From: Rhodothermales bacterium
GTDB taxonomy: Bacteria > Bacteroidota > Rhodothermia > Rhodothermales > JANQRZ01
DNA length: 64,000 nt
Direction: 5' to 3'
NCBI GenBank assembly: GCA_039944855.1
Contig: JBDUXZ010000020.1
Span: 62,001 to 126,000, forward strand
Each line of letters opens with the position of its first letter. Positions within the stretch are counted from its first letter, which is position 1. Of the stretch, positions 1-64,000 are shown piece by piece. The position numbers and the translations under genes were made by a program. A model generated the notes under the pieces. It had not been told where the DNA came from, searched no databases, and saw only the letters and a program-made list of their open reading frames with translations.

Positions 1-127
1 CAAGGATGTCGCTAAGCGACGGGCCATTGGGGTCCTGAACGTCGTCGATGTCGAGGGCATCACAGCCCGCGAGGGCGAGGCCCAAGACGAAGACGGCCAG
101 GAGGAGAGGAGCGTGTGTTCGGTTCAT
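1..127 (-). CDS. SusD/RagB-family lipoprotein, N-terminal fragment
   Basis: Only the first 42 codons lie in the window; the gene runs off the left edge. The product starts with a lipoprotein signal peptide, a hydrophobic stretch ending LALAGC, so the cysteine near residue 22 should be lipidated. It continues with DVQDPNGPSLSDIL, the kind of short Asp/Asn/Pro-rich stretch that opens many SusD/RagB outer-membrane lipoproteins. It directly follows the SusC-like receptor on the same strand with a 74-bp gap, the usual susC-susD order. SusD proteins sit on the cell surface, bind the nutrient and form the lid of the SusC channel. The substrate cannot be told from this fragment. No Shine-Dalgarno sequence is present. 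Confidence 0.75.
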   Translation of the reverse strand, partial: MNRTHAPLLLAVFVLGLALAGCDALDIDDVQDPNGPSLSDIL

Positions 128-201
128 CACAGAGGAGGCTAGAGTTCGGGGTCGCGCGGCGGCCGGACCGCCCAGCCGCCGCGCACGGAGAGCGACAGGG
201 C

Positions 202-3200
202 CTAGAGGCCGACGCTCACGTGGAAGAGGTACTGCCGCGCGCTTGGGTACGGCGTCACGTCAACGCCCGACGCGACGGGCTGTGAGCCGAAGTTGCTCAC
301 CTCAGGATCGTAGCCCGAGTAGCCCGTGATCGTGAAGAGGTTGCGCGCCGAGGCGCCGATGCGGAACGTCCGCAGGCCGAACGCGCCGGTGTACCGATCG
401 AGCAGGCTCTTCGGGAGGTTGTAGTACAAGCCGAGCTCGCGGAGGCGGAAGTACGAGGCGTCCTCGACGAAGCGCTCGGCGCCGGGCGTGCTCGTCCGCT
501 CCTCGAACGAGGACTCGCCGAAGTCCGGGCTCGTCCCCGTGAGGTCGTAGAGGAAGTACGTGAGGTTGATCACGTCGCCGCCCTTCTTCCAGTGGGCGAA
601 CACGTTGAGCGTGAGGTTGTCGAAGATCGTGAAGTCGTTCGAGAAGCTCATCTGGAAATCCGGGGCCACGTCGCCGAGTTGGAACTCGCCGTCGGTCCGG
701 CCGTCGCCATCGCGGTCCGCGGTGCCGACGATCTGCGTGGGGCTCTCGCCCTCCTCGATGCGGACGACGCCGAGCGACGAGGCGAACCCGCCGCCGGCAG
801 CGTTGAACGGCTCCACGTTCAGCTCCGTCACTTCAGAGCTGTTCGTCCAGAAGCTCGTCCGCGAGACCCACCGCACGGCGTCCACGTCGACGGGGAGCAC
901 GGTCAACCCGACTTCGAGGCCCTGGTTGACAAGCTCACCGCCATTAAAGAACTCGACGCCGAAGCCCGTCGACGGCGGGAGCGCGCGCGTGAGCAGGAGG
1001 TCGCTGACGTTCTTGCGGTAGATCGTGAACTCGAGGTTCGCGCGCCCGTCGAGCGCGCTGATGTCGAGGCCGCCCTCGATCTCGTTCGTCCGCTCGGGCA
1101 GGATGTCCGCTGCCCCAAGCGTGGCCCCGACGAGTGAGCCGACGGTGCCACCGATGTTGACGGCGTTGAACGAGGTGAACTTCGCCCCGAACGGCGCGAT
1201 GTTGCCCGTCTGCCCGAACGCCACCCGGAACTTGAACTGGTCGATCTGATCGTAGCTCCAGAAGGGGAACTCGGCCACGTTCACCGCGAGCGACGCCTTC
1301 GGGTAGAAGTAGAACTTCTCGACGTCGCCGTTGAGGTTCGAACGGTCGGCGCGGAGACCGAGCGTGGCAACGACACGGTCAGCGTAGTTCGCTTCGGTTT
1401 GCCCAAAGAACGCCTGGTTCTCCTCGATAATGCGGAGCTGCCGTGTGGCCGTGAGCGAGGCGGCTTGGTTTACGTTCTGCTGCCCCGGCACGAGGCCGCG
1501 CGCGAGGAGGGAGATGCTGTTGCTGTTGTTGTTCGTCCCCGTGATCCCGGCCTGCGTCGTGAAAAAGAGCCGGTTGGCGGGCAGGTTGAACGAGTGGACG
1601 AGCGCGCCGCGATAGTTCGTGTTGAGGCTGCTCGTCTCGCCGAGAATCGAGGTACCGATGCTGTTGCCGCCACGGGCCTGCTCGAACTGAAGCTCGCGTG
1701 GGGCGAGCACCTCGCTCTCAAGCCCGTAGTAGTCGACGCCTGCCTCGACGACGGCCTGGAGCGCCTGCCGCTCGTCGCGGAGGACGTCGTAGGTAAAGCG
1801 GCCCGAAGAGAGCACGCGGTTGACGGTCTCCTCGTTCGTGAGGAGGGCGATCGTCTGAAGCGGATTCGACGAAGCCACGAGGTCGTTGACGGGGAACACC
1901 CCGTTCGCGTCCTCGCGGATATCCACGAAGCTCGGCGTCGAGAGGAGCGCGATGCCGAGCGAGGTGCCGGAGTTGTCGTTGCCCGTGATGCCGCGCGCCG
2001 TGACGGAGCGGACGTAGTTCGAGGTGACGTCTACCGACGCCCGGTTGGAGAAGCGGTGCGAGAGGTTCGCCCGCACGGACTGCTTGTCGTAGCCCGTCCG
2101 CTCGACAATCGCCCCGTCGTTCTTCACCTGGCCCGAGACGAAGAACTGCGTCCGCTCGTTGCCGCCGGAGATCGAGAGATCCGTCGTCGAGAGCACGCCG
2201 GTGTTGCCGAAGATCTCGTCCTCGTAATCGATGAACCCGCCGGGGGCGGTATACGAATCGCGGACGTTCTGGACGGCGGCTTCGTAGTCGGCGATGTCTT
2301 CCGGCGTCGTTTCGGGGTCGCTCGGGTCCGGCGGCGAGCCGGCAAACGTGGAGATGGCCTCGTCGATGGTGAAACGCCGGACGCCGAGGCGGTTGGCGAT
2401 CGTCGTCGCGCCGATGGACTGGGAGAAGCGGACGTTCGTACCCGCGCCCGCGCGGCCTTTCTTCGTGCTGATGACGACGACGCCGTTCGAAGCGCGCGAC
2501 CCATAGATCGCCGCCGCACTCGCGCCTTTGAGCACCTCGACGGACTCGATGTCCTCGGGGTTGATGTCGGCGATGCGGTTGACGGCGTTGTCTTGGCTGC
2601 TCGGGGCCTCGCCGCGCGAGGCCGCCGTGAGCGCGTTGATCCCGTTCGGAACCGCGTCATTGTTCACAATCACCCCGTCGACGACGTAGAGCGGCTCCGC
2701 ACGCCCGGTGATCGTGGAGACGCCGCGGAGGCGGACGGAGAAGCCGCCACCGGGCGCGCCCGAGTTCGAGGTGATGACGGCGCCGGTGATCTTCCCTTGC
2801 AGCGCGCCGTCGAGCGTGGAGGGCGTGGTCACCCCCGCGAGCTCGCGCGCCGAGATCGTCTCGACGGAGTTAGCGAGGTTCTGCCGCTTGACGGACGAAG
2901 CGAGACCGGTCACGACGACCTCGTCGAGCCCGAGCAGGTCCTCCTCTAGCTGCACGTCGACGACGGCCTGCCCCTCCGGCACGGCGACCTCTTGCGTCCG
3001 GTAGCCAACGAACGTGTAGATGAGCGTGCGGTTGTTGATCGGTAGCGCGATCTGATAGCTCCCGTCGACGTTCGTGATCGTGCCGATCTGGGTGGCTTCG
3101 ACGCGGATGTTGACGCCGGGTAGCGGCTCGCCGCTGTCGGCGTCCGTGACAGTACCGCTGATCTGCGTGGTCTGGGCGAACGCGGCGGGGCCTAGCAGCA

Positions 3201-3243
3201 AGGCCAGGAGCATCAGCCAGCGTGTGGGGTGGGAAGGCATCAT
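202..3243 (-). CDS. SusC/RagA-family TonB-linked outer membrane receptor
   Basis: The 1013-residue product is an outer-membrane active transporter powered through TonB. Residues 1-23 form a signal peptide ending AFA. Residues 28-105 are a carboxypeptidase-regulatory-like domain (SGTVTDADSGEPLPGVNI), the extra N-terminal domain that marks SusC/RagA proteins. LDEVVVTG at about 106-113 is TonB-box-like. The plug domain follows, with the family motif SVEVLKGASAAAIYGSRAS, and then a long beta barrel ending in an aromatic strand (YLFHVSVGL). A SusD-like lipoprotein gene follows immediately, so the pair should import an oligosaccharide, peptide or similar ligand. No hydrolase or sensor gene lies on the visible side, so the substrate is unknown. 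A phylum-type promoter lies just upstream. Confidence 0.93.
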   Translation of the reverse strand: MMPSHPTRWLMLLALLLGPAAFAQTTQISGTVTDADSGEPLPGVNIRVEATQIGTITNVDGSYQIALPINNRTLIYTFVGYRTQEVAVPEGQAVVDVQLEEDLLGLDEVVVTGLASSVKRQNLANSVETISARELAGVTTPSTLDGALQGKITGAVITSNSGAPGGGFSVRLRGVSTITGRAEPLYVVDGVIVNNDAVPNGINALTAASRGEAPSSQDNAVNRIADINPEDIESVEVLKGASAAAIYGSRASNGVVVISTKKGRAGAGTNVRFSQSIGATTIANRLGVRRFTIDEAISTFAGSPPDPSDPETTPEDIADYEAAVQNVRDSYTAPGGFIDYEDEIFGNTGVLSTTDLSISGGNERTQFFVSGQVKNDGAIVERTGYDKQSVRANLSHRFSNRASVDVTSNYVRSVTARGITGNDNSGTSLGIALLSTPSFVDIREDANGVFPVNDLVASSNPLQTIALLTNEETVNRVLSSGRFTYDVLRDERQALQAVVEAGVDYYGLESEVLAPRELQFEQARGGNSIGTSILGETSSLNTNYRGALVHSFNLPANRLFFTTQAGITGTNNNSNSISLLARGLVPGQQNVNQAASLTATRQLRIIEENQAFFGQTEANYADRVVATLGLRADRSNLNGDVEKFYFYPKASLAVNVAEFPFWSYDQIDQFKFRVAFGQTGNIAPFGAKFTSFNAVNIGGTVGSLVGATLGAADILPERTNEIEGGLDISALDGRANLEFTIYRKNVSDLLLTRALPPSTGFGVEFFNGGELVNQGLEVGLTVLPVDVDAVRWVSRTSFWTNSSEVTELNVEPFNAAGGGFASSLGVVRIEEGESPTQIVGTADRDGDGRTDGEFQLGDVAPDFQMSFSNDFTIFDNLTLNVFAHWKKGGDVINLTYFLYDLTGTSPDFGESSFEERTSTPGAERFVEDASYFRLRELGLYYNLPKSLLDRYTGAFGLRTFRIGASARNLFTITGYSGYDPEVSNFGSQPVASGVDVTPYPSARQYLFHVSVGL

Positions 3244-3277
3244 CGTAGCGTGGGGTTTGGGGATGGGATAGCCACGC

Positions 3278-3308
3278 CAAAAGTAGGCCGCCCCCCGTTA
3301 CCGAACAA
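3278..3308 (-). promoter_or_regulatory. Bacteroidota-type promoter of the susC-like gene
   Basis: Read on the minus strand, TACTTTTG (3278-3285) matches the Bacteroidota -7 consensus TAnnTTTG exactly. A TTG (3306-3308) lies 20 bases upstream, where the -33 element is expected. Transcription would start about 28 bases before the ATG at 3243. The element match is seen in the sequence; promoter activity is inferred. Confidence 0.5.
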
Positions 3309-3385
3309 GGGAATAATCCTGTACACGGACGGGGGAAGGCCCTAGTTACCTCACGTACTACGAGAAGTCACCGCTCCGAACACGA

Positions 3386-3418
3386 AAAGCCCCGCGCACG
3401 CCGAGGCGCACGCGGGGC
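3386..3418 (-). terminator. Rho-independent terminator after ftsZ
   Basis: On the minus strand an 8-bp perfect GC stem (GCCCCGCG at 3390-3397 paired with CGCGGGGC at 3411-3418) with a 13-base loop is followed directly by TTTT. It lies about 90 bases past the ftsZ stop codon and should end transcription of the division cluster before the susC-like gene. Confidence 0.75.
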
Positions 3419-3509
3419 AGGACAACCCTGGCGAGGTCATCCGGAGGGGACGTTGTGAGGGTACGGATCGCCCGTGCCAGCCCTGTGTCACGGGCCACCC
3501 ACGCCCTCG

Positions 3510-4763
3510 CTAGTCCATCATCTTCCGCAAGAACGCGGGGATGTCCGTGTCATCCTTGCGGATGCGTTCGTTGCGCCGCTTGAAGTCCTCGGCCTGGAGG
3601 CGGCGGACATTTGCAGGGCGCTTCCGCGTGCTCTCCTCGTCGTCGCTCTCCGGCGCCATCGGCGGGGTGCGGCGCTCGAAGGCGGGCGTGTCGAGGTACT
3701 TCAGGTTGTCCTCGCCCTTGTAGCCCGGCGTGAGGTCGTCGGCGCCGAGCTTGACGGTGCGGCGGACGCGCTCGGCCTTGCCCCGCGCCGTGTCGAACCC
3801 GGTCGCGATGACGGTGACGCGGAGTTCGTCGCCCATGTCGGGGTCGATGACGGTGCCGAAGATGACCTCGGCCTCGTCGCCGGCGTCGCGCTGGATGACG
3901 GACGTGGCCTGCGTGGCCTCGCGGATGCCGAGGCTCTGGCCGGCCGTGATGTTCACGAGCACGTTGCGCGCCCCGGCGATCGAGACGCCGTCGAGGAGCG
4001 GGCTGGAGATGGCTTCGAGCGCGGCGCGCTCGGCGCGCTTCTCGCCCTGCGCCGTCGCCGAGCCCATGATCGCGGTGCCGCCGTCGGCCATCGTCGTCCG
4101 CACGTCCGCGAAGTCGAGGTTGATGAGGCCGTGGACCGTGATGAGGTCGGAGATGCCGCGCGTGGCGTTGTAGAGCACGTCGTCGGCCATCTCGAAGGCG
4201 GCCACGAGCGTGGTGTCGTCCTCGGCGATGTCGAGGAGCCGCTCGTTCGGGATGACGATGAGCGTGTCGACGGTCTCTTTGAGGAGGTCGAGGCCCTCGC
4301 TCGCGGACGACATCCGCTTGCGGCCCTCGCAGTCGAACGGCTTCGTGACGATGCCGACGGTGAGGATCCCCATCCGCTTGGCGATCGCGGCGACGACGGG
4401 CGCGCCGCCGGTGCCGGTGCCGCCACCCATGCCCGCGGTCACGAAGACCATGTCGGAGCCGGCAATCGCTTTCTCGATCTCGGAGCGGCTCTCCTCCGCC
4501 GCCTCCGCACCGACGAACGGGCGGGCGCCCGCGCCGAGCCCCTTCGTCAGCTCGCGGCCGACTTGGAGCTTGACGGGCGCTTTGTTCTGGCTCAGCGCCT
4601 GCGCGTCGGTGTTGATCGCGACGAACTCGACGCCGGTGATGCCTTTGCCGATCATGTTGTTGACGGCGTTACCGCCGCCGCCGCCGACGCCGACGACGGA
4701 AATCTTGGCCTTCTCTTTCGCTTCGGCGTCGAAGGCGAAACGGCTGCTAAAGTTGTTGTTCAT
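3510..4763 (-). CDS. ftsZ: Cell division protein FtsZ
   Basis: FtsZ is the tubulin-like GTPase that polymerises into the division ring. The 417-residue product shows the N-terminal nucleotide-binding segment [14 protein letters not shown] (24-37), the tubulin signature GGGTGTGG (113-120), and a variable linker from about residue 330. It ends in the conserved peptide [11 protein letters not shown], which binds FtsA. It is the last gene of the division cluster and is followed by a strong terminator. A GGAGG six bases before the ATG is unusual here, because most genes in the window have no ribosome-binding motif. The 183-bp gap upstream of it holds repeats, so ftsZ may also be expressed separately from ftsA. 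Confidence 0.98.
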
Positions 4764-4769
4764 AATGTC

Positions 4770-4774
4770 CCTCC
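4770..4774 (-). promoter_or_regulatory. Shine-Dalgarno sequence of ftsZ
   Basis: GGAGG on the minus strand lies 6 bases before the ftsZ ATG, close to ideal spacing. The starts checked for mraZ, lexA-like, pyrG, otsA, uvrA, dnaB and the susC-like gene have no comparable motif, in keeping with the weak Shine-Dalgarno use of Bacteroidota. Confidence 0.6.
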
Positions 4775-4891
4775 GGGGAGTTTTACGCCAGGTTGTACTG
4801 CTGATCGTGTTGGTGAGTGGGGTGTGTGATGCGAGGCGTCGGGTGCCAGGGGCGACGGTGTGCCGCCCATCCCTCGGCCTTCTCCTGCGTT

Positions 4892-4919
4892 GTGATTACG
4901 TGGGTGTAGTGATTACGTG
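4892..4919 (-). repeat. Two 11-bp direct repeats upstream of ftsZ
   Basis: GTGATTACGTG (plus strand) occurs at 4892-4902 and again at 4909-4919, a 17-bp period. The pair lies in the ftsA-ftsZ gap, about 130-155 bases before the ftsZ start. It may be a regulator-binding site; there is no direct evidence of function. Confidence 0.5.
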
Positions 4920-4926
4920 TGCGCAG

Positions 4927-4950
4927 GGGCGCAGCATGCTGCGCCCTTAC
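4927..4950. repeat. Dispersed palindromic repeat at the ftsA stop codon
   Basis: Positions 4927-4946 form a perfect 20-bp palindrome (half-site GGGCGCAGCA). The copy abuts and overlaps the ftsA TAA stop (4947-4949). It belongs to the same family as the copies at 12217, 17087, 17642, 48485 and 63682. Confidence 0.7.
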
Positions 4951-6188
4951 AGTTCGTCGAACCAGCTCCGCATGCGGCCGGCGATTTTGGTGACGAGTGA
5001 GTCTCCGTCGCCGCCGTGACCGACGGTGAGGAGCGCGGACTCGGTGGTCTGGTGGCGGAGGCCGTAGAGCACGAGGCCCACGGCCGTGGAGTACATCGGG
5101 TCGGCGACTTCTTCGACGAGGCCGCCGGCGAGCCCGAGCGGCGTGCCGATCCGGGTCTCGACGCCGAGCACTTCGCTCGCGAGTTCGGCCGTGCCGGGGA
5201 TGAGCGAGCCGCCGCCGGTGAGCACGACGCCAGCCGAGAGGTGCCGCCCGTAGCCGCTCCGCTTGATCTCGATGCCGACGATCTCCATGATCTCCTCCAG
5301 CCGAGGCTGGATGATCTGCGCGAGCGTGCTCTGCCCGATCGCCTTCTCCGGCCGCCCGCCGATGCCGGGGATCGTGATCTCCTGGTCTTCCTCGACGAGG
5401 TCGACGAGCGCGACGCCGAACTGCCGCTTCAGCCGCTCGGCCTGGTCGTCGAGGATGCCGAGGCCTTTGCGGAGGTCGTCGGTGACCTTGTTGCCGGCGA
5501 CGGCGACGACGGCGGTGTGCCGGATCGTCTTGTCTTCGAAGACGGCGATGTCGGTCGTGCCGCCGCCGATGTCCACGAGCGCGACGCCGATCTCCTTCTC
5601 GTCGGGGTGGAGCACGGCGTAGGACGAGGCGAGCGGTTCGAGCACGATGTCGGCCACCTCGTACCCGGCCTTCTCGATGCAGCGGTAGACGTTCTTCGCC
5701 GCCGAGACGAGGCCTGTGATGATGTGGACGTTCGCTTCGAGCCGGATCCCGCTCATCCCGACGGGGTCGGCCACGCCGTCCTGCCCGTCGACGATGAACT
5801 CCTGCGGGATGACGTGGAGGATCCGCCGATCGGCGGGCATCGCGACGTGCTGCGTGTCTTCGAGCAGGCGGTCCACGTCGTGCTGCGTGATCTCGCCGGT
5901 GCGCGACGAGATCACGCCGCGGCTCTGGAAGCTCTGGATGTGGTCGCCCGCGATCCCGACGTAGACGCTGTGCGCCTCGACGCCGGCTGCGCGCTCGGCC
6001 TCGCCGATGGCCTCCTGCACGGCCGCCACCGTCTTGTCGATGTTCACGACGACCCCGCGGTTCAGCCCTTCGGAGAGCGCCACGCCGACGCCGAGCACGT
6101 TAATCCGGTCGAGTTCGTCAGCGGCGGCGACGACCGCGCACACCTTCGTCGTTCCGATGTCTACGCCGACTACGATGCGTTCATTCAT
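4947..6188 (-). CDS. ftsA: Cell division protein FtsA
   Basis: FtsA is the actin-like ATPase that ties FtsZ filaments to the inner membrane and recruits later division proteins. The ATG at 6188 gives 413 residues starting MNERIVVGVDIGTTKV, with the phosphate-1 motif at residues 5-19. The open frame continues upstream but would add about 61 low-complexity residues overlapping ftsQ, so that longer start was rejected. The second phosphate motif (VDIGGGTTDIAVF) and the adenosine motif (LTGGGSLIPG) are present. The C-terminal KIAGRMRSWFDEL is the expected amphipathic membrane-targeting helix. It lies 43 bp after ftsQ, and a palindromic repeat sits at its stop codon. Confidence 0.96.
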   Translation of the reverse strand: MNERIVVGVDIGTTKVCAVVAAADELDRINVLGVGVALSEGLNRGVVVNIDKTVAAVQEAIGEAERAAGVEAHSVYVGIAGDHIQSFQSRGVISSRTGEITQHDVDRLLEDTQHVAMPADRRILHVIPQEFIVDGQDGVADPVGMSGIRLEANVHIITGLVSAAKNVYRCIEKAGYEVADIVLEPLASSYAVLHPDEKEIGVALVDIGGGTTDIAVFEDKTIRHTAVVAVAGNKVTDDLRKGLGILDDQAERLKRQFGVALVDLVEEDQEITIPGIGGRPEKAIGQSTLAQIIQPRLEEIMEIVGIEIKRSGYGRHLSAGVVLTGGGSLIPGTAELASEVLGVETRIGTPLGLAGGLVEEVADPMYSTAVGLVLYGLRHQTTESALLTVGHGGDGDSLVTKIAGRMRSWFDEL

Positions 6189-6231
6189 GGTTGGATGGGT
6201 TGAGGGTCGTCGGGCGGGCGACGACGGATGA

Positions 6232-6993
6232 TTATTCGCTGGTAACAATTTGACCGTCGAACCGGAGGTCGATCCGGCGGACGGGCGTGTCGGGGCGGGG
6301 GAGGACGGCCTGGTCCCAGAAAGCTTGGAGCTGGCCGAGCTTTTCGGCGAAGCCGCTGCGGCCGAGCGCAACGGGGATGGACGCGCCGCCGGGCGTGGGC
6401 GCCGTCGCGAGCGTGAAGCTGCCGTCCGCTGCCCGCTCGACCGACGAGACGAGCGCGTCGGTGGCGTCGGGCACGGCGGCGAGCACGGCGAGGAGGTCGA
6501 GCACGGCGGCGTCTTCGACGGGCTGCGTCGGCTGGTAGGCGGGGAAGCGGCCCTGGAAGAGGGGCACGTCGTAGGCGGCGCCCGCAGCGAGCGGCATCAT
6601 GAAGCCCGCAGCGTCGAAGAAGTAGCTCGGCCGGCCGGCGCCGTCGAGCACGAGCGCGACCGGCACCCGCTCCGTCACGTCCACCGCGAGCGTGCCCGTC
6701 ATCCAGCGCGTGACGCTCGCCTCGGCCACCCACGGGTGACGGCGGACGCGGTCGGCGAGGATCTCGGGGTCGAGGCTGAACAGGAACGCGGAGTCCGGCA
6801 CGGCGGCGAGGTCGAGCACGGCGCTCGTGTCCGCGTGCACCGCGCCCGAGACGGTGACGGCCCGGACCGGCACTGTCGCCTGCCACCGCCATCCGACCAC
6901 GCCAAGTGCGACGACGGCCCCGAGGCCGAGGAGAACGACGATCCGGCGGACGATCCGGCGGCGGCGCTGTTGCTGTTTCGTGTCGCGTGCCAT
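6232..6993 (-). CDS. ftsQ: Cell division protein FtsQ/DivIB
   Basis: FtsQ is a single-pass inner-membrane protein that, with its partners, joins the early division ring to the septal peptidoglycan synthases. The 253-residue product has a short Arg/Lys-rich cytoplasmic tail (1-16), one membrane segment (about 17-36), and a POTRA domain (about 42-112) beginning RAVTVSGAVHADTSAV and containing HPWVAEASVTRW. A less conserved periplasmic domain follows. It starts 3 bp after the murC stop, so it is almost certainly translated from the same transcript. Sequence conservation in this family is low; position between murC and ftsA supports the call. Confidence 0.9.
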   Translation of the reverse strand: MARDTKQQQRRRRIVRRIVVLLGLGAVVALGVVGWRWQATVPVRAVTVSGAVHADTSAVLDLAAVPDSAFLFSLDPEILADRVRRHPWVAEASVTRWMTGTLAVDVTERVPVALVLDGAGRPSYFFDAAGFMMPLAAGAAYDVPLFQGRFPAYQPTQPVEDAAVLDLLAVLAAVPDATDALVSSVERAADGSFTLATAPTPGGASIPVALGRSGFAEKLGQLQAFWDQAVLPRPDTPVRRIDLRFDGQIVTSE

Positions 6994-6996
6994 CGC

Positions 6997-8409
6997 TCAG
7001 CCCTCCCCGTCGTTGAGGGTGGCCAGGAACGCTTCCCCGCTCTTCCAGATGTCGCCCGCGCCCATCGTGATCACGAGGTCGCCGGGCTTCACCACCTGCT
7101 GGAGGTATGTCGGCACGTCGGCTTTCTCGGGCACGAACCGCACGTCGCGGTGGCCGTAGCGCGAGGTGAGGTCGGCGAGCATCCGGCCGCTGACGCCGTC
7201 GATGGGCTCCTCGCGCGCGCCGTAGATCTCGGTCAGCACGAGCACGTCGGCGTCGAAGAACGCCCGCGCGAAGCCGTCCTGAAAGTCGCGCGTGCGCGAG
7301 TAGAGATGCGGCTGGAAGACGGCGACGACGCGGCGGTTCGGCCAGCCCTTCGCCGCGGCGTCGAGCGTCGCCTCGATCTCGGTCGGGTGGTGGGCGTAGT
7401 CGTCGATCACGATCACGTCGCCGGCCTCGCCCTTGATCTGGAAGCGCCGGTCGACGCCGGTGAAGCCGGCGAGGGCCTTTTGGATCTTCGCGAACGGGAT
7501 GTCCAGTTCCAGCCCGACGCAGACGGCGGCGAGCGCGTTCTGCACGTTGTGGAGGCCGGGCACGCCGAGCGTCACCTCGCCGAGCGGCGTCGCCTCGCGG
7601 ACGACGGTGAACCGCGTCACGGCCCCGTCCTGCACGAGCGACTCGGCGCGGACCTGCGCCTGCCGGCTCGTCCCGTACGTGATCACGCGGCGCTCGACGT
7701 CGCCGAGCACCTCGCGCACCTCGGCGTCGTCGAGGCAGAGGATGGCGGCGCCGAAGAAGGGGACGGAGTTGGCGAACTGGATGAAGGCGCCCTTGAGGTC
7801 GTCGAGATCCTTATAGATGTCGAGGTGGTCGGCCTCGATGTTCGTGACGACGGCGACAATCGGCGTGAGGCGGAGGAACGTGCGGTCGTACTCGTCGGCC
7901 TCGATGATGATGATGTCGCCCTCGCCGCTGACGGCGTTCGAGTCGAACACGGCGACTTTGCCGCCGACGATGATCGTCGGGTCGAACCCGCCCTCGCGCA
8001 CGACGAGGCCGGTCATGCTCGTCGTCGTCGTCTTCCCGTGCGTGCCGGCGATGCCGACGCCGTACTTCGCGCGCATCAGCTCGCCGAGCATCTCGGCGCG
8101 GCGGATGAGCGGGATCCGGCGGCGCTCGGCCTCAACGGTCTCGGGGTTCTGGCCGGGCTTGACGGCGGAGGAGTAGACGACGACGTCGGCGTCGGTCACC
8201 TGCTCGGCGGCGTGGCCCTTGTGGATCGTCGCGCCGAGCGATTGGAGCCGCTCGGTGACGGGGCTCGCCTGGAGGTCGGACCCGCTCACGCGGTAGCCGC
8301 GCGCGAGGAGGACCTCGGCGATCGACGACATCCCGATCCCGCCGATGCCGACCATGTGGACGTTTTTGATCCGTCCGAAAGAGGCTTGCCTGCGCATCGC
8401 GTCGGTCAT
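6997..8409 (-). CDS. murC: UDP-N-acetylmuramate--L-alanine ligase
   Basis: MurC adds L-alanine to UDP-MurNAc with ATP, the first step in building the peptidoglycan stem peptide in the cytoplasm. The 470-residue product has the UDP-binding glycine-rich loop VGIGGIGMSS (20-29), the ligase P-loop GTHGKTTT (122-129), the central-domain segment NIEADHLDIY and the late-domain segment VIDDYAHHPTEIEATL, all typical of MurC rather than MurD, E or F. Length is normal. It overlaps the murG stop by 4 bp (ATGA), suggesting coupled translation. Confidence 0.97.
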   Translation of the reverse strand: MTDAMRRQASFGRIKNVHMVGIGGIGMSSIAEVLLARGYRVSGSDLQASPVTERLQSLGATIHKGHAAEQVTDADVVVYSSAVKPGQNPETVEAERRRIPLIRRAEMLGELMRAKYGVGIAGTHGKTTTTSMTGLVVREGGFDPTIIVGGKVAVFDSNAVSGEGDIIIIEADEYDRTFLRLTPIVAVVTNIEADHLDIYKDLDDLKGAFIQFANSVPFFGAAILCLDDAEVREVLGDVERRVITYGTSRQAQVRAESLVQDGAVTRFTVVREATPLGEVTLGVPGLHNVQNALAAVCVGLELDIPFAKIQKALAGFTGVDRRFQIKGEAGDVIVIDDYAHHPTEIEATLDAAAKGWPNRRVVAVFQPHLYSRTRDFQDGFARAFFDADVLVLTEIYGAREEPIDGVSGRMLADLTSRYGHRDVRFVPEKADVPTYLQQVVKPGDLVITMGAGDIWKSGEAFLATLNDGEG

Positions 8410-9539
8410 CGCGTCCCTCCGTGGGGTTGAGCGAGGGCGAGCACGGCCTCGGCGATCTCGCGCGCGGCGTCGGGCCGGCCGGTGGCGAGCGCGGCCCGCT
8501 CCATCGCGGCGAGCCGGCCGGCATCGTCGAGCAGGCCTTGCACGGTCGGCAGGAACTCGGCGGCGAGGCGGGGCTCGGGGAGGAGCACGGCGGCGCCGTT
8601 GTCGGCGAGAGCGCGGGCGTTTTTAGTCTGGTGGTCGGCCGTCACATTCGGGCTCGGGACGAGCACGGCGGGCGTGCCCGTCACGGCGAGTTCGCTGCAC
8701 GTGATGGCGCCGGCACGGCAGACGGCGAGGTCGGCGGCGGCGTAGGCGTAGTCCATCCGGTCGAGGTACTGGAGCAGGCGGAGGCGCGGGTGCGCGGGCA
8801 CCTGCTTTTCGAGTTCGTCGAAGTAGCGGCGGCCCGTCTGCCAGATCACCACGAGGGCTTCGTCGGCGAGGAGCGCGTCGAGGTTCGTGCGGAAGGCGTC
8901 GTTGATCGGCCCCGCACCGAGCGAGCCGCCCATCGCGAGGAGCACGCGCTGCCCGTCCGCGATCTCGAAGTGAGCGCGGGCCGCGTCGGCGTCGGCCTGC
9001 GTGAGGTCGCCGCGGACGGGGTTGCCGGTGAGGACGGCCTTCCCGGGGGGGAAAGACGAGCGTGCCGCTTCGAAGGCGATGAAGACGTGCTCGGCCCGCT
9101 TCGCCAGCAGCTTGTTCGTCGCCCCGGCGTAGGCGTTCTGCTCCTGGATCGCGAGCGGCACGCCGCGCAGCGTCGCCGCGAGGCCGACCGGCCCGGTGAC
9201 GTAGCCGCCCGTGCCGACGACCACGTCGGGGTCGAAGCCGCCGATGAGCGTCCAGCTATCGCCGAGGCCTTTGGCGATTTTGAAGGGGAACGTGAGCAGC
9301 TTCGGCGAGAGCCCGCGCGGGAAGCCGACGGCGGTGACGGCGTGGATCGGATAGCCCGCCTTCGGGACCGCCTCCCACTCCATCCGGTCGCGCGTGCCGG
9401 CGAACGCGATCGCGGCGTCGGGCGCGAGGGCACGGACGGCGTCGGCGATCGCGATCGCGGGGTACACATGGCCGCCCGTCCCTCCGCATGCGAAGAGGAT
9501 ACGAGGGCTAGGGGCGGTGGGACGGGGGTCGCTGCTCAT
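8406..9539 (-). CDS. murG: Lipid II synthase (UDP-GlcNAc transferase)
   Basis: MurG transfers N-acetylglucosamine onto lipid I to make lipid II at the inner face of the membrane. The ATG at 9539 gives 377 residues starting MSSDPRPTAPSP. The open frame extends far upstream, but that part is only a shadow of ftsW in another frame. The GT28 signature GGTGGHVYPAIAIAD lies near the N-terminus, and the C-terminal UDP-GlcNAc-binding segment with GAITCSELAVTGTPAVLVP and DHQTKNA is clear. It overlaps both ftsW (9536-9539) and murC (8406-8409) by 4 bp, a run of coupled genes. Confidence 0.97.
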   Translation of the reverse strand: MSSDPRPTAPSPRILFACGGTGGHVYPAIAIADAVRALAPDAAIAFAGTRDRMEWEAVPKAGYPIHAVTAVGFPRGLSPKLLTFPFKIAKGLGDSWTLIGGFDPDVVVGTGGYVTGPVGLAATLRGVPLAIQEQNAYAGATNKLLAKRAEHVFIAFEAARSSFPPGKAVLTGNPVRGDLTQADADAARAHFEIADGQRVLLAMGGSLGAGPINDAFRTNLDALLADEALVVIWQTGRRYFDELEKQVPAHPRLRLLQYLDRMDYAYAAADLAVCRAGAITCSELAVTGTPAVLVPSPNVTADHQTKNARALADNGAAVLLPEPRLAAEFLPTVQGLLDDAGRLAAMERAALATGRPDAAREIAEAVLALAQPHGGTR

Positions 9540-10699
9540 CGCTGGCTCGGGTCGGCGTGGCGGGAAACGTTGAGCAGCAGGCCGGCCATCACGCCGGTGG
9601 CGAGGAGCGAGGTGCCGCCGTAGGAGACGAACGGCATCGGGAGGCCGGTCACGGGCAGCAGCCCGCTCGCGACGCCCGCGTTGACGAAGCCGTAGAGCAC
9701 GAGCGTCGCCGTGACGCCAACGGCGAGGAAGAGGCCGAGCGGGTCCGGCGCCTGCCGCGCGATGCGGAGGAACCCGCGGACGAGCACGATCACGAACGCG
9801 AAAAGCAGCAGCCCCGCCCCGACGAGCCCGTACTCCTCGGCGACGATCGCGAAGATGAAGTCGTTGTACGGCGCCGGGAGGAAGTCGCGTTGCACGGACT
9901 TGCCGGGGCCGACGCCGGTCAGCCCGCCCATCGCGATCGCGATCCGCGCCTGATTCGCCTGATAGCCCTCGTCCTGCGACGAGAAGACGGCGGCCTCTTC
10001 GGTGTGGTCGAACAGCTTGACGCCGAGGTACGCTTCGACGCGGGCCGCGCGGTTCGGCGAGGCCATGAGGAAGAGCGTCGCCGCGAGCATCCCGACCGCC
10101 GCCACGCCGCCGAGGTGGAGCATCCGCACGCGCCCGATCACCATCATCGCGCCGACCGCCATCGAGAGGATCGCCGCCGTCGAGAGGTCGTCGAGCCCGA
10201 TGAGCGCGATCGTCGGGACGGTCCAGATCATGAGCGGGACGAAGCCGCGCTCGAACTCCTCGATGTAGGCCTGCTTCCGCGCGAGGAGCACGGCGACGTG
10301 GAGGATGAGCGCGACTTTGGCGAAGTCGGACGGCTGGAACGAGACGCCGCCGATCTCCAGCCACCGCTGCGCGCCGCCGAGCACGATCCCGCCGACCTGC
10401 ACCGCCGCGAGGAGCCCGAGCGCGCCGATGAGGAACCACTTCGACGCCCGCGCCAGCCGCCGGTAGTCGAGCAGCGACACCACGCCGACGGCCGAGAGCG
10501 CGAGCCCCGTGCGGATGAGGTGCCGGAAGAGGAAGCTCTCCGTGTCGCCGCCCGACTTCGTCTCGGCCAGGAACGAGATCGCGCTGTAGACCGCAACCAC
10601 GCCGAGCGCGGCCAGCCCGAGCACCGTCCACACGACGAGCTTGTCGGCGGGCCGGAGCGCGGCGGCGCGGGCTTTGATCTGAGAGGCGACGGTGGACAC
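9536..10699 (-). CDS. ftsW: Septal peptidoglycan polymerase FtsW
   Basis: FtsW is a SEDS-family glycosyltransferase that polymerises lipid II at the septum together with its transpeptidase partner FtsI, also in this cluster. The 387-residue product is strongly hydrophobic, with about ten membrane segments, and contains the SEDS signatures GFVNAGVASGLLPVTGLPMPFVSYGG (split by loops; given here as the region around residues 325-350) and GPGKSVQRDFLPAPYNDFIFA in the large periplasmic loop. The start is GTG at 10699. It ends in a 4-bp overlap with murG. The 100 bp before it carry short CGACTCC-like tandem repeats and no gene. Confidence 0.95.
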   Translation of the reverse strand: MSTVASQIKARAAALRPADKLVVWTVLGLAALGVVAVYSAISFLAETKSGGDTESFLFRHLIRTGLALSAVGVVSLLDYRRLARASKWFLIGALGLLAAVQVGGIVLGGAQRWLEIGGVSFQPSDFAKVALILHVAVLLARKQAYIEEFERGFVPLMIWTVPTIALIGLDDLSTAAILSMAVGAMMVIGRVRMLHLGGVAAVGMLAATLFLMASPNRAARVEAYLGVKLFDHTEEAAVFSSQDEGYQANQARIAIAMGGLTGVGPGKSVQRDFLPAPYNDFIFAIVAEEYGLVGAGLLLFAFVIVLVRGFLRIARQAPDPLGLFLAVGVTATLVLYGFVNAGVASGLLPVTGLPMPFVSYGGTSLLATGVMAGLLLNVSRHADPSQR

Positions 10700-10799
10700 G
10701 GTTCGGGGTACGAGGTATGAGGTTGGGGGTGATGGAAGGTGGAGCGTGGAGTGAAGCAGAGGGTCGAGCCGGGCGGACTCCCGACTCCCGACCCCCGAC

Positions 10800-12203
10800 T
10801 CACAACCCGTTCACGAGGCGCTTGAAGGTGTCGCCGCGGTCTTCGTAGTTCTTGTACATGTCGAACGAGGCGCAGGCGGGGCTGAGCAGGACGACGTCGC
10901 CCGGCTCGGCCATGAGGCGGGCGAACTGGATCGCCTCCTCCATCGTGTCGGCGCGGGCGGCGGCTTTGGCGAGGTCGCCGAGCTCGCGGAGCACCTTGTC
11001 CCCGCTCTCGCCGAGGCCGACGACGCCGCGGCAACGCTCGCGGACGAGGCCCTTGATGGGGCCGTAGTCGTTCCCCTTGTCCCGGCCGCCGGCGATGAGC
11101 ACGATGGGCTGGTCGAAGCTCTCGAGCGCGTACCACACGGCGTTCACGTTCGTCGCCTTCGAGTCGTTGACGTACTTCACGCCGCTGACGTCGCGGACGG
11201 CTTCGAGCCGGTGCGGCACGCCCTCGAACGAAGCGAGGCTCTCGCGGACGACGTCGGACGAGATCTCCATCGCCCGGGCCGAAATCGCGGCGGCGAGCGA
11301 GTTGTAGAGATTGTGCCGTCCGCGGAGGGACAGGTCGTGAGTAGGCATGAGCACCTCTTCCATGGGATTCTGGTTGCCGTCGGCGACGGATGAAGTCAGG
11401 CGGAGAATGATGGATTCGCAGCCGTCGGGTCCGGTGCGCACGAAGGCGCCCCGGTCGAGCTCGTGCTCGATGCTGAAGGGATAGCCCGCCACGCCATGAC
11501 GCGCAGCGGCACGCTCGGCGTGCTCGCGCACGAGCTCGTCGTCGTGGTTGTAGACGAGAACGTCACCGGCCCGCTGGTTCTCGAAGATTCGGAATTTGCT
11601 CTGCGCGTACTGGTCGAAGTCATGGTCGTACCGGTCCAGGTGATCGGGCGTGACGTTGAGCGAAACGCTAACACGGGGGCGGAACTGGTCGATGTGGTCG
11701 AGCTGGAAGCTGGACACCTCCAGCACGACCGTCGTCCCCTCCTCACATTCGCCGACGCGATCGGCGAAGGCGGTGCCGATGTTGCCGGCGACGACGAGGG
11801 GCCGCTGGGCTGTGCGAACCACGTGGGCGACGAGCGAGGTCGTGGTGGTCTTCCCGTTGCTCCCGGTGATGGCGACGATCGGCGCATCGCAGAACCACGA
11901 CGCCACTTCGATCTCGGAGTACACCGCGAGGCCTTTTCCGAGCGCCTGCTGCACGAGGTCCGACTGCGTCGGCACGCCGGGCGAGATCGCGACGAAGTCG
12001 GCATCGAGCGCGCGCTCGGTGTGGCCGCCGTCTTCCCACGTCACGCCCGCCGCGTCGAGCGCGGCGCGGGCGTCAGCGTCGATCTCGCCGCGCTCGGTGA
12101 GAAACACCGTCGCGCCGCGCGCCGCGAGCAGCTTCGCCACGGCGAGGCCGCTGCGCGCAGCCCCGATCACGGTCACCGTTTTGTTTTGGACGTCGTGGGT
12201 CAT
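10800..12203 (-). CDS. murD: UDP-N-acetylmuramoylalanine--D-glutamate ligase
   Basis: MurD adds D-glutamate to UDP-MurNAc-L-alanine using ATP. The 467-residue product has the N-terminal nucleotide-sugar fold VIGAARSGLAVAKLL (12-26), the ligase P-loop GSNGKTTTT (114-122), the segment LNVTPDHLDRYDHDFDQY and the C-terminal substrate motif YVNDSKATNVNA, which mark MurD. Length is typical. It lies 70 bp after mraY, and that gap contains a dispersed palindromic repeat, so coupling to mraY is looser than elsewhere in the cluster. Confidence 0.97.
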   Translation of the reverse strand: MTHDVQNKTVTVIGAARSGLAVAKLLAARGATVFLTERGEIDADARAALDAAGVTWEDGGHTERALDADFVAISPGVPTQSDLVQQALGKGLAVYSEIEVASWFCDAPIVAITGSNGKTTTTSLVAHVVRTAQRPLVVAGNIGTAFADRVGECEEGTTVVLEVSSFQLDHIDQFRPRVSVSLNVTPDHLDRYDHDFDQYAQSKFRIFENQRAGDVLVYNHDDELVREHAERAAARHGVAGYPFSIEHELDRGAFVRTGPDGCESIILRLTSSVADGNQNPMEEVLMPTHDLSLRGRHNLYNSLAAAISARAMEISSDVVRESLASFEGVPHRLEAVRDVSGVKYVNDSKATNVNAVWYALESFDQPIVLIAGGRDKGNDYGPIKGLVRERCRGVVGLGESGDKVLRELGDLAKAAARADTMEEAIQFARLMAEPGDVVLLSPACASFDMYKNYEDRGDTFKRLVNGL

Positions 12204-12216
12204 CGTGGGGGCAACC

Positions 12217-12244
12217 GTAGAGACGCAGCATGCTGCGTCTGTAC
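12217..12244. repeat. Dispersed palindromic repeat between mraY and murD
   Basis: A 28-bp near-perfect palindrome (half-site GTAGAGACGCAGCA, one mismatch) fills much of the short mraY-murD gap. It is a sequence variant of the repeat at 17642-17665, with the GGGG of that copy replaced by GAGA. Confidence 0.7.
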
Positions 12245-12273
12245 ACGTCGCGTTTGCCTGTCGAAGGCGGAAG

Positions 12274-13428
12274 TCATCGGATGCGGAGAACGAGGAGGGT
12301 GGCGATCACGAGCATCGCCGTCACGATCCAGAAGCGGACGACGATCTTCGCCTCGTGGACGCCGAGCGCCTCGTAGTGGTGGTGGAGCGGGGCCATCTTG
12401 AAGACGCGCTTGCCCTCGCCCGTCGTGCGCTTGGTGTACTTGAAATAGACCGTCTGAATGATCACCGAGAGCGTCTCGACGAAGAAGATGGCGCAGAGCA
12501 CGGGCAGCAGCAGCTCCTTCTTGATCATGAGGGCGAGCGTCCCGATCGCGGCGCCGAGCGCGAGCGAGCCGGTGTCGCCCATGAAGACCTGCGCGGGGTA
12601 GCCGTTGTACCAGAGGAAGCCGAAGCACGCCGCCGCCATCGCCGCGGCGAAGACCGTCAGCTCGCCCGTCTGCGGGAGGTAGATGTCGTTGACGAAGTCG
12701 GCGAGGTTCACATTCCCCGTGATGTAGCAGAGCCCGATCAGCCCGATCGCGACGAAGGCGCTCGTCCCCGTCGTCAGCCCGTCGAGCCCGTCGGTGATGT
12801 TGACGGCGTTCGAGACGGCGGTGACGATGAATACGACGATCGGGATGTAGATCAGCCAGCCGATGTCGAAGCCGACGATGGGGCTGAGGAAGTCGTAGTC
12901 GAACGTGCCGTCGGCGATGAAGGGGAGGCTCGAGAGCGTGTTCGTCTCGCGGAGCGTGGGGAGGAAGTAGAGCATCGCGCCGAGGAAGAGCCCGAGCGTC
13001 GTCTGCCCGCCGATCTTGACCCATTCGTTGACGCCCTGCTTGTTCTTCATCACGACCTTGATGTAGTCGTCGGCGAAGCCGATCGCGCCCATCCAGAGGG
13101 TCGCGAGGAGGATGAGGAGGATGTAGGGATTCGTGAGGTCGCCCCAGAGCAGCGTCGCGCCGCAGAGCGCGAGGATGATGATGACGCCGCCCATCGTCGG
13201 CGTGCCGGCCTTGTGCTCGTGGCTGACGGCGCCGGCGTCGACGCCCTCGCGGATCGTCTCGCCGAGCTGGCGGGCGCGGAGGAAGCGGATGATCTTCTTC
13301 CCCGCGAAGAGCGCGATCGCGAGGGCCGTCACCGCCGCGAGCGACGCGCGGACGGTGATGAAGTTGAAGACCTGAAAGCCGGGCGGCTCGTAGGTGACTT
13401 CCAGCCACTGAAGAAGGTGATAGAGCAT
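12274..13428 (-). CDS. mraY: Phospho-MurNAc-pentapeptide transferase (lipid I synthase)
   Basis: MraY moves phospho-MurNAc-pentapeptide from UDP onto undecaprenyl phosphate to form lipid I. The 384-residue integral membrane protein has about ten membrane segments. It shows the catalytic aspartate pair in GFADDYIKVVMKNKQG, the conserved NAVNITDGLDGLT segment, GDTGSLALGAAIG and the histidine motif APLHHHYEALG. It lies 48 bp after murE with no murF between them, as is usual in Bacteroidota clusters. Only moderately long spacers flank it. Confidence 0.98.
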   Translation of the reverse strand: MLYHLLQWLEVTYEPPGFQVFNFITVRASLAAVTALAIALFAGKKIIRFLRARQLGETIREGVDAGAVSHEHKAGTPTMGGVIIILALCGATLLWGDLTNPYILLILLATLWMGAIGFADDYIKVVMKNKQGVNEWVKIGGQTTLGLFLGAMLYFLPTLRETNTLSSLPFIADGTFDYDFLSPIVGFDIGWLIYIPIVVFIVTAVSNAVNITDGLDGLTTGTSAFVAIGLIGLCYITGNVNLADFVNDIYLPQTGELTVFAAAMAAACFGFLWYNGYPAQVFMGDTGSLALGAAIGTLALMIKKELLLPVLCAIFFVETLSVIIQTVYFKYTKRTTGEGKRVFKMAPLHHHYEALGVHEAKIVVRFWIVTAMLVIATLLVLRIR

Positions 13429-13476
13429 GGGTCGGGGGATCGGGGGTGCGGAGGCGGCGGGCGGAGGATACCGGTG

Positions 13477-14982
13477 TTAGCCGCCGCCACTGGCGCGGTC
13501 GCGGAATCTTTGCCGGACGTGCTCGCGGTCGTCGAAGTCGCGCTTCTCGGTGCCGACGATCTGATAGGTCTCGTGCCCCTTCCCGGCGATCACGATCACG
13601 TCGCCCGGCGCGGCCCCGTCGACGGCGCAGCGGATGGCTTCGGCGCGGTCGGGGACGACGGCGGCGGCCTCGGGCGCGGTCATGCCTTCGCGGATCTCGG
13701 CGAGGATGGCATCGGGGTCTTCGGTGCGCGGGTTGTCGTTCGTGAGGATCACGCGGTCGGCGAGGGCCTCGGCGATGCGGCCCATGACGGGGCGCTTGGC
13801 GCGGTCGCGGTCGCCGCCGCAGCCGACGACGCAGGTGAGCGCGGCGCCGTCGGGCATCATGTCGCGCACGGTGCGGAGCACGTTCTCGAGCGCGTCCGGC
13901 GTGTGGGCGTAGTCCACGACGGCGACGGTGCCGTCGTCGGCCCTCGTCGTTTCGAGGCGGCCAGGCGGCGGCGCGGCCTCGGCAAGCGCGTCGAGCACGG
14001 CCGCTTTCTCGTAGCCGAGCGCGCGGCCCACGGCGTAGGCGGCGGCGAGGTTGTAGGCGTTGAACGCGCCGGCGACCCGGAAGCGTCGGACCTCGCCGTC
14101 GAGCCGGAGGCGGAGCCCGTCGGGCGCGTTCGCTTCGATCTCAAATGGAATGTCGGCGGCGGGACCGGGACCCGAAGCTCCGTAGGTCACGGTCCGCGCC
14201 GCCGACCCCTCCACCATCGCCCGCCAGGCCGCGTCGTCCCGGTTGACGATAGCTACGGCGTCTCCGTCGAGGCCGGCGAACAGGGATGCTTTCGCGTCGC
14301 GGTAGGCCTCGGCCGAGCCGTGGTAATCGAGGTGGTCGTGGGTGAGGTTCGTGAAGACGGCGGCGGCGAAGCGCTGGCCCCGCACGCGCTGCTGGACGAG
14401 CGCGTGGCTCGACACCTCCATCGCGCACGCGGTGCAGCCGTCGCCCGCCATCTCGCGGAGGAGCGCGTTGAGCGCGAGCGCGTCCGGCGTCGTGTGCGTC
14501 GCCGGGCGGCGCTCTTCGCCGATGCGGACCTCGACGGTGCCGAGCAGCCCGGCCTTCGCGCCGAGCGTCGTCAGCATGTCGTGGAGCAGGTACGCCGTCG
14601 TCGTCTTGCCATTCGTCCCCGTCACCCCGACGAGCTTCAGCTCGTGGCTGGGGTGATCGAAGTAGAAGCCCGCCATCTCGGCGAGGGCCGCCCGCGCGTC
14701 CGTGACGGTCACGAGGGCAGCCCCGCCGGGGGGGGGTGTTTCGGGAGGCGACGTGCAGACCACCGCCGTCGCCCCGTGTTGCACAGCCTTGTCAATGAAC
14801 AGGTGCCCGTCGGCCTGCCCGCCGGCAATCGCGACGAAGCAGGTTCCGGGCTCGACGGCGCGGCTATCGTGCGCCAGGCCGTCGATCGTGATGTCAAGAT
14901 TTCCCGTGGCCGTCACGAGCAGCCCCGCTTCGCGGAGAGGGGCCAGCAGGCGGCGAAGCGGAAGCGGCTCACGGCGACGCAC
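13477..14982 (-). CDS. murE: UDP-MurNAc-tripeptide synthetase (meso-DAP type)
   Basis: MurE adds the third stem-peptide residue. The ligase P-loop GTNGKTTT lies at 122-129, and DNPR at 416-419 is the motif of meso-diaminopimelate-adding enzymes, so the wall should be DAP-type. The open frame runs upstream to 15282 but that part is a shadow of ftsI. The GTG at 14982, four bases past the ftsI stop, gives 501 residues starting (V)RRREPLPLRRLL, close to the normal family length, and was chosen. It contains the usual central-domain motif NLTHDHLDYHGS and the C-terminal AGKGHETYQ. Confidence 0.95.
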   Translation of the reverse strand: MRRREPLPLRRLLAPLREAGLLVTATGNLDITIDGLAHDSRAVEPGTCFVAIAGGQADGHLFIDKAVQHGATAVVCTSPPETPPPGGAALVTVTDARAALAEMAGFYFDHPSHELKLVGVTGTNGKTTTAYLLHDMLTTLGAKAGLLGTVEVRIGEERRPATHTTPDALALNALLREMAGDGCTACAMEVSSHALVQQRVRGQRFAAAVFTNLTHDHLDYHGSAEAYRDAKASLFAGLDGDAVAIVNRDDAAWRAMVEGSAARTVTYGASGPGPAADIPFEIEANAPDGLRLRLDGEVRRFRVAGAFNAYNLAAAYAVGRALGYEKAAVLDALAEAAPPPGRLETTRADDGTVAVVDYAHTPDALENVLRTVRDMMPDGAALTCVVGCGGDRDRAKRPVMGRIAEALADRVILTNDNPRTEDPDAILAEIREGMTAPEAAAVVPDRAEAIRCAVDGAAPGDVIVIAGKGHETYQIVGTEKRDFDDREHVRQRFRDRASGGG

Positions 14983-14986
14983 GGGA

Positions 14987-17074
14987 TTATTGGCAGGCCA
15001 GCCACGCGGCGCCGGGGAGGGAGGCCCCCGGCGCAGGCGACTGGTCGGTGACGACGCCCGCACCGCGAACGGTCGCGGGGACGCCGAGGGAGGCGAGCCA
15101 CGCCGTCGCCTGCCGGGCGCTGAGGCCTTGGAGGTTCGGCATCGTGGGCTCGGACGTCGTGGGAGTCTGCAGATCGGCGGCGAGGCGAACCGTCCGGCGC
15201 GGGTCGAGGGGTGTTCCCGCGCTGGGGTGTTGGACGGCCACCTCCCGCCACCCGTCACCTTCCGTGGCGACGGGGAAACCATGCGTGCGAAGCTGCTGGG
15301 CGGCGATCTCCTGCGGCAGCCCGGTCACAGCCGGGACCTCCGCCACGACCCGCGCCGGGAGCGTGTCCGCCGCCGCGATCCGGCCGGCGAGCGCAGGCAC
15401 GACGCCCGTCCACCGCTCCGCCACACGCGCGAAGACCGGGGCCGAGACCGTCCCGCCGTAGTTCCCATTCTTCGGGTGGTGCATGAGGACGATCATCGCC
15501 ACCTCGGGCGCATCCGCCGGGAACATCCCGACGAACGTCGCGCGGTAGATCGACGTGTAGCCGCCCTGCGTCGCGAGCCGGGCCGTGCCCGTCTTCCCCG
15601 CGATCCGCAGCCCCTCGACGACGGCGCGCGGCGCGGTGCCGTCTTTCGAGACGACGCGCTCGAACATCGGCCGCAGCGTCTCGGCGGTCTCGGGGCGGAA
15701 GGCGCGGCGGATGGAGTCCTGCGGCGCGGTCCACAGCGTCCGCCCGGCCACGCTCCGCCGCTCAGCGACGAGGTAGGGGTGGACGAGGAGGCCGCCGTTC
15801 GCGAGCGCGCAGTACGCGGTGAGGATTTGCAGCGGCGTCGCGTCGACCCCGTAGCCGATGCTCATCGAGGTCTGCGTCGAGCCGCTCCAGCGCTCGGGCT
15901 TGCGGAGCGTGCCGCCCGTCTCGCCCGGCAGGTCGATCCACGTCGGCTGGCCGAAGCCGAGGTTGCGCGCGTACTGATAGAAGGTGCCGGGGTCGAGCCG
16001 CTGCCCGGTCTTGGCGAGGGCGACGTTGCTCGACTTCGCAATCGCCTCGGCAAACGTGATGGTGCCGTAGGCGTGGGAGTCGCGCATCGTCCGCCCACCG
16101 AAGACGGCCCAGCCCGCGCCCGTCTCGATCGAGTCCTCGGGCGTGACGATGCCGCTCTCGAGCGCGGCCACGGCCGTGACGAGCTTGAACGTCGAGCCCG
16201 GCTCGAGCTGGTCGGTGATGGCGTGGTTGCGGCGGGCGGCCTCGGAGAACGCGCTCGCGCGGTTGGGGTCGTAGTCGGGCACGTTCGCCATCGCGAGCAC
16301 GGCGCCGGTCTTCGGGTCCATCGCGATGGCCGTGCCCCACGTCGCGTCGGCCTCTTCGACGCCGCGCACGAGTTCCTCCTGCAGGATCGACTGGAGCACG
16401 AGGTCGAGCGTGAGGACGAGCTGCTGCCCGTGCTCGGGCTCGACGACGCTGCCGCCGACGAGCGCCTTGATGAAGCCGCGGCGGTCGCGTTGCACGGCCT
16501 GCCGCCCAGCGTGCCCGCTAAGGATCGCGTCGTACTGCATCTCCAGCCCCGCCGTCCCGCGCAGGTCGGTGTCGACGTGGCCGAGCACGTGCGAACCGAT
16601 GCGGTCGTAGGTGTAGCGGCGGGCGAAGCGCGGCGTGAGGATGACGCCGGGCACGCCCCACTCTTCGAGCTTCTCCTTCTGCGCTTCGCCGAGGCTCCGG
16701 TGGAGGAGGACGTACTGCCGGCTCGTGCGGCCCCGCACCTCGCTGCGCACGCTCGCCGCGCTCCGCCCGACGAGGCGGCCGTAGTCTGCGTAAAACGCCT
16801 CGGCCCGATCCGCGAAGCCCGGCGCCGTCGGGTCGAGCGCGACTTCGTAGCGGGCCGTGTTGACGGCGAGCGTCCGGCCCGCCCGGTCGAGGATCGCCCC
16901 GCGCACGGCCGGGATCGTCACGAAGCTCGACGCCTGCCGCTCGCCCTGCGCCCGCAGCTCCGGCCCGTCGCCGACGTAGATCCGCACGAGCTGCGCGGCG
17001 ATCGCCACCGGCAGCAGGCACAGCAACGTCAGCACGACGTAGAGGCGGTTGAGGATGGAGGTGCGAGCGTTCAC
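14987..17074 (-). CDS. ftsI: Septal transpeptidase FtsI/PBP with PASTA repeats
   Basis: This class B penicillin-binding protein cross-links septal peptidoglycan. The 695-residue product has a short cytoplasmic end and one membrane anchor (about 10-28), a dimerisation domain, and the transpeptidase domain with all three active-site motifs: STFK (294-297), SSN (348-350) and KTGT (494-497). About 120 extra residues at the C-terminus contain two PASTA-like repeats (EVPAVTGLPQEIAAQQL and MPNLQGLSARQATAWL). PASTA modules are familiar in Gram-positive PBPs and also occur in Bacteroidota FtsI. It lies 48 bp after the ftsL stop with a palindromic repeat in the gap. Confidence 0.95.
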   Translation of the reverse strand: MNARTSILNRLYVVLTLLCLLPVAIAAQLVRIYVGDGPELRAQGERQASSFVTIPAVRGAILDRAGRTLAVNTARYEVALDPTAPGFADRAEAFYADYGRLVGRSAASVRSEVRGRTSRQYVLLHRSLGEAQKEKLEEWGVPGVILTPRFARRYTYDRIGSHVLGHVDTDLRGTAGLEMQYDAILSGHAGRQAVQRDRRGFIKALVGGSVVEPEHGQQLVLTLDLVLQSILQEELVRGVEEADATWGTAIAMDPKTGAVLAMANVPDYDPNRASAFSEAARRNHAITDQLEPGSTFKLVTAVAALESGIVTPEDSIETGAGWAVFGGRTMRDSHAYGTITFAEAIAKSSNVALAKTGQRLDPGTFYQYARNLGFGQPTWIDLPGETGGTLRKPERWSGSTQTSMSIGYGVDATPLQILTAYCALANGGLLVHPYLVAERRSVAGRTLWTAPQDSIRRAFRPETAETLRPMFERVVSKDGTAPRAVVEGLRIAGKTGTARLATQGGYTSIYRATFVGMFPADAPEVAMIVLMHHPKNGNYGGTVSAPVFARVAERWTGVVPALAGRIAAADTLPARVVAEVPAVTGLPQEIAAQQLRTHGFPVATEGDGWREVAVQHPSAGTPLDPRRTVRLAADLQTPTTSEPTMPNLQGLSARQATAWLASLGVPATVRGAGVVTDQSPAPGASLPGAAWLACQ

Positions 17075-17086
17075 GGGGAGGAAGCG

Positions 17087-17113
17087 GCAGAGCGCAGCAC
17101 GCTGCGTCTGTAC
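17087..17113. repeat. Dispersed palindromic repeat between ftsL and ftsI
   Basis: A degenerate copy of the palindromic family (core AGCGCAGCACGCTGCGTCTG) occupies over half of the 48-bp ftsL-ftsI gap. It keeps the right end TCTGTAC seen in the copy at 12217-12244. Confidence 0.6.
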
Positions 17114-17122
17114 GAGGGCGGG

Positions 17123-17629
17123 TTATTCGGTGGAGTTGAGGAGGATCGTCGGGCCGTACTGCGAGCCGGGTTCGAGCCCGAGCGCGGCGGCGCGGTCGAG
17201 GATCACCGACGGCGCGGTCATCCGGTCGAACTCGCCCCGGAGCCGGTTGTGTTTGAGGACGAGGCGGAGCTTCTCTTTCTGGAGCTGCTGCACCTCGGCG
17301 ACGAGGTCCTGCGTGGCGTAGACGTGGCCGACGTAGAGCGTGAAGAGTGCGCACGCCGCCACGAGGAGGACGGCGAAGCGGAGCGTCGGCACGCCGTCGA
17401 CGAGGCCCGGCTTGGCCTCGCGCTTCTGCTTCACCGTGTTGGCCTTGCTCGCCGAGAGGTCCGACCACGCCGGCAGCTTCGCGACGGGCACGGCCTTCGC
17501 CGGGGCCTTCGTCGAAACGCTCCGGCTGCGCCGGCGCGAGACCGACGCCGCCTGCGCGGCGCTCCGCCGGCCGCGCGACTTCTTCGTCGGGCGCGGGAGC
17601 GGGGCAGACTTGGTTCGGGAGGAAGCCAT
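17123..17629 (-). CDS. ftsL: FtsL-like division protein
   Basis: FtsL is a bitopic coiled-coil protein that partners FtsQ and activates FtsWI. The start at 17629 gives 168 residues. Residues 1-80 are a very basic, Ala/Ser/Lys/Arg-rich cytoplasmic tail, much longer than in typical FtsL. One membrane segment follows (about 84-104, FAVLLVAACALFTLYVG) and then a leucine-zipper-like coiled coil (106-137, DLVAEVQQLQKEKLRLVLKH). The C-terminus LGLEPGSQYGPTILL resembles the usual FtsL end. An in-frame ATG at 17656 exists but falls inside the palindromic repeat. Position between rsmH and ftsI supports the call, as sequence conservation in this family is weak. Confidence 0.85.
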   Translation of the reverse strand: MASSRTKSAPLPRPTKKSRGRRSAAQAASVSRRRSRSVSTKAPAKAVPVAKLPAWSDLSASKANTVKQKREAKPGLVDGVPTLRFAVLLVAACALFTLYVGHVYATQDLVAEVQQLQKEKLRLVLKHNRLRGEFDRMTAPSVILDRAAALGLEPGSQYGPTILLNSTE

Positions 17630-17641
17630 CAGGAATCGTGC

Positions 17642-17665
17642 GTAGGGGCGCAGCATGCTGCGCCC
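17642..17665. repeat. Dispersed palindromic repeat between rsmH and ftsL
   Basis: This is the cleanest copy of the family in the window: left half GTAGGGGCGCAGCA, centre CATG, right half TGCTGCGCCC. It fills almost all of the 42-bp gap between the rsmH stop and the ftsL start. Confidence 0.75.
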
Positions 17666-17671
17666 GGAGAA

Positions 17672-18697
17672 TCAGGAAGAGCGAGGGTAGGAGAAGGCCG
17701 TGCCGAGCCCCGACGTTTCGGGGTCGCGCTTCGCGGCGATGCGGAGGCGGGCGCTGCGGGCGCGGGGGTTCGCCGCGATCTCGTCGTCGCTCGCCGTGAT
17801 CGGCTTGCGCGTGACGAGGTCCCAGGGCGTGAGGAGGTTGCCGTAGAAGTCGCGGACGGGCTCGCCCTCGAAGTTGCCGTAGCGGAGGAACTGTTTGGCG
17901 CGGCGGTCTTCGAGCGAGTGGTACGCGATGACCGCCATTCGCCCGCCCGTCTTCAGCACCCGCAGCCCGGCGACGAGCGCGCGCTCCAGCACGGCCAACT
18001 CGTCGTTGACCGCGATGCGGAGCGCCTGGAACACCCGCGACAGCGTCTTCACTTCCTCGCGCGAGAACACGGCCGAGCGCACCGCGTCGGCGAGCTGCCC
18101 CGTCGTCTCGATCGGGCGGGCGTCGAGGATCGCGCGGACGACCTTCGAGGCGCGCGGCTCTTCGCCGTAGGCGCGGAGGATGTGGACGAGCTCGTCGGGC
18201 TCGGCGCGGTTGACGAGGTCGGCGGCGGAGAGCGGGGCGTCCGTGTCCATCCGCATGTCGAGTGGGCCGCTCGCGGCGTACGCGAACCCGCGCCCCGCCT
18301 CGTCGATCTGGTGCGACGACACGCCGAGGTCGAGCAGCACGCCGTCGACGCTCTCAATCTCTGCATCGGCGAGGAGGCGTTCGAGATCGCCGAAGTTGCC
18401 GCGGAGCGTGCGGAAGCGCGTGCCCTCGGCGTCGAGCCGGGCCGTCGCGGCTGCGAGCGCTTCGGGGTCCTGGTCGATCCCGATCACGCACCCGTCCGGA
18501 CCGAGGCGGTCGAGGAGCGCCGCCGCGTGGCCCCCGCCGCCGAGCGTGCCGTCAACGTAGGTGCCCGCCGGGTCGGTCACGAGCCCGTCGACCACCTCTT
18601 TATATAGGACCGGGGCGTGGTACCCCGTCGCGTAGGGCGCGGCGTGCGCGGGATCCCGACGGTCGGCTCGGTCAGTCATGGCGGTAGCAATAGTCAT
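17672..18697 (-). CDS. rsmH: 16S rRNA (cytosine-1402-N4) methyltransferase
   Basis: RsmH (MraW) uses S-adenosylmethionine to methylate C1402 in the 16S rRNA decoding centre. The start at 18697 gives 341 residues and overlaps the mraZ stop as ATGA. The product begins with about 25 extra residues and then the family start YHAPVLYKEVVDGL, followed by the SAM-binding motif VDGTLGGGGHAAALL. Further family motifs are GVLLDLGVSSHQIDEAGRGFAY (around residues 125-145), DLVNRAEPDELV and the C-terminal YHSLEDRRAKQF. Gene order directly after mraZ is the classic one. Confidence 0.96.
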   Translation of the reverse strand: MTIATAMTDRADRRDPAHAAPYATGYHAPVLYKEVVDGLVTDPAGTYVDGTLGGGGHAAALLDRLGPDGCVIGIDQDPEALAAATARLDAEGTRFRTLRGNFGDLERLLADAEIESVDGVLLDLGVSSHQIDEAGRGFAYAASGPLDMRMDTDAPLSAADLVNRAEPDELVHILRAYGEEPRASKVVRAILDARPIETTGQLADAVRSAVFSREEVKTLSRVFQALRIAVNDELAVLERALVAGLRVLKTGGRMAVIAYHSLEDRRAKQFLRYGNFEGEPVRDFYGNLLTPWDLVTRKPITASDDEIAANPRARSARLRIAAKRDPETSGLGTAFSYPRSS

Positions 18698-19146
18698 GAG
18701 CGCCCCCCCATCACCTGCTGGGCGGCGGTCTTGTACGTGCTGGACTGCTCGGCGAAGTAGGCGTCGAGCTCGTCCGGGTCCCAGACTTCGAGGTGGTCCA
18801 CGGTGCCGATGACGACGGCGGTGTCGGAGATGCCGGCGAAGTCGCGGAGCTCGGCGGGGATCACGATGCGGCCCTGCTTGTCGAGCGTCACGTCCTCGGC
18901 CCACATCGTGATCGTGCGGACGAAGTGGCGGGTCTCCTCGTCGGCGAACTGGTTGAGGCGATCGAACTGCTCCTCCTGCTGCTCCCACACGTCGAGGGGG
19001 TAGAGGACGACGCAGTTCTCGATGCCACGCGTGGCGGTGAACGTCTCGTTCGCTTCGGGGCTCATGACGCGCCGCATCTTCGCCGGGATCGCGAGGCGAC
19101 CCTTTTCGTCGACGGAGTTTTGAGAGCGTCCTTTGAAGCGTGCCAT
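18694..19146 (-). CDS. mraZ: Transcriptional regulator MraZ
   Basis: MraZ is a DNA-binding protein with two AbrB/SpoVT-like domains; in Escherichia coli it represses its own dcw operon by binding TGGGN repeats. The ATG at 19146 gives 150 residues starting MARFKGRSQNSVDEKGR, the expected size. The two repeats are visible as SVDEKGRLAIPAKMR (about 11-25) and TLDKQGRIVIPAELRDFAGI in the second half. It is the first gene of the cluster and lies divergent from a LexA-like repressor gene. Two TGGGG repeats with 10-bp period are found upstream, so autoregulation is plausible. Confidence 0.96.
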   Translation of the reverse strand: MARFKGRSQNSVDEKGRLAIPAKMRRVMSPEANETFTATRGIENCVVLYPLDVWEQQEEQFDRLNQFADEETRHFVRTITMWAEDVTLDKQGRIVIPAELRDFAGISDTAVVIGTVDHLEVWDPDELDAYFAEQSSTYKTAAQQVMGGRS

Positions 19147-19190
19147 CGTGCGCGGGGCGGTCGGGCGGCAGGGAGGGTTGTGGAGGCGTT

Positions 19191-19206
19191 CCCCACTTCT
19201 CCCCAC
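19191..19206 (-). promoter_or_regulatory. Candidate MraZ boxes
   Basis: On the minus strand GTGGGG occurs twice with an exact 10-bp period (19191-19196 and 19201-19206). Escherichia coli MraZ binds TGGGN units spaced by 5 bases, which is the same period. The pair lies just downstream of the predicted -10/-7 element, where a bound repressor would block transcription. Confidence 0.4.
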
Positions 19207-19213
19207 CGCGCAT

Positions 19214-19242
19214 CAAAGTAGCATGCATATATCTAAAGTCAA
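19214..19242 (-). promoter_or_regulatory. Candidate mraZ (dcw) promoter
   Basis: Read on the minus strand, TTGACT (19237-19242) is followed 16 bases later by TACTTTG (19214-19220). This fits a -35/-10 pair and also resembles the phylum element TAnnTTTG with one base missing. The start of transcription would lie around 19207, giving a leader of about 60 bases. Confidence 0.4.
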
Positions 19243-19353
19243 GCAAATACGCCCTAAATGAGCCCATTTTGTGGATAAGTAGAGGTGTAATAGAAAATCA
19301 CACATATACTTTCAGGTGAAATACCCCTCCGATCTCCCGTCCCGCCGCCGAAA

Positions 19354-19371
19354 GGTGAAAATCATGTCACC
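19354..19371. promoter_or_regulatory. Palindromic operator-like site 1
   Basis: GGTGA-N8-TCACC, an 18-bp interrupted palindrome. Its sequence GTGAAAATCATGTCACC recurs almost unchanged 41 bp downstream. The dyad with an 8-base spacer is the architecture of a LexA-type dimer site, although the half-sites differ from the known CTGT-N8-ACAG and GAAC-type boxes. Confidence 0.5.
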
Positions 19372-19394
19372 CTGCCCTTGGTCGCTACTCAACG

Positions 19395-19412
19395 AGTGAA
19401 AATCATATCACC
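19395..19412. promoter_or_regulatory. Palindromic operator-like site 2
   Basis: AGTGA-N8-TCACC with the same AAATCATA-like spacer as site 1. Its centre is 41 bp from that of site 1, close to four helical turns, so both would face the same side of the DNA. It ends 36 bases before the lexA-like ATG. Confidence 0.5.
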
Positions 19413-19448
19413 ATACCCTATCTTCCGTCTGCACATACCTCCGCCCCC

Positions 19449-20096
19449 ATGCCCCCAGTCCGTCTTACCGAGCGCCAGAACCGCGTCTTCGAACACATCC
19501 GCGCCTACTTTCGCGAGCACAGCAAGCCCCCCACGTTGAAGGAGATCGGCGACGCCCTCTCGATCCGCTCGACGAACGGGGTCTCGAAGCACCTCCACGC
19601 GCTCGAACAGAAGGGATACATCCGCCGCATCCCGAACGAAGCCCGCGGCATCGCCCTCGTCGATACCGGCGACGACCCGTTCGCCTTCGACGCCGAGGTG
19701 CCGAGCCTCCTCCTCGTCAGCCGCACCGACAGCGCGCAGCCGACGAAGCTCCGTAACCGGCCGAAGGGCGCACTTTACACCGACCCCCTCTTTCTCGGCC
19801 GCGCCGACGAGGACGCCTGCCTCCTCGGCCGCGCCGGCGACGACGGGATGAGCGACGTGGGCATCTTCAAAGGCGACTACCTCGTGATCGAAGAGCAGAA
19901 GTGGCGCCGGCTCCCCGACGGTGTCGTCGTCGCTGCGCTCGTCGGCGAGGCGCTCCTCGCCCGCACGTTCAGCTTCCTCAACGGTCGCCTCCACTTGCAG
20001 CCGGCGAACAAGTCGTACTCGAAGGAGGCGTACCCGCCGCGCGACCCGGCGTGCCACGTCATCGGCCCCGTGCTCAGCGTGATGCGGAAGCTCTGA
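19449..20096 (+). CDS. LexA-family repressor lacking self-cleavage residues
   Basis: The 215-residue product has a full LexA winged helix (residues 5-60: LTERQNRVFEHIRAYF, PPTLKEIGDALSIRSTNGVSKHL) and a C-terminal S24-like domain with the motifs GIFKGDYLVIE and LHLQPANKSY. Aligned by eye with canonical LexA, the Ala-Gly cleavage site (LVGRVAAGEP) is LVSRTDSAQP, so the bond would be Ser95-Ala96. The nucleophilic serine of GDSM is Gly133 and the general-base lysine is Ala171. All three features needed for RecA-stimulated self-cleavage are therefore missing, and the protein should be a stable repressor. Two palindromes in its own upstream region are candidate operators shared with mraZ. It resembles in principle the non-SOS LexA of some cyanobacteria. 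Confidence 0.88.
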   Translation: MPPVRLTERQNRVFEHIRAYFREHSKPPTLKEIGDALSIRSTNGVSKHLHALEQKGYIRRIPNEARGIALVDTGDDPFAFDAEVPSLLLVSRTDSAQPTKLRNRPKGALYTDPLFLGRADEDACLLGRAGDDGMSDVGIFKGDYLVIEEQKWRRLPDGVVVAALVGEALLARTFSFLNGRLHLQPANKSYSKEAYPPRDPACHVIGPVLSVMRKL

Positions 20097-20140
20097 AGCG
20101 AGCAGGCCTGAGGTCGTGCGCCGTTGCCTCCTCTCTGCCC

Positions 20141-20259
20141 TGCCGGGCATCTCTCCCCCAAAAGGAGAACGTGATTCCTGACCTCTTCGCCCTCTATCTG
20201 CTACCCCCGTCGCCGACTACGTCCCCTCGCCCCTCCGGGGAGAAGGACAGGGTGAGGGG
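20141..20259. repeat. Hairpin-rich intergenic repeat after the lexA-like gene
   Basis: The gap between two convergent genes holds several small hairpins, the largest being CCCCTCGCCC (20223-20232) with GGGTGAGGGG (20250-20259), ten pairs with one mismatch. There is no T-run. The sequence looks like a dispersed intergenic repeat and may act as a two-way transcription end. Confidence 0.4.
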
Positions 20260-20276
20260 CTAGTCCACCTACGGCG

Positions 20277-20939
<663 letters not shown>

Positions 20940-22133
20940 AGGTGAACAACCAGGCGGTGAAAAAGGCGAGGCCGACATCGACGCCGACCCACAGCGCGAC
21001 ATCGGCGAGGGTGAAGTCGGCGTCGAAGAGGGCGATGACGGAGAGGGCGAGAGCGAGCGGCAGCGTCCAGCGGAGGTTGACGAAGAAGCGCGTCGCGGTC
21101 CACCCCAACGGGCTCTGCTGCGCGAGGCCGAACGCGCGAGGCCCGAGCGTTTCCGTTGCGAGCACACCGACCGCACCGTTCTTCGCCGCGAGGCCGAGTG
21201 CGAGCGCAGCGGCGATGACGCCGTCCGCTGCGTCCCGAGCGAAGAGCACCCACAGCCCGATCACGCCGAGCGCGAAGAGACGGCCGAGCGGGAGCCGGCG
21301 GTCGAGTTGGACGAGGCCGGCCCATACGTGCGGCCGGAGGCGGCGCGGTGCCCAGTAGACGGCGTCGGGGCGGACCGGCTCGCGCTGCGTCGTGCGCGGG
21401 CCGCCCGCCGTGAGCAGCTCGGTGTAGAGCGCGTTCGTGCAGTAGAAGTCGTGGTCGTACCCCGCGGCCCGGCGGGTGAGCGTCGCCGTCGCGACCCCCA
21501 GCAGCGCCGCGCCCGGCAGCCACGCGACGGCGACGAGTCCGGCATCCGCGAGTGCCGCCGTCGTCAGAATCACCGCTGCCCCGAGCGCGAACACCCGCGC
21601 CGACGCGAGCACCGTCGGCACGAGGCCGAACGGGATGTGCATGCTCGCGCGTTCTTCCTTTTCCACGAGCCGACGATACCAGCCACCCGCAAGGCCCTCC
21701 TGCCACGCCTGCGAGTCGGGGCCAATCGCCGTGTAGTGCGCGAAGGCGTACACCCCGACGCCGAGCACAACGAGCGCGACTTCGACGAGCGGCGCGCCCA
21801 CTGCCCCGCCGATCTCGACGGCCAGCAGCACCGGCGGGACGAGGAACGCGGCGACGATGAAGCCCCACGGTCGCCCCTGCCGAACCAGCAGCGCGCGAGG
21901 CGACGGGTTGAGCATCTGCAGAAACGCGGCTGCCGCGTCCGGCAGCAGCACGTGCGGCGGTGCGACGGCGAAGATGCCCACCACGACGAACGCGTAGCGC
22001 AGCAGCACCTCGCGCAGCGACCCGCTGCCATCCACCGCGAACGCCGCGAAGAGGTATCCGAGCCCGCCGACGAGCAGGACCGTCCCCACCCGCCGCGCCG
22101 CGCTCCGATCCGTGGTCACATTCGGGATCGCCA

Positions 22134-22664
22134 TCAGCGCAGGGTGCCGAGGTAGGTGATGCCATTGGGGAAGCCTGTGCGCGCGTCGGCGGGCAGTCGC
22201 TCGGCGAAGCCTTTGGGGTAGATGTTCAACCCCGGTAGCCGCTCGAACGAGACGTAGTCCACGCTACGGATGAGCTGCCGCTCGCCGAGCTCGGGGTCGG
22301 CACCCGTGCGGAGCGTGCCGCCGTCGATGGTACAGTGGAAGTAGAACGACACGGCATGGAGCGGCGGGCGGATGAAGTCGAGCACGTAGCGCAGCGGGCC
22401 GACGTGGACGCGCAGCCCGGTCTCTTCCTCGACCTCTCGCCGCAGCGCCTCAGGCAGCGCCTCGCCGAAATCGACACCGCCGCCGGGCGCGATCCAGAAC
22501 GGCGGCGCCTCACCATTCGCGTTCGTGTGCATCGCCGCGTGCTCGACCAGCAGGACGGACGACGGCGCCGCCTCGTCGTCGAACAGCAGCCCGCCGACGC
22601 GGACGCGGACGCGGTTGCCGTAGGCTTCGGTGATGTGCGAGTCGGTCGAGGAGCGCGGCTCCAT
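22134..22664 (-). CDS. Nudix hydrolase
   Basis: Nudix enzymes cleave nucleoside diphosphates linked to another group. The start at 22664 gives 176 residues. The full Nudix box is present at residues 62-84, with the glycine at 62, Glu68 and then REVEEETGL (76-84). The N-terminal beta strand (RVRVGGLLFDD) and a later FYFHCTIDGG stretch fit the fold. The substrate is not predictable. It is coupled by a 4-bp overlap to the downstream membrane-protein gene. A longer upstream frame exists but encodes only low-complexity Arg/Pro sequence. Confidence 0.9.
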   Translation of the reverse strand: MEPRSSTDSHITEAYGNRVRVRVGGLLFDDEAAPSSVLLVEHAAMHTNANGEAPPFWIAPGGGVDFGEALPEALRREVEEETGLRVHVGPLRYVLDFIRPPLHAVSFYFHCTIDGGTLRTGADPELGERQLIRSVDYVSFERLPGLNIYPKGFAERLPADARTGFPNGITYLGTLR

Positions 22665-22719
22665 CGGTGGCGGGGGCGGGCGAAAGGGGAGGAAGGTACG
22701 GCGGTCCTCGCACGCCGGT

Positions 22720-23247
22720 TCACCCCGCCGCATACCGGAGTTGGACGACCCCGCTCGCGTACGACTGTGCCCCGACGAGCGGCAGCGCCGTGTGGGGCTG
22801 CGCACTCTCGAACAGCGGGATACCCTCGCCGAGCAACACCGGAATCACTGACAGGATGTATGCGTCGATCAGCCCCGCCGCCCGGAACGACGCGACGAGC
22901 CCACCCCCACCGACGAGCCACAGATCGCCGTCGATCCGCTCCCGCAGCGACGCCACAACCTCGGCCGGATCGCCCGACACGAACGTCACATTGGGATGCT
23001 CCCCTTCCGGCGGCGCGTACGAAAAGACGAACGAAGGCTTGCCCGGATACGGCCAGTCCCCGAAGCCGCGCACCTGCTCGTACGTCGCTCGTCCCATCAC
23101 GAGCGCCCCGACGGAGGCGTAGAACTCGGCGTAGCCGTAGTCCTCACCGGACTCTGTCGCCACCGCGTCGAGCCAGCCCACGCCGCCGTCCTTGTCTGCG
23201 ATGAACCCGTCGAGACTGACGGCGATGTAGAGGGCAACGTTCATCAT
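22720..23247 (-). CDS. Dihydrofolate reductase-family protein
   Basis: The 175-residue product belongs to the RibD C-terminal/dihydrofolate-reductase-like fold. It starts MNVALYIAVSLDGFIAD, has the conserved GWLDA, the nucleotide-binding ALVMGRATYEQV, the glycine-rich GDLWLVGGGGLVASF and the family end SVIPVLLGEGIPLFE. These stand-alone proteins are probably NADPH-dependent reductases of unknown substrate. It starts as ATGA over the stop of the toxin gene, so it may be translated with the toxin-antitoxin pair. The next in-frame ATG, one codon later, is equally possible. Confidence 0.88.
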   Translation of the reverse strand: MMNVALYIAVSLDGFIADKDGGVGWLDAVATESGEDYGYAEFYASVGALVMGRATYEQVRGFGDWPYPGKPSFVFSYAPPEGEHPNVTFVSGDPAEVVASLRERIDGDLWLVGGGGLVASFRAAGLIDAYILSVIPVLLGEGIPLFESAQPHTALPLVGAQSYASGVVQLRYAAG

Positions 23248-23558
23248 TCCTCGCGGCGCAGCTTCTTCCCGAGGTCCTGCCGCCCGTGCAACACGGTTAG
23301 CACCTCGACGACCTCTCCGCCGACGAAATACACGATCCGATATCCGTCCCGCACGATTTCGCGGATGTGGCCCAACTCGGTTTCGGGGACCTGACGCCCC
23401 ATCAGCGGGAACTCCGCGAGCGCACCGGCCGCTGCGTAGAGCCGTGCGACGAGCGACCGTGCGTACTGCGGCGACGAGCGTTCGAGGTATGCGCCCACCG
23501 CGTCGAGATCGCGGAGCGCCTGCGGCGACCACCGGACCTCAGCCACGGGCCTCTGCAT
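23244..23558 (-). CDS. RelE/ParE-family toxin
   Basis: The 104-residue product has the RelE/ParE fold signature: VRWSPQALRDLDAVGAYLE at the start, a central FPLMGRQVPETELGHIREIV, and the late strands YRIVYFVGGEVVEVLTVLHGRQDL. ParE-like toxins poison DNA gyrase and RelE-like toxins cut mRNA; the Leu/Ile-rich pattern and the GHIREIV...YRIVY layout fit the ParE side better. It overlaps the antitoxin gene by 20 bp, as in most type II modules, and is followed by a reductase gene with an overlapping start. Confidence 0.85.
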   Translation of the reverse strand: MQRPVAEVRWSPQALRDLDAVGAYLERSSPQYARSLVARLYAAAGALAEFPLMGRQVPETELGHIREIVRDGYRIVYFVGGEVVEVLTVLHGRQDLGKKLRREE

Positions 23559-23748
23559 CCCCGAGCCACCGGCTCAATCGCCACCCGGCCTCAGCGTGCG
23601 AGACGGATTTTCCCGCTTCGACCTCGCGCAACCCCGTCTCGATCTTTTGGAGCACATAGATCTCGTACTGAATCTCCTCGAACGAAGCATCGTCCGACAA
23701 GCGCCGGATCATATCGAGGGTCGCTTGCTTGGGCGTGGGATCAGGCAT
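23539..23748 (-). CDS. Antitoxin of a type II toxin-antitoxin module
   Basis: The ATG at 23748 gives 69 residues starting MPDPTPKQATLDMI. The helical product contains SFEEIQYEIYVLQKIETGLREVEAGKSVSHAEAGWRL (residues about 20-56), a pattern common in small antitoxins that sit upstream of ParE-like toxins. It precedes and overlaps the toxin gene by 20 bp, which is the typical order. A perfect 10-bp palindrome (GTTCGCGAAC, 23796-23805) about 50 bp upstream could be the autoregulatory operator. An in-frame start further upstream would add unrelated sequence and was rejected. Confidence 0.75.
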   Translation of the reverse strand: MPDPTPKQATLDMIRRLSDDASFEEIQYEIYVLQKIETGLREVEAGKSVSHAEAGWRLSRWLGDAEARG

Positions 23749-23841
23749 AGAGGCGAAGTAAGGTTCTAGCGTAGATACAACGAGTCGCGGCTTGTGTTCG
23801 CGAACGCTGCCATGCAGCCCGAGGTCAGCCTGCGCCACGGC

Positions 23842-24291
23842 TTATGCTGCCGCTGGTTGCGTGTTTGCCATCTCGATCACATGCCAAACAAGAAAAGAGA
23901 GCGCACCTGCGATGAAATAGCCGAACTGCCAACGCATGTACTTAGCTGCCTTGTCGTCGAGAAAATCTGCAGCTTTGCGGTACTCTTCCTCCAGACCCGC
24001 CACATAAGTCCTCTCCATGAGCTTCATGACGCCAGAGGCATTCACGCTTAGGGATTCATTGCGGTGCCAGATGCTACGGCATCCGAAAAAGAAGCTCAGG
24101 CCCCACAGAGCAACTGCGAAGCCAAGTGGTAGTTGAGAGACGGTTAGTGACTCCCCGCTTGTAATGCTGACTGCGAAGGCAACGGCGGAGGCAGAAGCAG
24201 CGAGCAGAAAATACACGTACTTCGTCCAAGCCTCGCGAAGTGTCTGGTGGAGGTACTTAAAGTCCTCCATCGTGTAGTCGTCAGATCCCAT
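23842..24291 (-). CDS. Small membrane protein of unknown function
   Basis: The 149-residue product has three predicted membrane segments (about 25-43, 55-75 and 122-141) and a central charged helix with EEEYRKAADFLDDKAAKYMR. No family is recognised. The region is visibly less GC-rich than the rest of the window and uses AT-ending codons more freely, suggesting recent arrival. It lies between the toxin-antitoxin module and pyrG, all on the minus strand. Its start, MGSDDYTMEDF at 24291, was chosen because the upstream frame is a shadow of pyrG. Confidence 0.7.
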   Translation of the reverse strand: MGSDDYTMEDFKYLHQTLREAWTKYVYFLLAASASAVAFAVSITSGESLTVSQLPLGFAVALWGLSFFFGCRSIWHRNESLSVNASGVMKLMERTYVAGLEEEYRKAADFLDDKAAKYMRWQFGYFIAGALSFLVWHVIEMANTQPAAA

Positions 24292-24337
24292 TGATAAGGC
24301 AGCATAACCGATAATTGAGCGGAATGCCGAGTGGCTT

Positions 24338-26116
24338 CTATTCCACCTTCGGCGCGGGAGCGGGCGTTCCGGCCTCGCCGTCGCCGCTGCGGAGGACTTT
24401 GGCGGAGGCGCGGCGGACCTTGCGGGTCGAGGTCGGCGGGCGCGGCGTCTCCAGCGTCCCCGCCGCCGTCGCGTGCGCCACGGCCGCGCCGACGAACGCC
24501 ACGAAGAGGGGGTGCGGGTTCTGCACTGTGGACTTGTACTCCGGGTGGAACTGCACGCCGACGAACCACGGGTGCGCCACACCCTCCGGCCCCTCCTGCG
24601 GCAGCTCGATGATCTCGACCAGGTCGCGCTCGGGGTTCGTGCCGGTGAAGCACATCCCGTGCTCCTTCAGCTTGTAGCGGAGGTGGTTGTTGACCTCGAA
24701 GCGGTGGCGGTGCCGCTCCTGTACCTCGTCCGCGCCGTAGACCTCGCGTGCGAGCGAGCCCTCGGTCAGATGACAGTCGTACTGCCCGAGCCGCATCGTC
24801 CCGCCCTTCTCCGTGATCCCCTTCTGCTCCGCCATCAGGTCGATCACCGGGTGCGGCGAGTCGGGTGCGAACTCTGCCGAGTGGGCCTCGGGCCAGCCGC
24901 AGACGGTGCGGGCGAACTCGATCACGGCACATTGCATCCCGAGGCAGATCCCGAAGAACGGGACGCCGGTTTCGCGGGCGAACCGCGCCGCCTCGATCTT
25001 CCCCTGAATCCCGCGCTCGCCGAAACCGGGCGCGATGAGCACGCCCGACACATCGCCCAGCTTGTCGGCGACGTTCTTCGCCGTGATCCCTTCGGAGTGG
25101 ACGGAGACGACCTCGACCTGCACACCGTGCGCCGCGCCCGCGATGATGAAGCTCTCCGAAATCGACTTGTACGCGTCCTGGTGCTCGACGTACTTCCCGA
25201 CGAGCGCGACGCGGACCTTCCCCGTCGGGTCTTTGAGGCGGCGGAGGAACTCGACCCACCGGTCCATCTCCAATTCCCGCAGCGGCTCGCCGTGGGCGGC
25301 GGCCTCTTCGGCGAGGCGGAGCCGCTCGATCACGACCTGGTCGATGCCCTGCTCGCGGAGGAGGAGCGGGACTTCGTAGATGCTCTCGGCGTCCATCATC
25401 TGCACGACGGCGCGCTGCTCGACGTTGCAGAAGTTGGCGATCTTGCGGCGGATGTCGTCGTCGAGCGGATGCTCGGTGCGGCAGACGAGGGCGTCGGGCT
25501 GGAGGCCGTAGCTCTGGAGCGTCTTGACGGAGTGCTGCGTCGGCTTCGTCTTCAGCTCGCCGGCGGCGGCGAGGTAGGGGACGAGCGTGAGATGGACGAG
25601 GCACACGTTCGCCCGCCCCTCTTCGAGCGCGAACTGCCGGATGGCTTCGAGGTAGGGCAGGCTCTCGATGTCGCCCGCCGTCCCGCCGACCTCGGTGATG
25701 ACGACGTCGTAGTCGCCCGTCGCGCCGAGCTTCCGCATCCACCCCTTGATCTCGTCGATGACGTGGGGGACGACCTGCACGGTCTTGCCGAGGTATGCCC
25801 CGGCGCGCTCCTTCTCGATCACGCCGGAGTAGACGCGGCCCGTCGTAACGTTGTTGGCCTGCGACATCGGCACGTCGAGGAACCGCTCGTAGTGCCCGAG
25901 GTCGAGGTCGGTCTCGGCGCCGTCGTCGGTGACGAAAACCTCGCCGTGCTCGTACGGGTTCATCGTCCCCGCGTCGACGTTGATGTAGGGGTCGAACTTC
26001 TGGATCGTGACGCGGAGGCCGCGGGCTTCGAGGATGCGGCCGAGCGAGGCGGAGAAGATGCCCTTGCCGAGGGAGGAGGTCACGCCGCCGGTGACGAAGA
26101 GGTACTTGGTCTGCAC
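24338..26116 (-). CDS. pyrG: CTP synthase
   Basis: PyrG aminates UTP to CTP using ATP and glutamine. The GTG at 26116 gives a start (V)[18 protein letters not shown] that matches the family N-terminus exactly; a longer ATG-started frame would only add about 30 residues with no family match. The synthase domain (1 to about 270) carries the P-loop and [10 protein letters not shown]-like segment ([17 protein letters not shown]). The glutaminase domain has the catalytic cysteine in [12 protein letters not shown] and the His/Glu pair in VQFHPEYKS. The 592 residues exceed the usual 530-550 because of a C-terminal tail of about 40 residues rich in Pro, Arg and Lys. Confidence 0.97.
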
Positions 26117-26215
26117 GGGAGTCCGGGTCTGGAGGCGGGGGATGTTTGCAAAAGGTACGGCCCGGCCGTGGCCCCGTCGCGCAGCCCTCGGCGAAAGCTC
26201 CGGCAAAAAGGGCGT

Positions 26216-26357
26216 GGCGGACCCCCCGCTTTCCTCGGGTCCTACGGGACACGTCCCTACGGACGCCGTCGGAAAGCTGTCCCCCTCGAAGGGGGACAGC
26301 CGCGCGTTGTCGTGAACGAACGAAGTGAGTGAACGCGAGCGCGGCAGGGGGTCCGCC
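26216..26357. repeat. 142-bp element with 11-bp terminal inverted repeats
   Basis: The ends are a perfect inverted repeat, GGCGGACCCCC (26216-26226) and GGGGGTCCGCC (26347-26357). Inside is a perfect 11-bp hairpin (GCTGTCCCCCT / AGGGGGACAGC, 26276-26300) and smaller dyads such as GGGACACGTCCC. There is no open frame that looks coding and no obvious target-site duplication. It fills half of the 294-bp pyrG-lycopene cyclase gap and looks like a MITE or other dispersed repeat. Confidence 0.5.
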
Positions 26358-26410
26358 CCGGAACCTTCCCTCGCTCTGCGCCTCTATGCTCCGCCCCACC
26401 TTCTCTGCCG

Positions 26411-27145
26411 ATGACCTACCTCGCGTTCCACTTCGTCTTCATCCTCCCGCTCATCGCGGTCTTCGCCGTCCTCGTGGCCCGCGTGCGCCGGATGCGTGAC
26501 CTCCGCCCCGATGCGCTCGCCTACATCGGGCTGATCGCGGGCGTGGCGTTCGTCTACACGATCCCGTGGGACAACTACCTCGTCTACCGCGACGTCTGGT
26601 CGTACGGCCCCGATCGCGTGCTCGCCGTCATCGGCTACGTGCCCGTGGAGGAGTACGCGTTCTTCCTGCTCCAGCCCGTGCTGACGGGGCTGTGGTACCT
26701 CCTCGTCCGCGACCGGCTCGGCCACGTCGCGGCCCCGGCGACGGGGCGGGCGAAGAGCGTTGGCGTCGCGTTCTTCCTCGCGCTCACGCTCGTCGGGGTC
26801 GCGCTCCTCATCGGCGGCGGGCACGGGCTGTACATGGGACTCATCCTCGCGTGGGCCTCGCCCGTCCTCGCCGGGATGTGGGGACTCGCCGGCGAGGCGC
26901 TGTGGGCGAACCGCCGTGCGATCACGTGGACCGTCGCCCCGATCACGCTCTGGCTGTGGATTGCCGACCGCATCGCGATCGGGCTCGGCATCTGGGACAT
27001 CACCGACGCGACGCGCTCCGGCATCGACCTCGTCGGGCTCCCCATCGAAGAGGCGACGTTCTTCCTCATGACGAACCTGCTCGTGGCAAAGGGCCTCCTG
27101 CTGCTGAGCCTGCGGCAGACCGCCGCCCCACCCGTTTCGGCGTAG
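26411..27145 (+). CDS. Lycopene cyclase (CrtYcd-type, fused domains)
   Basis: The 244-residue integral membrane protein cyclises lycopene ends on the way to beta- or gamma-carotenoids. It consists of two copies of the lycopene-cyclase domain, matching the fused form of the heterodimeric CrtYc/CrtYd enzymes of actinobacteria and archaea. Both copies show the family motif around PxEE/F: YVPVEEYAFFLLQPVLTGL in the first half and GLPIEEATFFLMTNLLVAKG in the second, each after a WD-containing loop (PWDNYLVYRDVW; GIWDITDATRSG). No other carotenoid gene lies nearby, so the rest of the pathway must be elsewhere. Confidence 0.88.
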   Translation: MTYLAFHFVFILPLIAVFAVLVARVRRMRDLRPDALAYIGLIAGVAFVYTIPWDNYLVYRDVWSYGPDRVLAVIGYVPVEEYAFFLLQPVLTGLWYLLVRDRLGHVAAPATGRAKSVGVAFFLALTLVGVALLIGGGHGLYMGLILAWASPVLAGMWGLAGEALWANRRAITWTVAPITLWLWIADRIAIGLGIWDITDATRSGIDLVGLPIEEATFFLMTNLLVAKGLLLLSLRQTAAPPVSA

Positions 27146-27281
27146 CCGCGACACCCCCGATCCGGCCCGATGGGATCAGATCGTGATGTTCATCGGTGAA
27201 ATGCCCCTGTGAGCTTCCGCTCCTCTCCCTTCTCGTTTGTCCTCAGAGGCCCCGCCCTCTGACCCCGATCTCCGCTCCGCC

Positions 27282-28757
27282 ATGCCGCTCCCCGTCTCCG
27301 CCGGCCCTCCGCCGTGGTCCCACTCCGACCCGGACCGCGATTCCGACCAGCCCCTCCCCGATTCTGCCGCGCCGGTTCCGACGACTGACCTCGGCCGCCT
27401 CGTCGTTGTCGCAAACCGGGCGCCGGTGCGGGAAGAGGACGGCGAGTGGCAGCCATCGATCGGCGGGCTCGCGACCGCGCTGCTGCCGGTGCTGGAGCAG
27501 CACGGCGGCGTGTGGGTCTCGATGCAGGAGGACGACGCGCCGGAGCACCAGCCCTACCCCGCCGACGAGCCGCAGTTCACGATTCGCCGCGTGCCGATGT
27601 CCGAGGACGAGCGCGCCAACTACTACGAGGGCATGGCGAACAGCGTGCTCTGGCCCGTCTCGCACTACCTCCTCCAGCACCTCGCCCTGGAGCGCGCCTT
27701 CATCGAGGACTACCGCCGCATCAACCGCCGCTTCGCCGACGCCGTGCTCGATGAGGCCGAGCCCGACGACACGATCTGGGTGCAGGACTACCACCTGATG
27801 CTGCTGCCGGGCTACGTGCGCGAGAAGCTCCCCGACGCGCGGATCGCCCACTTCTGGCACATCCCGTGGCCCGCGATGGAGGTCTTCCGCATCCTCCCGT
27901 GGGCGCGCGAGCTCGTCCGCGGCCTGCTCGGCTGCGACTTCATCGGCTTCCACGTGCAGGAGTACGTCGACAACTTCCGCGAGACGGCCCGGACCCTCCT
28001 CGGCGCCGAGCTGACGGACGGGGGCGTGCGGTGGGAAGGCCGCGAGGTCCGCGTCGAGGCGCATCCTATCGGCATCGACGTGGGGTACTTCGAGGAGACG
28101 GCGCGCTCGGAGGAGACGGCACGCCAGGCCGAGCGTCTCCGTGCGGAGTCCACGGCCGAGCTCCTCCTCGTCGGCGTGGACCGGCTCGATTACACGAAAG
28201 GCATCCCCGCCAGGCTCCAGGCCTTCGAGCTGTTCCTCGAACGGAATCCGGAGTACCGCGGGCGCGTCAGCCTCTACCAGATCGCCACCCCGAGCCGGAC
28301 GGGCGTCGAGTCGTACCAGGAGCTCAAGCGCGAGGTGGACGAGGTCGTCGGCCGGATCAACGGAGCGTTCTCCGAGGGGCAGTGGGTGCCGGTCCACTAC
28401 TACTACCGCTCGTTCGCGCAGGACGAGCTGTGCGCGTACTACCGCGCCGCCGACGCCGCCCTCATCACCCCGCTGCGCGACGGGATGAACCTCGTCGCCC
28501 ACGAGTTCGTCGCCGCGAACGAGCGGGGTGCCCTTGTCCTCTCCGAGATGGCGGGCGCGGCCTACCTCCTCTCCGGCGCCCTCCTCGTGAACCCGTACGA
28601 CGAGGACGGCCTCGCCTCGACCATCAAGTCCGCACTCGAGATGGAGCCCGAGGAGAAGCGGCTACGGATGGACGCGCTCAAAGCGCACGTCGCCGACCTC
28701 GACGTCCACCGCTGGGCCGACCGATTTCTCGCCTCGTTCGTCGCCCCGTCGTCATGA
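27282..28757 (+). CDS. otsA: Trehalose-6-phosphate synthase
   Basis: OtsA (GT20) joins glucose from UDP-glucose to glucose-6-phosphate. The ATG at 27282 gives 491 residues with about 35 variable residues before RLVVVANRAPVRE. Family motifs follow: PSIGGLATALLPVL, WVQDYHLMLLPGYVR, FWHIPWPAMEVFRILPW, the substrate segment DRLDYTKGIPARLQAF and the nucleotide-sugar motif LITPLRDGMNLVAHEF. The next gene, overlapping by 4 bp, is the matching phosphatase, which makes trehalose (an osmotic and heat protectant) the likely product. Glucosylglycerol-phosphate synthase is a related GT20 alternative. Confidence 0.92.
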   Translation: MPLPVSAGPPPWSHSDPDRDSDQPLPDSAAPVPTTDLGRLVVVANRAPVREEDGEWQPSIGGLATALLPVLEQHGGVWVSMQEDDAPEHQPYPADEPQFTIRRVPMSEDERANYYEGMANSVLWPVSHYLLQHLALERAFIEDYRRINRRFADAVLDEAEPDDTIWVQDYHLMLLPGYVREKLPDARIAHFWHIPWPAMEVFRILPWARELVRGLLGCDFIGFHVQEYVDNFRETARTLLGAELTDGGVRWEGREVRVEAHPIGIDVGYFEETARSEETARQAERLRAESTAELLLVGVDRLDYTKGIPARLQAFELFLERNPEYRGRVSLYQIATPSRTGVESYQELKREVDEVVGRINGAFSEGQWVPVHYYYRSFAQDELCAYYRAADAALITPLRDGMNLVAHEFVAANERGALVLSEMAGAAYLLSGALLVNPYDEDGLASTIKSALEMEPEEKRLRMDALKAHVADLDVHRWADRFLASFVAPSS

Positions 28758-29464
28758 CCCGACCGCCCCACCCCGACCGCCCCCTCCTCTTCCTCGACTA
28801 CGACGGCACGCTCGCCCCGATCGTGGACGACCCGGCGGCGGCACGCCCCCACCCCGCCATCCCCGCGTTGCTGGCCCGGCTCCACGCGCGCTACCCCGTC
28901 GTCGTCGTCACCGGCCGCCACCTCGACGACCTCACCGGGTTCTTCGCCCCTGCCCCATCGCCGATCCGCGCCGTCGGGCTGCACGGGACGCAGGAGGGGC
29001 GCCTCGGCGAAACGCCCCGCCACACCCTCTCCGACGAAGCCGCCGCCGCCCTCGCCGCGCTGCGCGAGAAGGTCCCCGCGCTCGACGGGCTCCACGTCGA
29101 GGACAAAGGCCCCGCCTTCGCCGTCCACTACCGCGCCGTCGTCGATGAGGCGGCGGCGCTGCACCGGCTGCGTGCGTGGGCCGACGGCGTGCCCGACGCG
29201 CTCGAACCGGTGTGGGGAAAGAAGGTCGTCGAGCTCCGGCCCGTGGGAACGAGCAAGGGCGTCGCCGTGCGCCGGATCGCGGCCGAGCACCCGGACCGCA
29301 CGCCGGTCTACCTCGGCGACGACGTGACGGACGAGGACGCCTTCGCCGTGCTCGACGCGCCCGCCGTCACGGTGAAAGTGGGCGAGGGCGAGACGGCCGC
29401 GCGCTACCGCCTGCCCGACGTCGACGCCGTCGTGGACTACCTTCGCGGCTTCCTCGACGGCTAG
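28754..29464 (+). CDS. otsB: Trehalose-6-phosphate phosphatase
   Basis: OtsB removes phosphate from trehalose-6-phosphate. The 236-residue HAD-family product starts with the nucleophile motif LLFLDYDGTLAPI (Asp15 and Asp17) and includes VVVVTGRHLDDL (motif II), GKKVVELRPVGTSKGVAVR (motif III lysine) and YLGDDVTDEDAF (motif IV acidic pair), all in the order of the OtsB family. Its ATG overlaps the otsA stop (ATGA), so the two enzymes are translated together. It converges with the methyltransferase gene, overlapping its end by 4 bp. Confidence 0.95.
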   Translation: MTRPPHPDRPLLFLDYDGTLAPIVDDPAAARPHPAIPALLARLHARYPVVVVTGRHLDDLTGFFAPAPSPIRAVGLHGTQEGRLGETPRHTLSDEAAAALAALREKVPALDGLHVEDKGPAFAVHYRAVVDEAAALHRLRAWADGVPDALEPVWGKKVVELRPVGTSKGVAVRRIAAEHPDRTPVYLGDDVTDEDAFAVLDAPAVTVKVGEGETAARYRLPDVDAVVDYLRGFLDG

Positions 29465-30327
29465 CGCGCTTGCTGATCGGGGCGGGCGTCGCCGATCCGC
29501 CCTTCGGCCGGCTTCCGGGCGACCATGAGCAGGCCGGTGCCGGTCGGGTTCTTGTCGCGGAGGTCGAGCTTGTTGAGGGCGAGGCCGGCGGGAAGCGCGG
29601 GGAGGTAATAGAACGGGAGGACGGCGCCGAAGGCGAGGCTCCGGTTCAGCAGTTGGATGGGCCACTTCACGAGGAGCCGCCACGCCGCCGAGCCGTAGCG
29701 GCCGTAGGTGTACATCCAATCGGCCACCTCCAGCCCCGCCGTCTCCAGCTTCTCCTGCAGTTCGTCCGGCGGGTAGCCGTCGCGGACGTGCTCGCCGATG
29801 AAGCTCTCGTCGCCCTCGTCCGTCACGCCCGAGCCTCCGGCGTCGCTCGGCGTGTTGACGACGGCGTAGCCGCCGGGCCGGAGCACGCGGTGGAAGTTGC
29901 GAAAGACGGCGCGGTCGTCCTCGATGTGCTCCATCACGTCGACGGAGAGCGCGAGGTCGTAGACGCCCTCTTCGGCCATCGGCTCGGTGAGGTCGAGCTG
30001 GCGGAAGGTGATGCGGGCGGCGTGCGGCGTCTGGTCGAAGAAGGTGCGGGCGCGGGCGAGGTACTCCGCCTTCACGTCCACGGCCGTGACCTCGACGCGG
30101 GGGAACGTGTCGAGGAGGAAGTAGGCGTACTGCCCGAAGCCGGTCCCGGCGTCGAGCACGCGGATCGGCCGGTCCGTCGGCATCGTCTCGATGAGGGCTT
30201 CGACCTCGCGCTGGACGTACCACGCGCGCAGGAAGACGGTATCGAGCAGCCGGTAGAAGACCTTGTTCATCCGGGGCGAGCGGGTGAACAGGCCGCCGAG
30301 ACGGTCTTTTACGGGGTCGTAATCCAT
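29461..30327 (-). CDS. Class I SAM-dependent methyltransferase
   Basis: The 288-residue product has the class I fold: motif I VLDAGTGFGQ (57-66), an acidic residue in VTAVDVKAEYLARA, the DLALSVDVMEHIEDDRAVFRNF helix region and LRPGGYAVVNTPSD. The N-terminal 40 residues carry FYRLLDTVFLRAWYVQREVE, a helix seen in methyltransferases that act on polysaccharide or lipid substrates, and a hydrophobic stretch (QLLNRSLAFGAVLPFYYLPALPAG, about 225-248) may touch the membrane. The next gene on the strand is a glycosyltransferase 45 bp upstream, so a glycan or glycolipid substrate is a reasonable guess only. Confidence 0.85.
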   Translation of the reverse strand: MDYDPVKDRLGGLFTRSPRMNKVFYRLLDTVFLRAWYVQREVEALIETMPTDRPIRVLDAGTGFGQYAYFLLDTFPRVEVTAVDVKAEYLARARTFFDQTPHAARITFRQLDLTEPMAEEGVYDLALSVDVMEHIEDDRAVFRNFHRVLRPGGYAVVNTPSDAGGSGVTDEGDESFIGEHVRDGYPPDELQEKLETAGLEVADWMYTYGRYGSAAWRLLVKWPIQLLNRSLAFGAVLPFYYLPALPAGLALNKLDLRDKNPTGTGLLMVARKPAEGRIGDARPDQQAR

Positions 30328-30372
30328 GATCGGTGATCCGTGGAACTCAAATAGAAACGGTCGTACTCGGGC

Positions 30373-31512
30373 TCACACGCCCTCGGCCAGCCCTTCGAGC
30401 GCTTCGCAGACGTGGCGCCAGTCGGTCGCAGCGCGCACGGCGCGGACGCCCTCAGCGAGGGACGCGGCCATGTCCTCCTCGAAGAACCGCACAGCGGCGG
30501 CGGCGAGCGCCCCAGCGTCCTCGGGCGGGACGACGAGCCCGGCCCGCTCGTGCGGCACCGACTCGGCGAGGCCGCCGACGTCCGTCGTGAGGACGGGGCG
30601 CTCGAAGTGGAACGCGACCTGAGCGACGCCGCTCTGCGTGGCCGAAAGGTACGGCTGCACCACGAGGTCCGCCGCGCCGAAGTAGGGCGCCACCTGCTCG
30701 CTCGGGACGTACTCGTCTTCGAACCGGACGGCGGCGTCGAGCCCGAGCCGGCGGACCTGCTCGCGGTACGGCGCCGCGTCGTCGTAGAACTCGCCGGCCA
30801 CGACGAGGCAGGCGTCGGGCAGGCGTTCGAGGATGCCCGGCATGGCGTCGAGCAGGACGTGGAGCCCTTTGTAGCGGCGGACGAACCCGAAGAAAAGCAG
30901 GACGGGCGCCTCGGCCGGGAGGCCGAGCAGGGCGCGAGCCTCAACGCGCGGGACGGCCTCGCCGAAGAAGTCGTACGTCGGATGCGCCGCCTGCCGGACC
31001 GGCACGCCCGGCGCCAGCCGCTCGGCGTCGCGGCGGACGCTGTCGGAGAGGACGAGCAGCCCGTCGCAGGAGCGGAGGAAGTAGCGGCTGAGGGCGCGAT
31101 CACCCGGGCGGCGCTCGTGCGGGAGCGCGTTGTGGACGACGGCCAGACGCTTCGCCCCATCGCCGAGCCGCCGCCCGATCGTCCCGAGCGCGGGCGCGAA
31201 GAACGGCATCCAGTACTGGAACACGACGGCGTCGGGCGCGAGGGCGCGGAGGTGCCGCGCCGTCCGTAGCCACGAGCGCGGCCCGATCGTGTCGATCAAG
31301 CGTGGGGCGTCGAGCGCGTCCTCCGCCGGCGTCGTCTCGTACTGCGTGCGGCCGGGGAAGAGCCGCTCCGGGTACTGCCGGGAGAACGTGACGGCGCTGA
31401 CGCGGTGGCCGCGCGCCTCCAGGCTCCGCCCGAGCGACTGCGTGAAGTGCGCGATCCCGCCCCGATACGGATAGAGCGGGCCGACAAGGACGATGTGTTG
31501 AGGCTTCGACAC
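30373..31512 (-). CDS. GT4-family glycosyltransferase
   Basis: The 379-residue product is a GT-B enzyme. The N-terminal half begins IVLVGPLYPYRGGIAHFTQSL, with the glycine-rich acceptor loop, and has AVVFQYWMPFFAPALG. The donor half contains LLFFGFVRRYKGLHVLLDAM and VVQPYLSATQSGVAQVAFHF, with the acidic substrate motif replaced by SATQSGVAQ, as in several GT4 members lacking the usual EX7E. The start is GTG at 31512. It precedes the methyltransferase gene on the same strand. Donor and acceptor are unknown. Confidence 0.88.
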   Translation of the reverse strand: MSKPQHIVLVGPLYPYRGGIAHFTQSLGRSLEARGHRVSAVTFSRQYPERLFPGRTQYETTPAEDALDAPRLIDTIGPRSWLRTARHLRALAPDAVVFQYWMPFFAPALGTIGRRLGDGAKRLAVVHNALPHERRPGDRALSRYFLRSCDGLLVLSDSVRRDAERLAPGVPVRQAAHPTYDFFGEAVPRVEARALLGLPAEAPVLLFFGFVRRYKGLHVLLDAMPGILERLPDACLVVAGEFYDDAAPYREQVRRLGLDAAVRFEDEYVPSEQVAPYFGAADLVVQPYLSATQSGVAQVAFHFERPVLTTDVGGLAESVPHERAGLVVPPEDAGALAAAAVRFFEEDMAASLAEGVRAVRAATDWRHVCEALEGLAEGV

Positions 31513-31593
31513 GGACAGGGCGATGACGGGGCGCCGAAGATAACGCCCACCGGCCCCTTCGCCCGAACGGCGCGCGGGGAGGCCCCGCTCGCA

Positions 31594-32052
31594 TCAATGC
31601 GATGGCTCCGACACGAACGCCCGCATCGTCACCCCGGGCTCCGCGAAGACACGCATCTCCGCCGACGGGCGCGCGGGCTCGACCCCGACGAACTCCGGAG
31701 AGGCGAAGATCGCCGCGAACGTCGCCTCCCGGTCCGCCCACGCCGTGGAGTCGGCGTACTCCGTCATCAGGAGGACGTCCCATCCGCGGACGGAGTCGGG
31801 CGACGCTACGAAGGCGCGATACGAGAGGACGGCGCCGCGCGTCCGCGCGAGGCGTCGCGCATTCGCCCAATTCGTTTCAATCGACTGGACGTAGTCCGCC
31901 TGCGCCCCCGGCAGCGTCCGAATGAGATCCACCGACCACACCGGCTCGGGGATCGGCGGATCGGCCACCGCGACCATCGGCCGACACGCCGAAAGCCCGC
32001 TCGCGACGAGGAGGAACACGGTTAGACTACATAGAATGAAGAGGATTCGCAT
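31594..32052 (-). CDS. Putative lipoprotein
   Basis: The 152-residue product starts with a signal peptide ending in the lipobox LSAC, so Cys23 should be lipidated. The mature part contains VDLIRTLPGAQADYVQSIETNWANARRLARTRGAV and WDVLLMTEYADSTAWADREA (regions about 41-75 and 91-110), a ferredoxin-like alternation of strands and helices as in antibiotic-biosynthesis-monooxygenase or NIPSNAP-like folds. No enzyme motif is visible. It follows the winged-helix/propeller gene on the same strand after 38 bp, so the two may be co-transcribed. Confidence 0.7.
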   Translation of the reverse strand: MRILFILCSLTVFLLVASGLSACRPMVAVADPPIPEPVWSVDLIRTLPGAQADYVQSIETNWANARRLARTRGAVLSYRAFVASPDSVRGWDVLLMTEYADSTAWADREATFAAIFASPEFVGVEPARPSAEMRVFAEPGVTMRAFVSEPSH

Positions 32053-32090
32053 GAGATACGCTCGGTTGCGCGGCGGCTGACCCGCACCGT

Positions 32091-34262
32091 TTACTCGAAG
32101 GGTTCGACGAGCATCAGGTCGCTCTCGACGCGGTCCACCTGCGCGAAGACGACGCGGCGGCCGTCGGCGGTAGCGGTCAGCCCCGGCTCGGCGGGCATGA
32201 ACTGGCCGAGGGGGAAGGGCAGCAGGTCGGTCTCGCCCGTGGCCAAGCCGAGCCGCATCACGCGCAGCGTGCCGTCGATCCGCCGTGGGAACAGCACGCC
32301 AGCGTCCGTCACCGCCCAACTCGTCGCCGCGGTCGGGGGCAATGCATCGGTGACGAGCCGCTCGGGGCCGCCCGCGACCGGCCGCGCCCACAGCCCGGCC
32401 ACACCTGGCTTCGCGTACAGCACCTCCGTCCCGTCGGTCGACTCCTCGCCGGTGAACCCGCCCGCGTCGGTCACGCGCACGGCCTCGCCCCCCTCCGCCG
32501 GCATCGTCCAGAGCTGCCACGCCCCGTCGCGGTTCGAGCCGAAGTAGAGCCGGCGCCCGTCGCGTGACCAGCGGGGCGCGACGTCGTCGGCGTCGGAAGG
32601 GGTGAGGCGGCGCGTCGGGCCGCCGGCGGGGTCGATCACGAAGAGGTCAGCCGTCGTCTCGGGACGGGCCTGAAACGCGATGCGCGTCCCGTCCGGCGAC
32701 CAGCGCGGGGCTTCGACGGACGCGCCGCCGAAGTCGGTCAGCCGCGCCGGGTTCGCCCCGTCGCCGTCGGCGAGCCAGACCTCGGGCGGGCCGGAGCGGT
32801 TGGAGATGAACGCGAGCCGAGCGCCGTCCGCGCGGAGGTGCGGGTGCTTGTCCCACCACGTCGAGACGACGAGCGGCCGGGCTTCGGCGCTGTCCACATC
32901 GGCTCCCCACAGGTTGATCTCGAACGCCCACTCCTCGAACACGAGCCGCCCGTCGCCGACCTCGGGCTGGCCGGGATCGCGGGCGACGAGGCCTCGGACC
33001 CGCTCCGGCGTGCCCCCGGTCGCCGGCATCCGCCAGAGCTCGTACATCCCCGTCCGACTCGACGAGAACAGCACGTCGCGGCCGTCGTGGCTGAAGGCCG
33101 TCCCGGCGAGGCCGCGGTCGTCGTGCGTGAGCCGCTCGGGCGTGCCGTCAGGGAGGGCGAGGCGGTAGAGGTCTTCGCCACCGCCGCTCGTGCGCCGTCG
33201 GAAGAGGAGCGCGCCGCCGTCGGGCGCGAACACGGGATCGAGGTCGCCCGCCGACGTCGGCGGTGGATCGGTGAGCGGGCGGTGCGCGCCCGTGGCGAGG
33301 TCGAAGAGGGCGAGGCGGACGGGCGAGGCGGACGTGTCGCGGGTGACGAACGCGAGCGCCTGCCCGTCCGGGGCGAACGCGAGGCCCCACGGGAACGCCG
33401 GCACGTCGGTGAGGCGGCGAGGCTCGCCGCCGAGCGCGGGGACGGTGAACAGCCCGCAGCCTGCGTCGCCACAGCGGACGAACGCGACGCTCCGGCCGTC
33501 GGGTGCCCACGCCGGACTCGCGTCGCCGCCGTCGCCGTCGGTCAGTTGCAGCGGGGCGCCGTCGCCGAGGACGCGGACGAAGAGGCGGCCCCGCTCGCCC
33601 GGCTCGGCGTGGACGTAGAGCACGCGCGAGCCGTCGGGCGAGAGCGCGGGCGCGGTCTCCAGTCCGGGCGCGCTCGTGAGCGGGCGCGTGGCGGGCTCGA
33701 CGGGGAAGTCGCTTCCGCCCCACACGCTGATGGCGACGAGGGCCGCGAGCGCGAGCGCGACGAAGCCCCACGCCAGCCCCATCTGCCACCGGAACGCCGG
33801 ATCTGTGCCCCCGCCTGGCCCTACCGCCGCCTCCTCTTCCGGCTCGGCGGCCGGCGCAGACCGGGTCACGGAAAGGGCGAAGTCCGACGCCTCCGACGCG
33901 ACGGGCACGCCATCGCCGAGGTGGTGGACCGGCGCGATCAACCGGTAGCCGACCGTCGGGATCGTCTCGATGACGCGGGGCGTGCGGGGGTCGTCGTCGA
34001 AGAGCTTGCGGAGCTGGGAGATGCAGCGGCTGAGGGCGTTCTCGGTGACGTAGACCTCGGGCCAGACGGCTTCGAGCAGTTCGTCCCGCGTGACGGGCTC
34101 GCCTGCGTGCGCCGCGAGGAGGGTCAGCACCTGCATCGGCTTCGGCTCGACGTGGACGGTCTCGCCCGGCCGCGTCATCTCGTGCGAGCGCGGCAGCACG
34201 GTCCATTCGCCGATGCGGAAGCCGTCGGCGAGGGGCGTGAGGAACGAAGCGTCGTAGGGCAT
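32091..34262 (-). CDS. Winged-helix DNA-binding, transmembrane, beta-propeller protein
   Basis: The ATG at 34262 gives 723 residues in three parts. Residues about 13-112 are an OmpR/CadC-type winged helix (PKPMQVLTLLAAHAGEPVT, LWPEVYVTENALSRCISQLR-like, VIETIPTVGYRLI). After an acidic linker comes one membrane segment (about 161-181). Residues 200-720 are a periplasmic TolB/WD40-like (PD40) propeller with many repeats of the type PAWAPDGRSVAFV and PRWSRDGRRLYFGS. This is the layout of a ToxR/CadC-like one-component membrane sensor in which the propeller senses something outside the membrane. Its targets are unknown. A further 18 residues could be added with the ATG at 34316. Confidence 0.88.
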   Translation of the reverse strand: MPYDASFLTPLADGFRIGEWTVLPRSHEMTRPGETVHVEPKPMQVLTLLAAHAGEPVTRDELLEAVWPEVYVTENALSRCISQLRKLFDDDPRTPRVIETIPTVGYRLIAPVHHLGDGVPVASEASDFALSVTRSAPAAEPEEEAAVGPGGGTDPAFRWQMGLAWGFVALALAALVAISVWGGSDFPVEPATRPLTSAPGLETAPALSPDGSRVLYVHAEPGERGRLFVRVLGDGAPLQLTDGDGGDASPAWAPDGRSVAFVRCGDAGCGLFTVPALGGEPRRLTDVPAFPWGLAFAPDGQALAFVTRDTSASPVRLALFDLATGAHRPLTDPPPTSAGDLDPVFAPDGGALLFRRRTSGGGEDLYRLALPDGTPERLTHDDRGLAGTAFSHDGRDVLFSSSRTGMYELWRMPATGGTPERVRGLVARDPGQPEVGDGRLVFEEWAFEINLWGADVDSAEARPLVVSTWWDKHPHLRADGARLAFISNRSGPPEVWLADGDGANPARLTDFGGASVEAPRWSPDGTRIAFQARPETTADLFVIDPAGGPTRRLTPSDADDVAPRWSRDGRRLYFGSNRDGAWQLWTMPAEGGEAVRVTDAGGFTGEESTDGTEVLYAKPGVAGLWARPVAGGPERLVTDALPPTAATSWAVTDAGVLFPRRIDGTLRVMRLGLATGETDLLPFPLGQFMPAEPGLTATADGRRVVFAQVDRVESDLMLVEPFE

Positions 34263-34486
34263 CGGGCGGAGGTGCGGGCTCGGAGAAGCGTAGCGACCGG
34301 GCGGGGGATGCGTCAAGGTACTACGCCCGCCCCGGCCGGACCGGCGCTGACGGGCCCGGAACGGCGATCATCACCTCCTCATCAGGTCTCCGAAGGAAAC
34401 CGTCACGCCGTCCGCAAGCGCGGGGCATCGGCGCGCAGCTAGCATGGCGCACCGGCCCTCGATCCGCCCACTCATCCCCTGCCGCC

Positions 34487-36319
34487 ATGCGCCCCTCTCG
34501 CTACGTCCTCCTCTCGCTCGCCATCGTCCTGCTCTATCCGTGCGACGGGTACGGGCAGCCCGTGTTCACCGAAGTCACCGACGGCGACCTCGTCACGGCG
34601 GTCCGCTCGTGGGGCGCGAGTTGGGTGGACATCGACGGCGACCTCGACCTCGACCTCTTCGTGAGCCGGCAGGCGACGACGGGCGGCAACCGGCTCTACC
34701 TCAACGACGGCGGCACGCTCACCCTCGCCGACGCGGGCGCGCTCACCGACGCCGCCACGCCCGGCTCGCTCGGCCACACCTGGGCCGACTACGACAACGA
34801 CGACGACCTCGACGTGTACGCTGTCGGCGGGTGGGTTAGCGGGGCCGGCCACCTCTTCCGTAACGACGGCGGCACGTTCGCCCTCGTCGACGCCGCGCCC
34901 GTCGCGCCGAGCGACGACAACCGGGGCTGGAGCGCGGCGTGGGGCGACTTCGATGCCGACGGCTTCGTGGATCTCGTCGTGGCCCACCCGGCGGGGTTCG
35001 TGGGGGTCTCCCAGCCGAACCACCTCTTCCACAACGAGAGCGGTAGCGCGTTCAGCCGCGTCGCTGACGGTCCTGTCGTCACCGGGCTCGCCCCGTACAC
35101 CGTCGCCTCGTGGAGCGACTACGACCTCGACGGCGACCTCGACCTCTTCATCGGCAGCGGACCAGCGAACGGGAGCGTGGCGCCGGATTTCTTCTACGAG
35201 AACGACGGCGCCGGCGCGTTCAGCCGTCTGGAGACGGAACCGTTCGCCACCGATGCGCGCGACGGGCAGGTGGTAAACTGGATCGATGTCGATAATGACG
35301 GCGACCTCGACGTCTACATCACCAACTACACGGGGACGGCGACGAACGACTTCTACCGCAACGACGCGGGCACGTATGTCGCCGTCACCGATGACCCCCT
35401 CGCCGATGACACGGGCGGGCTCCGCCTCGCCAACACCTGGGGCGACCTCGACAACGACGGCGACCTCGACGCCTTCATCACGACCGGCGGGAACGCCGCG
35501 GACCGGCTCTACAGCAATGACGGCGATGGGACGTTCACGCGCATCGCGTCATCGCCCCTCACGACGCGCGCCGATGCCACCTCCGGCGCCACGCTCGGCG
35601 ACTACGACGGCGACGGCGACCTCGACCTCGCCGTGACGACGCAGGTGAACGGCGGCGGGCCGGTGCGCCTCTACCGCAACGACACGGACACCGCCAACGG
35701 CTGGCTCAAGCTGAACCTCGTCGGGGTCGCCTCGAACCGCGCCGCGATTGGCGCGCAGGTCCGCGCTACGGCGACGATCGGCGGGAGCGCGGTGACGCAG
35801 TTCCGCGAGGTCTCGGCGCAGAACACGTTCAACGGGCAGAACGCGCTCACCGTCCACCTCGGGCTGGGCGATGCGGCGGCGGTCGAGACACTCGAAATCA
35901 CGTGGCCGTCGGGCGCCGTAGATACGTTCGAAGACGTGCCGGCGAACGCCTTTTTCGAAGTAACGGAGGGCGGCGGGCTCATCGCCGTCGCGAATGAATC
36001 GGACGGCCTCGGCAGCGTGCCGTCGCTCGGGCTCGATGCGAGCTACCCGAACCCGTTCGCCGAGCGGACGATGATCCCGTACCATCTCGGGCAGGCGGGA
36101 CCCGTCTCGCTCGCCGTGTACGACCTCCTCGGCCGCCGCGTCCGCACGCTCGTGGACGCCGCGCGGCCCGCCGGCTCCCACACCGCGACGTGGGATGGCC
36201 GCGACGCATCGGGCCGCCGGCTGAGCGCGGGCGTCTACCTCTACCGGCTCGAAGTCATAGATCCCGCTCGCGGGGCAGGCGAGCGGGCAGAGACGCGGCG
36301 CCTCGTGCTCGTACGCTGA
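34487..36319 (+). CDS. Secreted FG-GAP/VCBS protein with ASPIC domain and type IX tail
   Basis: The 610-residue product has a signal peptide (1-23) and then a propeller of FG-GAP/VCBS repeats. At least five carry calcium-loop-like Asp clusters such as DYDNDDDLDVY, DFDADGFVDLV, DVDNDGDLDVY, DLDNDGDLDAF and DYDGDGDLDLA. An ASPIC/UnbV-type domain follows (GAQVRATATIGG, REVSAQNTFNGQNALTVHLGLG, LEITWPSGAVDTF). The last 80 residues match a type IX secretion tail: SYPNPFAERTMIPYHL, VSLAVYDLLGRRVRTL, GVYLYRLEV. The protein should be exported by the Por system to the surface or outside; its ligand is not known. It is divergent from the winged-helix gene. Confidence 0.9.
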   Translation: MRPSRYVLLSLAIVLLYPCDGYGQPVFTEVTDGDLVTAVRSWGASWVDIDGDLDLDLFVSRQATTGGNRLYLNDGGTLTLADAGALTDAATPGSLGHTWADYDNDDDLDVYAVGGWVSGAGHLFRNDGGTFALVDAAPVAPSDDNRGWSAAWGDFDADGFVDLVVAHPAGFVGVSQPNHLFHNESGSAFSRVADGPVVTGLAPYTVASWSDYDLDGDLDLFIGSGPANGSVAPDFFYENDGAGAFSRLETEPFATDARDGQVVNWIDVDNDGDLDVYITNYTGTATNDFYRNDAGTYVAVTDDPLADDTGGLRLANTWGDLDNDGDLDAFITTGGNAADRLYSNDGDGTFTRIASSPLTTRADATSGATLGDYDGDGDLDLAVTTQVNGGGPVRLYRNDTDTANGWLKLNLVGVASNRAAIGAQVRATATIGGSAVTQFREVSAQNTFNGQNALTVHLGLGDAAAVETLEITWPSGAVDTFEDVPANAFFEVTEGGGLIAVANESDGLGSVPSLGLDASYPNPFAERTMIPYHLGQAGPVSLAVYDLLGRRVRTLVDAARPAGSHTATWDGRDASGRRLSAGVYLYRLEVIDPARGAGERAETRRLVLVR

Positions 36320-36397
36320 GCGGCCCGGGAGCGCCGCGCCACCGCGAAGGGATGGCGGCGCGGCGCTCCACTCACTTTCTCTCCGACCCTCTCCCCC

Positions 36398-36910
36398 ATG
36401 CTCCGCACCGCGCTCGTCGCCCTCTGTCTCTGTCTCGCTCCGCTCGCACATGCCCAAACGCCGTGCCCCTCCGCCGAGGCAGACCAGCTCGATTTCTGGG
36501 TCGGCACGTGGGACCTGACGTGGCCCGGCGGGCAAGGCGGCACGCCGGAGGGCGAGACCGGGCGCGGGACGAACACGATCACGCGCGAACTCGACGGCTG
36601 CGTCGTCCACGAGCGGTTCACGGCGGAGGGCGGGTTCGAGGGCGAGAGCGTGTCGGTGTTCACGCCGCAGGGCTGGCGGCAGACGTGGGTCGACAACCAG
36701 GGCGGCTACCTCCTCTTCACCGGCGGGATGGCGGGCGGCGCGATAGAGCTGCGCACGGCGCCGTTCACGAACCCGCAGGGGCAGGAGGTGGTCAGCCGGA
36801 TGACGTGGCGCAACGTGACGGCCGACGCGCTCGACTGGCACTGGCAGCGCTCGGCGGACGGCGGCGCGACGTGGGCCGACGTGTGGGTGATCCGCTACGC
36901 CCGCCGCTGA
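36398..36910 (+). CDS. Secreted DUF1579-like protein
   Basis: The 170-residue product begins with a signal peptide (cleavage after AHAQ, about residue 20). The mature part opens with LDFWVGTWDLTW and ends with WHWQRSADGGATWADVW, a lipocalin-like pattern seen in small secreted DUF1579-type proteins. No catalytic motif is visible. It lies 78 bp after the FG-GAP gene on the same strand and could be co-transcribed with it. Confidence 0.65.
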   Translation: MLRTALVALCLCLAPLAHAQTPCPSAEADQLDFWVGTWDLTWPGGQGGTPEGETGRGTNTITRELDGCVVHERFTAEGGFEGESVSVFTPQGWRQTWVDNQGGYLLFTGGMAGGAIELRTAPFTNPQGQEVVSRMTWRNVTADALDWHWQRSADGGATWADVWVIRYARR

Positions 36911-36920
36911 TGGCCGCGCC

Positions 36921-37307
36921 TCAGACCACGTCCGGGACGTAGACCTTCACCTCGTCGTGCCGCCGCAGCTGAACGGTGCCGGACTTCGCGCCGCGCGGCT
37001 TCCGCACGTCGCAGGCGCGGCACACGCTGACGGTCACTTTCCCGCCCGCCGCCCGCGCCTTCGAGTGGAACGCGGCCAGTTCCGCCGCCCGCTTCACGAC
37101 CGTCTTCGGCACGTCACCCCCGCCCGGATTCCGCACGACGACGTGGCTACCGGGCACCCCACCGACGTGGAGCCAGAGGTCTTGCGGATCGGCCACGCTG
37201 AACGTCAGCCGGTCGTTGTCGCGGGCGCTCGCGCCGACGAGGATCTCGAAACCCTCGGCCTCGAAGGTCTGGTAGTCGGCGGCAGGCGGGCGTTCGGGGC
37301 GGGGCAT
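36921..37307 (-). CDS. Stand-alone NFACT-R (DUF814) domain protein
   Basis: NFACT-R is the RNA-binding C-terminal domain of the ribosome rescue factor RqcH/NEMF. Here it is a free 128-residue protein. It keeps the whole signature: FEILVGASARDNDRLTF, DLWLHVGGVPGSHVV, AAELAAFHSKARAAGGKV and RKPRGAKSGTVQL. No N-terminal NFACT-N or coiled-coil part is present and the flanks encode unrelated genes, so this is not a fragment of a longer gene. Single-domain relatives are known in bacteria but their role is not clear. The ATG at 37307 was chosen over a TTG at 37334. Confidence 0.8.
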   Translation of the reverse strand: MPRPERPPAADYQTFEAEGFEILVGASARDNDRLTFSVADPQDLWLHVGGVPGSHVVVRNPGGGDVPKTVVKRAAELAAFHSKARAAGGKVTVSVCRACDVRKPRGAKSGTVQLRRHDEVKVYVPDVV

Positions 37308-37354
37308 GGGAACGTTCAGAGAGTCGGTGCTCAAAAACTACGGGGGACGCCGGA

Positions 37355-38881
37355 TCAGTGGCCCATCGCCACGTCGAGCGCGCCGGGCTTGTCGTGGATG
37401 GCGACGCGGTCGAGGAGCGTCGCGCTCGCCGCGTTGAGGCCGACGACTTCGGCGTGCACGCCGCGCTTGCGGAAGCGGAGCACGGCCTTGTCGATGGCGG
37501 CAACCGCCGAGGCGTCCCAGATGTGGCCGTGCGTGAGGTCGATCAGCACGCGGTCCACGTCCTCCTGGAAATCGAAGTGGGCGAGGAAGCCGGTAACGGT
37601 GACGAAGAAGAGGTCGCCGTTGAGGACGTAGGTCCGGGTCCGACCGTCGTCGCTGAGCGCGTCCTCCATGAACGCGACGTTCGCCACCTTCCGCGCGAAG
37701 AGGAGCGCGCTGAGCACGACGCCGACGAACACGCCGATCGCGAGGTCGTGCGTGTAGACGACGGTGCCGACGGTCACGCCCATCACGAGCGTCTCGCTGA
37801 ACGGAAGCGCCGTCACCTTCAGCGACGACCAGTCGAACGTGCCGATCGAGACCATGAACATCACGGCCACGAGCGCGCCCATCGGGATCAGCACGAGCCA
37901 GTCGGCGAGGACGAGGATGAAGAAGAGCAGGAACGCGCCCGCCGCGAACGTCGAGAGCCGGCCGCGCCCGCCCGACTTCACGTTGATGACGGACTGCCCG
38001 ATCATCGCGCACCCGGCCATCCCGCCGAAGAAGCCGGTGATGACGTTCGCGATGCCCTGCCCGCGCGCCTCTTTGTTCTTATCGCTCGGCGTGTCCGTCA
38101 TCTCGTCGACGATCGACGCCGTCAGCAGCGATTCGATCAGCCCGACGAGCGAGAGGGCGATGGCGACGGGGAAGATGATTCGCAGCGTTTCGAGCGAGAA
38201 CGGCACGGCGGGCAGGCTGAAGAACGGCAGCGTCGTCGGCAGCGCGCCCATGTCGCCGACGCGGCTGAGCCCGCCGCCGGTCGTGAGCGAAACAAGCGTG
38301 AGCGCGATGATGGCGACGAGCGGCGAGGGCACCGCCGTCGTCACGCGCGGCAGGAGATAGATGATGGCGAGCGCGCCCGCGACGACGGCATACATCATCC
38401 ACCCGGCTCCGACGAAGAGCGGGAGCTGCGCCATGAAAATGAGGATAGCGAGCGCGTTGACGAACCCGACCATCACGGGCTTCGGGACGAACTTCATGTA
38501 GCGCCCGAGCTTGAACCACCCGAAGACGATCTGTAGCACGCCCGTCAAGATCGTCGTGGCGAAGAGGTAGTCGAGCCCGTAGTCGCGGACGAGCGTGATC
38601 ATGAGGAGCGCCATCGCGCCCGTCGCGGCGGAGATCATGCCCGGCCGGCCGCCGACGAACGCCGTGATGACGGCGATCGAGAACGAGGCGTAGAGCCCGA
38701 CTTTGGGGTCGACGCCGGCGATGATCGAGAAGGCGATCGCCTCGGGGATGAGCGCGAGGGCCACGACGACGCCAGCGAGCAGGTCGCCGCGGACGTTCGA
38801 GAACCACTCGGCTTTGAGGGTTTTGGTGCTGGGGAGCGAGAGGCCGTAGCGGCGGTCGCCGAGGATGGTACGGAGATTCAA
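37355..38881 (-). CDS. SulP-family anion transporter with STAS domain
   Basis: The product has a SulP membrane domain of about 400 residues, with signature segments [38 protein letters not shown] and [18 protein letters not shown], and a C-terminal cytoplasmic STAS domain ([32 protein letters not shown]). SulP proteins move sulfate, bicarbonate or other anions, often with sodium or protons. The best start is a TTG at 38881 (508 residues, [18 protein letters not shown]); an upstream ATG would add 55 residues of Arg/Cys-rich sequence overlapping a terminator. The substrate is not identified; no sulfate-assimilation or carbonic anhydrase gene is nearby. Confidence 0.9.
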
Positions 38882-39204
38882 AAGCGTCCTATCGGTGAGG
38901 AGGGGGCTCGCCCGGCGGGCGGCGGGAAGCGACGCGAAGCAGCGGCTCGACCCGAAACAAAAAGGACTCGGACACCGCCCGAGCCCCGCGTGAAGTAGCT
39001 GACGAACGCAACATACGGGCCACATAACCGCAGGTCCCCGCCCCACGCAGGCTCCCAGCCCTGGAAGCGCTTCTCTTAATCAAATCCAGACCTACCGCCT
39101 ATGCGCGGCACTCGGTTTGTCCCCCGTCTCCCCTGCACCGCCGCCTTCCCTGTCCCTGTATTGGGGCGATGGGTGTCACATCGAAACACCCTCCGCTGGA
39201 CCGC
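38882..39204. other. Gene-free gap between the GT2 and SulP genes
   Basis: This 323-bp stretch contains a Rho-independent terminator (38958-38986). The remainder (about 39000-39204) shows scattered AT-rich patches such as TTAATCAAATCC but no coding pattern, repeat or clear promoter on either strand. Confidence 0.5.
38958..38986 (-). terminator. Rho-independent terminator upstream of the SulP gene
   Basis: On the minus strand an 8-bp stem (38964-38971 with 38979-38986, one G-U pair) and 7-base loop is followed by TTTTTGTTT. It lies about 220 bp past the GT2 stop codon and about 75 bp before the SulP start, so it could end the upstream transcript or act as an attenuator for the transporter. 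Confidence 0.65.
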
Positions 39205-40200
39205 TCACGCGCCAGGCTCGACGATCTCCGCTACGCGCGCCTGCGTCCGCGCCGACGGCTCGATGGCGGCGCGGAGGTGGATGTCCTCGGCCCGCTCCAT
39301 GTGCGGACGGACGATCATCTCGCCGAGGAAGCCCGCGAGGAAGAGCTGCACGCCGAGGATGACGAGCATGATGCCGAGGAAGAACAACGGACGGTTCGCG
39401 ATCGGCGTCCCCATGAACCACCCGACCGAGAGCCACAGCGAGATCGCGAAGCCGCCGAGGAACGAGAGCGTCCCGAACCCGCCGAAGAAGTGCATCGGCC
39501 GTCGCCCGAACCGCGTCACGAAGACGACGGTGATGAGGTCGAGGAAACCACGGATGAAGCGCTCCAGCCCGAACTTCGTGCGGCCGTGCTTGCGGGCGTG
39601 GTGCTGCACGGCCTGCTCGGCGATGCGATTGTACCCCTCCCACTTCGCGAGGAGCGGGATGTAGCGGTGTAGCTCGCCGTAGACGCGGACATGCTTGACG
39701 ACCTCGGCGCGGTACGCCTTCAGCCCACAGTTGAAGTCGTGGAGCGGGATGCCGGAGACGAGGCGCGTGACGCCGTTGAAGAACCGGCTCGGGATCGTCT
39801 TCGAGAGTGGGTCGTGGCGGGTCTGCTTCCACCCGGAGACGAGGTCGGCACCGTCCTCCAGCGTACGGATCATCTGCGGGATCTCGGCCGGGTCGTCCTG
39901 TAAGTCGGCGTCGAGCGTGACGACGTAGCGCCCGCGCGCGCGCTCGAACCCGACGGCGAGCGCGGCGCTCTTGCCGTAGTTCTTGCGGAAGCGGACCCCG
40001 GCAAAGCGCGGATCGGCGCGGTGCAGCCGCTCGATCACGGCCCACGAGTCGTCCGTCGAGCCGTCGTCGATCAGCCATACCTCGAACGATCGGCCGGTCG
40101 GCTCGATTGCGGCGCGGATGCGGTCGGCGAGCTCCGGCAGCGACTCCGCTTCGTCGAGGAGCGGGATCACGAGGGAGAGATCGGGGGCGGGCTCGGGCAT
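39205..40200 (-). CDS. GT2-family polyprenyl-phosphate glycosyltransferase
   Basis: The 331-residue product resembles the ArnC/DPM/GtrB group, which loads a sugar onto undecaprenyl phosphate. The catalytic part carries LSLVIPLLDEAESLPEL, the DDGSTDDSW nucleotide motif, the metal motif LDADLQDDP and the acceptor-side FNCGLKAYR (HDFNCGLKAYRAEVV). Two membrane segments follow at about 240-262 and 272-296. Such enzymes feed lipid A, O-antigen or glycoprotein glycosylation. It lies after gyrB and is separated from it by a terminator and an 83-bp repeat, so it is probably transcribed on its own. Confidence 0.9.
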   Translation of the reverse strand: MPEPAPDLSLVIPLLDEAESLPELADRIRAAIEPTGRSFEVWLIDDGSTDDSWAVIERLHRADPRFAGVRFRKNYGKSAALAVGFERARGRYVVTLDADLQDDPAEIPQMIRTLEDGADLVSGWKQTRHDPLSKTIPSRFFNGVTRLVSGIPLHDFNCGLKAYRAEVVKHVRVYGELHRYIPLLAKWEGYNRIAEQAVQHHARKHGRTKFGLERFIRGFLDLITVVFVTRFGRRPMHFFGGFGTLSFLGGFAISLWLSVGWFMGTPIANRPLFFLGIMLVILGVQLFLAGFLGEMIVRPHMERAEDIHLRAAIEPSARTQARVAEIVEPGA

Positions 40201-40206
40201 GGCCTA

Positions 40207-40243
40207 AAATAAACGCGGGGGCACGACGGCGTCGTACTCCCGC
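40207..40243 (-). terminator. Terminator-like hairpin after gyrB
   Basis: On the minus strand GCGGG (40239-40243) pairs with CCCGC near 40215-40219, with an inner ACGAC/GTCGT dyad. It is followed by TTTATTTT just before the GT2 start codon. It should end transcription from gyrB and leaves little room for a promoter inside the gap. Confidence 0.5.
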
Positions 40244-40250
40244 AAACCCT

Positions 40251-40333
40251 GTCATCGCGAGCGTAGCGAAGCAATCTCCTCCGCAGAGCTTGACCTCAGG
40301 AGATTGCCACGTCGCTTCGCTCCTCGCAATGAC
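40251..40333. repeat. 83-bp inverted dispersed repeat
   Basis: The two arms are imperfect inverted copies: the left begins GTCATCGCGAGCGTAGCGAAG and continues GCAATCTCCT; the right reads AGGAGATTGC and ends CTCGCAATGAC. The long imperfect stem-loop sits just past the gyrB stop. The arm sequence (cell-wide GTCATTGCGAG...GCAATCTC pattern) is one I recognise as a repeat scattered through many unrelated bacterial genomes; it is non-coding. Confidence 0.7.
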
Positions 40334-40342
40334 AATCTCGGC

Positions 40343-42367
<2,025 letters not shown>

Positions 42368-42452
42368 CTATCATACAGAGCCCCTAAAATACCGCCCTGC
42401 GGCACCAAAAAGGGGGCTTCGCCAATCTTTTGTCCTACCCCGGACGGCCAGA

Positions 42453-42938
42453 TTAGTTCGGCGTTTCGAGCACCTCGGCCATCGCTTCGAGGAAGGTGGA
42501 AGTGCGGTCCAGCCAGTGCGTCAGCACACGGTCGAACCCGCTCCCGGAGGCGACGGCGAGGCGGGCCGCCTCCTGCTGCCGCAGCCGCGCCTCTTCGACG
42601 AGGGCCGGCGGTACGTCGGGATACAAGCTCAGCAGGCGCTGATGGACGACGTGGAGTTCGCGCGCGAGGCGCGCCAGCGTCAGCCGATCCTCGAACGCCT
42701 GCACGAACGCTGCCCGCTCGTCCCGCTCCACGGCGAGGCTGACGCGGAGCCGGGAAACCAAGCTGCGCAGCGTCGGCAACGCCTCACGCAGATAGTCCCG
42801 GACCGGCTGCACGTCCTCCTGTCCCGAGGGGTCGCGCCCGGCTCGCCGCTCTGCCATCGCGTGGCGAACCTCGGACGCCGTGCGAAGCGTCGAGAGCAAG
42901 GCCATCACGTGGAGCTGCTGCGTGTTGGAATCAGGCAT
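42453..42938 (-). CDS. Helical protein of unknown function
   Basis: The 161-residue product is soluble and predicted nearly all helical, with charged and Leu/Arg-rich stretches such as LRSLVSRLRVSLAVERDERA and LTLARLARELHVVHQRLL. No family is recognised and no signal peptide or membrane segment is seen. It lies on the minus strand between a CBS-domain gene and gyrB, downstream of a perfect palindromic terminator, so it probably has its own promoter. Confidence 0.6.
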   Translation of the reverse strand: MPDSNTQQLHVMALLSTLRTASEVRHAMAERRAGRDPSGQEDVQPVRDYLREALPTLRSLVSRLRVSLAVERDERAAFVQAFEDRLTLARLARELHVVHQRLLSLYPDVPPALVEEARLRQQEAARLAVASGSGFDRVLTHWLDRTSTFLEAMAEVLETPN

Positions 42939-42944
42939 AGGGGT

Positions 42945-42978
42945 AAAAAAGTAGGGGCGACCGGCCGGTCGCCCCTAC
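42945..42978 (-). terminator. Perfect 28-bp palindrome with T-run (terminator)
   Basis: Positions 42951-42978 are an uninterrupted 28-bp palindrome (half-site GTAGGGGCGACCGG). On the minus strand it is followed at once by TTTTTT (42945-42950), giving a classic terminator 24 bp past the CBS-gene stop. The outer GTAGGGGCG half matches the dispersed repeat family, with a different centre. Confidence 0.7.
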
Positions 42979-43002
42979 GGCAAATCGAGAGAGGCGAGAC
43001 CT

Positions 43003-43674
43003 TTACACTTCGAGGTAGCGCATGAACTCCTGCACGCGGAGCGAGAGGTCATCCTCCGTCTCCTCCTCGTTGAACACGGCCGTCACGCGGTAGCCGTTGT
43101 GCTCCAGGAGGTAGCGGATGCGCGCGGTGTCGATCACGTTCAGCTTGAGCGTCACGCGGACGAGCGCGGGGTCGCCGCCGGTTTCGAGCGGCATCTGCGC
43201 CGAGACGGAAAGCGCGCGCCCGCCGCTCTGCTCGATGAAGTGGCTGAGCTGCGTAAGCGAGTAGTCCCGCGTCGGCACGTCGAGCACGATGATGGTGCCG
43301 GGCCGCCCGGTGGCGAGCATCGCGGCGAACACCTCGAACACCGTGCTCCGGCGGACGACGCCGAGGTACTCACCATCTTCGACGACAGGCAGCACGCTCA
43401 GCCGGTGGATGACGAGGAGGTTCGCCGCCTCGAACACGTGGGCGTCCGCCCCCACGCTGACCGCGCCGAGCCCGGCGACGGTGCTCAACTCCACGCCCGG
43501 CGTCGTCAGCTCCACCACTTCCGCCTCGGCGACGAGCGCCGCGAGCCGACCTTCCGCGTCCACGACGGGCAGATGCTTCACGTCGAGCCCGGCGAAGCGG
43601 TAGACCGAGTGCCCGACCGTGTCGGTCGGGGCGAGGGGGTCGATGTCGAGGTCGATGTACTGTTGGACGGTCAT
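43003..43674 (-). CDS. CBS-domain protein with C-terminal ACT-like domain
   Basis: The ATG at 43674 gives 223 residues. Two CBS motifs occupy about 1-120 (VKHLPVVDAEGRLAALVAEAE; LSVLPVVEDGEYLGVVRRST), each ending in the usual hydrophobic-acidic pattern. The C-terminal part (from about 125, GTIIVLDVPTRDYSLTQLSHF...ALVRVTLKLNVID) has the alternating strands and helices of an ACT-like regulatory domain. CBS pairs bind adenosine nucleotides, so it is probably a small nucleotide-sensing regulator. No enzyme domain is present. A terminator follows it. Confidence 0.8.
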   Translation of the reverse strand: MTVQQYIDLDIDPLAPTDTVGHSVYRFAGLDVKHLPVVDAEGRLAALVAEAEVVELTTPGVELSTVAGLGAVSVGADAHVFEAANLLVIHRLSVLPVVEDGEYLGVVRRSTVFEVFAAMLATGRPGTIIVLDVPTRDYSLTQLSHFIEQSGGRALSVSAQMPLETGGDPALVRVTLKLNVIDTARIRYLLEHNGYRVTAVFNEEETEDDLSLRVQEFMRYLEV

Positions 43675-43900
43675 GGGATCGGGAGGCGAGGTGCGCGGCA
43701 CCGGAGGCTCCCCTCTAATTTGGCAAACGTCGTGCCACGACGGCTCTCTCCGCTACCGTGTTCCATCGTGCGGCGCTACGGCACGTCTCGGGTAAGCTCG
43801 CGCGAAACCGGTCAGCGTGGCAGCGACATTCCTTCCGGGTAGACGCAATAGAAACGCGAAACGTAACGGAGAGGGGTCGAAGCGTACCGTCATCGGTTTC

Positions 43901-45268
43901 TCACAGCGCCATGCCTGCTTCGCCGTCGGCGGCCCCGTCACCGCCGGGGGCGAGCGTGAACTGCTCGAAGCGGGCCAGCATCCGGTCCAGCTCGGGCGCG
44001 TTCTTCCGGGACGTGCGAAAGCGGAGGCGGAGCGCCGGCTGCGGCGCGTCGTCGTACTCCTGCGCGAGCACGGTCTCCTCTTCAAGCACCTCGGCCACGC
44101 GGTGGACGTAGGCCCGGCTCTTCGGCTCGGTCACCGGCAGCAGCGCCGTCCGCTCGACGTAGTCAGACTCGATGAGCCCGAGGAGCGATTCTTTTAGCTG
44201 CTCCAGCCCGATGCCACGGAGCGCCGAGACAAACACGGCGTGCTCGTACTCCGACTGGAGCGACTGGATCAGTCCGCGCTCCTCCAGCACGTCCATCTTG
44301 TTGAAGACCATCAGCGTCGGCTTGTCGCGCGCGCCGAGTTCCTTCAGCGTCTCGTTCACAACGCGGATGTGCTCCTCGAAGTTGGGATGGCTCGCGTCGA
44401 CGACGTGGAGCAGCACGTCGCTCTCGCGCGTCTCATCGAGCGTGCTCTTGAAGCTCTCGATGAGCTTGTGCGGGAGCTTGCGGATGAACCCGACGGTGTC
44501 GGAGAGCAGGATCGGCTTGTTCGTGTCGAGGTAGACCTGCCGCGTCGTCGCGTCGAGCGTGGCGAAGAGGCGGTTCTCGGCGAAGACGGCGGCGTCGGAG
44601 AGCGCGTTCATCAGCGTGCTCTTGCCGGCGTTCGTGTAGCCGACGAGGGCGACGCGGGTCTGGTCGCCGCGCCCCTTCCGCTGCGTCTGACGCTGCTTGT
44701 CGATCTTGTCGAGTTGGTCCGAGAGCACAGCCATCCGGCGGCCGATGAGGCGGCGGTCCGTCTCGATCTGCGTCTCGCCCGGTCCGCGCATCCCGATGCC
44801 GCCCTTCTGACGGGAAAGGTGCGTCCACTGCCGCGTCAGCCGCGTTTTGAGGTAATCGAGCTGCGCGAGTTCGACCTGAGTCTTCGCCGTCGCCGTCTTG
44901 GCACGGCGGGCGAAGATGTCGAGGATGAGCCCCGAGCGATCGACGAGCTTGCAGCCGAGCGTCTTCTCGAGGTTGCGGAGTTGGATCGGCGAGAGGTCGT
45001 CGTCGAAGATGACCACGTCGGACTTCCGCTTCTCGACGAGGGCCTTCAGCTCCTCGACCTTGCCCTTCCCGATGAACGTCGCGTTGTGGAGCTTCGGGAG
45101 CGACTGCGTGACGCGGTCCGTGACGGTCGCGCCCGCCGTGTCGGCGAGCTGCTCGAGCTCGTCGAGCGCGTCGTCGAGCTCGGCCTGCGTGGTGTTCGGT
45201 GTGAGGACACCGACGAGGAGCGCGGTTTCGCGGGTGGTGGCGTCGTGGGGAAGCTGGGCTGCGGACAA
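43901..45268 (-). CDS. hflX: GTPase HflX
   Basis: HflX is a ribosome-associated GTPase that splits stalled ribosomes, for example after heat shock. The 455-residue product (TTG start at 45268) has the N-terminal HflX domain (VGVLTPNTTQAELDDALDEL, GKGKVEELKAL), the conserved GGIGMRGPGETQIETDRRLI linker, and the G domain with G1 GYTNAGKSTL, G3 region LSDTVGFIRKLPHKLIESF and G4 NKMD. A C-terminal alpha/beta extension carries TSRKNAPELDRML. A TAnnTTT-like element (TACTTTTT) lies about 145 bp upstream on the minus strand. Confidence 0.95.
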   Translation of the reverse strand: MSAAQLPHDATTRETALLVGVLTPNTTQAELDDALDELEQLADTAGATVTDRVTQSLPKLHNATFIGKGKVEELKALVEKRKSDVVIFDDDLSPIQLRNLEKTLGCKLVDRSGLILDIFARRAKTATAKTQVELAQLDYLKTRLTRQWTHLSRQKGGIGMRGPGETQIETDRRLIGRRMAVLSDQLDKIDKQRQTQRKGRGDQTRVALVGYTNAGKSTLMNALSDAAVFAENRLFATLDATTRQVYLDTNKPILLSDTVGFIRKLPHKLIESFKSTLDETRESDVLLHVVDASHPNFEEHIRVVNETLKELGARDKPTLMVFNKMDVLEERGLIQSLQSEYEHAVFVSALRGIGLEQLKESLLGLIESDYVERTALLPVTEPKSRAYVHRVAEVLEEETVLAQEYDDAPQPALRLRFRTSRKNAPELDRMLARFEQFTLAPGGDGAADGEAGMAL

Positions 45269-45455
45269 AGGCGCGTCGGGATGGTGTGGGGGTCCGTTCT
45301 AAAGCGGAGAGGTTATATGTGCAATCGGTAAGCCGGTTGCGCAAAAGGGCTGCGGGGATGAGGAAATATCGTGCAGACCGCATGCCGACGGCGTGTCACC
45401 GGCGGCGTCCGCAAAAAGTACTACCCGCGTCCTCCCGTCGTGGACTACGTGCCGC

Positions 45456-47561
45456 CTACGCCGCGACGGCCTCGGGCTTCCACTGCATCGCCACGAGCAT
45501 CTCGGCGAGGAGGAACGCGAGCGCGAGCGCGAGGAACACGTTCCACAGTTCGACGCCCGTCCGCTCTTCGGTGAGCTGCCGCGCCGCTGCGAGGCCGCGC
45601 CCGCCTGCCGCGTCGAGCACGCGGACCTCGGCCCCCGTCGCTTCGGCGAGCCGCCGCTGCGCCTCCTCCGGAGCCAGCACGGCGAGGTCGGACTCGCGCG
45701 CGTCGGGGTTGAACGCAACACGGCGGACCAACCGCTCGCCGTCCATCACATCGTACACGCCCGGCTCGGTCACCCCGCTGTCGATCTCCAACAGCACGCC
45801 GCCGGGCACGCTCCGCTGCTCGGGCACGAACTCGGCCCCGGCCCCGACGATGCGGAGCCCTTCGGACGCCCCGGCAACGCGGAGCGGCGCGGGCTGCCGG
45901 ACTTCGAGCGATTCGCCCGCGTCGGCGTCGGCGGCGAGGTAATAGACGGCGCGGTAGAGGAGGGGTACGAAGAGGCCGCGCACGGGGAAATCGCTCCAGC
46001 GTGGGTCCGGGGCGACGGCGAAGACGAGGGCCGTGCCGGAGCCGGAGCGGATCTCTTGCAGGAACGGCGCGCCCGTGGAGAGCCCGATGAGCGTGTTCTC
46101 ATCCCCCGCGCCGGGCTGATACGGCCTCGCGAGCGCGATCGTCGGACTTTCGAGCCGAGGCTGCCCCGCCGCGTCCTCGAAGATCCCCTCGAAAAGCGGG
46201 TGCTCCAGGTCGACGCGGCCGAACTGCGCCACCGGCCGCGTCCCGCCGAGTTGGCCGACGGCCGCGCCGAGCCGCCCGCCGCCGAGCGCGGTGAAGAGCG
46301 CGTCGTAGTCCGCCGCCTCCGCGCGCTCATTCGGGAAGACCATCAGCCCGCCGCCGCCCTGCACGAACCGGGCGAGCGCCGCCCGCTCCCCGCTCGCGAG
46401 GCTCTCCGGCCCCGCGAGCACGACCACGTCGAACGCATCCAAGTCCTGCGCCGCGAGCGCCGATTCCGATACCGTCGTGACCTCGAACCGCGAGCCTTCG
46501 CCGCCGAGCCCGAGGGCGAGGTCCACGAGGTCGGCCCGCTGCCCGGCGCCTTCGACGAGGAGGACGCGCCGCGTCTCGGGGACGTGGAGCACGAGGTAGC
46601 GCGTGTTGTCCCACTCGAACTCGTCGGGCTCGGTGCGGACCTCACCGCGGAGCCAGCCGCGCCGCTGCGGCGTGGCCGTGAGCCGGACCGTCGCCGGGAC
46701 GTTCGGGCTGAGGTCGGCCGAGGCCTGCGCGACACGCTCGTCGTCGAGATAGAGGCTCGCCGTGTACCCGTCGATGGGGTCGGTACCGTAGTTCACGAGC
46801 GTCGCCTCCACTTCCACCGGCTGCCCGGCCTCGACGATCCGGCTGAGCACGCGGGCGTCCGTCACCGCCACGTTCGTGTGCACCCGCTCGCCAACGGGCA
46901 GGAGCGTGAGGCGCACGCCTTCAGGGGCGGGAATGCGCGTCGAGTCGAGGAACGTCGAAGCCTGCAGGTCCGACACGAGGAGCACTTCCCGGTTCAGGTT
47001 CTCCGCCCCTTCTAGCAGGGCGAAGGCTCGGCCGACGGCGTTCCCCGCCGTCCCTGCGCCCGACTCCGCTCCCAACTCTGCGACGGCGTCGAGCGCCGGT
47101 CCGGCGTTGCGGAACGGCGCGGGCCGCGTCGCTCCCTCCGCCGCTGTGCCGACGACGAACAGCTCGTCCCCCACCTCCGACGCCTCGACCACGGCCGAGG
47201 CCAGTTCCTTCGCCTGCGTCATCAGATCGCCCTGCGCGTCACGCACCGTCATCGAGAGCGAGTGGTCCACGACGAGCGCCGTCGAGGTCTGCACCTGCCC
47301 GCCGAAGACCGTCGCCCACCCGCTCTGCACCGTCGGCCGGGCGAAGGCTAGGACGAGGCAGGCGATCGCGAGGGTGCGGAGCGCGAGGAGGAGCCACTGC
47401 TTGATGCGGACGCGCCGCATCGTGCTCTTCTGCAATTCCTTGAGGAACGCGAGCGACGAGAAGTCCACCGTCCGCGGCTTGCGGAAGTTGAAGAGGTGGA
47501 TGAGGATGGGGATCGCCGCCGCCGCGAGGCCGAGCAGGACGAGCGGGTTGAGGAAAGCCAT
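45456..47561 (-). CDS. BatA-family vWA membrane protein
   Basis: The ATG at 47561 gives 701 residues. The N-terminus is the BatA/Aerotolerance domain, MAFLNPLVLLGLAAAAIPIL then LFNFRKPRTVDFSSL, with membrane segments at about 5-22 and 56-74. A von Willebrand A-type region follows with a partial metal site DHSLS (99-103). The middle and C-terminal parts resemble a glutamine-amidotransferase-like (CARDB/GATase) fold, ending with a membrane segment (LALALAFLLAEMLVAMQW). Such proteins are common in Bacteroidota and may be involved in envelope stress or MoxR-linked assembly. It lies between hflX and a CPBP-like gene. Confidence 0.85.
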   Translation of the reverse strand: MAFLNPLVLLGLAAAAIPILIHLFNFRKPRTVDFSSLAFLKELQKSTMRRVRIKQWLLLALRTLAIACLVLAFARPTVQSGWATVFGGQVQTSTALVVDHSLSMTVRDAQGDLMTQAKELASAVVEASEVGDELFVVGTAAEGATRPAPFRNAGPALDAVAELGAESGAGTAGNAVGRAFALLEGAENLNREVLLVSDLQASTFLDSTRIPAPEGVRLTLLPVGERVHTNVAVTDARVLSRIVEAGQPVEVEATLVNYGTDPIDGYTASLYLDDERVAQASADLSPNVPATVRLTATPQRRGWLRGEVRTEPDEFEWDNTRYLVLHVPETRRVLLVEGAGQRADLVDLALGLGGEGSRFEVTTVSESALAAQDLDAFDVVVLAGPESLASGERAALARFVQGGGGLMVFPNERAEAADYDALFTALGGGRLGAAVGQLGGTRPVAQFGRVDLEHPLFEGIFEDAAGQPRLESPTIALARPYQPGAGDENTLIGLSTGAPFLQEIRSGSGTALVFAVAPDPRWSDFPVRGLFVPLLYRAVYYLAADADAGESLEVRQPAPLRVAGASEGLRIVGAGAEFVPEQRSVPGGVLLEIDSGVTEPGVYDVMDGERLVRRVAFNPDARESDLAVLAPEEAQRRLAEATGAEVRVLDAAGGRGLAAARQLTEERTGVELWNVFLALALAFLLAEMLVAMQWKPEAVAA

Positions 47562-47720
47562 AGGGGAGCGTGAACGACGGGGCGGGCGGGAAGATGCGGC
47601 CAACGGGCCCGCGATAGCAACGGGCCACGCCGCTCACTTCGTTTCTCACTATCGCTCAGCGCAGCGGTGTCACCCGGCGCATCGCCCCAACGTCCCCGGC
47701 CATCGCCGAGCCCCCGCCCG

Positions 47721-48470
47721 CTACAACTCGTCGACGATCTCCTTCCACGGGTTGCGGTCGAGCACCCAGCGGTAGTACGCCGCGCCGAGCCAGCCGTGGT
47801 AGAGCCCGAGCGGCCACACGTTCCGGTGCCGGAGCCAGAGCGGGGCGTAGGCCGCGCCGAGCGCCGTCGTCGCCGCGGTGAGCTTCCAGTTGGGGACGTG
47901 GACCGACCCGAACGCGACGGCCGAGAGCGGCGTGACGGCCCACGGCCCGAGCCCGGCGTCGTCGAGGTGGCGCGTGACGAAGCCCTGCACGAGCGTCTGC
48001 TGCACGATGCCCCACGCGGGGTAAAGCGCCAAGAGCGGGAGGAGGTCGGCGTCCACCGTCAGCGTCCCCTGCGCCGCGCCGACGACGACCATACCCGTAA
48101 TCGCGCCCGCCGCGAGAATCGAAGTGTCGCGGAAGGCCGGACCGAGATCACGGCCCGTCAGCCCGAGATCGCCGAGGAAGCCCGGCTCCGTCGCCGCCCG
48201 GTAGCCGACGTAACTGCCCCACCCACCGGCCGCGAGCGGGATGAACACGCCCGAGGCGTCGTGCGCCGAGAACACGAGGTGGCCGACACCGGTCAGCGCG
48301 ACGGCGCCCATCTCCAGCCACGCGCGGGACGAAAGCGGCGGCCTCGCCTCGGCCCGGTTGATCGGGATCGTGAGCACGAACGACGGCGCGAAAGCCGGGC
48401 GGTCGAACGCGGGCTGCGAACGGCACGGCAGCGCGAGCGCGAGCAGAAAGAGGACGAGGACGGAGCGCAC
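47721..48470 (-). CDS. CPBP-like intramembrane protein with substituted catalytic motif
   Basis: The product is a multi-pass membrane protein resembling CPBP/CAAX-type glutamic proteases. The GTG at 48470 gives 249 residues and a signal-anchor (VRSVLVLFLLALALPC); a longer frame would place the palindromic repeat inside the gene. Helix arrangement and late motifs fit the family (AVAFGSVHVPNW; GLYHGWLGAAYY). But the first motif, normally EExxxR, reads VQQTLVQ, so the catalytic glutamates and the arginine are absent. It may be an inactive homologue or have a different mechanism. It shares a region with the hairpin-rich 5' end of the uvrA gene on the opposite strand. Confidence 0.65.
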   Translation of the reverse strand: MRSVLVLFLLALALPCRSQPAFDRPAFAPSFVLTIPINRAEARPPLSSRAWLEMGAVALTGVGHLVFSAHDASGVFIPLAAGGWGSYVGYRAATEPGFLGDLGLTGRDLGPAFRDTSILAAGAITGMVVVGAAQGTLTVDADLLPLLALYPAWGIVQQTLVQGFVTRHLDDAGLGPWAVTPLSAVAFGSVHVPNWKLTAATTALGAAYAPLWLRHRNVWPLGLYHGWLGAAYYRWVLDRNPWKEIVDEL

Positions 48471-48484
48471 GCGGCGAGGCGAAG

Positions 48485-48508
48485 GTAGGGGCGCAACGTA
48501 CTGCGCCC
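48485..48508. repeat. Dispersed palindromic repeat upstream of the CPBP-like gene
   Basis: GTAGGGGCGCA at the left end and CTGCGCCC at the right match the family; the centre (ACGTA) is degenerate. It sits in the divergent region before uvrA. Confidence 0.65.
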
Positions 48509-48635
48509 GGATGGGCGTGAGGTCGAACTCGAAGGTAGCGCCGGCCGCCACTGACACAGAGGTTTCACACGCGGAGCCGCATCTTCAACCCCGCCCGCGC
48601 GTTGACGTTTGCTACGCCCACCACGCCCTCCCCCA

Positions 48636-51590
<2,955 letters not shown>

Positions 51591-51742
51591 CGCCGGGCGG
51601 CGGCGTATCACGTCTCTGCTATAACTTGGCAGAACTTCCGGCGCGTTGCGCAGGTAGATGTGTGTTGCGTTTTTTACGGCACGTGCCGCCTGACGCGGCG
51701 AAGGCCACCCACGGCCTCCTTCGACTTCCACGCCCTACCCGC

Positions 51743-52936
51743 ATGAGGGTCTGCGACCTCACGCACGCTTACACCGACACCAGCGGCGGCATCCGTACCA
51801 CGATCGATGCGAAGCGGCGCTACATCTTGGAGCACACGGACCACGAGCACGTCCTGATCGCGCCCGGCGCGCACGACGCCGTCGAGCACGGCGACCGCAC
51901 GACGACGATCCGTGTGGCGGGCCCCGTCATCCCCGGCGCCGCGCCGTATCGCTTCTTTCTGCGTGCGGACAAGTTGAAGGCCGCCCTCCGCGCCGTGCAG
52001 CCGGACCTCATCGAGTTGCACACGTTTTATACGTCGCCGTGGGCGGCGTTCTCATACAGGAACGAGCGCGCGGAGCGGCCCGTCGCCGTCACCGCGTTCT
52101 ATCACACCGACCTGCCATCGGCGTACGTGCAGCCCGTCGCGGCGAAGCTCGGCGCGGCGGTCGGCGAGCGGGCGAAGAGGTGGGCCGAGGCCTACGTCCG
52201 CGCCGTCTTCGATCGGTGCGACCGCGGCTTCGCCGTCTCCGACGCGCTCGTGGGCGTACTCGAACGGATGGGCGTCGCGGTCCCGCTCGCCGCCGTCCCG
52301 CTCGGCGTCGACCTCGACACCTTCCACCCGTCGCGCCGCGACCCCGCGCTGCGGGCCAAGCTGGGCGTGGCGGACGACGACCTGCTGCTCGTCTACGCCG
52401 GCCGGATGGATTCCGAAAAGCAAGTCCACGTGCTCGCCGACGCCGTCGAGCACGTGGACGCGGCGCTGCACCCACGGCTCGTGCTGGCCGGGCAAGGCCC
52501 CCACCGCGCGGCGCTCGAAGCGCGCGCGGCAACGTCGCCTCGACTGACCGTGCTACCCTACCTCGAAGACAAAGCCGCGCTCGCTCGCCTGCTCGCCTCG
52601 GCCGACGTGTACGTCACGGCCGGGCCACACGAAACGTTCGCCCTCTCCGTTGTGGAAGCGCAGGCCTCTGGTTTGCCGGTCGTCGGGGTGGAGGCGGGCG
52701 CGCTCGTGCACCGCGTGCCGCCGTCGGTCGGGCGGCTGGGTCCGGTCGGCGATGCGGTGGCGTTCGCACGCAACGTGGAAGACGTGGCGGCGCGGCGCGG
52801 CGCGCTCGCGGCAGCAGCGCGGTCCCACGTCGAGGCACGGTTTTCGTGGAGCGAAACGTTCCAGCGTCTCTTCCGGGAATACGAAGCGGCCCTATACTCT
52901 ACGCGCGCGATAGCGTACGCACCGAGCACGCTATGA
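51743..52936 (+). CDS. GT4-family glycosyltransferase
   Basis: The ATG at 51743 gives 397 residues of GT-B type. The acceptor half starts MRVCDLTHAYTDTSGGIRTT, with the glycine loop, and includes IELHTFYTSPWAAFSYR and TAFYHTDLPSAYV. The donor half has LLLVYAGRMDSEKQVHVLA, VLPYLEDKAALARLLASADV and the EX7E segment HETFALSVVEAQASGLPVV. It lies between uvrA and another GT4 gene on the same strand and, with it, may act on one glycolipid or surface glycan. A 52-residue upstream extension was rejected as low-complexity. Confidence 0.88.
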   Translation: MRVCDLTHAYTDTSGGIRTTIDAKRRYILEHTDHEHVLIAPGAHDAVEHGDRTTTIRVAGPVIPGAAPYRFFLRADKLKAALRAVQPDLIELHTFYTSPWAAFSYRNERAERPVAVTAFYHTDLPSAYVQPVAAKLGAAVGERAKRWAEAYVRAVFDRCDRGFAVSDALVGVLERMGVAVPLAAVPLGVDLDTFHPSRRDPALRAKLGVADDDLLLVYAGRMDSEKQVHVLADAVEHVDAALHPRLVLAGQGPHRAALEARAATSPRLTVLPYLEDKAALARLLASADVYVTAGPHETFALSVVEAQASGLPVVGVEAGALVHRVPPSVGRLGPVGDAVAFARNVEDVAARRGALAAAARSHVEARFSWSETFQRLFREYEAALYSTRAIAYAPSTL

Positions 52937-52985
52937 GCCATTCGCTCCGCCCCGGACCATGCCGAAAAGGCACTAAATGCTTCTT

Positions 52986-53007
52986 TCCTGTGAATATCTC
53001 CTGTGAA
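52986..53007 (+). repeat. Two 9-bp direct repeats before the second GT4 gene
   Basis: TCCTGTGAA occurs at 52986-52994 and 52999-53007, a 13-bp period, in an unusually AT-rich patch of the intergenic gap 52937-53098. This could be a regulator site or leader signal; no function is shown. Confidence 0.4.
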
Positions 53008-53098
53008 AAGGCGATGCCGTCCCGGCCCGTACAAACAAGCGTACCCTCTCGCACGTAGTCACCCCCGTTTCGCACGGCCCCACCTGCCCCGAGCGCTC

Positions 53099-54346
53099 AT
53101 GCTCCTCCCTTACCACGCAGCAGCGACGAGCGGCGACAGCGCCGCTCTACCGCTCCGCGTCGCCCTCTTCACCGGCAACTACAACCACATCGCCGACGGC
53201 GTCTCGCTGACGCTGAATCGGCTCGTGGCGTTTCTGGAGGCCTACGGCGTGGAGGTGCTCGTCTTCGGGCCGACCGTGGATGAGCCGCCCATGAGCCACG
53301 CGGGCACGCTCGTCCCCCTCCCGTCGGTGCCGGCGCCGGGGCGGCCGGAGTACCGGCTCACGACGCGCTTTCCGCGCTCGGTGCAGCGGAAGCTGGAGGC
53401 GTTCAACCCCACGCTCGTCCACCTCGCCACGCCGGACTTCGCGGGCTTCCGCGCGCTGAAGTGGGCGAAGAAGCGCGGCATCCCCGTCGTCGCCTCATAC
53501 CACACCCACTTCTCGTCGTACCTCAAGTACTACAGCATATCGGCGCTGGAGGGGGTGTTCTGGGAGTACGCCCGCTGGTTCTACGGCCAGTGCGAGCACG
53601 TCTACGTCCCGAGCCGCTCGATGGCCGCCGTCCTCCGCAGCCACGAGATCTCCGACGACCTCCGGCTGTGGGAGCGCGGCGTCGACACCGACCGTTTCCA
53701 CCCCCGCCGCCGCGACCCCGCGTGGCGCCGCGCCCTCGGCGTCTCCGACGACGAGGTGCTCGTGACGTTCGTCGGCCGCCTGGTGTGGGAGAAGGGGCTC
53801 CACGTCTTCGCCGACGTGGCCGAGGGGCTGGCCGCGCAGGGGCTCCCCGTGCGCCCGCTCATCGTCGGCCACGGCCCGGCCCGCGCCGACCTCGAGGCGC
53901 GGCTCCCCGGCACGCTCTTCGCCGGCCACCTCGGCGGCGGCGACCTCCCCCGCGCGTATGCCTCGTCGGACATCTTCCTCTTCCCCTCGGACACGGAGAC
54001 GTTCGGGAACGTGACGCTCGAAGCGATGGCCTCCGGCCTCCCGACCGTCTGCGCCGACGCGACGGGCTCGAGCGAGCTCGTGCAGCACGGGCGCACGGGC
54101 TACCTCGCCCCGCCCAACAGCTCCGCCGCGTTCCTCGACGCCACGGCCCGGCTCGTCCGCGACCCCGAGCTCCGCACGCGGATGGGCGAGCACGCCCTCG
54201 ACCGCGCCGAGCACTACGGCTGGGCGGCCGTCTTGGAACGGCTGCTCTCGTACTACCACGAGGTCCTCGCCCAGCACGACACCCCGCCCGTGCCGAGTGG
54301 CGTCGAGCCTGCGCCCCTGCCTACCGTAGTCCCCGCGATCTCCTGA
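53099..54346 (+). CDS. GT4-family glycosyltransferase (MgtA/SqdX-like)
   Basis: The ATG at 53099 gives 415 residues. The N-terminal half has RVALFTGNYNHIADGVSLTLNRLVAFL, TLVHLATPDFAGFRALKWAK and VVASYHTHFSSYLKYYS, the pattern of the alpha-mannosyl/SqdX-like glycolipid synthases. The donor half has VLVTFVGRLVWEKGLHVFAD, DLPRAYASSDIFLFPSDTETFGNVTLEAMASGLPTV and the EX7E pair in ETFGNVTLEAM. Together with the GT4 gene upstream it may build a membrane glycolipid. Substrates are not proven. Confidence 0.88.
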   Translation: MLLPYHAAATSGDSAALPLRVALFTGNYNHIADGVSLTLNRLVAFLEAYGVEVLVFGPTVDEPPMSHAGTLVPLPSVPAPGRPEYRLTTRFPRSVQRKLEAFNPTLVHLATPDFAGFRALKWAKKRGIPVVASYHTHFSSYLKYYSISALEGVFWEYARWFYGQCEHVYVPSRSMAAVLRSHEISDDLRLWERGVDTDRFHPRRRDPAWRRALGVSDDEVLVTFVGRLVWEKGLHVFADVAEGLAAQGLPVRPLIVGHGPARADLEARLPGTLFAGHLGGGDLPRAYASSDIFLFPSDTETFGNVTLEAMASGLPTVCADATGSSELVQHGRTGYLAPPNSSAAFLDATARLVRDPELRTRMGEHALDRAEHYGWAAVLERLLSYYHEVLAQHDTPPVPSGVEPAPLPTVVPAIS

Positions 54347-54464
54347 TCGGGAGCGCTGAGCCCGTCCCTCACGTGCCGCCTCGGAGCCGGCTTTTGCGTC
54401 GCGTTTCGTAGCTTGCCAGATCCGACACCCCGTCGGGCCTCTCCCCCGCAAGCGCCCCCCTCCG

Positions 54465-56039
54465 ATGCGACGGCTCCGTCTGCTCCCTCTCCTCGCGGCC
54501 CTGCTGCTCGCGCCCGCTGCACTCGCCCAGTCGGACTACGGCCAGACCGAGTTTGCCAACTCCGGCGCGGCCGAGGCGCAGACGCCGTTCCTGCGCGGCC
54601 TCCTCATGCTGCACAGCTTCGAGTACGAGGACGCGCGCGAGGCCTTCCAGGAAGCGCGGCGGATCGACCCGGACTTCGCGATGGCGGCGTGGGGCGAGGC
54701 GCTGACGCACAACCACCCGATCTGGCAGGAGCAGGACGCCGGCGCCGCCCGTGCCGCGCTCGCGGAGCTCGCCGAGACGCCGGAGGGTCGCCTCGCGAAA
54801 GCGCCGACGGAGCGCGAAAGGGCATACCTCCGCACGCTCGACGTGCTCTTCGGCGAGGGCTCGAAGGAGGACCGCGACTTCGCCTACGCAGACGCCCTCG
54901 CCGACCTCTCCGCTGCCTACCCCGACGACCTCGACGCCGCCGCGTTCTACGCGCTCTCCATCCTCGGCACCGCGCACGAGGGCCGCGACTTCGGGATCTA
55001 CATGGACGCCGCCGCCGTCGCCGAGGAGGTGTTCGCCGCGAACCCCGAGCACCCCGGCGCGGCGCACTACCTCATCCACGCCTACGACGACCCGATCCAC
55101 GCCCCCCTCGGCCTCCGCCCCGCCCGCGTCTACGACGACCTCGCGCCCGCCGCCTCGCACGCGCTCCACATGCCGAGCCACATCTACTTCGCCCTCGGGA
55201 TGTGGGACGAGGGGGCCGAGATGAACGAGCGCTCGTACGCCGCCGCCGCCGCTCGTGCCGAGCGCCGCGGGGAACCCCTCAATGGGCACGGCCGCCACGC
55301 CCTTCACTGGCTCCACTACGCCTACCTCCAGCAGGGCCGCTACGACGACGCGGCCGCGCTCATCGATCGCGTCGACGCGATGGCGGCAACGGATGAAACG
55401 CAGCGCTTCGCCCACCTTCCCGTTTCGCTCCGCGCCCATTACGTCGTCGAGACCGGCGGGCAGCGCGTGGCGGTGGAGAGCGGGACGATGGACCACCACT
55501 CCTCTTCGGTCCTCGTCGGCTTCACGGAGGGCTTGGCAGCGTATTACCGCGGGGACGGGGTCGCCCTCCAGCACGCGCTAGCGACGGTGCAGGCGGCCCT
55601 CGCCGCGGAGGACACGGCGAACCGACGGACCGATCCGCTCCGCATCCTCGGCCTCGAACTGGAAGCCCTCGTCGCGCTCGATAATGGCGACGCCGATGCG
55701 GCCCGCGCACTGCTCGACGAAGCGACCGACCTCGAAGACACCATGCCCATCGACTTCGGTCCGCCTAACCCGGCGAAGCCGTCGCACGAACTCTACGGCG
55801 AGGTGCTCCTCGACCTCGGGGAGCCCGCCGACGCGCGCTACCACTTCGAAGAGACGCTCGCGCGCTACCCGCGCCGGTCCCGCGCCCTCCTCGGCCTCGC
55901 CCGCGCCGCCATGCAGTCGGGCGACGAGGCCACGGCCGCCGCCGTCTACGCCGGACTCGCCGATATCTGGCACGACGCCGACGCCGACGCGCTCGCCCTC
56001 CCCGAAGTGCAGAAGCACGCCGCGATGGACACCCCCTAG
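54465..56039 (+). CDS. Secreted TPR-repeat protein
   Basis: The 524-residue product has a signal peptide (MRRLRLLPLLAALLLAPAALAQ) and a solenoid of TPR-like helix pairs from about residue 40 onward, e.g. FLRGLLMLHSFEYEDAREAFQEA and LLGLARAAMQSGDEATAAAVYAGLA. A conserved HxxHMPSHIYFALGMW motif lies near residue 230. No enzyme motif is seen. It is probably periplasmic and acts as a protein-protein interaction scaffold. It is followed after 42 bp by a membrane-protein gene. Confidence 0.8.
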   Translation: MRRLRLLPLLAALLLAPAALAQSDYGQTEFANSGAAEAQTPFLRGLLMLHSFEYEDAREAFQEARRIDPDFAMAAWGEALTHNHPIWQEQDAGAARAALAELAETPEGRLAKAPTERERAYLRTLDVLFGEGSKEDRDFAYADALADLSAAYPDDLDAAAFYALSILGTAHEGRDFGIYMDAAAVAEEVFAANPEHPGAAHYLIHAYDDPIHAPLGLRPARVYDDLAPAASHALHMPSHIYFALGMWDEGAEMNERSYAAAAARAERRGEPLNGHGRHALHWLHYAYLQQGRYDDAAALIDRVDAMAATDETQRFAHLPVSLRAHYVVETGGQRVAVESGTMDHHSSSVLVGFTEGLAAYYRGDGVALQHALATVQAALAAEDTANRRTDPLRILGLELEALVALDNGDADAARALLDEATDLEDTMPIDFGPPNPAKPSHELYGEVLLDLGEPADARYHFEETLARYPRRSRALLGLARAAMQSGDEATAAAVYAGLADIWHDADADALALPEVQKHAAMDTP

Positions 56040-56081
56040 CGACTCGCTTCCCCCACGTTCTCTCACCCAGGCAGAGACGCC

Positions 56082-56726
56082 ATGGAACCCGACTTCGACG
56101 CACGCCACGCCGACCCCTACATTCCCAACCTCAGCATCGGCTACCTATTCTCTCGGAGCTGGCCGCGCTTCAAAGACCACCTCTGGCTGCTCGTAGGCAC
56201 GTTCACCCTCTACGCCCTCCTCATCGGGATCGGCTCGGACACGTGGGACGGGGACCGGACGGGAGGCGGGCTGCTCAATCTCGTCGCGTTCGTCATCACC
56301 GGTCCGCTCACGGCCGGGCTCTACTGGATGATGCTCAAGGTCCAGCGCGACGAGCCCATCGAGTTCACCGACCTCTTCGCCGGCTTCGGCGAGTTCGGCC
56401 GCGCGTTCGGGGTGTACGCGCTAACGGCGATAGCGACCTTGATCGGGTTCATCCTCCTCATCGTGCCGGGGCTCATCCTCCTCGTCGGGCTGGCGCCGGG
56501 GCTCTTCCTCGTGATGGACGACGAGCTAGGCGTGATGGACACGCTGCGGAAGGCGTGGGACATGACGATGGGGCATAAGCTGCAGTTGCTCGCGCTCGGC
56601 GTCGTGCTGTTTTTCCTCACGCTCCTCGGCATCCTCGCGTTCATCATCGGGGTGTTCTTCACCGGCGCATTCGCCAGCCTCGTCGTCGCCGCCGCGTACG
56701 ACGAACTCGCACTCGCGGAACGGTAA
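56082..56726 (+). CDS. Membrane protein of the DUF975/GDPD-anchor type
   Basis: The 214-residue product has an N-terminal amphipathic segment (PNLSIGYLFSRSWPRFKDH) and about five membrane segments, with the family-like LTAGLYWMMLKVQRDEP and LVMDDELGVMDTLRKAWDM turns between them. These resemble small bacterial membrane domains found alone or fused to glycerophosphodiester phosphodiesterases. No catalytic part is present. It precedes a lipoprotein gene by 13 bp. Confidence 0.75.
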   Translation: MEPDFDARHADPYIPNLSIGYLFSRSWPRFKDHLWLLVGTFTLYALLIGIGSDTWDGDRTGGGLLNLVAFVITGPLTAGLYWMMLKVQRDEPIEFTDLFAGFGEFGRAFGVYALTAIATLIGFILLIVPGLILLVGLAPGLFLVMDDELGVMDTLRKAWDMTMGHKLQLLALGVVLFFLTLLGILAFIIGVFFTGAFASLVVAAAYDELALAER

Positions 56727-56739
56727 GGCGTTCGTATCG

Positions 56740-57351
56740 ATGCTCCGCTGGATCCCCACCTTTACAGGGCTCGTCCTCACCGGGGTCAACCTCCTCCTCG
56801 GCGGCTGCGGGCGGGAGCCGGAGCGCCCCGATGCACCGCCGGATTCCACCGCGATGGCGGGCGTCATCATGCCGGACTCCGCCGACGCGCCGCCCGCCCC
56901 GCCAATTAACCCGTTCGCCGAGCCAGCCCGGCGCGCCCTCCGCATCGAGCTCGGGCTGGACGACTACCGGACCGTCGACGGCACGTGGGCAGGGGGCGAC
57001 GCCTCGTCCACGTTCACCGCGTACTTCGCGGGCGACACGCTCCGGTTCATCGAAGAGCGGCTGAGCGCGGGCGCGTACGGGAGCGAATCGAACGTGTACT
57101 ACTTCGCCGACGGCGTGCCGTTCTACGCCGTGCAGGACGCGGTGCAGGTCCGGCCCGGGCTCGACGGCGCAGCGCGGCGGGATACCGTGCGCCTCCGTGT
57201 TGCGCTCACGCCCGAGGGCGACCTCCTCGCCGCCGAGGGGACGGTGAACGGCGAGCGCGAGTCGGTCGACCGCGTGCTCGCCGACGGCGTGCGACAACAC
57301 GCCGAGGCGCTGCGCGCGCGGGCAGCGGCGGGCGCCCGGCCTGCACTGTAG
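56740..57351 (+). CDS. Lipoprotein of unknown function
   Basis: The 203-residue product has a signal peptide ending LLGGC, so Cys23 should be lipidated, followed by a Pro-rich linker. The C-terminal part (about 60-190) alternates strands and short helices, starting with IELGLDDYRTVDGTWAGG and ending ERESVDRVLADGVRQHAEAL. No family is recognised. It closes a run of three plus-strand genes and converges with the AI-2E transporter gene. Confidence 0.7.
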   Translation: MLRWIPTFTGLVLTGVNLLLGGCGREPERPDAPPDSTAMAGVIMPDSADAPPAPPINPFAEPARRALRIELGLDDYRTVDGTWAGGDASSTFTAYFAGDTLRFIEERLSAGAYGSESNVYYFADGVPFYAVQDAVQVRPGLDGAARRDTVRLRVALTPEGDLLAAEGTVNGERESVDRVLADGVRQHAEALRARAAAGARPAL

Positions 57352-57352
57352 T

Positions 57353-58522
57353 TCACCCCTCCGGCGGGCTCTCCTTCCGCACCTCCTCCTCGGGCAGCAC
57401 CTCGGCGTCCGGCCCCTCGTCCTCCCCATTGTCGAGCCAGTCGAGGTCGGTCGTGATCGTGTCGAGGACGGCTTTGAGCAGGCCCACGACGATGGGGCCG
57501 AGCACGATGCCCGGCACGCCGAACGTGTAGACGCCCGCCACGAGCCCGACGAACATCCAGTAGAAGTTGAGGACGTACGACTTCTCGGCGGCCAGCTTCG
57601 GGCGGACGATGAGCGAGAGGAAGACGGTGCTGATCCCGAGCCCGAGCACGAGCATCGCGAGCGCCTCCCACGGCGCGTCCTGAAAGACGAGGAGGTAGCC
57701 CGCCGCCGGGAGGTAGATCGTCCACGAGCCGACGACGGGGAAGAACCCGATCACGAAGGCGAGGAGCGCGAGCACGACGGGCAGCGGCACACCGAAGACG
57801 AGGTTGAGCGCGAGCACGAGCGCGGCCTTCATCGTCTGCGTGAGGAGCGTGCCGTAGACGGCGCCGTAGAGCACGCCCTGCACGTGTGTCTCCATCCGCT
57901 CGGCGAGCGCGGCGTAGCGCGGCGGCACCTTCCCCCGGAGATACGCCACGATCGTGTCCGCCCCAGTGAGGACGTAGAACGCCGTAAACAGAAAGACCGA
58001 CGTGTCGACGGCGAACTCGGAGAGCACGTCCTGCACGCCCGCCGGCATCCCCGTCGCGAGCTCGGCTGCCCGCGCGAGCCCGCGCTCGATCGACGCCTGC
58101 GCCTCGACGTTGCCGACGAACGGGAGCCGCTGCACCGCTGCGCTGATCTCGGCGGCGACCTCCGCCGTGTGCGCGGCGAGGTATTCGGCGGCGTCGCGGA
58201 TTTCGAGGTAGCCGTAGACGAGGAGCGCGAGCGCCGGCACGATCAGCAGCACGAGCGTCACGACGGCCGCCAGCGCCTCCCGCCCCGTCCGCTCCGCGAC
58301 CCACCGGTGCACCGGCCGGAGGTACGCCGCGAGGATCCCCCCGAGCAAGCCTGCCACCAGCATCTCGTGCACCATCCACAGAAACAGGCTCAGCATGACG
58401 AGGAACAGCGCGCCCGTCACGAGCGCGCGGCGGACGTCGAGCGCGGGCACGTCGGCGAGGGCGACGCCGGGGCGGGCCGAGGAGCGAGGGTCCGAGGGAC
58501 GAGGGGTCGAGCGGTCGGCCAT
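57353..58522 (-). CDS. AI-2E-family transporter
   Basis: The 389-residue product has about eight membrane segments and the family core: YLRGKVPPRYAALAERMETHVQGVLYGAVYGTLLTQTMKAALVLAL, GVPLPVVLALLAFVIGFFPVVGSWTIYLPAA and IVRPKLAAEKSYVLNFYWMF (the three conserved blocks, around residues 175-345). The AI-2E name comes from TqsA; most members export unknown small molecules or ions, some linked to pH or salt. An acidic C-terminal tail (EDEGPDAEVLPEEEV) is present. Confidence 0.9.
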   Translation of the reverse strand: MADRSTPRPSDPRSSARPGVALADVPALDVRRALVTGALFLVMLSLFLWMVHEMLVAGLLGGILAAYLRPVHRWVAERTGREALAAVVTLVLLIVPALALLVYGYLEIRDAAEYLAAHTAEVAAEISAAVQRLPFVGNVEAQASIERGLARAAELATGMPAGVQDVLSEFAVDTSVFLFTAFYVLTGADTIVAYLRGKVPPRYAALAERMETHVQGVLYGAVYGTLLTQTMKAALVLALNLVFGVPLPVVLALLAFVIGFFPVVGSWTIYLPAAGYLLVFQDAPWEALAMLVLGLGISTVFLSLIVRPKLAAEKSYVLNFYWMFVGLVAGVYTFGVPGIVLGPIVVGLLKAVLDTITTDLDWLDNGEDEGPDAEVLPEEEVRKESPPEG

Positions 58523-58523
58523 G

Positions 58524-59270
58524 TTATTCCGGTTGAGGCGAGGGGGCGGCTTCGCCCCGGCGGAGCGCGACGACGAGCACCACGGCCCACACGCTCCCGA
58601 GTACGAACGCGGCGAGCACGTCGCTCGGCCAGTGCGCCCCGAGCCGCAGCCGCGCGAGGCCCACGACGCTCGCGAGGGCGAGCACGAGGAGCACGGCGAC
58701 TCCCCGCTCGACCGTGCTCTCCGACCGCTCGCTCCAGAGGTACGCGAGCAGGCCGTACGCCCCGAGCACGCTGACGACGTGGCCCGACGGGTACGAGTGC
58801 AGCCCCATCGAGGCCACGCCGTCAGCGACGAAGTCCGGCCGCGACCGGCTCCACAGAGCCCACGCGGTCTGTGTGAGGAGCTTGCTCCCGAGGTAGGCGA
58901 GCGGGAACGACAGCGCGAGGAGCGGGCGCCGCGCCCGTGCCGCGATCACGAGCGCAGCGAGGAGGAGCGCGATGAGGACGACGGAGTTGCCGGGGCTCTC
59001 CCACCAGATGCCCCCGTTGAACGACAGCGGCCCGCCGTCCACGACCCGGCGCAGCGCGGCCTCGTCCCACGCCGCCATCCACACCTCCGCCTGACTCTGC
59101 CCGATCAGCACGAGCGCCACGGCCACGCCGACGGCCAGCCCCGTCCCGAGCGCGAGCGTGCCGAGCCAGCGCGTCCACGCGCCGGGGGGTAGCGCGTCTG
59201 CGCCTTCGCGGAAACGGTGCCACGTCGTGCGAGCGCCCGCCGCGAGCGCCCAGCCGGAAATCGGAGACAT
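58524..59270 (-). CDS. PAP2-family phosphatase
   Basis: The start at 59270 gives 248 residues with about six membrane segments. All three phosphatase motifs are present: KLLTQTAWALWSRSRPDF (motif C1, with the lysine and RP), SYPSGHVVSVLGAYG (PSGH, motif C2) and ARLRLGAHWPSDVL (H and D, motif C3). PAP2 enzymes dephosphorylate lipid phosphates such as phosphatidate or undecaprenyl pyrophosphate in the periplasm. It lies just after the AI-2E gene on the same strand. Confidence 0.92.
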   Translation of the reverse strand: MSPISGWALAAGARTTWHRFREGADALPPGAWTRWLGTLALGTGLAVGVAVALVLIGQSQAEVWMAAWDEAALRRVVDGGPLSFNGGIWWESPGNSVVLIALLLAALVIAARARRPLLALSFPLAYLGSKLLTQTAWALWSRSRPDFVADGVASMGLHSYPSGHVVSVLGAYGLLAYLWSERSESTVERGVAVLLVLALASVVGLARLRLGAHWPSDVLAAFVLGSVWAVVLVVALRRGEAAPSPQPE

Positions 59271-59518
59271 AAGGAGGAGCGTGGGAGGAGAAGAGGCCTT
59301 AAAGGTAGAGCATCGCGCCCTTCCCGTGCGTGCCGCTCCGTACGCCGTGCCGCTCACCGTCCACCGCGCCGCTCGCCGAGCCGGTCCCGACGACAATTTC
59401 ACCCCGCCTCACCTTGCCTGCTCCGGGCGGCCCCGTTAGATTGACCGGTCGATGGTTCGCGCCGGGGCCGCCCGACGGCCCGCGGCGCACTGCGTTATCT
59501 ATTAAACGCTTACATGCC

Positions 59519-60298
59519 GTGCTCGAACTCCTGCGCGAGGCCCGTTCAGTCCTGAACCTCCAGCGCGCACTCGCCGGCGACTGGCTGCCATCGACGCCCT
59601 CTCTCCCCGACGACGACCGCCCTGCCGCCATGTCGCCCGACCTCTTCGGCGATCTCCCCGATCCCTCGCAAGACTCCACGCTCTCGCCCTACGACCGCGT
59701 CGAAGCCCTCATCCCCGAGGGCTCGCCGCTGCGCGGGATGGACTCGCTCGGCGAGGTCTTCGACTGGCTCAAAGGCACCGTGCTCGTCCCCATCGACGAG
59801 AGCCGCATCAACCCCGTCCTCGGCACCGGCGACCCCGAGGCCGATCTGATGATCGTCGGCGAAGCGCCGGGCGCGGACGAGGACAAGACGGGCGAGCCGT
59901 TCGTCGGCCGCGCGGGGCAACTCCTCAACAAGATCCTCGAAGCCATCAACTTCGAGCGCGAGGAGGTCTACATCACGAACATCCTCAAGAGCCGCCCGCC
60001 CGGCAACCGCGACCCGCAGCCGGACGAGGTCGTGGCGCACATCCCGATCCTCTACAAGCAGATCGCGCTCGTGCGACCGAAGGTGATCCTTGCCGTCGGC
60101 AAGAGCGCGGGGAACGGGCTGCTCGGTAAGACCTCGTCGCTGGCCTCGCTGCGCGGCAAGTTCAACGACTACTACGGCCTCCCGCTCCTCGTGACGTACC
60201 ACCCGGCCGCGCTCCTGCGCAACCCGCAGTGGAAGCGCCCGACGTGGGAGGACATGAAGCTCCTCCGCACCCGCTACGACCAACTCGTTCAGGCCTAA
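59519..60298 (+). CDS. Family-4-like uracil-DNA glycosylase lacking iron-sulfur cysteines
   Basis: The product removes uracil from DNA. Family-4 motifs are intact: GEAPGADEDKTGEPFVGRAG (114-133), YITNILKSRPPGNRDP (151-166) and HPAALLRNP (228-236). The four cysteines that hold the 4Fe-4S cluster in canonical members are all absent: the CxxC region reads VLVPIDES (88-95), the next ligand is Ser158 and the last is His174; the whole protein has no cysteine. The GTG at 59519 gives 259 residues and keeps an N-terminal LLREARSVLNLQRALAGDWLP helix common to the family; an internal ATG at 59630 would remove it. It precedes dnaB by 15 bp. Confidence 0.85.
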   Translation: MLELLREARSVLNLQRALAGDWLPSTPSLPDDDRPAAMSPDLFGDLPDPSQDSTLSPYDRVEALIPEGSPLRGMDSLGEVFDWLKGTVLVPIDESRINPVLGTGDPEADLMIVGEAPGADEDKTGEPFVGRAGQLLNKILEAINFEREEVYITNILKSRPPGNRDPQPDEVVAHIPILYKQIALVRPKVILAVGKSAGNGLLGKTSSLASLRGKFNDYYGLPLLVTYHPAALLRNPQWKRPTWEDMKLLRTRYDQLVQA

Positions 60299-60313
60299 AC
60301 CCCACGCTCCCCC

Positions 60314-62935
60314 ATGGCCGAACAGGACGGACCCCAGCAGCGCCCCATCCGCATCGAGGAAGGCGGCACGTTCCCCCTCAGCAAGTTCACGAGCCAGCGC
60401 AGCGGCGGCCGGAGCCGCGCGAATGTCGTCGCCCTCCACGAGCAGGCGGGGCGCGTCCCGCCCCAGGCCGTCGACGTCGAGCAGTCCGTCCTCGGCGCGA
60501 TGCTCATCGAGCGCGAGGCGATCCCGAAGGCCATCGAGATCCTGCCTTCCGAGGCGTTCTACGACGGCCGCCACCAGCGGATCTACCAGGCCATCCTCGG
60601 CCTCTTCGAGCGCGGCAACCCCGTCGACCTCATCACGCTGACGGAAGAACTCAAGCGGCGCGGCGACTTCGAGAACATCGGCGGCTACTACCTCTCCGAG
60701 CTGACGACGCGCGTCGCGAGCGCCGCCAACGTCGAGTACCACGCCCGCATCATCGCCGAGAAGAGCCTGCTCCGGCAGATGATCGAGACGATGACGACGA
60801 CCGTCGGCGAGGCCTACGACCCCGGCACCGACGCCTTCGACCTGCTCGACCGCGCCGAGCGCGACATCTTCCAGATCTCCGAGAGCCAGCTCCGCAAGGG
60901 CTCGCGCTCGATGAGCGAGGTCGTGATGGAGACGTTCAAGCAGCTCGAAGCGCTCAGCCACCGCGACGGCGGCATCACCGGCGTCCCCTCCGGCTTCCAC
61001 GCGCTCGACGACATGACCGGCGGCTGGCAGAAGTCCGACCTCATCATCATCGCCGCCCGCCCCTCGATGGGGAAGTGCCTCGGCAAGGGCACGCGCGTTA
61101 TGATGTTCGACGGGACGATGCAGGCGGTCGAGAACGTGCAGGCAGGCGACCTCCTCATGGGCGACGACTCGACCCCGCGCCGCGTGCTCTCGGTCGCACG
61201 GGGGCGCGAGATGATGTATTGGGTCCGCCAGAAGCACGGGATGGACTACCGCGTCAACGAGAGCCACGTCCTCTCGCTCAAGAAGAGCCGCAGCGAAGGG
61301 CGTGAGCCGCGCGGGAGCGTCACGAATCTCTCCGTCCGCGACTACCTCGCCCGCTCGGCGAAGTGGCAGAACGATCACAAGGGGTACAAAGTCGCCATCG
61401 AGTTCGCCGAGCAGCCGCTCCCCGTCGACCCGTACCTCCTTGGCATTTGGCTCGGCGATGGCAAGTCGGATAACGCACGGATCTACAACACGGACGAAGA
61501 GGTCGTCGCATACCTGTACGAATACGCCGAGGCGCAGGGCGTCGGTGTCAGCGTGAGCGATACGGACCGGCCCTGCCCCGCGTATCTCATCACGGGTGGG
61601 CGCTCGCTCGCACACCGCGAGACCTCGTTGCAGGCCGCGCTGCGCGAACTCGGCGTGCTCGGCGACAAGCACATCCCCCACGCCTACCTCGCCAACTCGA
61701 CGACGAACCGGCTCCAACTCCTCGCCGGGCTCGTCGACAGCGATGGGCACTGCAACAAGGGCCACGGCGGGACCTACGAGATCACACAAAAGAGCGAGCG
61801 GCTCGCCCAGCAGATCAAGTCGCTCTGCGACACGCTCGGCTATCGGACTTCGCTGAAGTCGAAGACGGCGCGATGCCAGACCGGAGCCGAGAGCACCGTG
61901 TGGCGCGTCCGCTTCAACGGCGACGTCGATGCGATCCCCGTGCGCATCGACCGGAAGAAGGCCGAGCCGTGGACGGATCGACGGGACTGGACCGTCACCG
62001 GTGTCACCGTCGAGCCCGACGTCATGGACGACTATTACGGGTTCACGCTTGACGGCAACCATCTCTTCCTGCTCGAAGATGGGACCGTCACGCACAACAC
62101 GGCCTTCAGCCTCGCGACGGCGATGAACGCGGCGACGCACCCGCAGTACGGCGTCGGCGTCGCCATCTTCTCGCTCGAGATGAGCGCGAACCAGCTCGCC
62201 CAGCGGATGCTCACGTCCGAGGCGCGGATTGACGCGCAGAAGGCGCGGACGGGGCGGCTGACCGACGAGGACTGGCCGCTCCTCGCCCGCGCCGCCGGCC
62301 GGCTCGAAGCGGCGAAGATCTTCGTCGACGACACGCCGGGGCTGGGCATCCTCGAACTCCGGGCGAAGTGCCGGCGGCTCAAGGCCGAGCACGACATCGG
62401 CCTCGTGATCGTGGACTACCTCCAGCTCATGCACGGCACGAAGGACTCGCGCAACGCCAACCGCGAGCAGGAGATCGCGCAGATCTCGCGCTCGCTCAAG
62501 GCGCTCGCGAAGGAGATCGACGTGCCGGTCATTGCCCTCGCCCAGCTCTCGCGCGCCGTGGAGACGCGCGGCGGCGACAAACGCCCCCAGCTCTCCGACC
62601 TCCGCGAGTCCGGCTCGATCGAGCAGGACGCCGACGTGGTCGCGTTCATCTACCGCGCCGAGCGCTACGGCATCACCCAAGATGAGAACGGCAACTCCAC
62701 CGCGGGCCTCGGCGAGATCATCATCGGCAAGCAGCGCAACGGGCCGATCGGGAACGTCCGCCTCGCCTTCGTGAACCAGTACGCCCGCTTCGAGAACCTC
62801 ACGACGTACTACGGCAACGACCCGGGCTACGCGTTCAACGCCTCGCCGCCACCGCTCCCCGGCAACCCCGGCGGCTACGGCGCGGGCTACGACGACTACG
62901 AGGAACTGCCGCCCCCCGGCGACGCGCCCTTCTGA
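60314..62935 (+). CDS. dnaB: Replicative DNA helicase DnaB with intein
   Basis: DnaB unwinds DNA at the fork. The 873-residue precursor starts with about 45 basic residues, then the N-terminal domain (VPPQAVDVEQSVLGAMLIE) and the RecA-like domain. The Walker A motif ARPSMGK is interrupted at Lys254 by an intein (residues 255-595); the extein resumes TAFSLATAMNAATH. After splicing the helicase would be 532 residues with intact Walker A, Walker B (LVIVDYLQLMHG) and the C-terminal QLSRAVETRGGDKRPQLSDL. The Gly-rich tail (GGYGAGYDDYEELPPP) is disordered. It follows the glycosylase gene by 15 bp. Confidence 0.97.
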   Translation: MAEQDGPQQRPIRIEEGGTFPLSKFTSQRSGGRSRANVVALHEQAGRVPPQAVDVEQSVLGAMLIEREAIPKAIEILPSEAFYDGRHQRIYQAILGLFERGNPVDLITLTEELKRRGDFENIGGYYLSELTTRVASAANVEYHARIIAEKSLLRQMIETMTTTVGEAYDPGTDAFDLLDRAERDIFQISESQLRKGSRSMSEVVMETFKQLEALSHRDGGITGVPSGFHALDDMTGGWQKSDLIIIAARPSMGKCLGKGTRVMMFDGTMQAVENVQAGDLLMGDDSTPRRVLSVARGREMMYWVRQKHGMDYRVNESHVLSLKKSRSEGREPRGSVTNLSVRDYLARSAKWQNDHKGYKVAIEFAEQPLPVDPYLLGIWLGDGKSDNARIYNTDEEVVAYLYEYAEAQGVGVSVSDTDRPCPAYLITGGRSLAHRETSLQAALRELGVLGDKHIPHAYLANSTTNRLQLLAGLVDSDGHCNKGHGGTYEITQKSERLAQQIKSLCDTLGYRTSLKSKTARCQTGAESTVWRVRFNGDVDAIPVRIDRKKAEPWTDRRDWTVTGVTVEPDVMDDYYGFTLDGNHLFLLEDGTVTHNTAFSLATAMNAATHPQYGVGVAIFSLEMSANQLAQRMLTSEARIDAQKARTGRLTDEDWPLLARAAGRLEAAKIFVDDTPGLGILELRAKCRRLKAEHDIGLVIVDYLQLMHGTKDSRNANREQEIAQISRSLKALAKEIDVPVIALAQLSRAVETRGGDKRPQLSDLRESGSIEQDADVVAFIYRAERYGITQDENGNSTAGLGEIIIGKQRNGPIGNVRLAFVNQYARFENLTTYYGNDPGYAFNASPPPLPGNPGGYGAGYDDYEELPPPGDAPF
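61076..62098 (+). other. DnaB intein with LAGLIDADG homing endonuclease
   Basis: The 341-residue intein starts with Cys255 (CLGKGTRVMMFDG, block A), has the block B histidine in YRVNESHVLSL, and ends DGNHLFLLEDGTVTHN with Asn595, followed by extein Thr596. It carries both LAGLIDADG helices, LLGIWLGDG (375-383) and LAGLVDSDG (470-478), with the two catalytic aspartates (Asp382, Asp477) intact, so both splicing and homing activities may be retained. The insertion point lies between the lysine and threonine of the Walker A motif. Composition appears close to the host, so the insertion may not be very recent. Confidence 0.9.
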
Positions 62936-62976
62936 CCTCCCGCGTCCGGCGCGCTCAGCCGCCCGACGACGATACG

Positions 62977-63014
62977 CGAGAGCCGGTGCTGCCCCCGGAC
63001 AGCGCCGGCTCTCG
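62977..63014. terminator. Bidirectional hairpin between dnaB and the lipoprotein gene
   Basis: CGAGAGCCGGTGCTG (62977-62991) pairs with CAGCGCCGGCTCTCG (63000-63014), 15 pairs with one G-U, loop of 8. It lies between two convergent genes. No T-run follows on either side, so it is called on the strength of stem and position. Confidence 0.5.
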
Positions 63015-63032
63015 TGGTATCAAACCCGTAGC

Positions 63033-63641
63033 TCAGTCGTCGATGGAGACGGGGAACACGACGTCCACATCCGTATCGACCACGCCCGGCACGTCGGGCG
63101 CTGCCGCCGTATCGTTCTGCTTATCGGCGGGGAGGTTGGCGTCCTCCTCGTAGTGCCGGAGTTTGACGCGGAACGTCCCGCTCTCGCCCTCGCTCCCCGC
63201 GCTCACGGCAAGACTGAACGTGAGCCCGAGCGGGTCGCCGTTGGGGTCAGTGTCGAGGCCCGAGACCGCGAGGGCGTTGGCCACGTCGCCCTCCGGCACG
63301 TAGAAGAAGCGGTGCGCCTCCGGCTCCTCATCGCGGATCTCGGCGGTGATGCTCTCCGGCGGGGTCACGGTCGTGTTCTGGAGGTCGATCGCCACGTCGT
63401 AGGTCGTGCCGGCCTGGAGGTTGAGCATCTCGGCATTCTGGAGCACGCCGGCCTCGTCGAACGTCGCGTCGGCGGTAAAGGCCGCGCCCCCGCCCTGCGG
63501 GGTGAGGCTGAGGCGGACGAGCGTGATGACTTCGGCCTCGCCGCCGCCGTCGATGGGATCGGGCTCGTTGGAGTCACAGGCGGAGAAGGTCAGGAGCAGG
63601 GCGGCCGCGAAGGCCGGGAGGAAGCGGGGGAAACGGTTCAT
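63033..63641 (-). CDS. Lipoprotein partner of a TonB-dependent receptor
   Basis: The start at 63641 gives 202 residues. The signal peptide ends TFSAC, with the lipidated cysteine at about 22. The mature part starts EEV-like (EAEVITLVRLSLTPQGGG) and has YDVAIDLQNTTVTPPESITAEI, HRFFYVPEG and DPNGDPLGLTFSLAVS. This is the family annotated in Flavobacteria as type 1 periplasmic-binding-fold proteins, found next to TonB-dependent receptors. Here too it follows directly after such a receptor on the same strand. Its ligand is unknown. Confidence 0.75.
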   Translation of the reverse strand: MNRFPRFLPAFAAALLLTFSACDSNEPDPIDGGGEAEVITLVRLSLTPQGGGAAFTADATFDEAGVLQNAEMLNLQAGTTYDVAIDLQNTTVTPPESITAEIRDEEPEAHRFFYVPEGDVANALAVSGLDTDPNGDPLGLTFSLAVSAGSEGESGTFRVKLRHYEEDANLPADKQNDTAAAPDVPGVVDTDVDVVFPVSIDD

Positions 63642-63681
63642 GGCGATGAGGGTTTGGGTGGTTGGTGATGCAGAAGGAGTC

Positions 63682-63711
63682 ATAGGGGCGCAGCGTGCTG
63701 CGCTCGTACAC
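63682..63711. repeat. Dispersed palindromic repeat before the lipoprotein gene
   Basis: A degenerate copy of the family: left TAGGGGCGCAGCG, right TGCTGCGCTCGTAC. It fills much of the 92-bp gap between the receptor and lipoprotein genes. Confidence 0.6.
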
Positions 63712-63733
63712 GGCGCGATGGACATAGGGCGCG

Positions 63734-64000
63734 TCACGATCCGCCGAGCGGGACCTGCAGGCGCAGGACCACGTTGCGGCCGGGGTCGTGGGCGAAGTAG
63801 CGATACCGGCTGAGGTAGTCGCGGTACGCCGTGTCGAGGAGGTTCTCAACGGTGAGGGAGAAGCGGACGGGCGTGCCCGCGAGCGCGAGCGCGCCCTCGA
63901 CGCCCACGCGGAAGAGCGCGTAGCCGTCGGGCGGCGGGCGGTAGTCGACAGGCACGACCTCGCCCTCGGCGCTCGTCTGCGTCGGGTAGCGGTCCTGCCG
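63734..64000 (-). CDS. TonB-dependent receptor, C-terminal fragment
   Basis: The gene enters from the right edge and no start is visible. The 88 residues are the end of a beta barrel: DGYALFRVGVEGALAL, FSLTVENLLDTAYRDYLSRYR (NLLDTAYRDYLSRYRYF) and the final strand RNVVLRLQVPLG. The TVENLLDTAYRDYLS pattern is the classic end of TonB-dependent receptors for metal chelates or similar small ligands. The next gene on the strand encodes its probable lipoprotein partner. Confidence 0.85.
   Translation of the reverse strand, partial: RQDRYPTQTSAEGEVVPVDYRPPPDGYALFRVGVEGALALAGTPVRFSLTVENLLDTAYRDYLSRYRYFAHDPGRNVVLRLQVPLGGS

Follow-up and report, generated by a model that had tools for sequence, protein, structure and literature searches.

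A LexA-type gene divergent from mraZ

The window—the whole 64,000 bp stretch of DNA analysed here—carries at 19449–20096 (plus strand) a gene for a LexA-type regulator of 215 amino acids, with an ATG start; the assignment comes from the open reading frame list, Pfam and NCBIfam searches, alignment and an AlphaFold model. Its divergent neighbour is mraZ, the first gene of the division and cell wall (dcw) cluster, at 18694–19146 (minus strand, ATG at 19146; open reading frame list and neighbourhood comparison). Read from mraZ, the region between the two genes contains (i) an MraZ-box-like repeat, GTGGGGAGAAGTGGGGAA, in front of mraZ (19189–19206, minus strand; kept in most orthologs), (ii) a candidate mraZ promoter, TTGAC...TACTTTG (19214–19242, from the minus-strand reading and a comparison of orthologs), (iii) a DnaA-box-like element, TTATCCACA (19270–19278, minus strand; present in 11 of 29 orthologs), which lies between that promoter and the next features, (iv) two 16 bp palindromes, paired in orthologs, that we predict to be operators—a distal one, GTGAAAATCATGTCAC (19355–19370), and a proximal one, GTGAAAATCATATCAC (19396–19411), 41 bp or about four helical turns from the first—and (v) TATCTTC, a candidate -7 element of the lexA-like promoter, which follows the proximal operator at a distance of 7 bp (19419–19425, plus strand; Bacteroidota type TAnnTTTG). 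Seen from the operators, the MraZ-box-like repeats sit beyond the candidate mraZ promoter; from established knowledge of MraZ, we take repeats of the GTGGGGAGAAGTGGGGAA type in front of mraZ to be MraZ boxes.

The protein has the domain plan of LexA. Two domains exceed their cut-offs in the Pfam search: the winged helix (LexA_DNA_bind, residues 5–67, 76 bits) and, more weakly, the peptidase fold (Peptidase_S24, residues 114–208, 37 bits). The NCBIfam lexA model, TIGR00498, scores 104.7 bits, narrowly below its equivalog cut-off of 110.95. Pfam, NCBIfam and structure comparison agree that a winged helix is fused to an S24-fold domain across the full length, and the relatives with solved structures are LexA repressors. 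The AlphaFold model (mean pLDDT 78.7; low in the linker region around residues 74–109) has LexA structures as its best PDB matches, on which the two domains superpose singly (TM 0.88 to 1LEA and 0.82 to 6A2Q, by target length). The intact winged helix and S24 fold proposed in a preliminary description of this DNA agree with both the Pfam matches and the model.

The self-cleavage chemistry is absent. In an alignment with Escherichia coli LexA, the cleavage dipeptide Ala84-Gly85 corresponds to Ser95-Ala96, the nucleophile Ser119 to Gly133 (SGMSM becoming GDDGM), and the catalytic Lys156 to Ala171; these are the very residues that the preliminary description had counted by eye.

Conservation, selection and ancestry

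Of the order's 60 genomes, counting that of the window, 29 have an ortholog; named genera among them include Rhodothermus, Roseithermus, Salinibacter and Salinivenus. Although the other 28 share 33–73% identity with the window protein, all 29 have xD(D/A)GM in place of SGxSM, no catalytic Lys, and an Arg directly after the position of the lost Lys. A sequencing error at these codons, for which the preliminary description had allowed, is excluded, because every ortholog of the order is without the dyad; together with dN/dS, conservation across orthologs also rules out a pseudogene. In the orthologs tested, synonymous changes exceed replacement changes in both domains, C-terminal included, indicating purifying selection: among Rhodothermus-type (f3) orthologs, dN/dS is 0.01–0.08 over the two domains, and 0.05–0.08 for the gene with its C-terminal domain included. 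Within the window's family it is 0.15–0.32, the upper value belonging to the pair that is furthest apart and to its C-terminal part. One ortholog (L113, genome G410) is interrupted by an in-frame TGA, and is either a recent pseudogene or an assembly problem; it still lies near mraZ, and two putative operators, 32 bp apart, are found ~520–550 bp upstream.

The gene is divergent from mraZ in all 29 genomes, with the mraZ start 258–419 bp upstream. The pair also occurs in family f5 of the order and, elsewhere in the phylum, in f34, f36, f40 and f54, where the proteins are far more distant. The divergent arrangement with a shared control region, as described beforehand for the window alone, is conserved across 14 family-level groups. 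In four families of the order (f2, f9, f14 and f15), mraZ is retained but has no such neighbour, so the regulator is dispensable for mraZ function.

A phylum-wide search took in 396 genomes, and the neighbourhoods fetched from it gave 127 classified LexA-like proteins, which are related rows with near-copies among them rather than a count of independent events. The dyad is absent from all 53 that adjoin mraZ (two, L133 and L179, keep the Ser and lack the Lys). The remaining 74 lie away from mraZ and comprise 20 without the dyad and 54 with it, so that every dyad-bearing LexA is found away from mraZ; in f34 genomes the two kinds coexist, a dead one (that is, without the dyad) next to mraZ and an intact one elsewhere. 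In the tree, the mraZ-type dead LexAs and nine dead relatives form a single clade (support 99/99), separate from every intact LexA among the sequences included, which contained no cyanobacterial LexA. The nine relatives off mraZ belong to Chlorobiota, a MAG labelled Armatimonadetes, f31, f52, f57 and L081; those of Chlorobiota, f31, f52 and f57 do not adjoin mraZ. The window protein carries the hallmarks of the clade: DDxM for SGxSM, the Lys replaced and followed by Arg, a divergent mraZ, and paired palindromes. The tree places the loss of the dyad at the ancestor of a clade that spans the phylum. Since dyad and Ala-Gly site are gone throughout this clade, RecA-driven self-cleavage is not expected, as the preliminary description held.

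A further dead LexA lineage, tree-distant and away from mraZ, was seen in Schlesneria (Planctomycetota; L091–L094), where HGTAL and VRR stand in place of the dyad and VG in place of AG.

The preliminary description had raised the question of a second, cleavable LexA, and the answer differs between families. Most families of the order have one with SGQSM, LKR and Ala-Gly: a second LexA with Ala-Gly, an SGxSM-type loop and the Lys is present in f4, f6–f9, f11, f13 and f14, and in genome G043 of f2. In the window's family (f1) and in f12, the second LexA has degenerated: the cleavage residues are missing from L034, L134, L135 and L142–L144, and L145 keeps the Lys with both the Ser and Ala-Gly lost. 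By its position in the tree, this loss is separate from and later than that of the mraZ type: LexA self-cleavage has been lost twice, independently, in the order. The C-terminal part of these proteins is relaxed (dN/dS 0.22–0.57), with the DNA-binding domain still conserved; the Pfam S24 model no longer matches the window genome's own copy (L034, C40:24951). The Rhodothermus-type (f3) genomes yielded no second LexA, and the only hit in G004 was a UmuD (L153). In the window's genome, a 98% complete draft, PF01726 and PF00717 searches detected UmuD (L001) as the sole S24 protein with intact residues. L001 (C5:244005) has an intact dyad and adjoins umuC, and upstream of it lies a gene resembling a MerR-type regulator with a B12-binding-like part.

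Two observations concern the canonical LexA. Firstly, the top-ranking 8-mer in the promoters of canonical lexA genes (L032, L136–L152), seen as ACATATGT/CACATATG elements, also occurs between mraZ and the dead lexA gene at L010, L012, L016, L018–L023 and L029. These are loci of genomes with an intact canonical LexA; in f3 and f12, which have none, the elements are almost missing. This is suggestive of CACATATG elements being boxes of the canonical LexA, in which case the SOS LexA may act at the mraZ/dead-lexA region too. Secondly, many recA upstream regions of the order (among L224–L240; e.g., L226, L228) contain an inverted repeat like GTGACA-N6-TGTCAC, including those of f3 genomes, where the canonical LexA was not found.

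Paired palindromes and the recognition helix

The stretch 19340–19420, put forward in the preliminary description as the place to look for binding, holds both predicted operators, which its reader had not noticed. A blind, consensus-free test looked for two palindromic, mutually similar 16–17-mers 20–60 bp apart, assessed by dinucleotide shuffling (p ≤ 0.05). It was significant in 39 of 53 regions upstream of the gene, a count that includes a few accidental passes (at L012, L126, L158 and L179 the top pair is not the apparent operator pair); visible pairs at L004, L005, L015, L024 and L028 fell short of the threshold, and no convincing pair emerged from the test in f4, f5 and f34. Spacings between the palindromes cluster at 22, 31–34, 41–43 and 54 bp, approximately two, three, four and five turns of DNA. 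Among mraZ upstream regions without a dead LexA neighbour, 2 of 16 pass and none contains GTGA/CTGA sites, and at L081, where the dead LexA gene and mraZ are apart, no sites occur.

Close matches to the predicted sites are largely local. Across 22 gene-bearing genomes, most sites within one mismatch of GTGAAAATNNTTTCAC lie at the mraZ/lexA-like locus, and off-locus sites occur no more often than in genomes that lack the gene. The 64-kb window contains no third site even at three mismatches. In the window's genome as a whole, exact sites are confined to the region between the gene and mraZ, and a single further site at one mismatch, GTGAAAAGGTTTTCAC at C5:286005, follows a kinase-like open reading frame. 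We did not take the latter as a target: in G027, a genome without the dead LexA, the same 16-mer lies in front of a LacI-type gene. Weaker sites, for instance at the DNA-repair genes that an SOS LexA controls, may occur. In 13 of 29 orthologs, a pattern search on the gene's own side of the proximal operator found a TAnnTT-type element that starts 1–7 bp beyond it.

The outer base of the palindromes changes with the recognition helix. Contacts with DNA have been reported for Ser39, Asn41, Ala42, Glu44 and Glu45 of E. coli LexA (PMC13416735). In the order, the residue at the position of Glu45 is Lys and the outer base is G in 87 of 104 half-sites; in f36, f40 and f54 it is Glu, Asp or Gln and the outer base is C in 40 of 52 half-sites, a correlation that runs along few lineages. 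At the level of sequence, this co-variation ties the predicted operators to the dead LexA protein.

A probable local regulator outside the SOS response

The window gene looks like a LexA-fold regulator that has left the SOS switch, and not like a broken SOS gene. The data are best read as pointing to an autoregulator that acts locally, independently of RecA, and is coupled to mraZ. We consider it likely that the protein is permanently out of the SOS response, binds the paired palindromes, represses its own gene, probably tunes mraZ and the dcw genes, and is not released by RecA. In this model, the protein would bind as a dimer to the two helically phased palindromes of 16–17 bp in the intergenic region shared with mraZ. 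Because the TAnnTT-type element lies just past the proximal operator, protein on the operators would sit over the spacer and upstream element of the regulator's promoter, resulting in negative autoregulation. In orthologs with a locatable candidate mraZ promoter, the distance from there to the distal operator is 91–124 bp (~110 bp in the window), so any tuning of mraZ, and via mraZ of the dcw operon, would require action from a distance; accordingly, autoregulation is the better-supported output, and we infer control of mraZ. As the residues argue against self-cleavage, something else would have to lift repression: binding of a ligand or protein partner to the altered C-terminal domain, a different protease, or dilution. 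The conserved acidic loop Asp131-Asp132-Gly133-Met134, and Arg172, are candidate sensing features.

The preliminary description had linked the protein to the division and cell wall genes through the shared control region. That link stands in part: the region is shared and carries conserved paired operators, but these sit on the regulator's own promoter, closer to it than to that of mraZ, and the window offers no third site. The connection to division may be positional only. That the protein is a pure autoregulator without effect on mraZ strikes us as rather unlikely. The divergent neighbour would then be conserved because the two back-to-back promoters of the shared intergenic region do not come apart easily, and the sites at the real targets would be too degenerate for a pattern search. 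In favour are the operators, which abut the regulator's own promoter and lie at a distance from that of mraZ, and the near-absence of further sites in the genome at one mismatch. Yet a regulator without another visible target would lack any output. Its pairing with mraZ also persists over 14 families while the downstream neighbour varies (ortholog neighbourhoods hold no conserved downstream partner, pyrG being next in some genomes only), and genome G040 has neither mraZ nor the dead LexA.

Two further alternatives are each improbable. One retains a DNA-damage input, with another protease taking the place of self-cleavage, as with DdrO of Deinococcus, which IrrE/PprI cleaves. All 17 genomes checked have RecA, and binding of LexA upstream of an mraZ homolog in gut Gram-positives (PMC3998124) makes a link between damage and mraZ plausible; against this, in the ortholog neighbourhoods compared, no conserved gene, protease or other, lies downstream of the regulator. 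The other assigns the palindromes to a different DNA-binding protein. About a quarter of the loci are without a significant pair, and binding by the LexA-like protein is a prediction; however, the 16 bp geometry resembles the E. coli LexA box (CTGT-N8-ACAG), sites occur only where the gene is present, with none at L081, and the outer base co-varies with position 45. Finally, a decaying LexA that lost its dyad under relaxed selection, with the mraZ neighbourhood as leftover synteny, is very improbable: the canonical-type LexA of the window's family does decay in this way, and L113 is broken, but the mraZ-type loss is ancestral to a phylum-spanning clade, both domains are under purifying selection in the orthologs tested, and the operators track the recognition helix.

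The preferred reading, a self-regulating LexA-fold protein beside mraZ, can be extended into an evolutionary one, to which we give somewhat less than an even chance. By this extension, the protein would be an ancient paralog, peptidase-dead since before the deep branches of Bacteroidota split. It would serve as a dedicated mraZ/dcw regulator whose altered S24 domain responds to a signal other than SOS and whose operator changes together with the recognition helix; and some hosts, namely this one and Rhodothermus, would depend on it, with an SOS LexA that is in decay or lost.

Comparison with known systems places the protein near canonical LexA (TIGR00498; E. coli, PDB 1JHH and 3JSO), with which it shares the winged helix and S24 fold over the full length and, by prediction, LexA-geometry palindromes in its own promoter. 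Its mode resembles that of the LexA autorepressor, but membership of the SOS LexAs fails on the dyad, the Ala-Gly site and the below-cut-off score; the recognition helix is of the type STNGV.K rather than SPNAAEE, and close matches to the predicted sites lie almost only beside mraZ. MraZ itself is a regulator at the same intergenic region, with an unrelated fold and with box-like repeats that lie apart from the palindromes. We know of no link between IrvR of Streptococcus mutans and mraZ. Like the window protein, IrvR is a LexA-like regulator reported to act outside the RecA paradigm (PMC7101444). The LexA homologue gp6 of phage GIL01 is without a cleavage domain and binds its own palindrome at a -35 element, but is truncated to the DNA-binding domain, phage-borne and an activator (PMC6182141). 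In electrophoretic mobility shift assays, Bacillus subtilis LexA binds upstream of the mraZ homolog of gut Gram-positives: again a LexA-family protein acts at mraZ, but it is canonical and cleavable, the site type is another, and no divergent lexA-like gene is described (PMC3998124).

A precedent comes from cyanobacteria, to which the preliminary description had pointed: LexA of Synechocystis sp. PCC 6803 has Gly-Gly at the cleavage site and Asp for the catalytic Ser, and is regarded as having no part in the SOS response (PMC3091678, PMC4759255). Both proteins have a LexA fold with the cleavage residues replaced. The Synechocystis case, however, is a one-lineage loss in an otherwise SOS-type LexA, whereas the window type is an ancient, separate clade, has its close-match sites almost only at a single locus next to mraZ, and in most cases shares the genome with another LexA. 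A dead LexA paralog divergent from mraZ is described in none of PMC3091678, PMC6182141 and PMC3998124, and a literature search, with most subscription papers beyond its reach, returned no paper uniting LexA, mraZ and this group. This looks like a so far undescribed, dedicated regulator at the division cluster.

LexA is viewed as a self-cleavage switch; here, selection maintains the protease fold throughout a clade whose members have lost the chemistry, right where the dcw cluster begins. If confirmed, the regulator would provide (i) a new input to dcw regulation, (ii) a test case for signalling by an S24 domain without cleavage, and (iii) a natural data set on changes in LexA recognition, in the form of residue 45 and the outer operator base. 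A lexA annotation in these bacteria need not imply an SOS response.
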